From positions 6,381,264 to 6,445,263 of the forward strand of contig OW203722.1 of NCBI GenBank assembly GCA_934045075.1: a DNA stretch of 64,000 bases, given 5' to 3'. The notes beneath the pieces were generated by a model. The model did not search any database, was not told where the DNA came from, and saw only the letters and a list, made by a program, of their open reading frames with translations. Source of the stretch: Yponomeuta sedellus (Eukaryota > Arthropoda > Insecta > Lepidoptera > Yponomeutidae). Every line of letters begins with the position of its first letter. Positions within the stretch are counted from its first letter, which is position 1. Position numbers and translations under genes: made by a program. Shown piece after piece: positions 1 to 64,000 of this stretch.

Positions 1-261
1 CATGGGTTAAATTGGCTATGCATACGATTGGCTTAAAATATATGAACTCATATTTTAGTGATAAGTAAGGCCGCCGTCTAATCTTTTACGTTAAGAAATG
101 CTGTGTAATCTCCTTTTTATGTACAATAAAGTGTTCTATTTATCAACATACAAACACCATATTAGTATTAACAATAGTTGTACAAAGTAGGGCCCAGGCC
201 ATCATAATAAGTTAAGAACTTCTATACTATTTCTTAATGATTCGCGATATTCATACATAGT

Positions 262-1283
262 TTAATATTAAACGGGTCTAATCGCGATTATTTATTAGGT
301 AAAACGTAATTACCCGTTAAACCAACGGGTAACGACCCGTTAGACCCGTTCAATAAATAACTATGACTATATCACTGTAACGGTACAATTTCGAAAACAC
401 TAGCAGTCCATCACATCATCATCATGAGGTCACCGCTGCCCATTGTTGGGGCCTTGTCCCATAAATGCAATTTCTCATGGCCATCCGCATCCACGGACCT
501 TCCTGCGACTCAACTAAGCCGTCGGACCATTGGGCTGCCAGTCTGCCCGCTGACTTTCCTCCTGTCGGGCGAGTCTGTAAAACGCAAAGTTGTTCAATAG
601 AGTCATATTTGTCCGCTAATGATCGTTTCATTCACAATATATATCGGTAGTCCAGTAACATATCGTACCTGTGCTACTTAATTTAGTGCCTCGATCTTCA
701 TCGCGAGAAATGCCTATTTAATTTGCGCGAGTTATACCCCTCGAACGACATTGCACCGCTATTGCTTTATAGACCACCAAATTGAGGTAAATAATTTGTT
801 GAAAAAATATGTAAGTATTACACTCTACTATTGTTCTCGGCCATCACATAATAACAACAAATTCAAAATCGGTCCCTAACAAACTTGGATTCAATATGTG
901 CAAGATATCTACCCACAATGGGTGTTGATACAACAGACAGATTGTTCCCTTTATGCCCGTTTGTCACCGAGACGGTACACTCAAAAACAAAACGATCAAT
1001 CTGCAAAGTATCAATAACGATGCGAATTTTATTAATCGCCCTCGATATTTCACTCAGCCCTTTTCCACGAAGGAAAAACAAAGTAGAAGGACAGAGCAGC
1101 GGATGGAATTGTAAAAAGATAGTATTTCTGCGAAAAATTTATAGTGACTACCCACAATAATTGACTGTACTCGCCACTTCAATCTACCCGAGACCACGGC
1201 AACTATAACGCTGCCGAAACGTCGGGAAATAAGGGAATTACGTTTTACCTAATAAATAATTGCGATTTGACCCGTTTAATATA
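262..1283. mobile_element. Candidate DNA transposon with about 50-bp inverted ends
   Basis: 265-313 and the reverse complement of 1233-1281 are nearly identical (ATATTAAACGGGTC, ATTATTTATTAGG and AAAACGTAATT blocks with few mismatches). That makes an inverted-repeat pair about 1 kb apart. No transposase frame is seen inside. A LINE tail (405-640) lies within. I could not define a clear target duplication. Pieces of the same end occur at 13065-13110 and 17195-17220. Confidence 0.55.
405..640 (-). pseudogene. LINE (RTE-like) ORF C-terminal fragment with ATG-repeat tail
   Basis: The minus-strand frame contains a degraded form of the lepidopteran LINE tail pattern GRxxxRWxDDL..GxxWMRxAxxR..QQWA (here AGRLAAQWSDGL, GPWMRMAMR, PQQWAA). 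It ends in a short ATG microsatellite (CATCATCATCAT on the plus strand at 411-425), as RTE-type LINEs often do. It is 5'-truncated. Confidence 0.6.
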
Positions 1284-1380
1284 TAACTGTGTTGAGAAAA
1301 GATTGAGACATTTTTTTCAACATATGGTTAATAGACTGTCGTTCAACGAAAAGTATAAAACATAGTGGCGAACTTGTGTA

Positions 1381-1486
1381 AAAAAAAAAATTATGCATTT
1401 AACTTTTAACATGGTCTCTACCGTGTTTAAATTTACACAATCTAAGAGACAATGTTAAAAGTTAAATAAATTTGCATTTTTTTCTG
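1381..1486. repeat. Imperfect hairpin with about 35-bp arms
   Basis: The left arm (ATGCATTTAACTTTTAACAT..GTCTCT) pairs with the right arm (AGAGACAATGTTAAAAG..TTTGCATTTTTTT) around a loop of about 25 nt. The arms are bounded by A and T runs. It could be a small fold-back element or a hairpin transcript source; no transcript evidence is available. Confidence 0.5.
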
Positions 1487-1489
1487 TAT

Positions 1490-2216
1490 GACCAATACTT
1501 TTCAAAAAAATAACCTGTCAAAAAGTCATTCTAGACGCGTAGTACATAATGCTGCACAGAGCGATTTTGTACTCAAACTATGACTCCACAACTTGCACGT
1601 AACGCCTTATAAATTATAAAGTATGAAGCGTTAGTCAATATTTAATTTATCTTGTGAAACAATGTTATTATGCATGTACTTCCTTATAAGAAAACGATCA
1701 GAACTCAATGAGAAAACTAAATATCAAACAAGAAGTGTTTGTAGTAGAGAATTATTTTATTGCCTTTGTGAATAACAAAAAAAAAACAATTGAATAAATT
1801 TTTTTCATCACTTTTTATGTCATTTGTTTGGTATAAAAGCAATGCCACCCAAATTTAAATTAGACGCAAGATTCCCATAGTGGGGTTACTAAAATATCTC
1901 ACAAAGTGAAGGACAACATCGTAAAGAAACCTGAGTTCCAGAGTGTTCTTATACCTTAGCGCTTGTGTTGGCCAATTGAGGACGGATTGAAACCGAATGT
2001 TTTGAGTACATCAAACGTTCAAAGATAAAAGAGTATGAAGGTTATAAACAATATTATGGCAAGAAAATTGCAACTTTGTACCTCCATTGTACAAAACGGT
2101 CACGATACAAAAACAGGCTTGTTTCCAAAGAAATTACCTGGAAGCATCGTAAAAAAATTACTACCAAAGGCAAAAAAGATGAACTAAACAAAGTACATTC
2201 CTCACTAAAAATACAT
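1490..2216. other. No recognisable gene
   Basis: AT-rich sequence. A short stretch near 1899-1935 (GTGAAGGACAACATCGTAAAGAAACC) resembles the central block of SINE family D. Otherwise nothing is recognised. Confidence 0.4.
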
Positions 2217-2336
2217 TAAGATAAGATAAGAATATTCGCTATTGTATACCGGAAAAATAGTTACAGAAACGGCAGATACAAAAGATCAAATACAATTGGC
2301 GGCCTTATTGCTAAAAGCAATTTCTTCCAGGCAACC
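2217..2336 (-). repeat. LINE 3' tail (TTGCTAAAAGCAA type)
   Basis: This matches segments at 8716-8845, 44500-44600 and 58940-59010, all sharing an ATTGGCGG..CTTAT..CTAAAAGC block. On the minus strand it ends in AATAAAG-like sequence and an ATCTT repeat, typical of a non-LTR retrotransposon 3' end. Confidence 0.55.
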
Positions 2337-2383
2337 TCAAATACATTAGTTATAACATATTTTAAACTTTCGCGACTTGTAAA

Positions 2384-2634
2384 CATAGTCAGAATATTTT
2401 CGGGGCTTAATCGCGTAGTAATTTATTGCTATTTTACCTCAACGTTTCGACGACGTTACAGCCATCGTGGTCGCGAGAAGATGAGGGTAGTCTGAAACCT
2501 CATCAGCCGAAGATGCGAACGGGTGCCAGCCATCAGTCTTCTCGTGACGACGATGGCTGTAACGTCGTCGCAACGTCCAGGTAAAATAGCAATAAATTAC
2601 TACGCGATTAAGCCCCGAAAATATTCTAACTATG
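2384..2634. mobile_element. Fold-back element with 98-bp arms
   Basis: 2384-2481 and 2537-2634 are inverted copies with about six mismatches in 98 bp; the loop is 55 bp. The arms contain CGGGGCTTAATCGCGTAG and GCTATTTTACC. A 14-bp direct repeat AATACATTAGTTAT lies at 2339-2352 and 2635-2648 and could be a target duplication if the left end extends further. Confidence 0.75.
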
Positions 2635-2648
2635 AATACATTAGTTAT

Positions 2649-4131
2649 CACCGTAGCACTAGGTTGCAACAAGGAAGAGATCATCATCCTACGTTGAGAT
2701 CATAGTGATGTCACCAAATTTGATCATAAGTACAATACAGTCGCTGGAAAGAGCTAGAAATTAAATTGTTTTACATAAGAAAGAAGCTATTCTTTTGCGT
2801 CACCTCCTTTACTCTATTCCTCTGAAAGGCGAGAGAGAAAAAACAACGGAAAATATTTACAAGCTCACAAATAGCGTCCATTATTGGGGACAAAGAAAGT
2901 ATTAATCAGAACAATTTTTCGCTAGACACAAGGCCTTTTCTTCTTTAATACCCCCTGTACAACTCGGCAGTGTTATATTGCCGTGTTTGCGCATTCAAAT
3001 AGAGGTCTTATTTCCTCAGTAATAAGATACAGGAGGCACAATTCATTTGTTTCGTCCGTAATCCGTCTCAATCAAGAGAGGGTTGGCATCGGCTAACTCA
3101 ATGGAGATACTTACGCTTTCATGCATTAAGGTATTTTCTGCATGAATGTATATCGTTGCAAACGCTTTTATTTCTCGTTCCTCGTAATAAATGAGGATAT
3201 TAAATGGATTTGTGGCTAGTAGGAAATATTAATATATTGGCATTTATTGCCGTTCCGTTGTAGGTATTTGCAGATGAACCTGAAAGAGACCTTCCAAGAT
3301 TAAACGTAATTTCAGTTGAACATTAATCTTCTTGCAGATTATACTTTATGAGTAGAATTGTACTGAGGCTTTAACATACGACTAAGCCTCCGATAATTGC
3401 CTCGAATAAAACCCCAGCCGACTTGTATGTATCTTTTTTATGAGCAACGAAATGTAGCAGCCCTCCATAAACCTCTCTTATCTATTATATGCCAGCATTG
3501 TCTCGTTATTCTGTGCAATTTGTGCTGACATTACTAGCCACGATAGCAATCTATTTGCTGAATATTTTTTTTTTATTGGAAAAAAAGTAATGCTGGCTGA
3601 AAAGCTGCATCTATCAGCGACGTCGAAAAGAATAAAAGTGACAGCTGTTTTACTTTTTTTTATGCAACGTCTAGCAACCGCGCAGTTTTCCAGCTAAGTT
3701 AGCAATTCGAAAGCGTTAAAAAGGTTATTAAAAAGTTTCGCTATTAAAAAGTTTCGCAAAGGTAAAGAACAATAAAGTACGATTCGCGAAGTATTGGCCA
3801 ACACGGCGCTCCTATCGGCTACCATATTTGGCAAGACTCACTAACAATACCGTATTTATGGGCGTTATTGGCATCGCGGTCGGACTCCCCCTCTGCTGGC
3901 AATATATCTCAACTTGCAACCAAGTTCCTGGCGAATATTTCCTTCGGCCTAATTTATCGGCCGAAACAATCGTTTGTATCAATTTAGACAAGTTTATTAT
4001 GCGAAATCGATAAATGATTTTCCTTTCCCTGTCGAAGTGGTGATTTGTTGATACATTTTCAAGGTTGCGGTTACTAACTTTCAAAGATGGTGGTGAATGG
4101 ATGGACCGCTATTATTTAGGTATTAAAGTTG

Positions 4132-4133
<2 letters not shown>
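2649..4133. other. No recognisable gene
   Basis: I see no frame with protein-family features and no repeat shared with the rest of the window, apart from short A or T runs. Confidence 0.4.

Positions 4134-4188
<55 letters not shown>
4134..4188. repeat. (TAA)n microsatellite
   Basis: About 18 tandem TAA units. It directly abuts the 3' end of the minus-strand retroelement-like segment next to it and is probably that element's tail. Confidence 0.9.
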
Positions 4189-4190
<2 letters not shown>

Positions 4191-4440
4191 CTTTATTTCA
4201 GACTATGCGTCCATACAGGCAGGCGGTACAACAAAATTAAATTAAAAAGAAAAGTTTTTAGAACTATATAACAAAGTAGGGTCAAAGGGTGCATTAGTAC
4301 TAAGATTACAAGACACTTTTATCCAACACTTGTGCGTATCCGTCAAAAAGGGCCTGTCAGACAGCTCTCTTAGTATTGAGTTTCCACACGTGGCAACTCG
4401 GTCCATAAATGAAGCAACGCGGAGTCTCACGATGACATTA
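4189..4440 (-). pseudogene. Probable retroelement 3' end with ATT tail
   Basis: Read on the minus strand, an open frame (DRVATCGNSILRELSDRP..) ends at 4242 and is followed by an A/T-rich 3' region, AATAAAG and then (ATT)n. This looks like a LINE 3' end or a retrocopy; I do not recognise the protein. Confidence 0.4.
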
Positions 4441-4575
4441 AACGTGTTAATGATGGTGTTACAAGTATTTACATCTCTTCGTTAATAATGCAAAATGTCA
4501 TAATTATGTAAAAAAACATGATTTTCTTATTTTCATCTAAATTGAAGGAAAACTTGATTCTGAAAGTAAGTGTAA

Positions 4576-5258
4576 AGGCCTGGCCAAACCAACCAACCAG
4601 ATCAGTTGTTGCGCACGAACTTGTAGCGACGTGTTCACATCGAGGCGTCCCCCTGTTTGGCCGCGGCGTCCCGGTGCAGCGTCTGCACGCAGCGGTGGCG
4701 ATCAGATCGCGCTTGTTACATTAGGACGCTGCACGGAGCTATTTTTGTTGGAATAAACTGTGTTTTTTAGTTTTTAAAGTATTGTAATTATAAATGAGGT
4801 TCACAAATACCCATTGTTATATGAAACGTCTCGGTGTGATTATAAGAATACGAGTAAAACATTCTATAGTAAATGAAAAATCACTTTTCATCTTCACGTA
4901 ATTGCCAGTGCAAAGTATGGCTTCCCTTTCTCTGGTTTCGTGTACCCATCTACTCTTGTTCTCCTGAAACAAAAACATACCTTATGAGACATTAGCTTAC
5001 AATTGACGTTCACTAGAATTACTGTGATTGTGTTGTACTTACCTTTCTTGTTCCTCTTCATCTTCAATGAGAGCAGCCAAAAGTAAAACTTCTTTGATTT
5101 CACTTTCTGTATCAGAGAGCATAGTAGTTAATGACGTGACTCCAGCCTGGTGAACGCAAGAACAAACGCGACAGTGCGAACAACTTTTGCACGCGTAGTT
5201 ATCGCCACCGCGCACGCCACCGCGGACGCGACCTGGACGCCTTGGTTTAGCCAGGCCT
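4576..5258 (-). mobile_element. Internally deleted PIF/Harbinger transposon
   Basis: The 683-bp element has inverted ends AGGCCTGGCCAAACCAA and AGGCCTGGCTAAACCAA (16/17). It is flanked by TAA target duplications (4573-4575 and 5259-5261), the PIF/Harbinger signature (TWA). GC-rich subterminal blocks occur at both ends. A remnant of a Harbinger-associated gene lies inside. Confidence 0.85.
4882..5122 (-). pseudogene. Harbinger-associated ORF remnant
   Basis: A first exon (5122 to about 5042) reads MLSDTESEIKEVLLLAALI then acidic EDEEEQE, with donor AG|GTAAGT. A possible second exon follows TTTTTGTTTCAG near 4967 and in one frame shows NKSRWVHETRERE, resembling the RRxxWVHxxxxxRE start of Harbinger proteins. 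The two exons are out of phase by one base and the rest of the gene is missing, so this is a relic. Confidence 0.55.
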
Positions 5259-5384
5259 TAAGACGTTATGACATCGATTGTGATCTAATCTTAAATTTTT
5301 AGAGTTTTAATTTTTTTTTTGACATTTGACTCCTTGCAATATCAACGACGATTTGCCTTTATTTTGGGCTTTGCATCTAACTTG

Positions 5385-5530
5385 TGAAATGATTTATACA
5401 GCGTCCACTGGCACCTTCACACACACTAGAGTGAAGGGACCACTCAGACGCTGCAGTGCTTGAGACATTGGTTTTTATATGGAGTAGGCTTGCCCAGTAC
5501 CTATACCATCCTGATACCAAAATCGCGAAA
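5385..5530 (-). repeat. SINE family D, 3' part
   Basis: This is the reverse complement of the 3' half of the full SINE at 26307-26709, including GACGCTGTATAAATCAT and the TTCAC..CTAGTGTG block. Confidence 0.7.
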
Positions 5531-5764
5531 CAAATACCAACAAGCTGTTCTAAAAAGTTACCACCAGCAGCGTTAAAATGTATAGAACAGCTTCTTTCGC
5601 AATTTCGTAATTTCCTCCGTAGTTTATTCAAATAACACCTGTAGTTTCTATGTAGCACTGCCATATCTACACTTTCCGTATTTATTTTCCCCCGAACAGG
5701 TTTGAAGCAAATTTGCGCAACATCTATCAACGTTTTATATGAGGAAGTTTCTGGGTCCAACGAG

Positions 5765-5990
5765 GAGGGACGATGGTGGTTGGTGTCAAAAAGAATCAGG
5801 AAATCGAAGACCTGATTTCCGAACCCAACATCATCGGAGGAGCCAAATCCCACCGAGCTTCGAAGCGGCCAAAACCGCTTGGCTGGCCCAGATATCGCTG
5901 GAAGGATGAAGTGGCCGAGGATCTGCGTGAACTCCAGGCAAGCTTCGGTTTGCTGAGTCAGCGAAGTAAAATCTATCAACCACGGGAATC
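5765..5990 (+). pseudogene. LINE ORF C-terminal fragment
   Basis: The plus-strand frame reads ..KRPKPLGWPRYRWKDEVAEDLREL, a degraded version of the LINE tail GRPRYRWxDxVxEDLRxL. The long minus-strand frame over 5377-6024 is a chance read through this fragment and the adjacent SINE. Confidence 0.5.
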
Positions 5991-6834
5991 GAATGCGGAA
6001 GGCGAATAGAATAGAAGTATCCATGTGAATTCTTAATATATGGTACAGCTACTAAAAAAACCATTGTGAAAATTCAAACCATCCCCGTTGCAGTAAGTAC
6101 GGTTTGAACACCACTTACAGCAGCTTATTTCACCGACAACGAGCCCAGATTTGCGAACACAACGGCGCCACAACACATTAAAAACACAAGCCCGAAAACA
6201 AAACTATCAGGAACAAAACGTGACTATTTAGCGACGCATAGGGGGGTGCGCACAGAGTGAATTGCACAGAGGTTCAGGATACCTTCTCAGTACACACCAC
6301 TACACCACACAACATCGACAACACTTTATATTTAAAATTAGCTTTGCCCTGAGTGCTTAGTGCAAGTTTTTTAACTACTCGATCGCGTTAACGTAAACTC
6401 ATATTTCTATGGCATCGAGGAAGCACCACCTAGCGACAAGTATGGAAATTAAAATGGCTGAGTGCGAGTTGTAATGGTTTACGTTGAGAAGTGAACACGT
6501 TTACCAGCCAAAATACCAATAAACGCGAGTGCGAGTTGTACTATGACAGCGTTATCCCAGTTCAAACGGTTAACTTACTCATACTCACTACTCAATGCTC
6601 GATTAACGTGGTAGTAAAGTTATTCGATTGGATCTGTCAAACTCGCACTAAGCACTCTGCTGTGTTAGCCACGGTTTATTAGGGAAAACAATTTATTTTC
6701 CCATGGAAATAAGATATTTTCCCGCAGTAAAACGTAAGCTATGTGTTAATCCAGGGTGTCAGCTAATTTCATACCAAATTTTATTTAAATCGCTCCAGCT
6801 GAGCTATTTAAACGTAAAGGAGTAACAAACATAT
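5991..6834. other. No recognisable gene
   Basis: Unique-looking sequence. AGTGCGAGTTGTA occurs twice, near 6459 and 6528. Nothing else is recognised. Confidence 0.35.
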
Positions 6835-7018
6835 AACATAACATTTACATACAAGCACATACATTGCTTCTGGCCCCCCACTAGGATATCCTCTGTCGTG
6901 GGAACCAGAAGCAACAACATCACAAATATGGAAACATCCAAGACCTGGGCTTTTTTTTTGCCCCCAGCCGGGATTCGAACCTCTTGACCTCTTGCATGGT
7001 ACGCCACAGATGTCGTCA
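6835..7018 (-). repeat. SINE family C, near full length
   Basis: tRNA-derived SINE: B-box-like GGATTCGAACC (revcomp), then the AAGACCTGGG spacer, then CACTAGGATA..CCTC..GTCGTGGGAACC and the TACATTGCTTCTGG tail block. About 20 bp of the anticodon region seen in other copies is deleted. Confidence 0.8.
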
Positions 7019-7198
7019 TATACCCTCAGAAAATTTCACTTTTATAATATTAGTGTAATCTGATAGTCTGATGGTTGTGATGTGATATCGCAAATTGTAT
7101 CGTAATGACATTGTAAGATGTCCCATGGCAATACCACATGGAAGAGAACATTTTAATGAATGAAGTTCTCATTTTATTTCTTTCAAATCATAATAAGA

Positions 7199-7410
7199 AG
7201 TCCCTGCCTGTACGTAATACGTTGAATATTGTACAGGGGTTCGAAATTTTACTAATGCCGGTGAGTCGCCCATTAGCTCAGTTGGAAAGAGCGCTGGCAC
7301 GGATGGCCAGAGGTAGCGAGTTCGAATTCCGGCATGGGTGGAATTTTTAACCTCTAAATAGGTTTGTTAAAATTGTCCTTAGCCCGGGTTAGTGCATTAA
7401 AAATAATATA
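7199..7410 (+). repeat. SINE family A copy
   Basis: The tRNA-like part (7267-7340) folds as a cloverleaf: acceptor CGCCCAT/ATGGGTG, D stem GCTC/GAGC, anticodon stem CTGGC/GCCAG, T arm with TTCGAAT. It is preceded by the TTCGAAAT block and followed by CCTCTAAATAGG and AGTGCATTAAAAA. Position 33 is C rather than U and the copy is embedded in a repeat, so it is not a working tRNA. Confidence 0.85.
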
Positions 7411-7459
7411 ATAAGAATTCTGTTCAGAGCTTGTAGCAGAACCGGGTATTAAACTCCTG

Positions 7460-7672
7460 ATATCATGGGGCATGGGTCTCTCTCTGCATTGCAGGAAGGT
7501 TAGGCCATACTCCACCACGAGGGTCAAGTTCGGGTTGGTGGAGAATTGTAAGACAATGGCGGGCCTTACTGTCAGAAGTTATCAAAACCCATAAGACCTC
7601 TGACATGGCTTAACGACTTGGCACGACTAACGAAAGCCGGCACCAACGACATGGTCTAGAGGTAATCACTAA
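7460..7672 (-). repeat. SINE family E, partial
   Basis: This contains GGTTAGGCCATACTCCACC, GTCAAGTTCGGGTTGGTGG, GTCAGAAGTTATCAA and GACTTGGCACG blocks shared with the longer copies at 18895 and 35030. Confidence 0.7.
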
Positions 7673-8715
7673 ACCCTCTAATAATAAAAAAATACAACCT
7701 GTATTTCAGACATAAGAAATAAAACTAGAGTCACGGCCTTCATCTGACTTACCAAAGTATGCCCCCGTTTTGGCATGTCAAGAGTAGTTATGGGCGTGGT
7801 TTTTTTTCTATTATTGCATCTTCTCTTCATCTTCATCAACCCATTATGTCCCCAACGAGGGGCACGGGTCTCTTTCCTAAGGAAGGTATAGGCTTTACTA
7901 ATAAAATTTACAGCTAATTTTTTGCTTCTTGCAGATTCGCGATGCTGGTGACGAGCCGCGTCCAATGATGTGCTGCAACAGTAGGTGGGAGCAAAAAATA
8001 ATTACAGTTTTAACTTGATGTATGAGAAAATAGTTCCCCTAAGGTAGACTTTTTGGACTACGGAAAAATCGATGTTATTAGTTCTAATTATTACTGCAAA
8101 TAATAAATATACACCTGGTAATAATGTCATTGTGTCGTATTTTACAGATGCATGTTTTCTGTGTCTGTCGAAATTGCTGATGTTTCTTTCTTTTTCTTTG
8201 GTCTTTTGTTAAAAGTGGAGATTTATAATTGGCCTTCAGCTATTAATTTCTTTTATGTACAATTGTTATGCGGCTGTTAATCTTCCCAACAGAAGTAAAT
8301 AAATATGTAATGTTAGAACTTATTAAAAATCATGTAAAATATAGCTATTTATTAAAATAATTTACGGCTAACTCAGAGGATTTGTGAAATACAGTGAATA
8401 CTCTTGTAGTTCAGTGAAATTGTTTGATCAAAAGGATTTTTTTTTTCAAGCGAGCCCATTCCCGGTGGCCCACCTCTACTCTAGTCAAGAATGATTTCAA
8501 GATCCCTTTTCTTAGGGGTTTACGTCTTACAGAATTAGAGTTAGTGTCACAGTGAAACGATGCCGGTAAGGTCTTGAAAATCTTTTGGCTCATTTTGTCA
8601 CTTTCTTCCCGTATTATTACTGAGTAGTCATAATATGTACTTTCAATAACTGAGCGATAGCCTTAAAATACTTGGACAGTGGGAAGTGTTGCTGAAAATA
8701 AAATGGAAGAGATAA
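7673..8715. other. Mostly unassigned, small SINE-like piece
   Basis: 7836-7890 shares CATCAACCCATTATGTCCCC and CCTAAGGAAGGTATAGGC with 25690-25815 (family E-like). The remainder shows nothing recognisable. Confidence 0.4.
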
Positions 8716-8845
8716 AAGTTAACAAAGATAAGATAAGAATATTCTTTATTGCACACCACAGCACATACTATAAAACATGTAAAGATACAAAGTACAATTG
8801 GTGGTCTTATTGCTAAAAGCAATTTCTTCCAGACAACCTTATGAC
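8716..8845 (-). repeat. LINE 3' tail (TTGCTAAAAGCAA type)
   Basis: Same tail as 2217-2336, including GATAAGATAAGAATATTC and the CTTATTGCTAAAAGCAATTT block. Confidence 0.6.
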
Positions 8846-9205
8846 GGAAAGGTGCTGAAGGAAATAAGAGTCTTGTAGTCGGAAGTAGAAAGTTAACAAA
8901 TGAAGAAGAACAATACAACAGATTTATTATAGAAACAGTACACAATGCAGGCTATTGCAAAACGGTGTGGTCTATATAAGAAGATACTAGCTGGTGCCAG
9001 CGATTTAGACTGCGCAGGATTAGTATTTCGAGTAGCTTATTGATTTATTTTATAAGAAAGTCTAATAAATCAATATGCCCACGTTTCTAGAAAAAGAAGA
9101 GAAATCCTACCAAAAACATTCTGTAAAAACTGGCCAAGTCTCAATGGAGCTGCTCGTTTATCTCTAAAAAGTAATGAAATCCAGACAAAGTCGTGCTAAG
9201 TCTAA

Positions 9206-9433
9206 GGGCGAGATAAATAGTCGTTGCTTAGCCCAAGTCCGTACTCATGCTTCCCTAAGCATTACTTCAGGCTTACTTAGCTAAGTATCGATGCGTTCCT
9301 AAAATATACATTTGCTTAGCTAAGCATGTTCTTAGGCCAATGCTAAGAATTAGTCCGGGTTTCGCGATTTAGATAGTGCTGTCTATGATAGACAAATTGA
9401 TTCTTAAGCAAGTGCTTTCGCTAAGACTAGCCC
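9206..9433. mobile_element. MITE with TAA-type target site, one end lost
   Basis: This is about 90% alike to the intact MITE at 59881-60131. The left end GGGCGAGATAAATAGTCG is preceded by TAA. At the right the copy jumps from CGCTAAGACT to AGCCC, losing the terminal repeat. Confidence 0.8.
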
Positions 9434-9622
9434 TAGGGTTCCTTACTGCGATTTCTTTATTATTATAGTTAATGATGTGTGACTTGGCCGTTGAAGGGTA
9501 CATAAGGGTACAAAACCAGGTGCTCCATGACACCAATGCACCAATAAAAATAAGTAGGTTTTCGAGAGTAGCTATACAGATTATAACAAAATTTAAAGTA
9601 CTTATTTGAAAATTAAAAAATA

Positions 9623-9718
9623 AACATAACATTACCTCACGCCTGTATCCCAGAGGGGAAGGCAGAGACCTGGGACTGCCACTTACCACGATCCTGACAG
9701 ATCACCTTCGCTTAGTCA
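9623..9718 (-). repeat. Dispersed repeat Y
   Basis: The block GCCTGTATCCCAGAGGGG..GGCAGAGACCTGGGACTGCCA..GACAGATCACCTTCG recurs at 14296-14382, 14573-14622 (short), 15862-15966 and 41633-41665 (opposite strand). The source element is unknown. Confidence 0.6.
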
Positions 9719-9722
9719 ACGT

Positions 9723-10254
9723 TCATTAAATTAAAAATATATATATAAACAAAACACTGTTAACAGTTATATCTTTAAACAAAATGTTAACCTCTTTGCA
9801 TATATATGTTAGCCTGTGTCAATAATATGCATTTAAACGCGGCAAACATAACCCTTTATGCTAAGAAACAGTTCTTCTGACCCGCTTATTTTAGGGCATA
9901 AGTGTCCCACTTTCGGTCCCAGTCAGCTATTTTACTAGTGGGTCATTAACGCCAATCGCTGCTCGTTCCCCGGCAAATTAAGGCAAATTGTCCCCGGAGA
10001 AGTTTGCTGGGACGTTTGCGCCACGGCAACGCAGTGTTGTTTACAGTTTACACAATACACAGTTGGGTTAAATACACATTAGATAAAGCTATTTTGAAAC
10101 ATCGCTGCTAAATGTACCCGTGTGTACCTTTATGTAGTTACATACACTAAAATGAGTGTATGTAGTTACAAACACTAAAGTGTAAAGCTACACATGGTAC
10201 TTTAGTGTATACAGGACAAGGTGTAAACGAATCTACGGGCTCGAGTTTCATAAA
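9723..10254. other. No gene; small local duplication
   Basis: 10130-10185 has two adjacent copies of a unit starting TATGTAGTTAC and containing ACACTAAA. The rest is unassigned. Confidence 0.4.
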
Positions 10255-10513
10255 ACTCCCACAAGCACCATGTTAGTTAATGCACCGCCCTCCCTCCCGC
10301 TTTCAAGCAGAAGCAAGACACGAACACCACCACCAACACCAATACTTGTGTGAGAAATTACGCGACGCGTTTCGCCTCTAACACGAGGCAAGTGCAAATG
10401 CACTTGTGAGCCTGAGGATGCCTCGAGTATTGGTGTCAGCGGTGGTGTGTTCTTGACTTCCTTATGCTTGAAAAAGTGGGAGGGAAGGTGGTGCATTAAC
10501 TAAGAGCATGGTG
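10255..10513. mobile_element. Fold-back element with about 85-bp diverged arms
   Basis: The left arm (CACCATG..TTAGTTAATGCACC..CCAATACTT) and the right arm (AGTATTGGTGTC..GGTGCATTAACTAA..CATGGTG) are inverted copies at about 80% identity. The centre holds ACGCGTTTCGCCTC and CACGAGGC. A half copy lies at 42768-42943. Confidence 0.7.
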
Positions 10514-11606
10514 CTTATGGCATTTTCGGCGGAATTTAGAAAAGTAATTTTCACATTTTAATGCTGTACTAATGGATTTCCGCAAAGTAATACATGATTT
10601 CATACAATTTCATAACACTAGCGTTCGTAGTTTAGCATGACAATTCGAGGCGCATAGCGAAGCTGAGTCGACTTTGCGATATAAATCTAATTGTCACTGT
10701 CTTTTCCTCTGTGCTGTAAACCATGAATTGAACGTTTATGAAACAGGCCCTAGAAAGCTTTTGTACTTAATACTTGAGCCGATCTATTCTCGCGGGATTT
10801 GGGAAAGGCGGGGACTGGTCTGGCGGTATCTCGACTGAGTACCATACCGAGGGTCGTGGGTGTAATTTTCACTAGGTGCCTCCGTCAAAAGTACTTTTAT
10901 CCAAAGCTTACATTTGAAGCACCAAATGGTAAAAACACCTAAAATGATGCATCACTCAATCTGCGACATCAACAATATAGATGCGAGGAAGCCTGTAGCA
11001 TAGCGGAGCGCACAGGAGCGTGTGAGGTTGAACATATAAGACCGAAAACCAACTCGACATTTTTGGATACATATTAGAATTTTACTTAATTTTTCTGCAG
11101 TCAAAACTAGTTTTGACCTTTTTAGAGTTTTGACTGTAACATAATGAAAAATGAAAAAAAAATTAAAATGTTTATTGAGCAGAATAAAACATAACAATGT
11201 GTAAAGTAACTCTGAACCCACAACTAAATTAAATTGTATCTTGGGGCACAGTTCTCCATTCGGGTTGAACTTAAATGTATCACAGCAAAGTAATTGTTCT
11301 GTAATTAAAATAAAAATTAACGTGCATACAGCAAAACTATGCATGGCTATAGTCTGGGAGTATTTCCATGGTTGTGATGTCCTTTACTAGTTACTATATT
11401 ACAGATTGTATCCTAGTGGGGTATCAGGACGACTGATTGTTTCGTGTGGTTATTATTATTACTATATTATTACTTGAACAAAATAACTTAATAAAATCAG
11501 CCTAATATATAACAAAATGTCAGCGACAAGATACAAACTGAAATAAACCTAAAATACTTTTAGCTTAGTGACTAGAATGCAGGCAATTTGGCCCGACAGA
11601 TACTAC
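10514..11606. other. No recognisable gene
   Basis: 10800-10880 has a weak tRNA-like look (TCTGGCGGTA..GGGTCGTGGG) that may be an old SINE. The minus-strand frame 10952-11344 shows no family features. Confidence 0.35.
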
Positions 11607-11705
11607 ATTAACATTTACATACAGGCATGTACATTGCTTCTGGCCCCACACTAGGATACCCTGCGTCGTGGGAACCAAAAACAGCGACATCACAAACATG
11701 TAAGG
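11607..11705 (-). repeat. SINE family C, 3' part
   Basis: This contains TACATTGCTTCTGGCCCCAC, ACTAGGATACCC and GTCGTGGGAACC; the tRNA-like part is missing. Confidence 0.75.
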
Positions 11706-12403
11706 ATTAAATTGAAATCGTGCCGCCCGCACGTCACCGGTCTATTGTGACGTGTAGACCGTAAAACATGAAAAAGAGGGTTAAATCTTTCATTTATATC
11801 GAGCTAACCCAAGATAGTAAGAACGATCTGCGTCCTACGTAAAAAAGTGAGTGAGCGTTACTAGGCGTTTTGGGGTACTAACAAGCGCCACCAATGGAAT
11901 TAAAATGATATTAAAATTACAACTTGTTTAGATAGATAGATAAGAACATTTATTTAGTGACACAATACTCAATAAGTACTTACTACGTTTTTTTTTGTCA
12001 AAAAGTAAATATAAAAAATCTTAATTAAATAAAGTCCGAGAATAAGGTTCGAGTATCATCAGTATCATGGGTGGAAGTTTTAGCCTTTAAATAGGTTTTT
12101 AAAATCTTAATAAAATAAGTTACGAGTTTTATTCCACATTTAGAGTAACGCAATAAAACGCAAAACAATACAGAAATTGAATTGTAAGTCACGTATGAAC
12201 CTAGTCATACTTACACTTACGCCTTCACCGTGAAAAATAGACAAAACAAATTCTTTCATTTCGTCTATTTTTATTTTTTTTTTATTTTATGTAAGGTGAA
12301 GTAACAGATACAAGTACAGAAAAAATTAGAAACAAACAGATGTAAATAGACGTAAAGTAGGTACTGCATTCTTAGACCATCGCACTGATAAGTAATATTA
12401 TTA

Positions 12404-12709
12404 TACTATTTTTATTTTTAATGCTCTAACCCGTGCTAAGGACAAATTTAAAAACCTATTTAGAGGCTAAAAATTTCACCCATGCCGGGATTCGAACCCG
12501 CAACCTCTGGCTATCCGTGCCAGCGCTCTACCAATTGAGCCAATGGGCGACTCACCGGCATCAGTGAAATTTCGAACCTCTTTACACTATTCTCTGTATT
12601 ACGTACAGGCAGCGACATCTGGCTTAAGCAAATTGCATCACTTACAGCCCCGACTACCTACTTTGCAGTTAGGTTTTACATCGGAACGATATAACTGTAC
12701 CCACATGAT
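12404..12709 (-). repeat. SINE family A, full length
   Basis: This is the longest uninterrupted copy: ATTTTTAATGCTCTAACCCG tail block, CCTATTTAGAGG, the tRNA-like part (cloverleaf as at 7267), the TTCGAAATTTCACTGATG block, GCCTGTACGTAATACAG and a 5' end ending CACATGATT. It is joined directly to an opposite-strand copy. Confidence 0.88.
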
Positions 12710-12804
12710 TGGCTCAATTGGTAGAGCGCTGGCACGGATAGCCAGAGGTTGCGGGTTCGAATCCCTGCATGGGTGAAATTTTTAGCCTCTAAATAGGTTT
12801 TTAA
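12710..12804 (+). repeat. SINE family A, 5'-truncated, inverted partner
   Basis: It starts at TTGGCTCAATTGG of the tRNA-like part and runs to CTCTAAATAGG. With the preceding copy it makes an inverted dimer. Another fragment, 12058-12107, holds only ATCATGGGTGG..TTTAAATAGG. Confidence 0.85.
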
Positions 12805-13167
12805 GTAATATTATATTAATACTAAAAAAGTGACGCTAAAACAATAGATACTGTAAATTAGTATTATCTAGCAAAAGGTTCCTCTACAACTTAGTTCAAA
12901 CTTAAGTGAGCTTACAAAATCCTTATAAATGCTTTATACACAAAAATAACTGTAACAAATTAATAACTTATGTACGTAGATAGGTACCTATCTACTCTAC
13001 ATGTTATGATCTACATTCATTATTTGTTGCTGCATGCGTGGTTTCTCGTATTAGGCGTCCGTTGCGTTTTACTTAATAGATAATCGCGATTAGACCCATT
13101 TAAAATCGTACACACGCCACGATAACAAAACATATTACTACATAACATTTATTTACATTTATTATTT

Positions 13168-13416
13168 GACGGCCTCGGTGGCGCAGCGGTTTGGCACGCT
13201 GACTGTAAAACCGAATGTCTCGGGTTCGATCCCCGGCCGGGTCAAACTAGGAAACGAACTTTTTTAGTTTGCCTCAGGTCTTGGATGTTATCTATGTATT
13301 TATTGTATTAAATCTACCGTCGAGTTAGCACCTATAACACAAGTCATTTAGTTGTACTTATTATAGGCCTAACGAGATCTGTGTAATATGTCCATGAATA
13401 TTTATTTATTTATAAA
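13168..13416 (+). repeat. SINE family B
   Basis: The tRNA-like head (A box TGGCGCAGCGG, B box GGGTTCGATCC) is followed by a body (GAACTTTTTTAGTTTG, CTTGGATGTTATCTATG, CGTCGAGTTAGCACC) and a TTTATTTATT tail. The acceptor stem does not pair properly and a second copy exists at 45272, so this is a SINE and not a tRNA. Confidence 0.85.
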
Positions 13417-13610
13417 AAAAAGAAAACGAAAGGTCACGGCGTGTCACTGCTGCTATAAATGCCAACTGACTCAGCAAATGCTGATGGGCAAGCCTTCAGC
13501 ACTGATTTTCAGTCAGTGCCAGCTGCTCCTCGAGCGTTACAGACTTACATTCACACGCTATACTTTAAACTTTATTGCACACATAAAAATTATATTGAAA
13601 ACACTGAATT

Positions 13611-13672
13611 GGCACGGAGATGTCGCGGTTTCGAGTCCCGGCATGGGTGGAATTTTTAGCCTCTAAATAGGG
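13611..13672 (+). repeat. SINE family A fragment starting at the anticodon arm
   Basis: It begins TTGGCACGG, continues through GTTTCGAGTCCCGGCATGGG and CCTCTAAATAGGG. The upstream half is absent. Confidence 0.75.
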
Positions 13673-14295
13673 TTATAAAACACTAAATTTTAAAAATGAA
13701 AAGTCTACATGGCGAGATTATTTAATTAGGAATCTCTTCCAGCAACCCTTGATGTGGTGATACGATTATTATAAACGAGTGGGAAAATTGTACAATAATA
13801 ATTATTGTAATATACATTGCTTCCTTCAATAAAACCAGTTTTAAGCATTATTCATTAAAGTGCTATATATTTCATTGCCGTCTACTTGGCAATTTTTTCC
13901 GTAGGTTTTGCGGTCAAAATTGAGTAAAAGGTGTGGCGACAATGACTGAGCGCCATCATTTGTAAACGTTCAAATGTTTCATTTGCATAATTGGACGGGC
14001 CATTGCCGAAAAAAACGAGCCGGCGAAATTAGCTGATTATAAGCGTCAGATAAGTCGAGTTCCGCACTTAATTGGCATGAAATCAAGTAATTTAAGTGCT
14101 TAATCCAATTAGTATCAGGTCGCGATTCATGGCTGCTCACTCCGCTCAGCCTGGAACAGTTAAAGCCAGAAACACTGACAGCGACCCGTGAAGTCCAGTA
14201 AAGCCCTTGACACACGTCACTACACGCCGCCATTGCGTAGCAAATGCGGTTTGAGTGCGTTTGGTGCAATGAAACAATATTATTAAACAACATAA
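13673..14295. other. No recognisable gene
   Basis: The minus-strand frames over 13979-14346 have no family features. Confidence 0.35.
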
Positions 14296-14691
14296 CATGA
14301 ACACAAGTCTGTATCCCATAGGAATAGACAGATTAGGGACTGCCACTTACCATAATTATTACAGATCACCTTGGCTTCATCTAAGTGCATCGGTCATTGC
14401 AGGCACGCACGCCGGTTCCGGGTGCGTTGCTCTTCTACTTTTCATCTTGCCCTTTGCTAAATAAACACACAACAATAATGTACAATATTATATGTATCGT
14501 AATATACTTTTATTTTATTAAGTTGGCAAAATATAATACAGTCGAATGTACTACAAAATAAACATAACATAACCTCACGCCTGTATCCCAGACTCAGGGA
14601 TGGCTACTTACCACGATACAAAATATACTTAGACTTTAAATTTTATCTGTTCTGGAATGTAGCAAGTTGACCAAAATGGTAGTGGTATAAC

Positions 14692-14891
14692 GACCTCTGT
14701 GGCGTAGCGGTAGCGCGTCTGCCTACCATGCAAGAGGTCCCGGGTTCGAATCCCGGCTGGAAACAAAAAAACAAGCTTAGGTCTTGGATGTTTATATGTT
14801 TGTGATGTCGTTGTTTCTGGTTCCCACGACACAGGGTATCCTAGTGTGGGGCCAGAAGCAATGTATGTGCATGTATGTAAATGTTATGTTA
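14692..14891 (+). repeat. SINE family C, full length
   Basis: The tRNA-like head has A box TGGCGTAGCGG and B box GGGTTCGAATCC with a pairing acceptor-like segment. A short A-rich linker follows, then GGTCTTGGATGTTT and the CACGACACAGGGTATCCTAG and GCCAGAAGCAATGTATGTG blocks. Confidence 0.85.
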
Positions 14892-15242
14892 TAATTACGT
14901 AGTACCTAATCTAAAACATAAAGCAGAAATAAAACAAGAGATAGGTAATTTAAAACTGAAGTAGTAGTAATTAAATAATGGGTAAAGCGTTGGACGAATA
15001 CAGGTTGAATACTGTAAATTTGATAATTTTTGATGAATTTTAAATCATCCTTGCTCAACCCGTATTAGTTTGACATTTTGTTTCAAAAAATGATCTCAAT
15101 AAGTTTCAAACGCTGTACTGTGATGGTTAAACGTGATAATTAAGCCTTCTCTCGGGACAGGAGTCCGTTGAGCTAGCACGTTGCGTAATTTTGTTGCCAT
15201 CACATTTATGCATTTGATAAGAATAAAGCATTTTATTATTGT
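14892..15242. other. No recognisable gene
   Basis: Nothing recognised. Confidence 0.35.
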
Positions 15243-15438
15243 GCCGGCTGTCATGTAATGGCAGTCCTTAAGCCATATCAGAGGCCTTATGTACGGCTTG
15301 ATAACTTTTGACAGTAAGACCCGCCACTGTCTTACAATCCTCCATCAACACGGACTTGGCCCCCGTGGTGGAGTGTGGCCTAACCTTCCTGCGATGCAGA
15401 AAGCGACCCGTGCCCCATCAGAGGCGACATACAAGGTT
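15243..15438 (+). repeat. SINE family E, 3' part
   Basis: This runs GCCGGCTGTCATGTAATGGC to a tail GACATACAAGG..TTGAT. Orientation is set by the LINE-like 3' tail. Confidence 0.75.
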
Positions 15439-15861
15439 TGATATAGATTATATGAATATCTTAAATACTTCAGAAAAGAACAAAGTCTTTTCTTACCGGT
15501 AATGTGTGACAAAAATGTTTATTTATTATTGTTACATGTCGAAAATCTAACTAGGTCACCCTGTTATATAATTTACGATGCCCTTACAATATCGCTCACT
15601 GGTTGTAACGCTTTGGTAGGAATTGAATGTGCTTTTCACGTTAACTAATAAAAGAACTAACAAATCTGAGTAGTCGCTTGCAAATTATCCCACGGGATCG
15701 CATTAACATATGTCTCAATTCAGGTTCTTGTCTATATGTACGCTAAGTTTTATGTACATCGGCTCAGTTGTTGTCGCGTGATGGAGTCACAAACATCCAA
15801 AAATCTTTATAAGTAGGATAGATTTATAAAAAGTTTCATTACCGTACCAAACACACACAGA

Positions 15862-15966
15862 TTCACATTACCTAGCCCTTCGCCTGTATCCCAGAGGGGT
15901 AGGCAGAGACCAGGGACTGCCATTTGATCACTAAACTGACAGATCACCTTCGTTTCATCAACGTTC
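15862..15966 (-). repeat. Dispersed repeat Y
   Basis: CGCCTGTATCCCAGAGGGG..GGCAGAGACCAGGGACTGCC..CTGACAGATCACCTTCG, as at 9623. Confidence 0.6.
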
Positions 15967-16783
15967 AGTAGTTGTTGCATGCACGCACGACGTTTTCGGG
16001 GATTCTTGACACGGACTCTTGTGTGTGATTACCGTCAACGCTACAACGCACAAGATCCGCAACGCCAACGTCCCGTTTGTTGTGTATCTAGCACCTCAGC
16101 GATTCACCCTGGAGCAAACGACTACGCTTAACTACTCCTGAGCAAACTTGCCAACTATCTGTTGCCGCTAAGTCCATTTCTATTACGCGGGGATAAAGTT
16201 TCATTTGCATTGGCTCGGGATTCTGTTTTGATGGCGCAGCAGTAAAGCGATTGTGCCGGCATGCATCGTCCGCGTAATCCTATTTCCAAAACGTAAGATT
16301 TTTGTTATTTGATTTCTCTCTCGGCTGCTTTGCGAAGAAAATTGCTTGCTTTGCTTATTCCTGTTTTCTGTTTAATATTACTCCTGTTTTCTTTTTAGTG
16401 GAAATATTTTCACCTATATTTTTGTTTACTTTTAATAGGTTTTCATAAAACGATACCATGATTATACAAACATTGGGGAAACAAAATGAATACTTATCGG
16501 TAGTACTTCCGCTATGTCAAAAGAGTCAAAGACAAAAGAATTTTATTCACTATAAAAACAAAATGTTTACTTAACCAACGTCAAAACTGTTAGTTTCACA
16601 ATTAAAAGATTATGTGGAGAAGAAACTAACAAAGAAGCTCCATATTCATTCTTTTCACAAACGATTTTAACTTAATTAACAGAGTTTTCAACTTAATGTT
16701 ACATTGCACTTTAATCGTACCTGTTAACATTTTATTAATACCAGACATCTGTTTTTTCCAAATAATCCGTAATGTTGTACAAG
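15967..16783. other. No gene; half of a dispersed pair
   Basis: 16575-16725 resembles 39036-39160 (GTTAGTTTCACAATTAA, GAAAC/TTAACAAAGAAG, GTTTTCAACTTAA), an unnamed dispersed repeat H. No gene is seen. Confidence 0.45.
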
Positions 16784-16940
16784 ATGGGTGAGCGTCCCGT
16801 GACTACCGCTAGTGGCATTTTTCCGAGCGCTTCCGTGCTTCGCAAGGCACGTTAAGCAGTTGTTGCCGGCTGTCATATAATGGCAGTCGTTAAACCATGT
16901 CAGAGGCCTTATGGGGGGCTTGATAACTTGACAGTTAGGC
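16784..16940 (+). repeat. SINE family E, internal part
   Basis: ATGGGTGAGCGTCCCGTGAC, GCACGTTAAGCAGTTG and GCTTGATAACTTGACAG blocks; 3' truncated. Confidence 0.75.
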
Positions 16941-18146
16941 TAGCATAAAGCTGATTCGACAATTGCAGACTCTCTTTTCTATGCTATATGTTTTAAGTAC
17001 ATCAATTTCTCATCATCCACTCCAGGTATTGTAGATTAGGTGGCGCTAAATATTGTGTATAACTGTCGGTAATGCAGCTTCAAATAACGTACAGGATTTA
17101 ATTCACTATTATTCATGCTTTACTGTCTAATTTCGTATGTACCTAATTTTTTATTGTATTTATATACTTGCGATGCACTTACTTAGTTTTACATTTAATG
17201 GGTCAAATCGCGATTTTTGTTAATGCTGCTGATATGGCTGATATGGCTCGCTCATGCATGCCAGATGTAGCAGTAGCCTTAGGTAAACCTATTATCTCAA
17301 TTCTGGACATTTCGGGAACGATGCAGTGAACATGGTTAGGAGTAGATATAAGTGATGATGTAGAGGTGTAGGATTAGTTTTGTAATGTTTTGTCGCTGAG
17401 ACAAAAATCCTGCGACGCTTTTTTAATTAATTAATAAATTAAATGCTGCTTTTAATTGGTTTAAGCAAAGCGTACGTCGTAGTATTTGCAACAAGTATTT
17501 ATTGTGAAAACCTTTTTTTTCTTTAATTAAGCACAGATATTTTATAACAAACTTTTTTCCAAGGCTTAACGAGCTAGAATAATTTTGGGGGAATCGTTTG
17601 ACAAATTACACGCAAATTTAAAGCTGTACTCATTTATGTCGGTGTAATCATCAGTTTGTTCTGATGACTTTGTAACTACAGTTACCAAAGGCGAAGCAAT
17701 TAAGTGGCCTATTATTGTGTAAGTTGAATCAAACTACACAAGCACAACAAATATGCGAGATTGTACGTAAGATACAGCACGTCGAGTCAAAGTTGGAAAC
17801 TCTGCAACTGCCTCGCGAAGTGGCGGCGGCGAGCTTGCAATGAAGACTTACTGCCTTTGTTGTAACACCGAACACTTTCTTATAAGAATATATTGCTTAT
17901 GTCCCAAAGTAACTTTGTATTTCTGTCTTTGTAACTTTGAAACGCTCCTACGATACGAGTTTGCATGAGTTTGTGATGCGGCAGAAAATGTCGGGCGAAG
18001 TTGCGTTCTCTTCGGCCAACTTCATCCACACATTTGTCTGTTATCTCGTTACGCCTTGACGTCGCGTTTCACAGTTTTAATATGGTAATTGCTCGGGTTC
18101 AACGATTCTATATTTAGGTACTCACTCACTGAAACTGAGAAAGTAG
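16941..18146. other. No recognisable gene
   Basis: 17195-17220 resembles the terminal block of the 262-1283 element (GGGTCAAATCGCGAT). The rest is unassigned. Confidence 0.4.
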
Positions 18147-18332
18147 CTATAATATAAAAATGAATCGGTGATTGTGTTGGTAAGCGCAAATCTCGAGGGC
18201 AGCTGAACCGATTTCGCTAATTCTTGTTTTAGAATATTCCTTGAAGCACGAGGATAGTTCTTACGGAGGAGAAAATTAAAAAAGAATAAAGAATCGACTG
18301 TTAGGTGGTGCGAAGTTCACTGGGTCAGGTAG
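18147..18332 (+). mobile_element. Non-autonomous Helitron, copy 1 of a tandem pair
   Basis: It contains CTATAATATAAAAATGAATC, AAGCGCAAATCTCGAG, a GAATCGACTG block and a terminal GGGTCAGGTAG. Helitrons begin TC and end CTRR; here the first T is changed to G and the end reads GTAG. Confidence 0.75.
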
Positions 18333-18497
18333 TCTATAATATAAAAATGAATCGCTGAATGTGTTGGTAAGTGCAAATCTCGAGTGCAGCTGAACTCATT
18401 TCGCTGAATTATTTTTTTGGAATATTTCTTGAAGTTCGATGATGGTTCTTACGGAGAGAAAAAAAAATAAAGAATCGACTGCTAGGCGGTCAGCTAG
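18333..18497 (+). mobile_element. Non-autonomous Helitron, copy 2 of a tandem pair
   Basis: It starts TCTATAATATAAAAATG at the very base after copy 1 ends and finishes GCGGTCAGCTAG followed by T, the canonical Helitron 3' end. The unit is 165 bp. Confidence 0.82.
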
Positions 18498-18654
18498 TTA
18501 TGTATAAATGGACTACAGAGTAGAAGGTTTCGCAGCGGCAGGATTTTATACTCGAATTGGTTCGTACTATCTCTCCGAGCTCTGCACTTCGCGCCGCCTG
18601 ATGGGTACTGATAGAAGGCTAGCGCTGGAGTGTCACTCTTCAGTTTATTTCTAT

Positions 18655-18790
18655 TGTCAACCGCTGTACTGCCTTACTGTCAGAAGTTATCAAGCCTCCC
18701 ACACGGCCTCTGACATGGCTTAACCACTGCCATTAGATGACATGACAGCCGGCATCAATGGCTTAGCGTGCCTTGCCAAGCACGGAAGCG
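18655..18790 (-). repeat. SINE family E, partial
   Basis: GTCAGAAGTTATCAAGCC, CTCTGACATGGCTTAAC, GACAGCCGGCATCAATGG and GCACGGAAGCGC blocks. Confidence 0.7.
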
Positions 18791-18894
18791 CCTATTTATT
18801 ATTATAAAAAATGACACTAGCTGTGGTCACGGGATGGTTACCCATTCAGTATCTGACCGCGCCTGTTGCTTTACCCAAGTTCGTTAGTTCGTTA

Positions 18895-19290
18895 CCAACC
18901 CTTGTATGTCCCCACTGCTGGGGCACGGGTCTCTTCCTGCATCGCAGGAAGGTTAGGCCATACTCCACCACGGGGGCCAAGTCCGGGTTGGTGGAGGATT
19001 GTAAGACAGTGGCGGGCCTTACCGTCAGAAGTTATCAAGCCGCCCATAAGGCCTTTAACGACTGCCATTATATGACAGCTGGCACCAACGGCTTAACGAA
19101 GCGCTCGGGAAAATGCCACTAGCGGAGTCACGGGACGCTCACCCATCCTGTACCTGACCGCGCCTGTTGTTGCTTAACCAAGTGATTGATTCCAATCACT
19201 CGGTTCGCCTAGGCCTCGAGCGCTTCGACAACATTTTACTCAAGTGATTGATTCTAATCACTCGATCCCACAGGGCTACGAACACTTCCG
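18895..19290 (-). repeat. SINE family E, near full length plus extra 5' piece
   Basis: The whole family appears here: tail CCCCACTGCTGGGGCACGGG, the CCATACTCCACCACGGGGG block, GTCAGAAGTTATCAAGCC, CGGAAGCGCTC..ATGCCACTAGCGG and the head ACCAAGTGATTGATTCC..GAGCGCTTC. A second diverged head follows at 19228-19290. Two of the apparent frames here are SINE sequence. Confidence 0.8.
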
Positions 19291-20360
19291 AGCGAGTGAG
19301 GTAGTTTATTTAATCTATGTTTAAGTATTTCTTTGTAAAATCTTCAGCACTGTTTATTTTATTCGGCTGACCTAAATTCATTATAAATAATGGGATTGAG
19401 TTTTTGAAATAGTAGACGTATGAGTAGCTTTGGAGTTTAACTCCTATAGCCAAACCTACAAACAAACCTTTTTTTTATTGTAAAATTGGCATTGTTAAAT
19501 AGCAGTGAATAAAAGTTTCTTTTTCGTATAAAACCTACATTTTGCTTTTAAAGAGTCAAGAGATTTACAGTACAAATTGTTCAAAAAGATATTGTCCGAA
19601 ATGTAGACTAAATTTAATCAAAATGTTGTAATTAAAGACCAATATTACTCGTTCTTTTTTCTACGGTTCCCTTTCCAGTTTCAATAACAATATTTATTTT
19701 CCTTCTTAAAGCGGTATTGTTACAATCTTCAGGGAACCGGAAGAGAGAGCCATAGAATCTACTGTTATTGTTTTCTTTTTACATTTAAATTACATATTTC
19801 GCTCCAAGATGATATTCATGTTCTTTTTAAATTATGAAAAAAAAATTAAAATGGAATGCTTTCCAAACATCACTAATGAGGCAGTGAGATATTCATTTAT
19901 TTCCCTGCCTATTCTTTTCCATTCTATTGATATCACATTTTCTTCCCTGAAGCCAATACCTAGGACCCACTGCTTGATTTTCTGAGAAGTCTCGGCCGCC
20001 CGGGATTGAATAAAACGCGTCGATATGAAATGAAGTATGAAATACGCTTCCTTTCGCAGATTAACCGCCATTGTCGTGGCCCGCACGGATATCACCAGGA
20101 AATTGTCTAGCACTCTGTTGAAGGAGGTCTGAGATACCTAGAGGAGGGAATTTATTTATCGACTATTGAATCTAGCTAACAGGCGAGCGTCAAAAATGAA
20201 GATTCAATGAAGCTCGGAGGCGGTCGAGTTATAAGAAACAACTCGATTGAATCGTTGTTTATCGAAAACCTGTCCAAAGAGTTCCTCGCGCTATCTTGAT
20301 GTTCCCTGGAGTTGACAAAATTGTATCATTTAGGTATCTAGCTCTTGCAGAATTCCCTAT
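19291..20360. other. No recognisable gene
   Basis: 19660-19745 has a diverged inverted pair around TTCCCTTTCCAGTT and AGGGAACCGGAAG. The minus-strand frame at 19832-20113 has no family features. Confidence 0.35.
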
Positions 20361-20367
20361 TCTTAAC

Positions 20368-20420
20368 CGACTTCAAAAAAGGAGGAGGGTTATCAATTCG
20401 ACAAATTTTTGACTATGTTT
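20368..20420. repeat. Lepidopteran dispersed motif
   Basis: ACCGACTTCAAAAAAGGAGG followed by GGTTATCAATTCG, a motif I associate with lepidopteran genomes; a relative is at 38285-38325. Confidence 0.5.
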
Positions 20421-20777
20421 TCCCATAACTTCGTTCTTTACCGATTTCCATTTTTTTTTATTCGTTCAGGTATAGCGTTCCATTGGTCCCATTTTAATTT
20501 GGTAAAGATCTGATTAAGACTTTGAAAACTGGAGAACGGAACTCTTCAATGGACAGCAGCAAATAAGACCTAATGAAACTCAACCATTAGTAATATGCAT
20601 ATGTTTCATAAAATATAGCATAAAATTTGTCCCCAGGGTGATTTGGTGAGGTGCTGATGAAAAGCCAAGTTCCAAATCAGCACATACATTTTAAGCATCG
20701 ACTCCTGGATATACTTCTACAGTACATAGATATATACGAATTTTGAATTAATAGGTTAAATTCGTTTAAATTCGTCG

Positions 20778-20955
20778 TCGTCGTCAGGCTATACTAGTCC
20801 ACTCCTGGACATAGCCCTCCCCTAATGAGCGCCACATTGTGCTATCATAGGGGGGGGTAATGCCTATAATCCCCAAGCTGGGCATGCGGGTTGGGGATCG
20901 TAGTTCGGTGGAATTGTACTGCGAGGGGCGCTGCTGCCCGCCCTGGTTTGAATTA
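20778..20955 (-). repeat. LINE 3' end F with GAA-type tail
   Basis: Reverse complement of 26036-26229: CAGGCTATACTAGTCCACTC, GACATAGCCCTCCCC, AATCCCCAAGCTGGGCATGC and GTGGAATTGTACTGC. On its own strand the family ends in (GAA)n (see 46203-46281). Confidence 0.7.
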
Positions 20956-21755
20956 TTTCTGTGTTTCTAGTGCCTTTGTGTACAGAAGTCAGTTTTAATT
21001 TTTATTTTTTTTAAGTAGCATACAGATAGAAAGATAGAGTTAGAGAACACTTTGTTGTACATAAAAATGGAAATTACACAGATATTTCTTAACCTAAGAG
21101 TACAGACGGCGGCATTTACACTCCTGGACACATCTATTGGCCCACCTTAGAGTTAAGGTTTCGATGGCCCCTACCTAAATATGATTGCTAGATTGAACAA
21201 AAACTATTGATGCAGTTTTAAACCTGATACATTTAAAGACTATTGAATAAAATTATGAATGTGCCTGGTTCAAAACTGCATAAAAACTTTTTGCTCAACA
21301 TACTCGTAATATAAATTTTTAGCTAGGACTAAACGAAACTGAAAATGCAAGGTTGGGCCAATAGATGTGTCCAGAAGTGTATAGCAGAGTAATCTAGATA
21401 TAGGGTGTAACAAAATCCGCAAGTAGTACGAAAATGAGAGGGTTCGACTCGTCAGTACAAATAACTTTCTATAAATAATAATTAAACAAGTTTTAATGTG
21501 CAATAGACCAAGATTTTCGGGGATGTGCCACCTCCGACATCCAGAAGATCATACCGCCATCGACCGCCCCCGTTTGCGATGACCGTCAATTGGTACCCAA
21601 GGATAAGACTCTCTCACCAATTCGGGTGCAATTGGCCTCCGTGGCCGGACCACGTCCATTTCAGTTTCGCGGTCTGAACACCCACATCCGTTATGAGCGA
21701 TTTAGAACGCGCCTTTGTCCTGCAGTGGGATAGCCAATTTACGTAAAACGAGTGT
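20956..21755. other. No recognisable gene
   Basis: A short stretch at 21354-21386 and its inverse near 21117-21145 both contain GGACACATCTATTGGCCCA, a small inverted pair. Nothing else is recognised. Confidence 0.4.
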
Positions 21756-22085
21756 AAGAAGCGCTCGTGGCTTAGCGGAACCGAGTGATCGGAATCTATC
21801 ACTTTGGTTAAGCAACAACAGGCGCGGTCAGGTACTGGATGGATGACCATCTCGTGACTACCGCTAGTGCCATTTTTTCCGAGCACTTCCGTGCTTCGCA
21901 AGGCACGTTAAGCCGTTGATGCCGGTTGTCATGTAATGGCAGTCTTGTTAACTCGGTCGGCTTGATAACTTCTAACAATAAGGCCCGCCACTGTCTTATA
22001 ACCCCCGTGGTGGAGTATGGTCTAACCTTCTTGTAATACAGGAAGAGACCCGTGCCCCAACAGTGGGGACAGATAAAGGGATGAT
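21756..22085 (+). repeat. SINE family E, near full length
   Basis: Head AAGCGCTCGTGGCTTAGCGG, AACAACAGGCGCGGTCAGG, GCACGTTAAGCCGTTG, then the tail CCCGTGCCCCAACAGTGGGG. This copy shows the functional orientation of the family. Confidence 0.8.
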
Positions 22086-23180
22086 AAAGATATCGAGTGT
22101 AACAAAACAACACTTTCGATATGAAGAAAATTGCGAAATCCCGTAAAAATATCGTCAAGTTACCTCCAACAGCTCAAATTATGAGAATTGTTTTTGTTTT
22201 CTATGTAAGTACCTATGAGTGATATACCTTTTCTTTCCTGTAATGTGTTTATTTGTTCCAATGAATATCTTTCTTTCATTTGTTCTTTCTTTCTAAATTA
22301 CAAATCTTCTTCATAATAAAAGTTGTTCGTATCTATGAGTACAATACCAAAGTTTTGGTGTATTCATTTTGTAGGAACCTATTAATAATGGAACCTGTAT
22401 AAATGTTCCATTTTTCCCTTATAATTTTTTTTTATTGCTCACAACTGCATTTTTAATGAACTACACAAAACCCTTAAACACCCCTTTTGTAACTCTTAAA
22501 GTTGAACTATTAGTTCTCCGTCGTCTCGTTTTTATCCAGTTCAAAGAACGTAAATAGATAGTGCGATTCACTGTAAACTTGTTAGACGGTTAAGCTTAAC
22601 GATTGAGACGGAAACATAACGCTCCCCTCAACACAAAACCATTAAAACTTGGCCAAGTGCAACTTTTCATCCGCTGTCCTTGCATAAAGGCCTGGGATGG
22701 CACCAAATAAATACAACAGAAGGTTGACTTAACAGCTTTTTGGAACAAATTAGTCAAATTCCACCTCGATGATGCTGCATCCACATTAGGGACACCCACA
22801 CCATATTATATATAGCTGTCAACACGTGTTCTTCTACATAAGCCGTTAATGTTCTTCTTCATAAACGTTACACACGTAGCTATAATATATATTAATATGT
22901 TGTGCCATAATATATATTATAGTAAGCTACTACAGACGGTGCAATGCCATAATATATATTTTTGCCTTAATTTCATTGATGGTCAGTCAAATAGGTATTA
23001 TATAAATTACTTTGCGATTATATAAATTACGGTATAAGTTGGCGACGACGTCATTGAAATATATATTATAGCTCCGTGTGTCCGGTCACTTGAATATTTG
23101 TATAGAAACTATATCGTAATATACCTTGTTATAATTTATATTAGAATATATTATATCTACGTGTGTAACAAACTTTATGC
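22086..23180. other. No gene; AT palindromic tract
   Basis: 22870-23070 carries repeated ATAATATATATTATAG-type palindromes between TTACACACGTAGC and GCTCCGTGTGT. The minus-strand frame at 22596-22799 has no family features. Confidence 0.4.
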
Positions 23181-23181
23181 C

Positions 23182-23250
23182 ACACCTGGCAATAAAGTGG
23201 CTTTTTCCGCACGCTGCGCGTACGGAAAAAGCCGCTTTCTGGCCAAGTGT
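23182..23250. repeat. Hairpin with 11-bp perfect core stem
   Basis: GGCTTTTTCCG (23199-23209) pairs with CGGAAAAAGCC (23223-23233) around a 13-nt loop; an outer ACACCTGGC/GGCCAAGTGT pairing extends it. Confidence 0.55.
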
Positions 23251-24085
23251 AGACATAAAAAGATGTACACAACACGGGAGATAATAAAGAAAGCTCTCGA
23301 TCGCATATTTACGTCCCTCGGTTGCAGCTCGGGCCGCAAACTTCTGCGATCTCGGCCTTTCTTTGTATTACCACCCTAGTTGTGTAATGTACTATTAAAG
23401 TGCTGCTTGATCCCTGGAGATTCGCAGTCAGTTCTTAACAAAGGTCTCTATCTAGTGCAATTCCGGTTATAACACCGGTCCACTTCTTGATGTTGCATGG
23501 GTACATTTAATACTTATCTGCCTCAATTGGTAGGCTACTTTCCGCTGCTTGATGGTGCAAACATGATTCTTAAGACCTTCTTGATAATAAACACAGAAAC
23601 TGTAATTTAACGAAGGGTGCAAGTAAAACTAGTACATATCACTAGTGCGTATATCAAAATCTGAATCATTTTGGAAGAAAAATGTACATAAGAACTTCGA
23701 AGTAACTGAAATAGAATGCATCTATTGAAAAGTAAAATGCGCATGTTACTTCTAGTTTATTGTATGTTGCTTTGCCTATTTTACAGAAACATGACAGTAA
23801 AAGAAATTTGTACATTGATTCACGGACAAATAAGCTCGAGCTATTTCTCTGTTGTATCTGTTTTATTCGCAGATTGTCCCACTTCGGAGTTTTAATGACA
23901 AACTATGTTGCCGGGGCTGTAGACGAAAGTACAATAAACATTTTAATTTTACCTTTAAACATAGGTTAGCTGGAAACCTCTACATGCCACTTTCCTTTTG
24001 CGCTGTCAGTACTATATGTAAATAATATTTGTAATTTTTCGACGCCTGTACGTTAGTATCAAATAATCAAACATTTTACGATATT
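23251..24085. other. No recognisable gene
   Basis: Nothing recognised. Confidence 0.35.
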
Positions 24086-24175
24086 ATGGAAATACATATT
24101 AAAAGGATTTAAAACACTGATTTAGTTTCATAAAAAAAGAGAAACAATATTTTCAAAGTAGCCACAATAATAACT
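24086..24175. repeat. Dispersed repeat pair with 54165-54245
   Basis: The shared core includes CTGATTTAGTTTCATAAAAA and CAATATTTTCAA. Confidence 0.5.
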
Positions 24176-24236
24176 GACCTCCGATAGAAAGTGAAAAGGA
24201 AATACTAATTTTATTAAAATCATGAATCGCTTGTAG

Positions 24237-24582
24237 ACTAGTCGAACCGAGTGATTGGAATCAATCACTTGAGTTAAACAACAACAGGCGCAGTCAGGTG
24301 TGGTATGGGTGACCCTACCGTGACTACCGCTAGTGGCATTTTTTTAAGCGCTTCCTTACTTCGCATGGCAAGTTAAGCCGTTGAAGCCGGCTGCCATAAT
24401 GGCAGTCGTTAAGCCATGTCAGAAACCTTATGCAACGACTTGATAACTTCTGACAGTAAAGCCCATCACTATTTTACAATCCTCCACCAATCCGGACATG
24501 GCCCACGTGATCAAGTATGGTCTAACCTTCCTGCGATGCAGGACGAGACACGTGTTCCAGCAGTGGGGACATAAAAGGATTG
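24237..24582 (+). repeat. SINE family E, near full length
   Basis: From CTAGTCGAACCGAGTGATTGG through GCAGTCAGGTG, GCCGGCTGCCATAATGGC to the tail CCAGCAGTGGGGACATA. Diverged from the consensus by scattered substitutions. Confidence 0.75.
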
Positions 24583-24962
24583 AAATCGAAATATGGTTCG
24601 CAACCAGTAGCGAATCAATTAAAACAATATCTGATTTCACCAGTACCTATATTTAATTAATATCACCAACCATCTACCAAACTAGCACAAAGGAGAAAAG
24701 TATTTTTGCAGATGTATAACACGCTATACAATCCTGCTGAAATTGCTAAACGCCTTTAGAGACTTCTTATGGAACTCAAAAGAGAGCATGGCTCTCCCAG
24801 CTACATTTCCCAGCTCATTTAAAAACCACATTTTTCTAAGAGGATGCTAGTTATTACTGTGTTTATTAAGATAAAACGTGTTTCAAAACGTAAATGAGGA
24901 GTTACTTTATTTGCTTCTTCTTTAAGTAGACTAATAATTGCAAAACTAACATTCATAACGTA

Positions 24963-25185
24963 CACTCTGTTAGCTTTTAGAATATACCTCGGTCTCTAGA
25001 GTAGGCTTTGGTTTTCGCCGAAAGCACACGAGTGTAATCTATTCCTGCTCTGTGTAAAAATTTTCTTCATGTTTCGAAAAATTATTCGAATTTAAGTGTC
25101 ATATTAGTTCCGATATTTCTACTACACGAATATGTCCGCTTCTATCCGATAGTAGCCGAGGTATATTCTAAAAGCTAACAGACTG
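24963..25185. mobile_element. Tc1/mariner-like MITE
   Basis: The 223-bp element has 30-bp inverted ends with one mismatch: CACTCTGTTAGCTTTTAG and CAGTCTGTTAGCTTTTAG. It is flanked by TA on both sides (24961-24962 and 25186-25187), the Tc1/mariner target duplication. It lies about 100 bp beyond the PGRMC stop codon, in or near the 3' UTR. Confidence 0.85.
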
Positions 25186-25283
25186 TAATCATTTGGTGTT
25201 TATACAGGAGAATAAAATTTTAGAGTGTTTTTTTAACCATGTGCTAGTTGGATAGGCTTAAAAATAACTAAGTATTAGGTTTA

Positions 25284-25375
25284 TTATAGACTTTTCTTTG
25301 TTTCAGTCTCGTCGTCGCTGTATGTGGTCGCTGTTTCGCCTGGCTTCAGGAGTTTTCCGACGATGTCGTATTTTT
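25284..25375 (-). CDS. PGRMC: PGRMC exon 3, terminal
   Basis: The acceptor is TTTTCTTTTCAG|AAAAATAC. The exon encodes residues 146-175: EKYDIVGKLLKPGE, then an acidic/Lys tail and TAA. It completes the split Glu left by exon 2, which confirms the join. On the minus strand an AATAAA overlaps the stop (25285-25280), so the 3' UTR could be very short; other AATAAA sites lie further downstream. Confidence 0.92.
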
Positions 25376-28300
25376 CTGAAAAGAAAATCAATTAAATTAA
25401 TAAGATATCCTTTATTGTATTTCATGGGACCTTGGATGGTCACCGAAAAACTGATGGTCAACGAGGTGCAAAAGTGGAGAGCACGAACTGGCAAAGGCAG
25501 CGTAGGAAGCCTATTACCCCACTGGGACGACGATCTGAGCCAGATTGCTGGCAGAGGATGAATGAGGATGGCCAAGGACAGAACAGAAGTGGGTGTACTT
25601 TGGGAAAGACTACGTTCTGCAGTGGATGAGTACGGAGTGATTGATTGAATATTTCATTTCGTTCAAAGTGTTAATGAAATAATGCACAACCTAAAAACCG
25701 CGTCTTTATCATCATCAACCCATTACGTCCCCACCGAGGGGCATGCGTCTCTTCCCTAAGGAAGGTATAGGCCATACTCCACCACGCCAAGTCCGGATTG
25801 GTGGAGGTTTCTTTATATCGATATTTAAACCATTTAGGTCGGCTTGCACCAACGCTATTTGACTGCACTATTGATCTGTTTATTCATGGTTAAGTTCAAT
25901 TCAGTGAATTAAAAGGCCAAATCTCGAGTTCAATTAACTTATAGAATTGAATTTTGCTATATATTTAAAATATATGTTAAATGTATATATGTATATGTAA
26001 TATATGTATATATGCTATATATGTAAAAGGCGACTAAGGGACACAAACTGAGGAGTGGGCAGCAGCGCCCCCTGCAGTACAGTTCCACCAAACTGCGATC
26101 CCCAACCCGCATGCCCAGCGTGGGGATTGTGGGCATTACCCCCCAATGATGGCACAACCTTGCGCTATTGCTCTCATTAGGGGAGGGCTATGTCCAGCAG
26201 TGGACTAGTATAGCCTGGAGAAGAAGATATATTTATGTGTATGTCTATGCAATTTTTATTTTTTCATATTTACTTTATGTAGTTTATTTATTTGTTTTAA
26301 AGGTATGACAGCGGTGGTAGCTCAGTGGGTAGAACCATAGACTGGCAAGCGAGAGCCCCAGGTTCGATCCCGAGTGCGGGCATGTACCAATGACTTTGTT
26401 TAATTTCAAAGTTACGTACATTTGCGAATTTGCAGTCGCAGTACCACACGCTAACGGTGAAGGAAAACATCGTGAGGAAACCCGCGGCTTGGTTGGCTCC
26501 GCACGTATTGACTAGTCTTTCCTGTGGGCTAGGCCGACTAAGCTGTCAGGATGGTATAGGTGCTGGGCCAGCCTATACCATCTATAAAACCTTGACCCAG
26601 GCACTACAGCGTCGGAGTGGTCCCTTCACCCATCTAGTGTGAGTGAAGATACCACTGGACGCTGTATAAATCATCTCATTAAGTAGATGCAAAAAAAAAA
26701 AGGCCAATATTATAGGTATGTAGGTTATTTACGATTGATGTAGTCTATTTTGTGCACATAAATAGGCGACTTTTTACCGCCCTCTAAGGTTTACTGGAAG
26801 AAATATCTTTCAGAGATGAGTTGTTAAATGTTTCGTTTGCATAAAAGTTTCAATCGTATTTTCTGAGTAATTTATTTAAAAACCTATTTAGAGGCTAAAA
26901 ATTTCACCCATGCACGTAAGGCAAAATCATGGCTTTACGACGACAAAAGTAATAAAAACAAACTCACCGAAATACACTTATTTCTAATGCTAAATGCTCT
27001 CAAACCTTCAATGAATAAGAATCAACAAAAGATTTTTTATTAGTGAGCGCGACCCGTTTACAAAAACCGCTATTGTTCGACCCTTCCGCTTTTTACGAGG
27101 CGTGCAGCCAGTATTGTACGAAACTCAGTTCGAATACATTGTGTCCATGTGCCGTTGTCTTGAAGTGAAAACTTGTTTTTAGTTATGGATGCGTTACCAT
27201 GTTGTAAGTACTTTATTATAAACCTATTGTTTATTTATTTTAACACTGTTTAGATAAAGAATTATCTTAATATGTCCATAGACTCAAAATTATAGTGTTT
27301 TTCTTTAAAAAAATAATTCGTGAAGGCTTTAGTAAAAAGTTCCAACGAGTACCAGTTTAAATTGTATGTTGATCATTAGGCCTGAATGTTGTTATTATTA
27401 GGTAACTGGTTCTATCTGCACATATCTGCACATCTTTGAGTATTTGTTGTTTTTGTTGCAGGTAGTCGAGATGATTCCGGGGAAGTGCCAACTGTTAGGA
27501 GACTAGAACTATATTTAGTTTTAAAAAGCGAAAGCTTTTTTAAATTGTCTTCGTCAAAATGTATTGAACGATTATTCAAGTATATTTTGAATAAATTTAA
27601 TGTTGAAAAATGTGCTGCAGACATTGAAAAGTCGGCCAAATTGACAATTAAAGTGTTTGTAACAAAGTTATTTGCAAAATGGAAACATTGCCATCGCATC
27701 CATGACAGACTGATTAAAAATCATCACGATTGGTTAAACGCGGAGTTCAAAGTTCCGAACATAAGCGGAGACCAACAAATACCTAGTAAAAAACCGGTTC
27801 CAGGTAGACCAAAAAAGGATTTCGTGGCCTCTTCGTTGCGTTCTAAACAAAGATCTGTGCAAACTCTTGTGCAAAATATTTCACCGGAAACACTATCTTT
27901 TGCAACTGAATCCAGCTTAATTAGATCAGGAAAACGCAAAGCTGCTAAAGTTATGAAATTAGCCCTAGAGTCATCACCAAGAAGTTTGAAACGAATGCAG
28001 CAGTCAAAAAGCAACTCGCCCTCCTGTACACCATACACACCTGTGGAAGCGGTTGCTCTTATTGTTGACACGAGTATGACGAAAGAAGACTACATAAAAG
28101 TACAAAGAGGAGCTAAATCTAGAGGTGCTAATATATATCCTGCCTACAATCAAATCTGGCAAGTTAAACAAACCTGCTATCCCGAAAATATAACTGTTTC
28201 GGAGATCGAAGCCAGGATTCCTATGCAAAACTTATTGGACCATACAGTCACAAGACTATTCGAAGTGCAACAAGAAGTTATTTCTCTTCACCTTCCCCCA

Positions 28301-31300
28301 GAAGTATTTGAAGTTGATGTCTACTATAAATGGGGGCTGGACGGCAGTGGTGGGCACAGCCTTTATAAACAGCACTTCGCAAATAGTCCGAAGTACTCTG
28401 ATTCGAATATTATCTTGAGCACTCTTGTTCCTCTCGAAATATCTATAATACATGAAGACAAAAAAATAATATTTTGGAAAAACCCGAGCCCATCATCGAC
28501 AAAGTGGTGTCGTCCTATAGGTTTCAAATTAATCAAAGAAACCAATGAGACCATAAAACAAGAATTCGATGCTACTGAACGACAGTTGCGAGCTATTACA
28601 TCAACAACAGTAAGCCTCCAAGAAAAATCAATCACATTTAATCATGTTCCAATTTGTACAATGATGGATGGCAAAACATGCAATGTTCTTACACAAACTG
28701 CATCATCCCAAGCATGCAATATTTGTAAGGTGACTCCGAAAGACATAAACAACTTGGACAAAGTCTTAGAACGACCCTGCGATACTTCGGCCTATAAGTA
28801 TGGAATATCCATTTTACATGCCTATCTAAGGTGTTTCGAATTTCTTCTGCATATAACATATAAAATTGATATCAAACAGTGGCAAGCTAGAGGCACAACA
28901 TTAAAGCATCAAGTTAAGGAGAAGAAAAAAATTATTACGGACTTATTTTACGAGAAGATGGGCTTAGTAGTGGACCAACCCAAGCAAGGAGGTGGAAACA
29001 CGAATGACGGCAACACGGCACGGAAGTTTTTTGAAAGTCCAGAGATTGTTTCTGAAATTACTGGACTTGATAAAGAGTTAATTAAAAGGTTCTCTAATAT
29101 CTTAAAGACAATTTCAAGTTGTCATTACATTAATATAGAGACTTTTAGAAAATATTGCATGGAAACGGCAAGGAAATGCATTGAATTATATGGATGGTAC
29201 AAAATGAGTGCATCAGTCCACAAGCTGCTCATCCACAGCAGCGACATTATAGAATCGCTACCTTTGCCTGTGGGTCAGCTATCCGAGGACGTATTAGAAG
29301 CCTCTCAAAAGGAATATAAGAATATACGACTGATGCACTCAAGAAAAACTTCTAGAGTTAATACAAATACAGATATTTTACACTGGCTATGTATTAACTC
29401 TGATCCTCTGATAAGTCAGCATCGACCAGTGAAAAAAAAACAAATGCAAGCATTTAATAATGTTATTATGAATATGCTCACGATGCCAACACACTTCAGT
29501 AGGAATCAGAATGAGGAAGACGATGACGAAGAAGATGATTTATAATGTAATTTTTAATAAAAATCGGTTTTTAATTTATTTGGTGTTCTTTCTTTTAAGT
29601 ATACATACGTACATACATAAACTAATGCATGAGAAATTTAAATATAGAAATATACATTTCAATATATTAAATGTAATCTACTTATAGGCAGGTAGGTTAG
29701 GTTTCAAAACGTCAAACTATTTAACAAAGGTAATAACGGTTCAATATATGTATCAAAAGCATAATTGTAATAAATTTTGATCATAAATATTTTTGTCGCC
29801 GTAAATCCATGATTTTGCCTTACGTGCCATGCCGGGATTCGAACCCGCAACCTCTGGCTATCCGTACCAGCGCTCTACCAATTGAGCCAATGGGCGACTC
29901 ACGGCATCAGTGAAATTTCGAACCTCTTTACAATATTCTCTGTATTACGTACAGGCAGCGACATCTGACTTAAGCAAATTGCATTACTTACAGCCCCGAC
30001 TACCTACTTTGCAGTTAGGTTTAACATCGGAACGATATCACTGTACCCACATGATTACACTATTTTTATTTTATTGTCTGTGGGCAAATTGGGGCGAGGA
30101 GGAGTGATTATGTTGTAAGGAATTATTTATTTAATGTATCCTACTGACGATGACAGGCGAAGTCTTCCACTCCTGGGTGCCAATTCTCACTTCATTAGCA
30201 AATAAGTCGTATACGACTCTGAGGCGTATGACTTGAATTCTACATAAAAAATCGAACGAAAACCAAAATCTGTATTCTGAACGCTAAACGACATTGAATT
30301 TAAATGAGAAAATAAATGTCTAATGTCTGCCGAGTTATCTGTGAATCATACATTCCTTTTCTCGATCGCGACATTATGACACCTCAAAGCAAGCGAAATT
30401 CTTCAGAAAATTTGCTCATACGACTTGTAAGCATATGAGAAACGGAATTTTATCCGACAAATGTCTAATCCTTCGAATATTTTGCGTTTAAGCTTTCAAT
30501 TCGCACGGGCGAGAATCAGCTCCCTGCTTCCCACCTTGTCGTATTCTTACTTATCTTGCCCGACAAAATACTCACTTAAACAAATTCAACGTAACTAGCG
30601 ATCTGATAAGTAATTCAGTTAGTTACACTCTAGTGCGCCTTTTTCATCGAAAAAATTGTTATACCTAGAATATAAAGTTCAAGTCCAACTTTGTGCTGAA
30701 TTTATGTACATAAATCTAGACTCTAATGGCCTGGGAGCCGGTTTTCTGCTAATTACGACTCAGTATTACGGGACGAAAGGACTAAGTCCGAAATAACTTC
30801 TGTAATGCCTCTACGTTTGGGGATGTTTTAGGCAGACTACCTGTTTCATTTTGTCCGGGCCTCTATTTTCAGAATTAAATATATTTTATACGCTTTGTAA
30901 CCGAGAGAGTTGGCGTGACAAAGAAGAGGCCTATGCTCAGTGGTAGGCTCGATTTATGGGCTGGATAGATACATAATATAAGTATTGGTTTTGGAAATTA
31001 ACAGGTTTGTGTTTTTATGAAGCCGATAAACGTTCTACTGCAGAGCACAGCCCTTTTCTCTGAGAAAAAGTATCAGCTTAATAAATACGCATGCCCACAG
31101 CGGATAGGCAAATTGAAGCGTCGAGGAATTTGAACACCTAAGACGCTCAGGTTTTCTCACGACATTTTTCTTTGAATGAATGGTATTGCTACTGTAACTT
31201 CACAAATAAGATTTAACAACTTTAGGACACAATCAATTCTCATGGTCTCAAGCGTGTACACTGTAATATGGTAACCATGAAAAAACATGACAAACATGGA

Positions 31301-34300
31301 TATACAGCCGGACTACAAATGTACGGCCCACTGTAGGTATCGAAACCATGACCTTCGTGATAATCAGCCGTGATACCTGCTAGACTAACGAAGCTGTCAA
31401 ACTAAATACATCGTAAGTTCTGACTTAAAACCGGAATGGGATAAGCTCTTTCTTTTACATCGAATTCAATTAGATTATCAGCCCTCTTACTAAAATTCCC
31501 GTCTCTTATCTCCAGAGACATTAAGCTGGTTTTACCTCGCCTACGAAATCGCATGTAAACATAAGTAAAGTCATCGCTCTTCCCGGACTGTCTATAAATA
31601 TCAGCATTACTTATTCAGCTTCACACCAAATGGATTTACCTCCCTACTCAGAAAATCTCTTTTGGACCACACTGTATTAAGATATCGACAGAATCAAAAC
31701 GCCCATAAAAGTGTTATTTCTAAAAAACATGTGGATTCAAGTTTGTCTATACTTTAGTTTATTTTCATCAGTTTAAAAAAATATATATTTTTACGGATTT
31801 GCTGCTTTGGATTAACGCTGTATGATAGGTGGTGCTTAAAATCTGTAGGACTATATTTACCGAATAACTTGAGTAAATCATGCAAAACGAGTATTTCTAG
31901 GGCTATGTCCAGCAGTGGACTACATAATATAGCCTGAAGAAGAAGAAGAACACTATTTCTATCTATGTGTATCTCCATATTTGTGTCATGATTTTGGTTA
32001 ATTTTAATAAAAACAGGGTTACATATGACCCTTCTGGCATTGGTTTGCATTGACATTGTTTCCTCGATTGCTTTATAGAGTAAAAGTAAATGTCTGGATA
32101 TTAAAAGTATTCAATAAAATAGTGTCATACATGATACCTATAAAATCGGAAGTTCCGTTTTCACTATTCCAAAGTAACCTTTCGTTAGGTTGGCATCCCT
32201 GCGACAAAGTAAGGCGGGGTGCATCGATTACTTGGGTCAGATTTTGGGACAAGGACATGTAATTATTATTTGGTGATGTGTGTCGAAGTTTTTAATAAAA
32301 TCTGGTAAGTCTTCGATATAATTTTCGTAATTCTTTTTTGTATGCTTTCTCTCCCAAAACATTATCTTTTCCAGAAAACATGGAAATTTGGTCATTCTGA
32401 ATGGACTGGCATGTTCTGACATTACTTTGCAGCATATTTTAGTATTTTTTACCGATTACTCAAAAAAGAATTTATTGCATTTAAAGAATATTTTTAATCG
32501 TTTAATATCAACCCTTGTACCATTTTTTATCATAAAAAAATTAAAAAAACATAATAGGATATACTATTTTTATTTTTAATGCACTAACCCGTGCTAAGGA
32601 ACAAATTTAAAAACCTATTTAGAGGCTAAAAATTTCACCCATGCCGGGATTCGAACCCGCAACCTCTGGCACGGATAGCCAGAGGTTGCGGGTTCGAATC
32701 CCGGCATGGGTGAAATTTTTAGCCTCTAAGTAGGTTTTTAAGCATAACATGTTTACAAGGATTCAGCACAAATATTATTATTTATTATATGTCTATCAAC
32801 AACCCTATTTTTGTGGATCTTTCAATGATATCTGAGCCCTATCCATCACTTTAATACTTTTCTAAATTATTGGTCTCACCTCTAAACTGATCCTCCCACT
32901 CCTTCGCAGAGGAGACCTCATCAGGGGTAAGGTCGCTGACGTCATCATACTCCACGTCGCTGGCGGCTACCACGCCTGTCGCTAGGCCTCTAGTCGCGTC
33001 TTTGCCCGCGAATGCTGAGTAGGGACCGCCTGAAAGGAAACAGGGGCGGGTTTAACTTCGGGTTTGCTTAGAAAAATACATAGTTCAAGGTATTAGGTAG
33101 ACCTGCTCCTCGACTTTATTGTGTTCTAAATTGAAAGAAAGAAAGACATTTATTGGAACAAATTATCACATCACAGGAAAGAAAAGCATACCATTCATAT
33201 TAGCCCACGTAGTCGCAACACCACACGCCAATGTGAAGGAAAACATCGTGAAGAAACATCGCGGCTTGTATTCTGTATAAACCATCTCATTACGTAGATG
33301 CAAAAGGCCAATGTACCACTCATGGGTACCTACGTATATAAAAAACAACAACAATTCATATAAATACAAGCTAGGACAGGGCAAACTCAGAGCGTACATC
33401 GTGTGGTGAGTCAATGTTGGCACAAGGGCATCTGACTAAGTGTTGTGCTGAGGTTGTGAGCCCTCAGCGCTGGTTTTCAGTCAGTGCCCGCGGTGTATAT
33501 TACGTGGTAGTGCATAACACTCTATATTATAAAAATGAATCGCTGAATCTCTTGGTAAGCGCAAATCTCGAGAGCAGCTGAACCGATTTCGCTAATTATT
33601 TTTTACACTATTTTTTATTTTTAATGCACTAACCCGTGCTAAGGAACAAATTTAAATACCTATTTAGAGGCTAAAAATTTCACCCATGCCGGGATTCGAA
33701 CCCGCAACCTCTGGCTATCCGTACCAGCGCTCTACCAATTGAGCCAATGGGCGACTCACGGCATCAGTGAAATTTCGAACCTCTTTACAATATTCTCTGT
33801 ATTACGTACAGGCAGCGACATCTGACTTAAGCAAATTATTTTATTTTTATTATTTTTTTACAATATTCTTTGAAGTACGAGGATGGTTCTTACGGAGAGG
33901 AAAGTGAAAAAAAAAAAGAATCGACTGTTAGGCGGTACGAACAAAGTTCGCTGGGTCAGCTAGTTTAAAATAAGAACAATAATGTTAAAGAATAATAATA
34001 CTTCGTAATTTTTTTAATGTAGCCTTTTAACGTCCCACTGCAGGGCACATGCCTTCTCTTAGAGACAGAGTAAGGACTTAATTACCACGCGTGCGAGGTA
34101 TTTGAATACCTCAAACTCTCAAGTTTCCTCACGATGTCTTCCTTCACAGTTAGCGAATGATATTGCTACTGCAACTTCACAAATGTACATAACTTAGAAA
34201 ATAAAGTCATTGGTACATGCCGGGATTTGAACTCACGACCTACCAAAACAAAGGAAACCCTTGCGTCTGGAGTTTTAACGTACCTCAGAGCTTGCTACGT

Positions 34301-37300
34301 AACGTACTCGTACATAGCCCAATCATGAGGCTAAGTGCAGAAATCTCTGGTCTTACTAACTTACTAGTGTAATAGGACTGTTATTGAATACTTTTAATGG
34401 CAGTGAAGTTTTTCAGTGAAATATCTTGTTATTTTTATCGCAACACAAAAGTAGCTGGTTAGTGCATAACTATTAAAGTGATTGATAAGATACAATACGT
34501 GCTTACATGACTTAATAGGTAAAGATTGCGTTACATCAAAGTCTATTTAATAGGCTATTTAAAATATAATTAAGTAAGTTGAAGTAATGTTCTTAGTCTT
34601 GTTATAGTCTGTTGATAGAATTCGTACGCAGAAACTAAATATTCAGATTGATTTTAATTTAATGTTACAAAGGTCAGTTTTAGCTGGTTACTAATTAAAA
34701 CCAAGGTCCGCAATATACGAAGTACTTACTAAACTCAAACACTCATTTAAATGCAATTGACAGAAACGCCTGGGTCGCTTATCATAAATGTACAATTAAC
34801 AGTGTACTATGTCATTTGATGTTCACTGCGCAGGCAAAACTTCCAAGTTCCCGTTTTCTGGAGCCATTCCTACAGCACTGGTGCCACAGTGGAACTCGTA
34901 CTCGTAACTAACGCGTTGTGCGAAATGAGCGAGGCCAAAGAACAAATGAGCAAAAAACAAATGAATAGCTGTTTTCGATACTTAAATATAATAGCTACAT
35001 ATATTTATAAATTTGAATTTGGCGGATTTGGAATGCCCTTGTATGCCTCCACTGCTGGGGCACGGGTCTTTTCCTGCATCGCAGGAAGGTAAGGCCATAC
35101 TCCACCACGGGGGCCAAGTCCGGGTTGGTGAAGGATTGTAAGACAGTGGCGGGCCTTACTGTCTGAAGTTATCAAGCCGCCCATAAGGCCTCTGACGTGG
35201 CTTAACGACTGCCATTATATGACAGCCGGCACCAACGGCTTAACGTGCCTTGCGAAGCACGGAAGCGCTCGGAAAAATGCCACTAGCGGTAGTCACGGGA
35301 CGCTCACCCATCCTGTACCTGATCGCGTCTGTTGTTGTTGCTTAACCAATTGATTGATTCCAATCACTCCGTTTGCCTTGGCCACGAGCGCTTCAGGCGC
35401 GTTTCATATGACTATATTCAAAGTATTTTATGACTAGTATTAGTCTAGTATTATTATGCTATGTACATCGGAGTGGGATATCTACGTATATATTATGAAC
35501 TAGCTGTCTCAAATCGCCATAAGTCTCACTGAGAACTGTCTATCTATATCTAACTGTTTTAGTGCAATAGTTTTTATTATAAATAAGACCAAAAGAGATA
35601 TGTATCGTTCACGCTTGTCAGTAATATCAGTAAGATAAGATAACGTCACAGTAACAACAGTTTGGTTTACACAAACCATCGACAACAGCTTGACTTTTAC
35701 AATTTAGTTGCAAAGTGCCTATAACGCAAGAATGTAGTGCAAAATGCACGTATGTAAAGGTCGACGTGCCTTCGTGTTACATGCAAAATTGTTATAAAAT
35801 CGTCAAAATCTATTAAACGATGCTTTGCTAAGTTTCGCAAAGTATTTTTTTTTAACTAAAACTTTCGTAAGCACAACACATTGTAGACTTTTAGTCCGGA
35901 TTTACTTACGGGTGTTGTTATATCGGCGACGACGCGAACTCCGTCTCTGCTCACCATGATTAAGCTCTGCGAATCGGAGCGAAACCTGGTCGGACTTTTC
36001 CGATATAACAACACCCGTAAGTAAATCCGGACTAAAAGTCTACAATATTTTTTTTTACTTTTACAGTTCGGAGAATTATCACCTTACAAAATTATGCTAG
36101 TAGAAGAAATAGCTTACTAAGAGCTAATAACAGACTCCCGCCTATAGAATGATTCGCCTATAGTATTCTATAGAATGATTCGCCTATAGTATTAAAGAGT
36201 TGTGGTCAGTAAAGAGACATGCTGAGTCGGGCCCATTTCGGGGTCTAAATACTTAAAACTTTCCGATATTTCATTTTTTATGTTTTGTTATAACTTTGTA
36301 TAGTTCATTTTTGTGTTATTAAATTTTTGCCGCTGCCCGCATTTCGGCTGATATGGCGTTATCTTTTGACTTCTATTTTGTTGTATGAATAAATACATCT
36401 TTATTTCATTCTTTCTCTCTTTCTCTCTTTCTCTCTTTCTCTCTTTCTCTCTTTCTCTCTTTCTCTCTTTCTCTCTTTCTCTCTTTCTCTCTTTCTCTAT
36501 TTCTCTCTCTCTCTCTTTCTCTCTTTCTCTCTTTCTCTCTCTCTCTCTCTTTAAATACCAGGCTTGCATAGTTGATTGCAGATCTACTTTTAAATTACCA
36601 AGTACGATTAGAAACTGGAGTAAAAAGTGTAAAATCGTTATTCGTCACCGATTCAGTCCGTGCACTGGGCATGGAATGTTTTGAAATAGAACTGTAGGTT
36701 TTCTTAAATATTCGTCAGTATTTTTATGTTATTATCCCCAAATGTATTATTATTTTCTTTTTGTGTTTACAATTTCGGTTATAACGCAAAGCATGCACGG
36801 TTTAAAGCAATGTTCAAAATGTACAAGAATACAATATTAGGTTCCCTGTTTGGTTTTTCCAATTTATTTAATCTGTGGTTAACGGTGCTGGTAAGGCCTC
36901 CATTTGTACTATATTCTATATTATTTCTGTTACTGTAATTTCTGTGTACAGTAAAGACTATTCTATGTATCTATCTGGTGGTACAATTATATAACACTTT
37001 CAATTATTAAGTACCTAAGTATTCATTGTGCAACTGTACGTTTTCCTTTTAGATGAAAATATATGAAATAAATATTTTTTTCTGAACTTACTTATTTCCT
37101 ATAATAGTAAATAAGTAAGTTCAGAAAGACAAAGACTATATTTAGTTCATATTAAAAAAAAAAGTCGCTCTAATAGCGACATCTCTTTAAATATGAACCG
37201 AATATAATATAGTCTTTGATGTATACATGTTTGAGATGTCGCTGTTTCTGGTACCCACAACACAGGGTATCCTAGTGTGGGGCCAGAAGCAATGTATGTG

Positions 37301-40268
37301 CCTATATGTTTTATTATGTTGTTATATCCTGTCAAGAGAAGGACGTCTCTAAAGGTAGTTATAAGTTCAGTAAGAAATCGGTGAAACAAAAAGCTTTTCC
37401 ACTTTTTGTTTCTATTCATAAGTACCTACTTCAGTTTGCAATCATCCCGTTGTACGATACACAAAACATAGTAAGAATATAAACCCAATTAGTAATATTA
37501 CACCACAAACTATTGGTTGAATGGCTCCCTCTGAAACTTCGCAACATTCCCTTTCCCTAATCCGTTAATCCTATTCCTCACGAGTGATAACAAAGACAAG
37601 ATAAATACGTCCCTACGTCAATGGTTTTAGATTTCATTTTCCCACGAGATTGGCAGGTTGTAAGAAAACACGTGATTTATAAACAGCATACCTCAATCTT
37701 TTAATAACAGTAATTGAACGCTAGTTGTTGATACTGAGACTGTGGAATGGCATTGTATCTTCGCAGGAATGTACAGTCGCACATCAGCCTTTACTTACGT
37801 GCACTGTAATCAGTTACGGTGACTTTACAACTTGACCATAAGCAATAGTTGATGTGCTGTCGCCTGTACAATTTGTTATAGAAATTCCGCAAAACCTGCA
37901 AACTGTTACTTCCACTAAACTAAAATAAACAAACTCCACAGTTTTTACTCTATTTTCTTTTTAGGATTCCGTACATCAAAAGGACAAACGGAACCCTTTA
38001 AGGATCGCTTTGTGGTCCGTCCGTCCTCCGCCCTTCTGTCTTGCTAGACCCTTTATTTCGGTAATCGTATCGAGTTGAAATCAAAACCGTATACTCTGCC
38101 GCTTTATCACGTAACTGGCACTCTATCGGGTTAAGCATTTAGACAACTCCAAAGTGTCAAAATATGTATGTCATTCACAGTTCAGAGTAGACCAAATCAG
38201 AAAACTCCATACAGTGCAGGATTAATATGTGTTTACAGGCCAGGTCTACAATTGCTTGAAGTTGAGAAAAAATCAAACTTCTATATTAACGAAAGGAGGA
38301 GGTTATCGATTCGACGCGTATTACTATTTTTTTGAAATCCTCTAATATAGTTACGGCCGTTTCTGTCGCAAAAAACCTATCTTTTGAGACTCAAGAGAAT
38401 TTAACCGAATAAATCCGATGTTAGCCGAACAAGCCCCGAGACTTGCTCCGCAAATCCTTTCTTCGGCGTCGTGCGTCTCGTTCATTCATAGAACTTTACA
38501 CAGTGTGTGACTGAGTAAGAAAGATTAGTTTAATATTTCGGAGATAAAGAAAGAAACAAAAGAAAAAAAGAAACACAGATGGTACCTAGTTGACCGAAAA
38601 TTAGATTGTGATAAAATTATATCATATTATCATCTATACCATAAAACACCCACAAGTTATCATACAAAATGAGTTCTTTTTTCTATAGGTACATACTTTA
38701 CTTAAACTCACGTGTGAAATCCGGAGGGGTAGGAAGAAAAAAATTTCATTTTATAAAGTCTCAAGAGTATGAAAATTTAAATTTCTATCCTTATAAAATC
38801 TTGTTAGATTTAAATGTTCCATTAGCTTTTGTATGTTTTATGAATGATAAAGATAATAATTTCATTCTGCATCCTCTCTATTGTGACTAACCGAATCCTA
38901 GTAACTATATTATCATCGTTCAGTCCACATCGTTTTCTAATTCGTGTCCACCACATAAGTTGTATTTTCTTACCCCAGTCTCACTCAATCTCAACATATA
39001 CCTATACATTATTCATTTAAAACACAAAATGAAAGTCAAAGTTGCTAGTTTCACAATTAATAGATTATATAGAAAAGAAAGTAACAAAGAAACTCCAAAA
39101 TTCTATTCCAAAACATATTTAACTTAATGAAGTTTTCAACTTAAAATTATATTGTTACCTTATATAACCAATTTGCAAGACTAACTCTAAAATGTTTATT
39201 TATTGCATTGCCATGGTGACATGAATCGAATAAACGGATTCTGTGACGGTACCTACCTACAAAATTCGCCGGGACAGCTATTTTACCATACAGTACTCGT
39301 AAAAGCGTGTTTTAAACCCTAAAGCCGACTAAGAGGAAATAGTGGGCTCCTTTTACCTATTCTTAGCCCCCTGTCAAATAATAATTTCTTATTATCTCGA
39401 TACTCGATTACGCAGTAGTCAAAGGGTATGTTACTCGTAATGAACACTTAGTTATTTAGTTTAAAAAATAATGAAAGTCACCATGATTGCACAAATAGAT
39501 TGATAACACCTATAATTTATCACAATAACATTCCTTTGGAACAATTAATAACTCTTGGCTCTTGTTCTGTACTACCTAACAGTTATATTCGAATGACACT
39601 GAGATTTCCAAACAAAGCAGTCGGCATTATACCTAAATTATTGAGTAACTATTAACTGTATGTACACGATTCATATATGGAATTTTTCTTAAATAATCTA
39701 GACTCCCGCTTCAGACAGGGACCTTCTCTCAGAGAGTGGCGAAACAACTGTCTTACCAAACCTAGTACAAAACAAACTTCTTGTCTGACTAGCACTTGAA
39801 ACATCATAGTTAGTTAGCCTGATCACAAAAACACCAAGGTCAGCACGTTTACAGTCGTCTAAGCCACGAGGTTTTCCTCCACAGTAACCAGATACAACAC
39901 AGAACCTTGATAATAATCACCTCCATCTTTAACTGCGCGTCCATTCGCGACGCCGCCGCCACCATCATAAAAACTCTCTTACCTGGCCCGTAAAAGCGCT
40001 TCCCCCGAGTGACATCAAAAATCACGCCGTTCACAGCCAGCAGGACTCTACCATCGTCTTGGGTCCCATCAAACTTCCTTAGCTCAGCGACTGTGAGATC
40101 CTTTCGGAGCTTGGGCATTGGCGGCGGTGACGGCGGGACATACACATCTCCTTCAAACTTAGACTTTATGATCTTATAGACAAGGTACACTATCAGGAGA
40201 ATGAGGAACAGATTCAACGGACTGGTGACTTCGTCCCACATGGTCGCTTCTGGCACTTCTGTCGACAT
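25284..40268 (-). CDS. PGRMC: Membrane-associated progesterone receptor component (PGRMC/MAPR), three exons, complete
   Basis: The CDS joins 40268-39983, 33029-32880 and 25375-25284 on the minus strand and gives 175 residues. Both introns have GT..AG ends and compatible phases (split codons Gly96 and Glu146). An acidic N-terminus is followed by one membrane segment (about residues 18-34), a Pro-rich linker (45-52) and a cytochrome b5-like domain (about 57-158). FYGPGGPY (92-99) holds Tyr93 and Tyr99, matching human Tyr107 and the haem-ligand Tyr113; Lys147-Tyr148 match human Lys163-Tyr164. The acidic tail contains YSDDE. Family members bind haem at ER and other membranes and support P450 enzymes and sterol metabolism. 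The start is the first in-frame ATG; only a GTG lies upstream in frame. The length is slightly below vertebrate PGRMC1 (195). Whether it corresponds to PGRMC1 or PGRMC2 is not resolved. Confidence 0.93.
25422..25640 (+). pseudogene. LINE (RTE-like) ORF C-terminal fragment
   Basis: The frame reads KWRARTGKGSVGSLLPHWDDDLSQIAG, a stop, then MRMAKDRTEVGVLWERL, a degraded copy of GRPxxRWxDDLxxxAGxxWMRxAQDR. It lies in PGRMC intron 2 close to the exon 3 acceptor, on the opposite strand. Confidence 0.6.
25690..25815 (-). repeat. Family E-like SINE 3' piece
   Basis: CATCAACCCATTACGTCCCC, CCTAAGGAAGGTATAGGCC and AAGTCCGGATTGGTGGAGG. Related to 7836-7890. Confidence 0.6.
26036..26229 (+). repeat. LINE 3' end F
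   Basis: GGGCAGCAGCGCCCCCTGC, CCCGCATGCCCAGCGTGGGG, GGGGAGGGCTATGTCCAGC and a GAAGAAG tail. Preceded by an AT dinucleotide-like tract at 25960-26025. Confidence 0.7.
26307..26709 (+). repeat. SINE family D, full length
   Basis: The tRNA-like head GGTGGTAGCTCAGTGGGT..CCAGGTTCGATCCCG is followed by the GTGAAGGAAAACATCGTGAGG block, a middle with GCTGGGCCAGCCTATACC, the tail GACGCTGTATAAATCATCTC and an A10 run. It is the most complete copy; partial ones are at 5385, 33195, 34105, 46500 and 63345. Confidence 0.85.
26913..26951 (+). repeat. Transib 5' terminal inverted repeat, 23-RSS-like
   Basis: The end reads heptamer CACGTAA, exactly 23 bp of spacer, then ACAAAAGTA. V(D)J signals have CACAGTG, a 12- or 23-bp spacer, and ACAAAAACC. 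The three essential bases CAC are kept. Confidence 0.88.
27185..29545 (+). CDS. Transib transposase (RAG1 core homologue)
   Basis: A mini-exon 27185-27203 (MDALPC plus one base, donor GTAAGTAC) joins 27462-29545 (acceptor TTTGTTGCAG) in frame, giving 700 residues, the size usual for Transib. Likely catalytic residues are Asp300 in KWGLDGSGGHS, Asp409 in MMDGKTCNVLT, and Glu in SEDVLEASQ (best candidate Glu619), aligning with RAG1 Asp600, Asp708 and Glu962. CNIC and HKLLIH match the RAG1 zinc ligands (CxxC and HxxxxH). DGNTARKFF corresponds to NGNFARKL of RAG1. The C-terminus is acidic (EEDDDEEDD). There is no internal stop or frameshift. The protein should cut next to its CAC-ended repeats through hairpin intermediates, as other Transib transposases do. 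Confidence 0.94.
29556..29561 (+). terminator. Poly(A) signal of the Transib transposase
   Basis: AATAAA begins 11 nt after the TAA stop of the transposase, inside the element. Confidence 0.6.
29788..29826 (-). repeat. Transib 3' terminal inverted repeat, 23-RSS-like
   Basis: Read inward from 29826 on the minus strand: CACGTAA, 23-bp spacer, ACAAAAATA (7 of 9 matches to the V(D)J nonamer). It differs from the 5' end at three positions. Confidence 0.88.
30057..30900. other. No gene; intron 2 of PGRMC
   Basis: It starts with a possible second family A tail (ACACTATTTTTATTTT at 30057) joined head-to-tail to the copy before it. The rest is unassigned. Confidence 0.4.
30905..30970 (+). pseudogene. 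LINE ORF terminal fragment
   Basis: The frame reads WRDKEEAYAQW, a stop, then ARFMGWID, matching the end of the 59636-59835 fragment (EEAYAQQWASFMGWID). Confidence 0.55.
31020..31400 (-). repeat. Old SINE cluster
   Basis: 31034-31140 resembles repeat Z (CTACTGCAGAGCACAGCCC). 31138-31215 resembles the family D middle block. 31293-31397 looks tRNA-derived on the minus strand: A box TTAGTCTAGCAGG and B box GGTTTCGATACC. Confidence 0.5.
31899..31949 (+). repeat. LINE 3' end F, short
   Basis: GGGCTATGTCCAGCAGTGG followed by ATATAGCCTGAAGAAGAAG. Confidence 0.65.
31950..32562. other. No recognisable gene
   Basis: Intron 2 sequence. The overlapping short frames on both strands show no family features. 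Confidence 0.35.
32563..32741. repeat. SINE family A palindrome folded at the anticodon loop
   Basis: Arms 32607-32670 and 32678-32741 are 64 bp each with one mismatch. The 7-nt spacer ACGGATA is exactly the anticodon loop of the tRNA-like unit. Each arm carries the T arm, the acceptor 3' strand and the CCTCTAAATAGG tail. The minus arm continues out to the family 3' end at 32563. Confidence 0.92.
32880..33029 (-). CDS. PGRMC: PGRMC exon 2
   Basis: This 150-nt exon encodes residues 96-145 (GGPYSAFAGKDATRGLATG through WEDQFR), the core of the haem-binding region. The acceptor is TTTCCTTTCAG|GC and the donor is AGAG|GTGAG. It enters in phase 1 and leaves one base for Glu146. The open frame is too short to stand out alone; it was found by family similarity. 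Confidence 0.92.
33195..33315 (+). repeat. SINE family D, internally deleted
   Basis: GTGAAGGAAAACATCGTGAAG jumps straight to CTGTATAAACCATCTC and GTAGATGCAAAAGGCCAAT; the middle is lost. Confidence 0.7.
33521..33963 (+). mobile_element. Non-autonomous Helitron interrupted by a SINE
   Basis: It begins TCTATATTATAAAAATGAATC and ends GGGTCAGCTAG followed by T. A family A SINE (33605-33836) sits in its middle next to a TTATTTTTT-type tract. It lies in PGRMC intron 1. Confidence 0.82.
33605..33836 (-). repeat. SINE family A nested in a Helitron
   Basis: It runs from ACACTATTTTTTATTTTTAA to GACTTAAGCAAATT, missing the 5'-most block. It contains a complete tRNA-like part. Confidence 0.85.
34019..34250 (-). 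repeat. Repeat Z tail and SINE D-like head
   Basis: 34019-34070 has CGTCCCACTGCAGGGCACATG (as at 55660-55826). 34105-34250 has CTCACGATGTCTTCCTTCAC, GTCATTGGTACATGCCGGG and a B-box-like GGATTTGAACTC. Confidence 0.55.
34251..35029. other. No gene; PGRMC intron 1
   Basis: Nothing recognised. Confidence 0.35.
35030..35395 (-). repeat. SINE family E, full length
   Basis: One of the best-preserved copies: tail CCACTGCTGGGGCACGGGTC through CACTAGCGGTAGTCACGGG to the head CCAATCACTCCG..GAGCGCTTC. Confidence 0.85.
35848..36045. mobile_element. Hairpin MITE family G, copy 1
   Basis: Inverted arms 35881-35926 and 36000-36045 are 46 bp and identical (TTGTAGACTTTTAGTCCGG.., ..GGGTGTTGTTATATCGG). The middle contains CTCTGCTCACCATGATTAAG. 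Sequence left of the arm (AACTAAAACTTTCGTAAG) appears inverted to the right of copies 2 and 4, so the true ends are about 80 bp long. Confidence 0.88.
36158..36195. repeat. Short tandem duplication
   Basis: Two copies of a unit containing AGAATGATTCGCCTATAGTA. Confidence 0.7.
36408..36551. repeat. (TTTCTCTC)n microsatellite
   Basis: About 140 bp of pyrimidine octamer/tetramer repeat with few interruptions. The open frames on both strands here are repeat translation only. PGRMC intron 1. Confidence 0.95.
36552..37209. other. No recognisable gene
   Basis: 37081-37130 has a short inverted pair around AACTTACTTATTT / AAATAAGTAAGTT. Nothing else. Confidence 0.4.
37210..37315 (+). repeat. SINE family C, 3' part
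   Basis: GATGTCGCTGTTTCTGG, CACAGGGTATCCTAGTGTGG and CCAGAAGCAATGTATGTG. Confidence 0.75.
37316..39029. other. No gene; lepidopteran motifs
   Basis: 37962-38050 has the dispersed block GGATTCCGTACATCAAAAGG..CGGAACCC..GTCCGTCCG. 38285-38325 resembles 20368-20420. The 73-codon plus frame at 38669-38890 has no recognised features. PGRMC intron 1. Confidence 0.45.
39036..39160. repeat. Dispersed repeat H
   Basis: Pair of 16575-16725 (GCTAGTTTCACAATTAATAG, AGTAACAAAGAAACTCC, GTTTTCAACTTAA). Confidence 0.5.
39983..40268 (-). CDS. PGRMC: PGRMC exon 1
   Basis: This exon encodes residues 1-95 plus the first base of codon 96: start, membrane anchor, Pro-rich linker and the first half of the cytochrome b5-like fold (LLAVNG, FDVTRG, FYGPG). 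The donor reads CCAG|GTAAGAG. Reading through it gives an unrelated tail ending at 39849, so the longer open frame there is not the true product. Confidence 0.93.
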
Positions 40269-40345
40269 TATTGAGCACACGTCTTCGCTTACTAGCTAGT
40301 TGATAAACACTGAGCGGCGGCCGTGACGCGCGGAGTGTGTTCTAA
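40269..40345 (-). promoter_or_regulatory. Putative PGRMC core promoter and 5' UTR
   Basis: About 44 nt upstream of the ATG the minus strand reads TCAGTG (40313-40308), a match to the arthropod initiator TCAGT. The segment just upstream is GC-rich compared with the rest of the window (CGCGCGTCACGGCCGCCG). I see no TATA box. The transcription start is inferred from this motif only. Confidence 0.35.
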
Positions 40346-40399
40346 GGTCAACCGGTATGTCTTATCAATTGAATACGCGACGCAATGCTACGCCTGTCA

Positions 40400-41632
40400 C
40401 GCTGCTAAGCTCGCTGTAATAGGAAGTTGGTCTTGAATCTTGATTGCTATTATTAGTACAGTTCTGCGGCGGTTAGGATGTTAAAAGCGACCTTATTTGT
40501 TTTTTGTAATGGTTGAAGTTTGAAAATTTAAATTTGTTCGTGTTATTCCCCAGTAATCATTTTATTCTTCCTAGGAGCTGAGTTTCGTATACACGGAATG
40601 AATAAATTCTAGAAGATATTTTTTTGTTGCTGGTGTTTGTGGTCTACTGCATGAGTAGGTACCCTATATTTAGCGCTAGCGATTTGAGAGCTCGAGCGAT
40701 TTGCGAGCGCAGCGGTTGCTCCGCCACAATAATTAATTATGACGGTCCGTCATCGTCGTGTGATAAGACTCTTACGACACACGTTTTATAATTTTTAATT
40801 ACTTTATTGCACAAGAAACATTTAACAAGACATTACATAATAAATAACATGCACAGAGGTCAGCTTATCTCTTTTCCAGCAAACCTTCGAGACGGAGAGG
40901 CAGATGATCAAATAAGCGGGTATTTTTTTCTGGGTATTCTTGCGATACCATCAAGCTTTCCTATGTAAGGTCCATTTTTCTATAATTGAGTATTGTGGTA
41001 AACATTTGTTATTTGAGTACAAATCAAAACATACTGAACGCATCGCACATCATAGATAACCACTATAAGTTTTTAAGACTACGCAGACACACAGGTTGTT
41101 TTGACATTATGAATGGGCGCAAGTAAATGAAAAATTCGAAAAGTTGTATTTTATTTTCTTTATTAGGGACTGCAAAAAAAAGTGCAATGTGTCTTAAACA
41201 CATAACTTACACATAAAAAAATATAGATGTACAGTTCCGTTATCCACATTTTACAATATAGTTTTCTTTTTTGAGAATGCAAAAAGTAAATAAAATAGCG
41301 TTTGATAGCACAACGTTTATTAACTCGTCATAAAGCTATTATAACAATTTTTAAGTCCATTTAACCTTTTTAACATTAGAAGGACTTCATTTAAAATATG
41401 TTTTTGAGTTTTAAATAATCGTGTTTTTTATTATTAATAACACCGTTAGGGCAGTTAGTCCCTTTATGTGTTACTACATGCAAAGGGACGAAAAACATGC
41501 GACTGATGCGTTCATAAATCATGACTGAAATTGTGATTGACTTTAACTTTTTGATTGATTACAAAATATAATCACCCCATTCTTGACATTTCTACAATTC
41601 AATTCATTCATTTACTAATAAATTTTGCAGAA
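40400..41632. other. No recognisable gene
   Basis: Upstream flank of PGRMC. 40660-40720 has GCGCTAGCGATTTGAGAGC and related short repeats. No coding features. Confidence 0.35.
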
Positions 41633-41669
41633 TCGTGGCAAGTGGCAGTCCTTGGTCTCTGCGAATTTT

Positions 41670-41930
41670 ATTATTATTACTATTTAAAGTCTTTATTACA
41701 TTAAACATATAGTTTTGTAAGGTAGATTTTTCCTTAATTCAGTTTAGTGATAAGTGATAACCTATTATTAGTTATTGACAAAATTTGACATTTATAGGGT
41801 TAGGGGCAAACTGAATGAACTACTTGAACTATTAGCAATATTTAAGATAACCTCTACTCAATGTAATGAAGTCTTTAAGAAAGACAACACCCTACTTAAT
41901 GTAATAAAGACTTTAAATAGTAATAATAAT
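41670..41930. mobile_element. MITE-like element with 35-bp perfect inverted ends
   Basis: 41670-41704 and 41896-41930 are perfect inverted copies (ATTATTATTACTATTTAAAG.., ..CTTTATTACATTAA). The target duplication is unclear because the ends are ATT-rich. The interior is AT-rich and non-coding. Confidence 0.75.
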
Positions 41931-42261
41931 TAAATTATATAAGACTCGGTAATGCTACTTACCTCGTGCAATGACCATACATTAATATGATAATCAAGTA
42001 CTTGTTGTGCTAAATGAATCCCATTAAAACATGAATGTGAAAACGAGGCCAAGTTCGGTATTAGAGAAATACGAGTGTATCGCTTTTGCCAAGATAAGAA
42101 TTGCGATTTAAACAGGGGCCAAGTTTTTTCTATAGAAATACTCAACTTTCTTTGCTTCAAACGCAGGTTCGTAGGTTTTAGCTTCGCATCTAAAGTTACA
42201 GGTACGTCATACCAATAAAAAAACTTTCTAAGAATACGACAATCCTGATAATTATGCGCAC

Positions 42262-42380
42262 CAAGTCTTCGATTCTCCACCAACCCGGACTTGGTTCCCG
42301 TAGTGGAGTATGGGACCTTACCTTCATGCGATGCAGGAAAATACCCATGCTCCAGCAGCGGGGACATACAAGAGCCGATA
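42262..42380 (+). repeat. SINE family E, 3' end
   Basis: CTCCACCAACCCGGACTTGG, CCTTCATGCGATGCAGG and CCAGCAGCGGGGACATACAAG. Confidence 0.7.
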
Positions 42381-42767
42381 TCGAAGTCTTACATTTGGTT
42401 GCCTGACGTTTGCGAGAACAATTTGTATGGAAATATATAATTGTGATTTCAAGTGTATTTAGACCATTGGAATCGTTCATGATGTAATATAGAGTTTCCG
42501 CTTATCTGACTTTTTTCAGCCTGGGGAGTACGAATACGCCAGTCGCTCGTTTTGAATATCAAAAGTCGCGACTTTCCAGTGCATTAATTGTCAAATTCTG
42601 ACACTTCAGCGCCTCATAATGCGTGACTCATGCCTTCTTACTGGGCTGGGCTACAGACGAGTGACGCAACTATATAAACTAACAATTTGCTAAACTAACC
42701 AAACCAATACTCTGAATATCTCGCTAATAGGGAGTCAACAAAACAAGATATTGTTATTGTATGGAAT

Positions 42768-42943
42768 CAGGCTTTCAGCGTTTAACACGAGGCAGGCATG
42801 CCTGAGGATCCTCGTGCTAGAGGCGAAACGCGTAGCATATTTTCTCATACAAGTATTGGTGTCGGTGGTGGTGTGTTCATATCTTGCTTCTGCTTGAGAA
42901 AGTGGGAGGGAAGGCGGTGCATTAACTAACCGCATGGTGCTTG
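42768..42943. repeat. Half copy of the 10255-10513 fold-back element
   Basis: It keeps the centre (CACGAGG..CATGCC..CCTCGTG hairpin, GAGGCGAAACGCG) and one arm (AAGTATTGGTGTCGGTGG, GGTGCATTAACTAA, CATGGTGCTTG). Confidence 0.7.
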
Positions 42944-44239
42944 TTAACCTGAATAGTTCCTACTATCTATTTAGTTCACAGCTTAGTTGTTTGAAAATAC
43001 AAGCGTTCAACTATTTTATAGGTATCTTTTTTTAGAATCCGAAATGCGCATTTATCAATACCGTCCCATTGACATTGACGTCATAGAATAATCTCATTTT
43101 AGACTGAATTATGTATGGATTACTTTTTCCTTTTGTGTTTATCAGATGGTCATGCATGCATGCTCGATCAACGGTTTGGAATAGGTAGAACAAGTCAGTG
43201 TTAACAAGAAACACGCATGATGTTAACTTATCAATACGTAAGTTGCTCAGTCTTTTGTGCATGTTGAATGCTACTTATCACGCAATTGTACCAAATGCTT
43301 TATCTTTTGTGCAAGGGATAGATATATAGATAAATGATTTATTTCCATAAGACACACACACGTATACATAGCATCATATATTATATTAAGGCACTGATAA
43401 CAGCAGTAAACAATTAGATAAGACAGAAGATACACTTTCATACATTCTTGGGCCTGGGTGTAAAAAGGTGAAAGAGATGTCAATTTAGAGCTTATATATT
43501 AGCAAACCAATTGTGTCCGTACAAGTTAAGCAAGATCGTAAATCTGTAGAAAGAAAGCACTGATCGGAGAATTATAATAACAAAAACAACAGGAAACACA
43601 CTCAAAACGCACTAAACGATACGAGAAGATGATCATAAATTAAGTCAGGGAGCTGTCACGCCTGTCACTGTTAGCACAGACTAAGGATTTTTTTCTTGGC
43701 ACAGACACAGATTAAAAATACAGTTAACAAACACGGTTAATAAATCGATCCGTAAACGAGAATCAATTTAGAGATTTATTTTCATCAAGTTAAAATTTGG
43801 ATTTTTTTAAACTGTTGGTATTAAGTATATTATGATGTATTTATTTAATTTGATTGAATCAATCATCTGGTGCAGGTGTTTTTTATTTAATACATGCAGA
43901 CTAATCAATTAAAGTAATCGGTATCCTATTTTATTAGGGACATAAACTTATTTTTAAGATTTCTCGTCTTCCAGATTGGGAATTGAGCTCATTTTTATAT
44001 TTTAAAATAGGAAAATACAACGTTTTTTTTAAACCATATCTAAACTATTTACAATCGGGCCCAGAAATTCCCGTCTCCTTTCGCTAATCATTTTATGCGG
44101 CAAATGCAAATGGGTTGCTACTCTGCATGTGTTGAGAGTCCAAAAGGGAAACTCTAGATTATAGTAATAATAAAATGTTCTATTTAAATTGTAGGTCCCT
44201 AGGTGTTTTAAATAAACATAATATAAAATAAGAATATTT
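42944..44239. other. No recognisable gene
   Basis: Nothing recognised apart from short AT tracts. Confidence 0.35.
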
Positions 44240-44485
44240 TTGTAGAATTTTAGTCCGGATTCACTTACGGGTGTTGTTATATCGGAAAAGTCAAACAGAA
44301 AAGAAAAGAAACGGAAAAGTGAGACAAGCAACCGACGACGCGAGCTCCGTCTCTGCTCACCATGATTAAGCTCTGCGAATCGGAGCGAAACCTGGTCGGA
44401 CTTTTCCGATATAACAACACCCGTAAGTAAATCCGGACTAAAAGTCTACAATGTGTTGTTCTTACGAAAGTTTTAGTTCAAAAAA
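44240..44485. mobile_element. Hairpin MITE family G, copy 2
   Basis: Arms 44240-44285 and 44406-44451 (two mismatches). The right side continues into ATGTGTTGTTCTTACGAAAG and TTTTAGTTCA, the outer end missing on the left. A small extra segment (AAAGAAAAGAAACGG) sits in the loop. Confidence 0.85.
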
Positions 44486-44499
44486 GAATATTTTTTATT

Positions 44500-44600
44500 G
44501 TACAACAGGAAAAGTCAAACAAAAAATATTTAGAAAGACACGGTAAATTAGCGGCTTTTTTGCTTGCAGCTATTTCTTTCAGACACCTGACGCTGGAGGA
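44500..44600 (-). repeat. LINE 3' tail, diverged
   Basis: AGAATATTTTTTATTGTACAA, GCGGC..TTGC..CTATTTCTTTCAGACACC; relative of 2217-2336. Confidence 0.45.
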
Positions 44601-44656
44601 TTGATGAATTAAAAGTGGGGTGGGCAATTGGTGCATTTATAAAAATTGAATATAAA

Positions 44657-44835
44657 TGACAGCATCAGGGGTCGAGACGATGGGTCCATGGGGGCCAGAG
44701 GCGCGTAAACTCCAAAAAAATATCGACGCGCCTCATCGACTCATCAGGCGACCCAAGAGCTGGTAGCTACCTCGGCCAGCGCATCAGCCTGGCCATTCAG
44801 AGGGGGAATGTTAATAGCGTACTGGGACCTCCCCC
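44657..44835 (+). pseudogene. Retroelement ORF C-terminal fragment (frameshifted)
   Basis: VETMGPWGPEARKLQK, then after a shift at the A7 run RLIDSSGDPRAGSYLGQRI and SLAIQRGN. The same peptide region lies intact on the minus strand at 45535-45722. I associate it with lepidopteran retroelement ORF ends; the clade is not identified. Confidence 0.55.
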
Positions 44836-45271
44836 CAATGGCAGCGGTCATGACCTTTTTATACAGCACTTATTCTGTAAATAATTATGTAAATACCGGC
44901 TGTTAATAACATTAGCAATAGTTCATTAGTCTGATATTTTTTGTATATACGAGTTCTCACCAAGCGCATAACCTTTTATAATAATTTTTATTAAGAATGA
45001 CAGCAAATAGAATGTGTGAAAAAATCGAAATATGTAATTGATTTTAACGATTTCGTATCTGCAAATGAAACAAAGGAACCCTTATAGGGCCATTTTGTTT
45101 TCGTTTTGTTCACCTTTCCGAGCGTAAATTTTGTTTGTACAACCTCCTGGTTTAATTTATAAAATAAACACCCAAGTAGGTACCGTATCATTCGTTCGTC
45201 CATCTTTCAGGACCTCTTTTCTCAGCGATAGAACTGTCTAGTAGATATTTTATACTTACACTATTCGGTGT

Positions 45272-45516
45272 GACGGCTTCGGTGGCGCAACGGTTTGGCA
45301 CGCTGACTGTAAAACCGAAGGTCTCGGGTTCGATCCGAACCAAACCGAACCAAACTAGAACGAACTTTTCTAGTTTGTCTCGGGTCTTGGATGTTATCTA
45401 TGTATTTATTGTATTAAATCTATCGTCGAGTTAGCACCTAAAACACAAGTCATTTAGTTGTACTTAGTATAGGGCTAACGAGATCTGTGTAAAATGTCCA
45501 TGAAGATTTATTTATT
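45272..45516 (+). repeat. SINE family B
   Basis: As at 13168 (TGGCGCAACGG, GTCTCGGGTTCGATCC), with a short AACCAAACCG repeat replacing the end of the tRNA-like part. Confidence 0.85.
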
Positions 45517-45534
45517 TATTAATTATTATAAAAA

Positions 45535-45722
45535 TAGAACTAAACCTAAAACATTCTAATCTAAATAAAATATTTGAGCCAGATCGCTGTCGGGCGGCAG
45601 AGTACCAAGAAGGCTGGCGGCATTGCCTCGCTGCATGGCGAGGCTTAACCTTTGGTCAAAGTAAGCACTAGCCCTCGGGTCTCCTGAAGCGTCGACTAGG
45701 CGCGATGAGATCGCCTATCTGT
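45535..45722 (-). pseudogene. Retroelement ORF C-terminal fragment
   Basis: Open frame ISSRLVDASGDPRASAYFD continuing QRLSLAMQRGNAASLLGTLP and ending LDstop, followed by an AT-rich tail with AATAAA. It is colinear with the plus-strand fragment at 44657-44835 and opposite to it. Confidence 0.6.
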
Positions 45723-45745
45723 CTAGTTGCAACAAACTTTACATA

Positions 45746-45960
45746 TTGTAGACTTTCAGTCCGGATCTACTTACGGGTGTTGTTATATCGGTAGAGTCCG
45801 ACCAGGTTTCGCTCCGATTCGCAGAGCTTAATCACGAGCAACCGACGACGCGAGCTCCGTCTCTGCTCACCATGATTAAGCTCTGCGAATTGGAGCGAAA
45901 CCTGGTCGGACTTTTCCGATATAACAACACCCGTAAGTAGATCCGGACTAAAAGTCTACA
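45746..45960. mobile_element. Hairpin MITE family G, copy 3 (longer hairpin)
   Basis: Arms 45746-45791 and 45916-45960. The pairing continues inward (GTCCGACCAGGTTTCGCTCC against GGAGCGAAACCTGGTCGGAC, and GCAGAGCTTAATCA), so nearly the whole element can fold. Confidence 0.87.
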
Positions 45961-46202
45961 GGGCTAAAATTCGTAAAAGCTCCAAAAAAAATACTCAATC
46001 ATTATTGGAGAACTTAGAGATTTTAAGGCTAAGTAGTAGTCATATCTTGTACTGGCACCATGAGGCAGTGAAATTTAGCCTACTCGGATACCTGCTACGA
46101 AATTAAAGGTACTAACTTATTGCGGCAAACTATAATCATGGGAAAGGTGTAAGAAAAGGTACTATATAAGAAGAGTGTCACGGTTCTGCACCATCAAGAA
46201 GC

Positions 46203-46281
46203 TTACCTAATGATGGCGCTCACTAGGGGAGGGCTATGTCCAGCAGTGGACTAATATAGTCTGAAGAAGAAGAAGAAGAAG
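46203..46281 (+). repeat. LINE 3' end F with GAA tail
   Basis: GGGGAGGGCTATGTCCAGC followed by CTGAAGAAGAAGAAGAAG. Confidence 0.7.
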
Positions 46282-46318
46282 CTTACCGGGGTTACTCGGA
46301 TTACTCTGGAAGACAATA

Positions 46319-46402
46319 TCCGATGTAACAACACCCGTAACTAGATCCGGACTAAAAGTCTACAATGAGTTGTGCTTACGAAAGTTTTAGTTCAAAAAAC
46401 TT
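46319..46402. repeat. Hairpin MITE family G, end fragment
   Basis: CCGATGTAACAACACCCGTAA, CCGGACTAAAAGTCTACAATG and the outer end CTTACGAAAGTTTTAGTTCA. Confidence 0.8.
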
Positions 46403-46932
46403 TACATAGATTTTATTACTATAACTTCATAAAGGAATATAACTTAGAAAACCGCCGTCATCCACGTCCTCCCGACTGAAACGCCGGTGTTCTACTCCTC
46501 CGCTACCACCGCCCGCTAACTGTGAAAGAAAATATCGTGAATAAACCTGAGCGCCTTAGGTGTTCAACTGCCTACCTCAGTGCCGGTTGCTGAATTAAGA
46601 ATTTCACAAAGTGAATACTTAAACAACGTTCTGTCACGCTCTTTTCTGAGGAATTCGAAGAGACGGCACTACAGGTTAATTATTTACTTAGCGAAATTCT
46701 CAATTCAAACCTGTCCCTCAGTGCGTAAAAGTGACAATCCGCGGTCAACACGTAGAAATTAAGCCCATAATATCTCTCTCTGAAAGAAGACCTGTGCCTG
46801 TTTATTTAAGGTGCTTGGGGGTGCTATAACTAGCGCCGCCGATGGGAAAAAAAAATTAACTTATGTTATACTTATAATACGTGTTTATTTAAAAGTGAAC
46901 ATGACAAAATAAATCTTAAAAATGCCGGATAT

Positions 46933-47050
46933 CTGGCACGGATAGCCAAAGGTCGAGGGTTCGAATCCCGGCATGGGTGGAATTTTTTGCCTCAAAATAG
47001 GTTTTTAAAATTGTCCTTAGCACGGGTTAGCGCATTAAAAAGAATATAAT
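46933..47050 (+). repeat. SINE family A fragment starting at the anticodon arm
   Basis: It starts CTGGCACGGATAGCC and runs through GGGTTCGAATCCCGGCATGG to the family 3' end (GCACGGGTTAGCGCATTAA). Confidence 0.82.
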
Positions 47051-47252
47051 GACAAATCTTAACAACAATAAAAATAGTTGTAAATTTTCAGAACTTACTG
47101 TCTAGAACGTGTTCAATAAACTAGAGCTTTAATCGATTTCCGCTAAAAACGGCTGTTTTCGGCGGACAGTGAATAAAGACCTTGGTTATTGGAGATAGAA
47201 ACGTAGTATAAAAAAAGTTATGATTTTTTTCCATAGGTGGCGCTGCTGCCGT

Positions 47253-47523
47253 GTTATGACAAAACACTGTATCTATAGATACAGTGTTTTGAAGTAACAT
47301 GAATAATTCGATTCTTCGCCCTTAAGTACATGGTATGGCATCAAAAAATATGGAAAAAGTTTTAATAATATGCAAATCAGTCATAGTAAATAAGACTGTA
47401 TAGCCAATATTATAGAGACCTGTTTTGACAAAATACTGTTTCTATAGATAGGTACCGTGTTTTGCCAAAACATCCGCGTGATTTTTATGCCAAATAACTG
47501 TAGATGCAGTGTTTTGTCATAAC
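47253..47523. repeat. Three units of a 45-bp palindrome
   Basis: Unit 1 (47253-47298) contains a perfect 32-bp palindrome at 47260-47291, CAAAACACTGTATCTA and its complement. Unit 2 (about 47425-47466) is diverged with an insertion. Unit 3 (about 47487-47523) has lost its centre but keeps GCAGTGTTTTGTCATAAC. Confidence 0.8.
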
Positions 47524-48427
47524 AACTTTAAAACCTTTTCCTATTTGTCAAGAAAAAAAGCGGGTATTCAGTGCGAAAATTCTAGATTTTCAATTAGAGT
47601 CTATATACAAAAAATATAAATTAACTAGTTACGGCATAATTATGTGTACTATTATTTAACACATGTAAAATTTTTAAAGTAATCTGTTTTGATTTGTCGT
47701 ATCTATGCGGAATTTTCATAACGAAATGTTTTTGGCGTTTTCTGGAAAATGCCTGTTTTTAAATTACAGAGTCTTGTCAGGACACGGCAGAAGTTAGCGA
47801 CCCAAAACGCCTTTAAACGTCATTCTAAATTATTACTGTTATAACGGTAGGTTATAACAGGTAGTATAATATTGCACTACCTGCTAATCTTGTCTCCAAA
47901 ACATAGGTTAGCTGGTAGATAATGCTAAGTAGCATTAAACTCGCCTACGTGTAATTTTTTTATGCAATATTTTTTTTAATAATAATTATAATAATAGGTG
48001 CTTCATGAGTTATGTATTACGTAGAATTGCCAATATGCGTGCCCGCGCACTATTATGTCATTTATAAGCACCCAATGGACAATACTCTCAGAGTCATGAA
48101 TCAAGAAAGTTTCTTTTAGAACATGGATGTGATCGGTCACGAAACAGGAATACATTTTTTCTTAATTTTTTATAAATTGTAATTTTCGAGAAAAAATATT
48201 TCGTCCATTAAATTGCTCACTGCAACAGGTCATTGAGCAATCACAGAATCAAAATAATATTTGTATCTGTGATGGCAGTTAAAGAAATATCATATCCTTA
48301 GTACCTAATAATACGTAATTAAGCTAGGCTTAAGGACTCTGTATCCAATAGCCAATAAACGTTTTTAAAAAAAAAGAAATATCATTGATTCGAATCTGTC
48401 ACTCAGAATGGTCCAAACCAAAACAAA
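47524..48427. other. No recognisable gene
   Basis: Nothing recognised. Confidence 0.35.
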
Positions 48428-48572
48428 GCAGAAATCCGTAGATAGAGTTTATAACTTGTATGTGTGCGCTGTGGCTTGCTCTAGAGTTTTACTCCCTCTA
48501 CGCAGAAATCCGTAGATTAAAACTTATATGTGTGCGCTGTGGCTTGCTCTATAGTTTTACTCCCTCCACGCA
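48428..48572. repeat. Tandem duplication of about 73 bp
   Basis: Two adjacent units start CAGAAATCCGTAGAT and share TATGTGTGCGCTGTGGCTTG and GTTTTACTCCCTC. Confidence 0.85.
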
Positions 48573-50172
48573 GAAATCACTCACTCACCACTGACAGAGC
48601 AGTGACAGTTTTTTTTATAGCCTTCAATGTGGGCTTGGATATGCGACTACGATTCCGTTCCGTTTCGCTTATCCGCCCTTTTAGAATGAGAAGGTTTTCA
48701 AATTGAAAATTGTGAATGAAAATCTCAACGGAGGTAAAAAGTAAGAAAGTAGGTTTATCCAGTTTAGCTTCCTTTTCAAACAAAGCAAAGGAAAAAAAAC
48801 ACGAATTGTTGTCCATTGTATTCTCCGCTTGCTATTTAATAATTAATATAGAACTCCCAGTAAAATAGCGTTTAACACACTTAAAATCGCAAGTATGCAA
48901 AATTTAATGTCACGTTGAAGTTTGTTATTGTTCTCGAAATTGATATTACTTTGTATCCAAGTCCTTGAAGATGAAAGTTAGCTCATAAGAAATTAATAAA
49001 CATCACATTTCAAACCTTAATTTCACTTGCTTCGGGAGACCTAAAGCTACTTGAATTATTCTTAATTTAAAGGTTCTACTAATACGACTTTATTTCATTA
49101 ACATAGAGTCATGAAATGTTGTTGCAGTGTTGCGTTCCATTTTAACTTCCCCGTAATATGTACACCAGAGATAAAAGCAAACACAATTTGCCCGACTGCA
49201 AAAGCAAATGAGTGTTATGTTTTATGTAAGCGTGTATGTAAGTGTGTGACTTTATGACTGCCTACTGAAAGGCATTGACGCGAGTGTTGATTGTAATGGC
49301 GTCAAAAAATCTTAATAAAAGAGGATTTCAGCCGTGAATTGTTAGTAGAAAACCAACAAGGTTCAAATAAGCATTACGTACTGTGGAGTAATTTTTTTGT
49401 GTAGTAGAAGAGCAAAAAGAAGAAATACATTTAAATATCGCCAGTTTATCGTCATTTTACAGAGAAAAAAAAAACAGTGGTACATATTTAAACAAAAAAT
49501 ACACTTCATAAAAAGTCTCGAACTTACCTCCAAGTTTAACAAGAGGTCCCGACTGCTGAGTCACTTCGACCTTGTTTAATACTGTTAGAGCATTAGGGCT
49601 TTTTGTATCATAAGAAATGTTTTTTGTGCTTCACTTTACTTCAACGTCAGGTCCACAACACAGTAGGTAGTGGGACGTCACTCAGTAAAAGTTTAATCCA
49701 TTCTCAGCCCACGAATGCACTGAATACGAAATCCCGATTTAAATTACGAACGATTCCGATTTAAAACTTTTTTGTCAACGAATCGGCTCGGTGATTTTAA
49801 AATTGGAACTCGATTATTGCGAATCGTCCGTTACACGTTCAATTAAACAAGATCCCTGTCAGTCGAATGAATGTTTAATTTGTTGTCTCTTACGCACGTG
49901 CGTATGGTGGTGCGAATTGATTTTCAGAGCTTTCAAACTGGATTTAATATTAAAGGCTGCAGGTTTCCGCGGCAACTAGCGACTGTCTGTCTGTCCGTCT
50001 GTCCGTCAGAGCCTAGCCTGCCTGCTAGGTCCTGAACGAATGCTCGTTTTACAGCAGGCTTAAAAAATGTTAGAATGTCCGAGCGAGACAGCATGTCAGA
50101 TGTAACAGCAACCTTATTGGACGCCCGTTAACTTGAATATTTGGTTTCATGTAGTTACCATAACTTGAATAT
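48573..50172. other. No recognisable gene
   Basis: 49981-50008 is a short CTGT/CCGT microsatellite. Otherwise nothing. Confidence 0.4.
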
Positions 50173-50247
50173 CTGGTACGGTTAGCCAGAGGTCGCCGGT
50201 TCGAGTCCCGGCTTGAGTGGAATTTTTAGCCTCTAAATAGGTTTTTA
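50173..50247 (+). repeat. SINE family A fragment starting at the anticodon arm
   Basis: CTGGTACGGTTAGCCAGAGG, GGTTCGAGTCCCGGCTTGAG, CCTCTAAATAGG. A family E 3' tail (CCCCAGCAGTGGGG) follows at 50270-50310. Confidence 0.8.
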
Positions 50248-50310
50248 CCATAACATGTATATTTTTGACAAGTGCCCCAGCAGTGGGGATATATAAGGGT
50301 TGTTAACGAT

Positions 50311-50984
50311 TTATATTTTTGTTACAAAATTAATAAAGTATAACATCAGGCGTGACTGAGGTTGTGTCTCGAAGTTTCTTTATTAAAAACATAATATTAA
50401 GATTTAAATTTTGTTGATATTGGCAGAATCATCCTGTTTACACTTTTTAGAGTTAGATAGACTTATAAAATGTGTAAAGTAATTCTCTCAGAAAATTCAT
50501 TTTTCGTCTGTTTGATACTTATTTCTACGGATATTCCCAATAATTCCCAGTAACAACAATACGAGTATTTTTGAACAACAATATTACTCAGAAATTAACG
50601 AAAAGGTTTTTGCGTGACCACTACAAACAAATAAATAATACCGTGTAGCGCAAATATTACTGTGTAGTTAAGTGTAGTAATAATAGTGTAGTTTTTAAAG
50701 TACAATATTACCACAAAATTTACAATTGTCTTACTAAGTCAAAACATAAACAAGTACAGGTCCAACGAGAGAATCTAAAATGGCATTCCAATTAAATTAG
50801 CGATCTTGAAAAAAGTCAGATGCAACGCGAAAGGGAAATGCTGGGGTATTGGAAATATTGGAATTCCTTCATTAATTGAGCGCATTGAGTACTCTCCACT
50901 ATCAGCTGGTATTAAATATACAAAGCCAAATTTATCAGGAGCTGAAATACTGTTGGATATGACAGTTTTCTTGGTATTTTCGTT
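50311..50984. other. No recognisable gene
   Basis: Nothing recognised. Confidence 0.35.
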
Positions 50985-51385
50985 ATCAACCCTTGTACGT
51001 CCCCACTGCTGGGGCACGGGTCTCTTCCTGCATCGCAGGAAGGTTAGGCCGGACGAGGCCCCCGAGGTGGAGTATGTCCACCACGGGGGCCAAGTCCGGA
51101 TTGGTGGAAGATTGTAAGACAGTGGCGGGCCTTACTGTCAGAAGTTATTGAGCCGCCCATAAGGCATCTGACATGGCTTAACGACTGCCATTATATGACA
51201 GCCGGCACCAACGGCTTAACGTGCCTTGCGAAGCATGGAAGCGCTGGGAAAAATGCTACTAGCGGTAGTCATGGGACCCACCTGTATCATGTGGCTCACC
51301 CATCCTGTACATGACCGCGCCTGTTGTTGCTTAACCAAGTGATTGATTCCAATCACTCGGTTCGCCTAGGCTACGAGCGCTTCTT
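50985..51385 (-). repeat. SINE family E with internal inverted insertion
   Basis: Full-length copy, with a 20-bp segment at 51057-51076 that is an inverted copy of the CCATACTCCACC..GGGG block normally present once. A smaller insertion (CCCACCTGTATCATGTGG) lies near 51280. Confidence 0.82.
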
Positions 51386-51420
51386 GGCATTTGCTGATAA
51401 TTTACTAAATAATGTTTGAC

Positions 51421-51550
51421 TGCATCTTTGGCTTAGCGGATGACATACTCGAATAGACACCAAAACTGAGTTTGTGGGTTTGGTTCCCACCTAAGCCCAA
51501 TTAATCGTTATACTTGATTTGTACACAATAAGTTCTGTCTGTGTGTATTT
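51421..51550 (+). repeat. tRNA-derived SINE, single copy here
   Basis: A-box-like TGGCTTAGCGGATGA and B-box-like GGGTTTGGTTCCCACC followed by an AT-rich body. No second copy was found in the window. Confidence 0.45.
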
Positions 51551-51924
51551 CCAATGTTTATTTCCGTCGCCTATTCGTATTATTTAAGAAAACGAAAAGA
51601 CAAGGACCAAAATTTACCTAATTTTAATTTTTTTTCCAAAAGAAATATATATATTTTTTTTGCATCGAAAACATATTCTTTAAATTTAGCTTCAGTCTAT
51701 CGTTTTTATTCACAAAAACAAGATTCCTTTAAATCACCTACTTAGTGACAGTTTACCGTGTTACCAATGCATTTCGGCTAACGTGCACTTTAGCTGGCTA
51801 ATAAAACATGCGAGGATAGGGGAGGGACGTAGAGGAAGTCTCGTTATTGACGATTGATAATGACAAATGTATTATTGTATGTAAATTTCAAAACCTGAAA
51901 GCTAGCAAAATCCAGATGGTATTT

Positions 51925-52073
51925 GTTCGTTGATCGATCGTTCGATCGTTAGTTTGTTCTTTCCTTCCTTTGTTCGTTCATTCGTCGTTCGTTCGTTCGT
52001 TCGTTCGTTCGTTCGTTCGTTTGTTCGTTCGTTCGTGTGTTCGTTCGCTCGTTTGTTTGTTTGTTTGTTCGTT

Positions 52074-52104
<31 letters not shown>

Positions 52105-52198
52105 TCGTTCGTTCGTTCGTGCGTTCGTTCGTTCGTTCGTTCGTTCGTTCGTTTGTTTGTTTGTTTGCTTGTTTGTTGGTTTGTTTGTTATGTTGTGT
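51925..52198. repeat. (TTCG)n microsatellite with TTTG variants
   Basis: About 270 bp of TTCG tetramers, decaying to TTTG in two blocks. A 4-bp unit keeps several frames open, giving FVRS/TNER-type translations on both strands that are not proteins. Confidence 0.96.
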
Positions 52199-54164
52199 TG
52201 CAAAAAATTGAATTGTTTTAGATTATGAGCAAAAGTGAATTCATTTATACAGAAATTTCTTTCAGCCCGTCTTGACATTTAGAAACACCAACTATAAACT
52301 TGCAGTAACTTATGTGGTAACTGTAAACCAAGACGAACAATTGATGCTGTCATTTCAAACTAAATGCTAAAAATTTGGACTAATATCTGCATTAATTCTT
52401 GGACATATCCAATCCGAGGGGCATAGTTCCATGTAGTCTGGCCTCGACATAATCGATGCACCGTTCTCGGGAAGAGATGCTTGTGCTAGTGACTGAATTG
52501 AAAAATATGAACAGACACGCGATTCGAAGAAATAATGCTGCTGCGTTAAGTTTATCAACAATGAAGCACTCGTGAGATTCAGATACCGGAATAAGTTACT
52601 TTCGTGATTGAGTTTGTTAATGCTTTATTTTCTAAAAAGTAAATATCAATCCAAATCTAATGCTGGTTTAAATACTCGCGTAGCAACCCCTGCAAGAGCA
52701 CTAATACTGTAGTCAGTGAAAGCCTCCTTTTTTCTTGTTACCTTTAGATATAATGAAAGTCTTTTTATTTCTTTTAATGTTTCATTTTCAAAAAAACTGA
52801 TAACGCCGGACTAATGTACCTGTCTCTATATAAGTGGCTTTGAGGTATACACCTTATTAATCAAACATGGCAGCTTAAATGGCATACGCCAGATGTGAAG
52901 TTGCTATCTGAAATGCAAACAGCTCTTGAAGTCTCGATCGCAGCACGACGTATTTGAACTGGATGTACTGTTTCCATTGACGATTCATGAGATTATTTTA
53001 CCAACAGATGATAGGCTCAGCCATCTCTTTGCCGTGAATATTTTGTCTAACGTATTGTGAATTGGAATCGTTCGGGATTTCACGCGAGTGCCATAAACAT
53101 AAAGAGACAACTCAGTTTTGAAATGACCGCAACATTTAACGTACCTGACAGTAACTTGTAACGTATCTTTACTGTTTAGTAAACCAAGCCAAACCGAACT
53201 GTTTAGTTTTGTTATTAATCAATTTATCAGTCTAATCACCATCATTCTGTGACTGCCTTCATCCACTGTTTGTCTTCTCGGTATCAACTTAAGAATAATG
53301 TAATTTCTCAAGTATAGTAACGTGTGGGACAAGATTAAGAACAAATAAAATAAAGTTTGTACTGCATTTCTGAATATTTGCAAAAGCTTTACCTAACAAC
53401 TAAAACTAACTGAACTTAATACCACTTAATACCACCGCAGTACAATGAAAACAGTCCTCTATTTAGTAAGCCAACGTTGCATATGCGGTGCATCAAAATA
53501 TCCCCGAATTCGAAACTGGGGTTAAGTTTGGCAGAGCTTAATGCATGCTCGCTCGTATGTGCGGTTACAATGATAGCTAGCTCATAACATGTGGCATTAC
53601 CTACTACAGAGAGCAAGTCAACCACAAGTTGTCACAGATGCCACTGTATACCGAAGAACAGTATGTACCTGTGTAACCTATGTACCTACCTGTAATGTGT
53701 TGAAAAAATCGTGTATCCTCTTAAGCCTTGGCATCCTAAAAATAGGACGTTCCGAATAACTTTCTTATTCACACACACCCAATGAGTTAGTAGGAAGTCC
53801 GGAAATTTACTGTTCCAGGTCCAATATTTTCCTCACAATTTTTTGGACAACAAAAAGAAAAAGTTCTTCAAAATCTATGTAGTCTTAGAAGACTTGAAGT
53901 AAGTGTTACCTCCAGGGCTTAGGAGGGTATTTGATTTTTTCTAAGTGTAAGTTTCTACATTGACATGTAGGGAGAAGCGATCATTTCATGGAGAAAGTTA
54001 TCACTCTCATTAGCACAGAAAAATAAAAAATACATATAAGTGCATCATTTTAGTACTCAATTACTTTTATTACAATTTTTCAATTAATTGGCAACAAATA
54101 CTTGATAAAAAAAATAGAATAGGCGTAACGACAGTAGCAAATAAACAAAGATTTAACGCTATTA
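52199..54164. other. No recognisable gene
   Basis: About 2 kb with no family-like frame and no repeat shared with the window. Confidence 0.35.
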
Positions 54165-54245
54165 GACGAAAGTACATATTAGAAGGACTTAAAACGCTGA
54201 TTTAGTTTCATAAAAAAGATTACCAATATTTTCAATAAAATAAAA
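54165..54245. repeat. Dispersed repeat pair with 24086-24175
   Basis: GCTGATTTAGTTTCATAAAAA and CAATATTTTCAATAA. Confidence 0.5.
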
Positions 54246-54453
54246 GTTTATAATACTGTTTTCAACCATTTTGACTAAAACATTATACTGCGTGACGTCA
54301 CGCTTACGTTAACATTGGTAGACTTCACACGTGCATTGTTGTGACTACTAGTGACTATGATGTTTATTTACCTGGTCGTGACGTCAGATTCAACGACATG
54401 ACCAAAGTAAAATAGTAGACAAATAATTTAAATTATATAACAGAATGAAGTCA

Positions 54454-54590
54454 TAAAAACCTATTTAGAGGCTAAAAATTCCACCAATGCCGGAATTCGA
54501 ACCGCGACGTGGGTGAAATGTTTAGCCTCTAAATAGGTTTTTAAAATTGTCCTTAGCACGGGTTAGTGCATTAAAAAGAATATAAAAATT
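54454..54590. repeat. SINE family A fold-back dimer
   Basis: A minus arm (CCTATTTAGAGGCTAAAAAT..GCCGGAATTCGAACCGCG) meets a plus arm (GTGGGTGAAATG..CCTCTAAATAGG) and then the family 3' tail. Confidence 0.8.
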
Positions 54591-54609
54591 AAATTAGTTA
54601 AATAATTTC

Positions 54610-54788
54610 AAAAACCTATTTAGGCTATCCGTGCCAGCGCTCTTTCCAACTGAGCTAATGGGCGACTCACCGGCGTCAGTGAAATTTCGAACCTCTTTAC
54701 ACTATTCTCTGTATTAGTATGTTTTAGCCTCTAAATAGGTTTTTGAAATTGTCCTTAGCACTGGTTAGTGCATTAAAAATAAAAATCG
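54610..54788. repeat. SINE family A rearranged dimer
   Basis: The minus part jumps from CCTATTTAG to GGCTATCCGTGCCAGCG, so the 3' tRNA half is deleted up to the anticodon arm. After the GTATTAGTATG junction a plus-strand 3' tail follows. Confidence 0.8.
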
Positions 54789-55242
54789 TATAGTTAAATA
54801 ATTTACAAATTCAATTATTTTTGAATAATGTAGGTACATAATTTAGTCTTTTGTCTGCAGATACTCAAAGTTCCACTCCCCACTATTTGAGATATTATCC
54901 AACTTACCAACCCACTCAGTGCGGTGGCAATGAAAAGTGGTTCTCGCTTCTAAAGAGTACTCGGGATGAAATGTCTAGGAATTTACTAACCGCGCAGCCG
55001 CAGAAGGCACTCAATAAAAGTAATTAAGCCTCAAGGAGTATGAAAAAGTAGGCAACTTACAAGTTCAGCTTACGGCAAGGGAAGTTGGAACAGGCATTGT
55101 GATTCACTGTAACTTCTTTTCAGTCCGAGATTCATTTAATTTCTCTAAGATGGGTACTTATAATGCTAAAGAATCTAAAGGTCATACTATGGTATAGTTC
55201 TATCAAACAGCGTCAACAGAAAAACCGTAATAAATGTCAATA
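54789..55242. other. No recognisable gene
   Basis: Nothing recognised. Confidence 0.35.
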
Positions 55243-55575
55243 TCAAACTTTGTATGTGTCCACTGCTGGGGCACGGTTCTCTTCCTGCATCGCAAAAAGG
55301 TTATTCCATACTCCGCCACGGGGGCCAAGTCCGGGTTGGTAGACGAATGTAAGACAGGGGCGGGCCTTACAGTCAGAAGTTATCAAGCCGCCCATAAGGC
55401 CTTTGACCTGCACAAACGGTTTAACGTGCCTTGTGAAGCACGGAAGCGCTTGGAAAATATTATAACACTAGTGGTAGTCACGGAACGGTCACCCACCCTG
55501 AACCTGACCGCGCCTGTTGTTGCTTAACTCAAGTAATTGATTGCAATCACTCGGTTCGACTAGTTCACGAGCGCT
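55243..55575 (-). repeat. SINE family E, near full length
   Basis: GTCCACTGCTGGGGCACGG, ACGGGGGCCAAGTCCGGG, GTCAGAAGTTATCAAGCC and the head with GATTGCAATCACTCGG..GAGCGCTTC; several small deletions. Confidence 0.78.
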
Positions 55576-55659
55576 TCTAATGTGATCTAAATGATCTTCT
55601 AGTGTTCTAAGGGAGCGCTTTTAATAAATGTAAAATATTAAAATCTCCTGATTTTCTTG

Positions 55660-55826
55660 ATTGATTGATATTGTGAATGAGGTGTTCAAATACCTAAGCG
55701 CTTGAAAAACTCTTATCTATCTTTCTATCTTACTCTTTACTCATACTCCTTTTCTCTCTATCTCTCTCTGCGCGGAAGGCTGTGCCATGCAGTGGGACGT
55801 TGATAGGCCACATAAAAAAAAATCCG
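55660..55826 (+). repeat. Repeat Z (LINE 3' end) with A tail
   Basis: GGTGTTCAAATACCTAAGCG, GGCTGTGCCATGCAGTGGG and GATAGGCCACAT followed by A9. Opposite-strand relatives lie at 34019 and 31034. Confidence 0.6.
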
Positions 55827-55984
55827 TCTCTCAGTGATTTTATCGAAATCATCTGCAACGGCTTCACTGATTTTTATATTTTTTTTGTTAGGCCTAAAAA
55901 TAGGTCATAGGCAAATTTACAAAGCAAAATATCGAAATCAGATGGTTTGTAATGAAATCAATTTTATTAAAAAGTATATTATAT

Positions 55985-56233
55985 TCTTTTTGCTGCACTA
56001 ACCCGTGCTGAGGACAATTTTAAAAACCTATTTAGAGGCTAGTGCAAGTGATGCAAATTACTTCAACCAGATGTCGCTGCCTGTAAATAATACAGAGAAT
56101 ATTGTAAAGAAGTTCGAAATTTCGCTGATGCCGAGACTTGCCCATTGGCTCAGTTGGGGGAGCGCTGGTACGGTTAGCCGGAGGTCGCGGGTTCGAGTCC
56201 AGGCGTGGGCAGAATTTTTAGCCTCTATATAGG
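55985..56233. repeat. SINE family A inverted dimer
   Basis: A 50-bp minus-strand 3' tail (CACTAACCCGTGC..CCTATTTAGAGGCT) joins a nearly full plus-strand copy with a tRNA-like part (TTGGCTCAGTTGG..GGGTTCGAGTCC). Confidence 0.82.
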
Positions 56234-56242
56234 TTTCTTTTT

Positions 56243-56395
56243 CAGGCTATATTAGTCCACTGCAGGACATAGCCCTCCCCTAATGAGCGCCATAGCGCAA
56301 GCTTGTGCCATCATTGGGGGGGGTAATGCCCATAATCCCCACGCTGGGCATGCGGGTTGGGGATCGCAGTTTGGTGGAATTGTACTGCAGGAGGG
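56243..56395 (-). repeat. LINE 3' end F
   Basis: CAGGCTATATTAGTCCACTGC, GCCCTCCCCTAATGAGCGCC, CCCCACGCTGGGCATGCGGG. Confidence 0.7.
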
Positions 56396-56545
56396 GGGAA
56401 CGGGAAGAATTTGGGTTGGTGCTATTCTCTAGGCCGACACCACACCGCAGATAGGTTTATAAAAAGTATATTTGATGTAATCAATTAATACATGTCTATC
56501 AACAAAGGAGGATGATAACTTCCACAAGCTGCTATTCAACAAGCT

Positions 56546-57898
56546 TTGGTAGCCTTATGCAATCTCATCTATGAATTAGGTTTGGACATATCCTCCAGAA
56601 AAACGTACGTTTGCTTATTTAGCACAGGCTACAGACAACAAAATATTGAGATCAAAATAAATGGGCAAGTTATCGGGCAAGTTGAAATAGCGAAATACTT
56701 AGGAATGTGGCTTGATCGCTCATTGAGGTGGCGTAAACATATTAACGAGTTATACGAAAGAAGATTTAGTTTTAGTAAAATTTTTAAGGTGCTGGCCGGA
56801 CCAAAGTGGGGACTACATCCCAAACATTTAAGAAGGTTATACATTGCTATTATTCGCAGTCGGTTAGATTATGGATCTTTTCTCTATGATAGTGCAGGAA
56901 AAAGCCATCTATACAAATTGGACAAAATTCAAAATAGTGTCATGAGAATTATAGGAAGTTTTGTACGATCTACTCGGATACACGTTATGGAGAGCGAGCT
57001 GTCACTGCCTCCATTAAGTTTGCGTCGACGATATCTTTCTAGCAAATTTTGGTTAAAATCTAAGTCCTTTCTAAATAACTCATGCATTGAACTTTTGAAT
57101 AAGCTATCTCATTCGTGTCAAAACAACCGTTACTGGAATAATAAGAAAATACCTATATTAGTGACGGTGCACAATTCCCTTAATGATAAGCCTATACAGC
57201 AGAGTAATCACCTGGAAATGTTTACACTGGAAACTTGGGTGAGCAGAATCGATTTGTCAAGTGTAGTGCATTGTTCAATTACAGGGATTGATAGAGCGAA
57301 GACTAATTTTAGCCCTACGGAATTATGTGAAATTGTTATTCAATACCTAGTTGATACATATACAGGATTTTATAAGGTTTTTACTGATGGCTCTAAAGAT
57401 AGGGGGGGAATAGGAGCTGCCTTCTATGATATTAAGGCAAACATTTCCGCTAAATTCAGGGTTAGCACAGAAATATCAATAATGTTTGTTGACCTGGTGG
57501 CATTGGCTGAGGCAATATCTTACTGTTGTAGTGTAAATGTTAGCAAGTGTGTTATCCTTACAGATTCAAAAAGTGCGCTCCAACATGTGGCTCGATGTAC
57601 CTCTAGTTCTAGAGGTTCGCCGATAGCCTACTCAATTTTACAGATGGTCCTAAACTTTTTTAAATGTAAGAGGGTCATCAAGCTGCAATGGATTCCATCA
57701 CATGTCGGTATTTACGGAAATGATGAAGCGGACCGATTGGCTAATATTGCAATATCGGATGGCGATCCTACACCCTCCTTACCTTTCTATAATGATTTGT
57801 CACACATTGTGGAAGGAGTACTTCGATCATCGGTCGCTTACTATGGGAATTTGGTACAGGACTATTCAGTCACACCCAACACGTACTCCTTGGTTTGA
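56546..57898 (+). pseudogene. LINE ORF2: RT thumb and RNase H
   Basis: The open frame gives 450 residues. The first part matches the RT thumb (ELGLDISSRKTYV, VEIAKYLGMWLDRSLRWRKH, LYIAIIRSRLDYG). RNase H follows (about residues 275-405): FTDGSK (first Asp), LAEAI (Glu), LTDSKSA (Asp) and WIPSHVGIYGNDEADRLA (His and Asp), so the catalytic set is present. Frame is lost near 57850-57890; the protein continues one frame over. Confidence 0.88.
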
Positions 57899-58223
57899 TT
57901 CCACTGACTTGGTAAGACGTGATATTAATACAGCTTTACGATTACGGTCTGGGCACTTGCCTTTAAATAAATTCGCATTTCTAATGAAAAAAACAGAATC
58001 GCAAAATTGTACAGAGTGTGGGGTGATTGAAGATGTCTATCACATTTTAGTAGAATGTGTCCGGAATAGTAGTGTAAGAGAGCAGATTTTCCAGATATGT
58101 GAGACATTTCACGTAGTTGGTGGTTGCAACATCATTCTAGCTTTTCCGGATTCGGATGAAGCTAGAATGATGTACAAGATGGTTAACTTTGGATTGCGTG
58201 CTAGATTACCAACATATAGATAA
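57870..58223 (+). pseudogene. LINE ORF2 C-terminus, shifted frame
   Basis: PWFDSTDLVRRDINTALRLR, SGHLPLNKFAF and a Cys/His motif (CTECGVIEDVYHILVEC, CxxC..H..C), the usual C-terminal domain of this ORF2 type. It ends at 58223, 90 nt before the poly(A). Confidence 0.82.
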
Positions 58224-58336
58224 GTTTAGAATAAGTTTAGAATAGCAATAATGAGGGTGACATGGTCACTTGTGTACCGAACCCTTTTAAATAAATAAAG
58301 ATTAAAAAAAAAACTTCCACACGACACAATCACTTG

Positions 58337-58400
58337 TTCTGCTCCCAGACTAGGATACTATGTGCTATGGTAACCAGGCAGGGATATCACAAACATGGAT
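58337..58400 (-). repeat. SINE family C fragment
   Basis: CTGCTCCCAGACTAGGATAC and GGTAACCAGGCA..ACATCACAAACATG-like blocks; strongly diverged. Confidence 0.5.
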
Positions 58401-58433
58401 TTACACCCAGACTGAGGTCATTTACACAGATGT

Positions 58434-58613
58434 AACATAACATTTGCATAGAAGCACACACATTGCTTGTGACCCCACACTAGGATACCCTGTGTCGTGG
58501 GAACCAGAACATATAGACATCCAAGACCTGGGCTTTTTTTGTCCCCAGCCGGGATTCGAACCGGGACCTCTTGCATGCTAGGCAGACGCGCTACCGCTGC
58601 GCCACAGAGGTCG
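58434..58613 (-). repeat. SINE family C, full length
   Basis: It carries the complete tRNA-like head on the minus strand (B box revcomp GGATTCGAACC, A box revcomp CTACCGCTGCGCCA) plus the body. Confidence 0.85.
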
Positions 58614-58761
58614 TCAGGGCTCTGTTTATAAGTGTTTTGAGAAATAATAAGAGTACATCCTCACGAATTACATAAGTAATTAAAAAAATAAGAAAAATCT
58701 GACAATGCCCAAACTTAAGATACATAGATAGATTGCACAACCAGAAAATAATATGACGATG

Positions 58762-58916
58762 CTCCCGGGTTCAAATCCCGGCTGGGAACAAAAAAAAAGC
58801 CCAGGTCTTGGATGTTTACATGTTTGTGTTGTCATTGTTTCTGGTTCCCACGACACAGGGTATCCTAGTGTGGGGCCAGAAGCAATGTATGTGCTTGTAT
58901 GTAAATGTTAAAATGT
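58762..58916 (+). repeat. SINE family C, lacking the 5' tRNA half
   Basis: It starts at CTCCCGGGTTCAAATCCCGG and has the full body; inverted relative to the copy at 58434. Confidence 0.82.
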
Positions 58917-58939
58917 AAATGTAAATGATTTCTTAAATG

Positions 58940-59010
58940 TAAGTAATGTTATACAATTGGCGCTCTTATCGCTAAAAGCGCCAATCTGTTCCAGATAACC
59001 TTTGGATGAA
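58940..59010 (-). repeat. LINE 3' tail (CTAAAAGC type)
   Basis: ACAATTGGCGCTCTTATCGC, TAAAAGCGCCAATCTGTTCC. Confidence 0.5.
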
Positions 59011-59635
59011 CCTTTACAAATAATTGGACAAAGTATTACAAATCATCTCCGTCAATTACACAGCATTTTTTTCTTGTGAACGACTTCTGTTCGGCTCCGC
59101 ATTTAATCGCAAATTTCTATCTACGTTGCGTGGACTCTAAATTTTATCTCGTATTTCTATTTAAGGTTGCTTTTACGTAAGAGGTCAACTAAGCCTTTAC
59201 TTACAAAACTCAGGGCTAAAATACCGACCGAGCTTGGTATAGCCAGATTCTTTCCGGTCTATTCTTAGAACGTTTGATGCACAAGCCCATTTTGCAGTTG
59301 GCTGGCTTTTAGAGGAAAGTATTTTAGCTACTATTTTTGGAGCTACTTCAAAATGATAAATACCCCGAAGATGTCGACGCAGACCAAGATACTTGGACTG
59401 GCATGTCTAGAACCAATTGCTTCTAAGCTTTTCAAAAGGAAATTCCCAGCATGAACTTGCAGCTAGGGGAATAAAATAAAGCGGATTATACTTAGTTTCA
59501 TTTTGTTATTTATTGTTAGTTTGATTTGGTTTCATATTTGTTTGCTTGCTCTATACAGAGGATATATATCTAACCAGCTTGTAAATAGTAATCTGTCTAT
59601 CATTTAGACGATTAGCAAGTATCTATCTATCAATC
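59011..59635. other. No recognisable gene
   Basis: Nothing recognised. Confidence 0.35.
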
Positions 59636-59835
59636 TATCCAGCCCATGAATGAAGCCCACTGCTGGGCATAGGCCTCTTCCATTTCACGCCAACTCTCCC
59701 GGTCCCTAGCCAATCTCGACCACTGACCCCCGGCCGCTTTTTTAATGTCATCCCTCCAACGGGCAAGTGGTCTACCCACCGAACGACGACCGGTTCTTGG
59801 CCACCACTCCGTGACTATTAACAAGTTTTTCTTCA
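59636..59835 (-). pseudogene. LINE (RTE-like) ORF C-terminus, well preserved
   Basis: The frame reads TGRRSVGRPLARWRDDIKKA, AGGQWSRLARDRESW, REMEEAYAQQWASFMGWID, stop. This is the cleanest copy in the window of the GRPxxRWxDD..QQW tail and served to recognise the others. Confidence 0.72.
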
Positions 59836-59880
59836 CTACTTCAGAAAATACAAAGCACAAAAGGTGTCGGGAAACATTAA

Positions 59881-60131
59881 GGGCGAGATAAATAGTCGTT
59901 GCTTAGCCCAAGTCCGTACTCATGCTTCTCTAAGCAATTCTTCAGGCTAACTTAGCTAAGTATCAATGCGTTACTAAAATATACGTTTGCTTAGCTAAGC
60001 ATGTTCTTAGGCCATTGCTAAGAATTAGTCCGGGTTTCGCGACTTAGAGAGTGCCAAATGATAGACAAATCGATTCTTAAGCAAGTGCTTTCGCTAAGAC
60101 TCGTTCTTAGAAGCGACTATTTATCTCGCCC
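59881..60131. mobile_element. MITE with TAA duplication (Harbinger-like)
   Basis: The 251-bp element has inverted ends GGGCGAGATAAATAGTCG and CGACTATTTATCTCGCCC, flanked by TAA (59878-59880 and 60132-60134). The interior has repeated TTAGCTAAG motifs. A second, damaged copy is at 9206-9433. Confidence 0.88.
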
Positions 60132-60134
60132 TAA

Positions 60135-60944
60135 GTAGCTTTAACTAATAACTAGAGTTCCCCTATAAAATGCAGCTAGGGAATGCGTCCTGCTTTGAGA
60201 AATTCGTTTTACGCTACTCAAAACCAGCTGCGAGGTTCTTTAAATTATCCAGTTCAAAGACTGCATTCTTCGCAGACCACAGCCTCAGACTTCAGACGAC
60301 TGTCGTACTTTGCAGACTCACTGAATAATGATTCAGCTGCGGTCTTAGAACCGCCTCCCTTACAATGTAAATGTGAGTGACTGGTAAAAGTGCAAAATAA
60401 AAGGAGAAGGAAGGAAACTATCCTTTCATTTCTTTTAATAAAGCAAAGGCTACAGCTGCTGTGGATTGCTACTGGGAATGCCACGAAGGCGTTAAAGCTA
60501 CTAGAAAAAAAAAATTAGAAAAAAAAACTGGAATTTATACCTGGAAACGTAGGGTGAGTTCATTAGTTGAAAGTAAATACATGTTTTTTTAATTATGTTT
60601 CGTGCAGGGCTACGACCCCTCTTAGGCTTGTCCGGATAGGACGTAGATAATTATGCTAAGTGTTTTAGGGTTTCGTATATAAAAAAACAACTGTCTGTCG
60701 AGACAGTTTAACTTGGAAACGTCGAGGTATTGAAATGAATTTAAAAATGTGTAGTTAGTCGAATTTCTAAGTTAGTACAAAAAAACTACGCCCGTTTATT
60801 TATAGGCAAAAATTCTTCCCGTTGACCTAAAACTAAGAAATCTAGCAAGTAATATCGTCTTTTTCTAAAAACACTTGAAAAAAAATTTAAAACTATTTGG
60901 AACTATTTGAAATTGGAAAACTATTAAAACTATTCGTAATGAAA
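60135..60944. other. No supported gene
   Basis: A 65-codon plus frame at 60183-60380 starts with an Arg/Ser/Gln-rich stretch that could pass for a mitochondrial presequence, but no family or splice signals support it. Confidence 0.3.
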
Positions 60945-61100
60945 TCATAAAATAGTCAGTGAACTTCGCGAAAAGCTCGGATGAAAACGACGCGAGACTC
61001 GATTTATAAAATATTTATAATTGTTTAGGAATACTAATACCTACAAATTAGTACGGAACCCTTCGGTGCCCGAATCCAAGTCGCACTGGTCGGTTTTTTG
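60945..61100. repeat. Lepidopteran dispersed repeat
   Basis: AGTACGGAACCCTTCGGTGC, CCAAGTCGCACTGGTCGG and TTTTTTG, a block I associate with many lepidopteran genomes. Confidence 0.55.
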
Positions 61101-62150
61101 CTTATGCTTACCAATTTATGTTTATTTATACTGTAGCCGACCGTATCTTACCGTGACACCATTCATTTACTGAATGAAATTGGCTCTCAAGCCACAATCT
61201 TCTAGACAGTCTATAGAAAGTGAATAATATAAGTTACTTACCACTAAAAGTAAAATTAAATAAAAGATTATTTAATCTCAAGTACTTAAAAGTATACCCA
61301 ATACAAATTACAGTCACAAGAATAGTGAAGCATACTGTACATGCCCTGACAAAGCGCATACAGTACTACACATCATAAAAGTCCCTTCGGGAATCTACGT
61401 TCGCGCAGACTAGGTTTCGTTACACGAAAGTACCCGAAGCTATAAGTACATTCAACATTATCTTTAACCAATACGGTTAAGGTGCAGAATTGATTGCCGC
61501 AGTAGCGCTACCTATTTCGCTCACGCTAATATTGCCAAACTAATAGTCACCTGCATCGATGACGTTGAATCAACCAATAGCAACAAAGGCGCCGCGCGGC
61601 CTGCCAAAAAATATGAAACTATCTGATTAGTCGATCAACTTGCCGCACATCCAACATTTGGTCATCTGCGCAGGTACATCCGCGGGACTTATTTCTTGTG
61701 TAGCACTGTACGCCGCGCACACAGCGAACAACGGAATGCTAGATTTTTTAAATATACCTTAGTCTAGCAGTGTATTTTTATATTTTCTATGACCCGGCAA
61801 TATACCGAGTTCATACTGTGTTCATACCGTAGGCAATTATTGTGTACTACTTAGCAATGTAACGTGCCTTCAATGTACTTTCCTAACATTAATATCCGAA
61901 GACGCTAGCTTCTAAACAAACCAGCAATGGTTTAACGAACCAGTAAACGAATGAAATGTGTATTGTTTATAACATTATAAACAAAAAATATCGCTCCTAT
62001 GTCATCCAAATCAATCCCAGGTAGTACATAGCTTATGATGACTCTTGATGAATGTGGCATAAGAGGAAATGTCGATTAATTTGAGTTTCAATGTCTTATA
62101 CATTTATAAGAACCGTTAACAGCATTATAACCATATGATACAATTGAGAT
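61101..62150. other. No recognisable gene
   Basis: Nothing recognised. Confidence 0.35.
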
Positions 62151-62216
62151 ACAATGCATTGTAAGTTTAGTGAAGGCCTCTATATCCAGGCCTTCACTAA
62201 ACTTACAATGCATTGT
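62151..62216. repeat. Perfect 29-bp-arm hairpin
   Basis: 62151-62179 and 62188-62216 are perfect inverted copies (ACAATGCATTGTAAGTTTAG.., ..TGAAGGCCT) with an 8-nt loop CTATATCC. The outer 12 bases, ACAATGCATTGT, are themselves palindromic. Confidence 0.9.
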
Positions 62217-63344
62217 CTCTCACAGTCTCTCCAGCCTCTCACATAGGAATAAGTCCTGATTACTTAATTTATACATATTTTATGTTTTGATACTTCTGTT
62301 AGGAGGAAATAAACACATTACTCCATTACTTAGTTACTTGTGTATCGTTTGTGTTCGTTGGCTAAGTGGAAAAAATTGAAATGATTTGAAATTCTCTTTG
62401 CAAATTTAGGAAGGCGTTCCAGATGCCCGGCTTATGAAACCCATCTTTCTGAATCTGCCTCAGGGCAAAATAAATATGTCGTGAGAAGTTGAGTAAGCCA
62501 GTACATTTTTGGTTGGTACCAGCAGTTAATTCATTAAATGATGTTAATTAATAATGCTTTCAGTGGTAAGCCCACTGTCTGTACTCTTACGTTAAGAAAT
62601 ATCTGTGTAATTTCCATTTCTTTTGTTTGTAAAAGTGTTCTCTGCTATGTATCTGTCTAATGCCACTCTTTTAGTACCACCCACGTTAGGGGACCCCAAA
62701 ACTCAGGGTTTCAATGTACATTGCAAAGCCGATTAAGAAAAAGGCCCAGAGATTAACGAGTAGGAAGACACGGCTATGCAACGTAACTCGAATTGTCACA
62801 GTAAACTATGTTTTTTTTGTACATAAATGAAATGCAGTCCTGGGACTATGTTGTCCTACGGACGCCAGTAGCTATGAATTATTTACTCATCGCTGTCTTT
62901 AATATTTATATCAAGCTGTTTATCTACGTACAATGGCCCAACTATGAGGCTAAGTGCGAAAACCACAGGACAAACTAACTAAGTAACTAAGCTGTTTATA
63001 TACTTGGTTTATATACATATACTCTTGACTCTTTAAATAGCTATTGTTATTATTATACACAATTTTTGTCAACACGTATGATAGTGCTCTCTGCTATCAA
63101 CTATGCAAAATCAAATACACTGGATTGACTCCTTGTATATGTCCTAATTCATTACTATTGAAATATTTTCCTTTTTTATGTATTGCTTATATCTTTTTAA
63201 ATCTTAAAAATAAATATTTTTATAACACTCCAGCGTTACGACGCCGTTTATAATTTGGTTTTTGACAGTATATTTATTGTCATCATGACTCATACTGAAA
63301 ATCAGCGCCGACCAGTGTTTCATGCATCTACGGGCTTCAAAAGC
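62217..63344. other. No recognisable gene
   Basis: Nothing recognised. Confidence 0.35.
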
Positions 63345-63483
63345 TGTCAGAATGGTGTAGGTCCTGGGCAAGTTTCCTCCATCTAAAACGTAATGTTCCA
63401 GGCTCTGCAGCGTCCGAGGGGTCGTTTCACCTATCTAGTGTAAGTGAAGGTACCGCTGGACGCTGTATAAATCACTTAATTAA
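63345..63483 (+). repeat. SINE family D, 3' part
   Basis: GCTGTCAGAATGGTGTAGG, CTGCAGCGTCCGAGG, CTATCTAGTGTAAGTGAAGG and GGACGCTGTATAAATCA. Confidence 0.7.
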
Positions 63484-64000
63484 TTAGTCAATAGAAATTG
63501 TAGACTATGTAAACTAACATAAATAAAAATGTGATAGTTTTTCCTTAGTTCTTTTGATGAATTTAATTGAAGATTATCAACTTACAGAAATTAAATTCAC
63601 GTTTAGTGTTTACTGCATATTCGTAATTTAAATATTAATTGTAACCAAATGCAATAAGGAGCTTTGTTTACGAAGTTACCGATTTCAAACGAAATACTTT
63701 TAAGTTGAATTCACTTCACTTCTCTCTACCCGCTCCGCTTATAAAATCGCTGGGTCCGCGTCGTTGCTAACTAGAACTGCGGTCACATTTGCATGCGCGC
63801 CCTGATAATGCATTTTTCTTTGTTAACAGAAAGTAGGGCGATGGGATGGAAATTGATGTTTTGACGGAATTAATCCGCCACTAGATTTCTCGGAGTATTT
63901 ATTTTTTAAACAGAACAATGCGGAGGACCTTGAGTTGGTAATTTTACTCGTCAGTAGAAACAACTTTTGTTACAAGAAAAATTCTGAATTTGTAAAAAGA
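63484..64000. other. No recognisable gene
   Basis: Nothing recognised up to the window edge. Confidence 0.35.

Follow-up and report, generated by a model that had tools for sequence, protein, structure and literature searches.

Transib elements are described in PMC8355894 as having terminal inverted repeats that start with CAC, like the RSS heptamer, and members of the superfamily are further recognized by a 5-bp target-site duplication, by a RAG1-like DDE transposase with its triad at the Transib positions and by the presence of this single gene, i.e. the lack of a RAG2-like gene. The closest described system is HzTransib of Helicoverpa zea (PDB entries 6pqn, 6pqr, 6pqu, 6pqx, 6pqy and 6pr5), for which a length of 3,518 bp, a deduced protein of 489 residues and a 5-bp duplication are given in PMC1852546, heptamer-like ends in PMC8289069, and the triad D126, D225 and E436 in PMC6941560. 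Two further systems are relevant to the comparison, these being RAG1 of jawed vertebrates, which is a host gene, and ProtoRAG/RAGL (BbRAGL, 6b40), which carries a RAG2-like gene.

Activity has been reported for several of these relatives. The amphioxus ProtoRAG proteins exhibit endonuclease and transposase activity according to PMC7204232, and insertions of AanRAGL are polymorphic in an alga (PMC9435367). Two studies, of 2016 and 2020 (PMC4735498, PMC6983493), reported junctions between moth Transibs and baculovirus genomes: the former study gives 178 and 37 Transib-baculovirus chimeric reads for two sample kinds of Trichoplusia ni and 0 for Spodoptera exigua, its authors inferring transposition for the insertions overall from the target motifs and the precision of the junctions at the element ends, and the latter lists, for virus derived from S. 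exigua, 51 unique chimeric reads that involve Transib. Considering that ProtoRAG is active, and that RAG-like and Transib mobility is already documented, the latter outside H. zea, the premise of a sequence-only reading of the present locus, according to which the copy found in it could be a ‘second working RAG1-like transposase’, is too narrow; the claim is not supported, as this copy would not be the second.

The element analysed in the current work occupies positions 26913-29826 (plus strand; 2,914 bp, as delimited by its ends and by alignment to empty sites) of the window, this being the whole stretch of 64,000 nucleotides analysed. We are highly confident that it is a DNA transposon of the Transib type, complete in length and structurally autonomous, that it resides in the genome of a lepidopteran and belongs to a family distinct from HzTransib, and that this copy may still encode a working transposase. 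As in HzTransib, the element contains one transposase gene, has heptamer-like ends and is flanked by a 5-bp duplication, namely CCATG at 26908-26912 on the left and at 29827-29831 on the right (strand not being applicable to either). The terminal inverted repeats of 39 bp are located at 26913-26951 (5’ end, plus strand) and 29788-29826 (3’ end, minus strand), and CACGTAA, thus a CAC start, opens both element ends. The two repeats match at 36 of 39 positions (or 93% over 40 nt when one bordering base is added), while shuffling one arm 20,000 times gave at best 23 of 39. The perfect duplication and the 39-bp inverted ends with three mismatches that had been read from the sequence were both confirmed in this way, with element bounds exact to the base. 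When compared to CGNCG, given in PMC4735498 as the insertion preference of Transib, the target CCATG agrees only in its first and fifth bases, apart from the free N, and three of its five bases are G or C, this being a single site.

The element splits a tRNA-derived, SINE-like host repeat in minus-strand orientation, the left piece of which is found at 26874-26912 and the right piece at 29827-30056 (outer limits approximate), and the insertion cuts tRNA-like sequence, Rfam detecting a tRNA at 29827-29893 (model positions 4-67) in the right piece. For the empty-site search, the flanks were joined with CCATG present once and run against the window, one-sided matches being left out. All other repeat copies in the window that span the insertion site (12 of 12) are gap-free across the junction, the best matches being 33650-33837 (99.5% over 188 bp) and 12446-12710 (97.4% over 265 columns), and the 5-bp site, present once in each of them, reads CCATG in eight copies, CCACG in two, TCAAG in one and CAATG in one. 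Because these 12 paralogous empty sites are uninterrupted, they prove the bounds of the element, the duplication and its arrival after the repeat, and the search for empty sites proposed in the sequence-only reading is thereby answered at the paralogous level within the window. The sites are paralogous rather than orthologous and give no evidence that other individuals are free of the insertion.

The host repeat itself is tRNA-Ser-like (anticodon GGA) and SINE-like, with many copies in the window, which include 12446-12710, 33650-33837, 7196-7371, 56043-56236, 32605-32741 and 12708-12813. Three of the repeat copies are named tRNA genes by ARAGORN (at 7266, 12475 and 33679), and some adjoin one another in opposite orientation (12.5/12.8, 32.6/32.7 and 54.5 kb).

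No other copies or relics of the Transib element were detected in the 64-kb window, either by blastn (E 1e-3) or with the 22-base end allowing at most 5 substitutions. The exact 20-base end pattern gave 0 matches in viral and prokaryotic contig collections, and a pattern for transposase relatives (alignment A1) matched 12 viral and 45 prokaryotic stretches, none of which encodes a relative; since both collections are viral or prokaryotic, these negative results say little on insects.

The transposase gene includes an open frame at 27485-29545 that starts from a GTG and comprises 686 residues, the first in-frame ATG being codon 157. Removal of a predicted intron of 258 bp (GTAAGT...TTGCAG; 27204-27461, plus strand), which would separate a putative coding exon 1 (27185-27203, plus strand; MDALPC and the first base of the next codon) from a predicted coding exon 2 (27462-29545, plus strand, stop codon included), generates a join whose translation is 700 residues long and has a single terminal stop. 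The start codon of the transposase hinges on this predicted intron. In the relatives P0001, P0004, P0007 and P0011, the translated contigs show, near the corresponding position, a peptide that runs across an AG-like acceptor (as judged by eye at the protein level), and these acceptor-like peptides would favour the predicted exon join. The earlier claim of one transposase gene free of stops and frameshifts holds, though its 700 residues require an intron that the claim had left unstated. No second stop-to-stop open reading frame of more than 121 residues is present within the element, and no RAG2-like gene was found in it. Past the stop codon, a polyadenylation motif of the AATAAA/ATTAAA type (a motif match only) is located at 29556-29561 (plus strand). 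An upstream ATG frame of 11 codons (27147-27182, plus strand) was seen by eye to stop just 5’ of the predicted transposase start.

The catalytic residues Asp300 (codon at 28340-28342; D286 of the 686-residue frame), Asp409 (28667-28669; D395) and Glu619 (29297-29299; E605), all encoded on the plus strand, align with D126, D225 and E436 of HzTransib, the numbering of the solved HzTransib chain being offset by 17 from that published (counted by eye in the alignment). These residues are all kept, as are C425/C428 and H593/H598 (700-residue numbering), and the DDE triad, CxxC and HxxxxH read from the sequence, in which Glu619 had been called likely, are thus all present. The transposase shares 39% identity with HzTransib across 474 residues, and its predicted structure fits an HzTransib complex at 2.0 Å over 474 residues. 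The alignment to RAG1 and the Transib families that had been suggested as a check upholds the Transib identity, with a RAG1-like DDE transposase whose triad is at the Transib positions and with no catalytic residue substituted. A Pfam scan of the transposase at E up to 1 returned 0 families; when four relatives were scanned, the RAG1 family was obtained for P0027 (above cut-off) and P0031 (below cut-off), and nothing for P0001 and P0003. The precomputed label PF26100, which several relatives carry, is absent from the results of the Pfam scan used.

With respect to HzTransib, the window element shares the transposase core and DDE triad, yet is shorter (2,914 bp versus 3,518 bp) and specifies a longer protein (700 residues versus 489). 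Alignment with the solved HzTransib chain does not begin before residue 178-181, the window protein having about 180 more N-terminal residues, and the solved chain lacks the GRP region that the window transposase possesses. In the tree, the window lineage is separate from HzTransib, which forms a long branch at an open fork. The RAG1 core of jawed vertebrates (e.g. 5zdz_A) is 17% identical in its alignment to the window protein, and, unlike the host gene RAG1, the window element is mobile and without a RAG2 gene. The closest transposase relative is 86% identical, and no near-identical expanding family was retrieved from the protein collection searched, which is clustered at 90%. P0001 and P0002, two proteins from public assemblies at 85-86% and 79% identity, respectively, have the same N-terminal region and the same catalytic set, and belong to the same family. 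Of the 40 transposase relatives, those assigned to a named carrier belong to the aphid Macrosiphum euphorbiae, the cockroach Periplaneta americana and the beetle Popillia japonica. The family of the window element was not found in print by a text search of the literature, a sequence search not being possible.

Changes specific to the branch of the window copy were counted with P0001 and P0002 as references over 655 usable columns. The window copy alone is changed in 27 of these columns, P0001 in 38 and P0002 in 77 (the latter number including the stem below the window copy and P0001), and 25 columns differ in all three. Mean conservation among the 22 other rows is 0.40 at the 27 columns changed in the window copy, versus 0.58 (sd 0.05) at random columns, and a value as low was reached in 3 of 20,000 random draws; changes on the P0001 and P0002 branches likewise fall in poorly conserved columns (0.47 and 0.43, respectively). 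Two of the window changes, Leu190Val and Val371Ile, both conservative, are in columns conserved to at least 95%. As judged from these substitutions, the pattern shows selection on the lineage leading to the window copy, and is not proof that the copy works now.

Most genomic transposon copies are inactive, and this general expectation, together with the two branch-specific changes just mentioned, counts for the view that the window copy looks intact but is silent. Such a copy would be complete since it is young, and inactive because it has been silenced, is defective in splicing or carries a missense change of subtle effect; the Transib identification is then the same as that proposed here, the sole difference concerning present activity. 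This explanation has an even chance of being correct, although no damage or decay is seen in the ends, splice sites, frame, catalytic or zinc-binding residues, or in the branch changes, the distribution of which is that of a gene under selection. Activity of the copy at present is a possibility that we regard as somewhat less likely than not. The earlier description of the element as ‘structurally complete, possibly active’ is borne out in its completeness and intact triad, and nothing about the copy looks dead; that the copy is ‘recent’ is only weakly shown, because mismatches between inverted repeats do not date a DNA transposon.

Domestication of the transposase for a host function would likewise leave a coding frame intact and substitutions that avoid conserved columns, and descent from active copies explains the selection along the branch equally well; considering that the inverted repeats and the duplications are undamaged on either side, that the insertion is located within a repeat and that the entire catalytic set is kept, domestication is very improbable. 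Still less credible is a RAG-like transposon of the ProtoRAG type with a RAG2-like partner, to which the RAG1-like core combined with a GRP-bearing N-terminal region might point, but which is contradicted by the single-gene content of the element and by a similarity to HzTransib that is far higher than that to RAG1 or RAG1L. Membership of RAGL/ProtoRAG was rejected, as this group carries a RAG2-like gene and the element contains none. The locus is accordingly best read as a Transib, that is, a well-preserved and probably autonomous copy which would be a reasonable candidate for assay.

By analogy with the biochemistry of HzTransib and RAG, a dimer of the transposase would bind both ends of the element via the CAC-starting inverted repeats, nick beside CAC and then generate hairpins on the flanking host DNA, with the release of a blunt-ended element. 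The 3’ ends of the element would be joined to the target with a 5-bp stagger, the fill-in of which would produce the duplication. Additional contacts, made with inner sequence of the inverted repeat, would probably come from the N-terminal GRP region. A working transposase brought the window copy to its site, and the copy may still encode one.

The RSS nonamer consensus is ACAAAAACC, which is matched at 6 of 9 positions by ACAAAAGTA (26943-26951), located inside the 5’ end at a spacer of 23 nt, and at 7 of 9 by ACAAAAATA on the minus strand, located inside the 3’ end at the same spacer. At this spacer, a score of 6 is reached by 33 and a score of 7 by 3 of the 1,543 CAC sites that the window contains; the 5’ end provides a better nonamer match at spacer 32 than at 23, and the two ends are not independent. 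As described in PMC8355894, Transib ends contain a nonamer-like A-rich stretch approximately 20-23 bp inside (20-22 in most and 12/23 in some), and in PMC8289069 the ends of HzTransib are described as having little or no nonamer likeness.

A GRP-bearing region to be compared with the RAG1 nonamer-binding domain is encoded at 27803-28018 (plus strand; residues 107-178 of the 686-residue frame), the resemblance being weak to moderate. The GRP motif is present N-terminal to the core in 36 of 36 rows of alignment A2 that have letters there. In HMMER, a stretch matched the zebrafish RAG1 nonamer-binding domain with 5.4 bits (i-Evalue 39), which is not significant alone. In HH-suite, with two sequences only on the RAG1 side, the GRP part obtained a score of 17.5 (probability 5.6%) versus 14.1 (1.4%) for the best of 100 column-shuffled controls, and a score of 23.7 (12%) when the following domain was included. 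In a structure search, 10 of 31 RAG1/RAG1L entries aligned from model residue 106-112 (6.9-8.1 Å rmsd) and the other 21 only from 181-183, some of which hold the NBD (e.g. 3jbw_A). Taken as suggestive, these results make the GRP region comparable to the RAG1 nonamer-binding domain, and, because the profile probability is low and the structural support partial, the equivalence leans on PMC9435367, in which Transibs of both subgroups are described as having an equivalent, GRP-containing domain. A GRP region in a Transib is therefore not new. Subgroup II is defined in the same work by the loss of alpha11-alpha12 from the zinc-binding domain and a type-2 C-terminal tail. Residues 1-95 are helical in the full-length predicted structure, residues 1-178 modelled alone without an alignment gave a poor model (mean pLDDT 49.7), and a protein search with residues 1-178 retrieved four proteins, all among the relatives already found with the full query.

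It is unlikely that the copy is active today and that its transposase also engages, by way of a RAG1-like nonamer-binding domain, an A-rich element lying 23 bp inwards of the CAC end; if this were true, a present-day Transib with the full RAG1 core layout (GRP domain plus core), which HzTransib as solved does not have, could serve in laboratory tests of the origin of the bipartite recognition by RAG1. If active, the element would place a full-length Transib with an N-terminal region beside HzTransib, the one worked out biochemically and structurally, and would help to identify those traits of end recognition by RAG1 that are older than V(D)J recombination. For now, it is a well-preserved copy from a superfamily whose presence and mobility in moths are already known.

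Elsewhere in the window, positions 39852-40265 (minus strand) hold a cytochrome b5-like exon of a gene for a membrane-associated progesterone receptor component, its product scoring 20.3 bits with Pfam Cyt-b5, below the family cut-off of 23.7, and having as best named match, among the matches listed, a protein of Plutella xylostella (84% over 65% of the query). An organism is given for 36 of the 120 rows listed out of 327 matches for this exon; 32 of these 36, including the top 29, are Lepidoptera, and three beetles and a springtail make up the rest, which places the host in Lepidoptera. A long open frame at 56519-57898 (plus strand; Pfam RNase_H, 1.2e-12) is probably the end of a non-LTR retrotransposon, and a tRNA-Ala (AGC) called by both ARAGORN and Rfam at 58540-58612 (minus strand) is a candidate gene or repeat head. 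The open frame at 36288-36644 (minus strand) is partly repeated Arg-Glu-Lys and constitutes a simple repeat, and GC skew is negative at approximately 36-40 kb.
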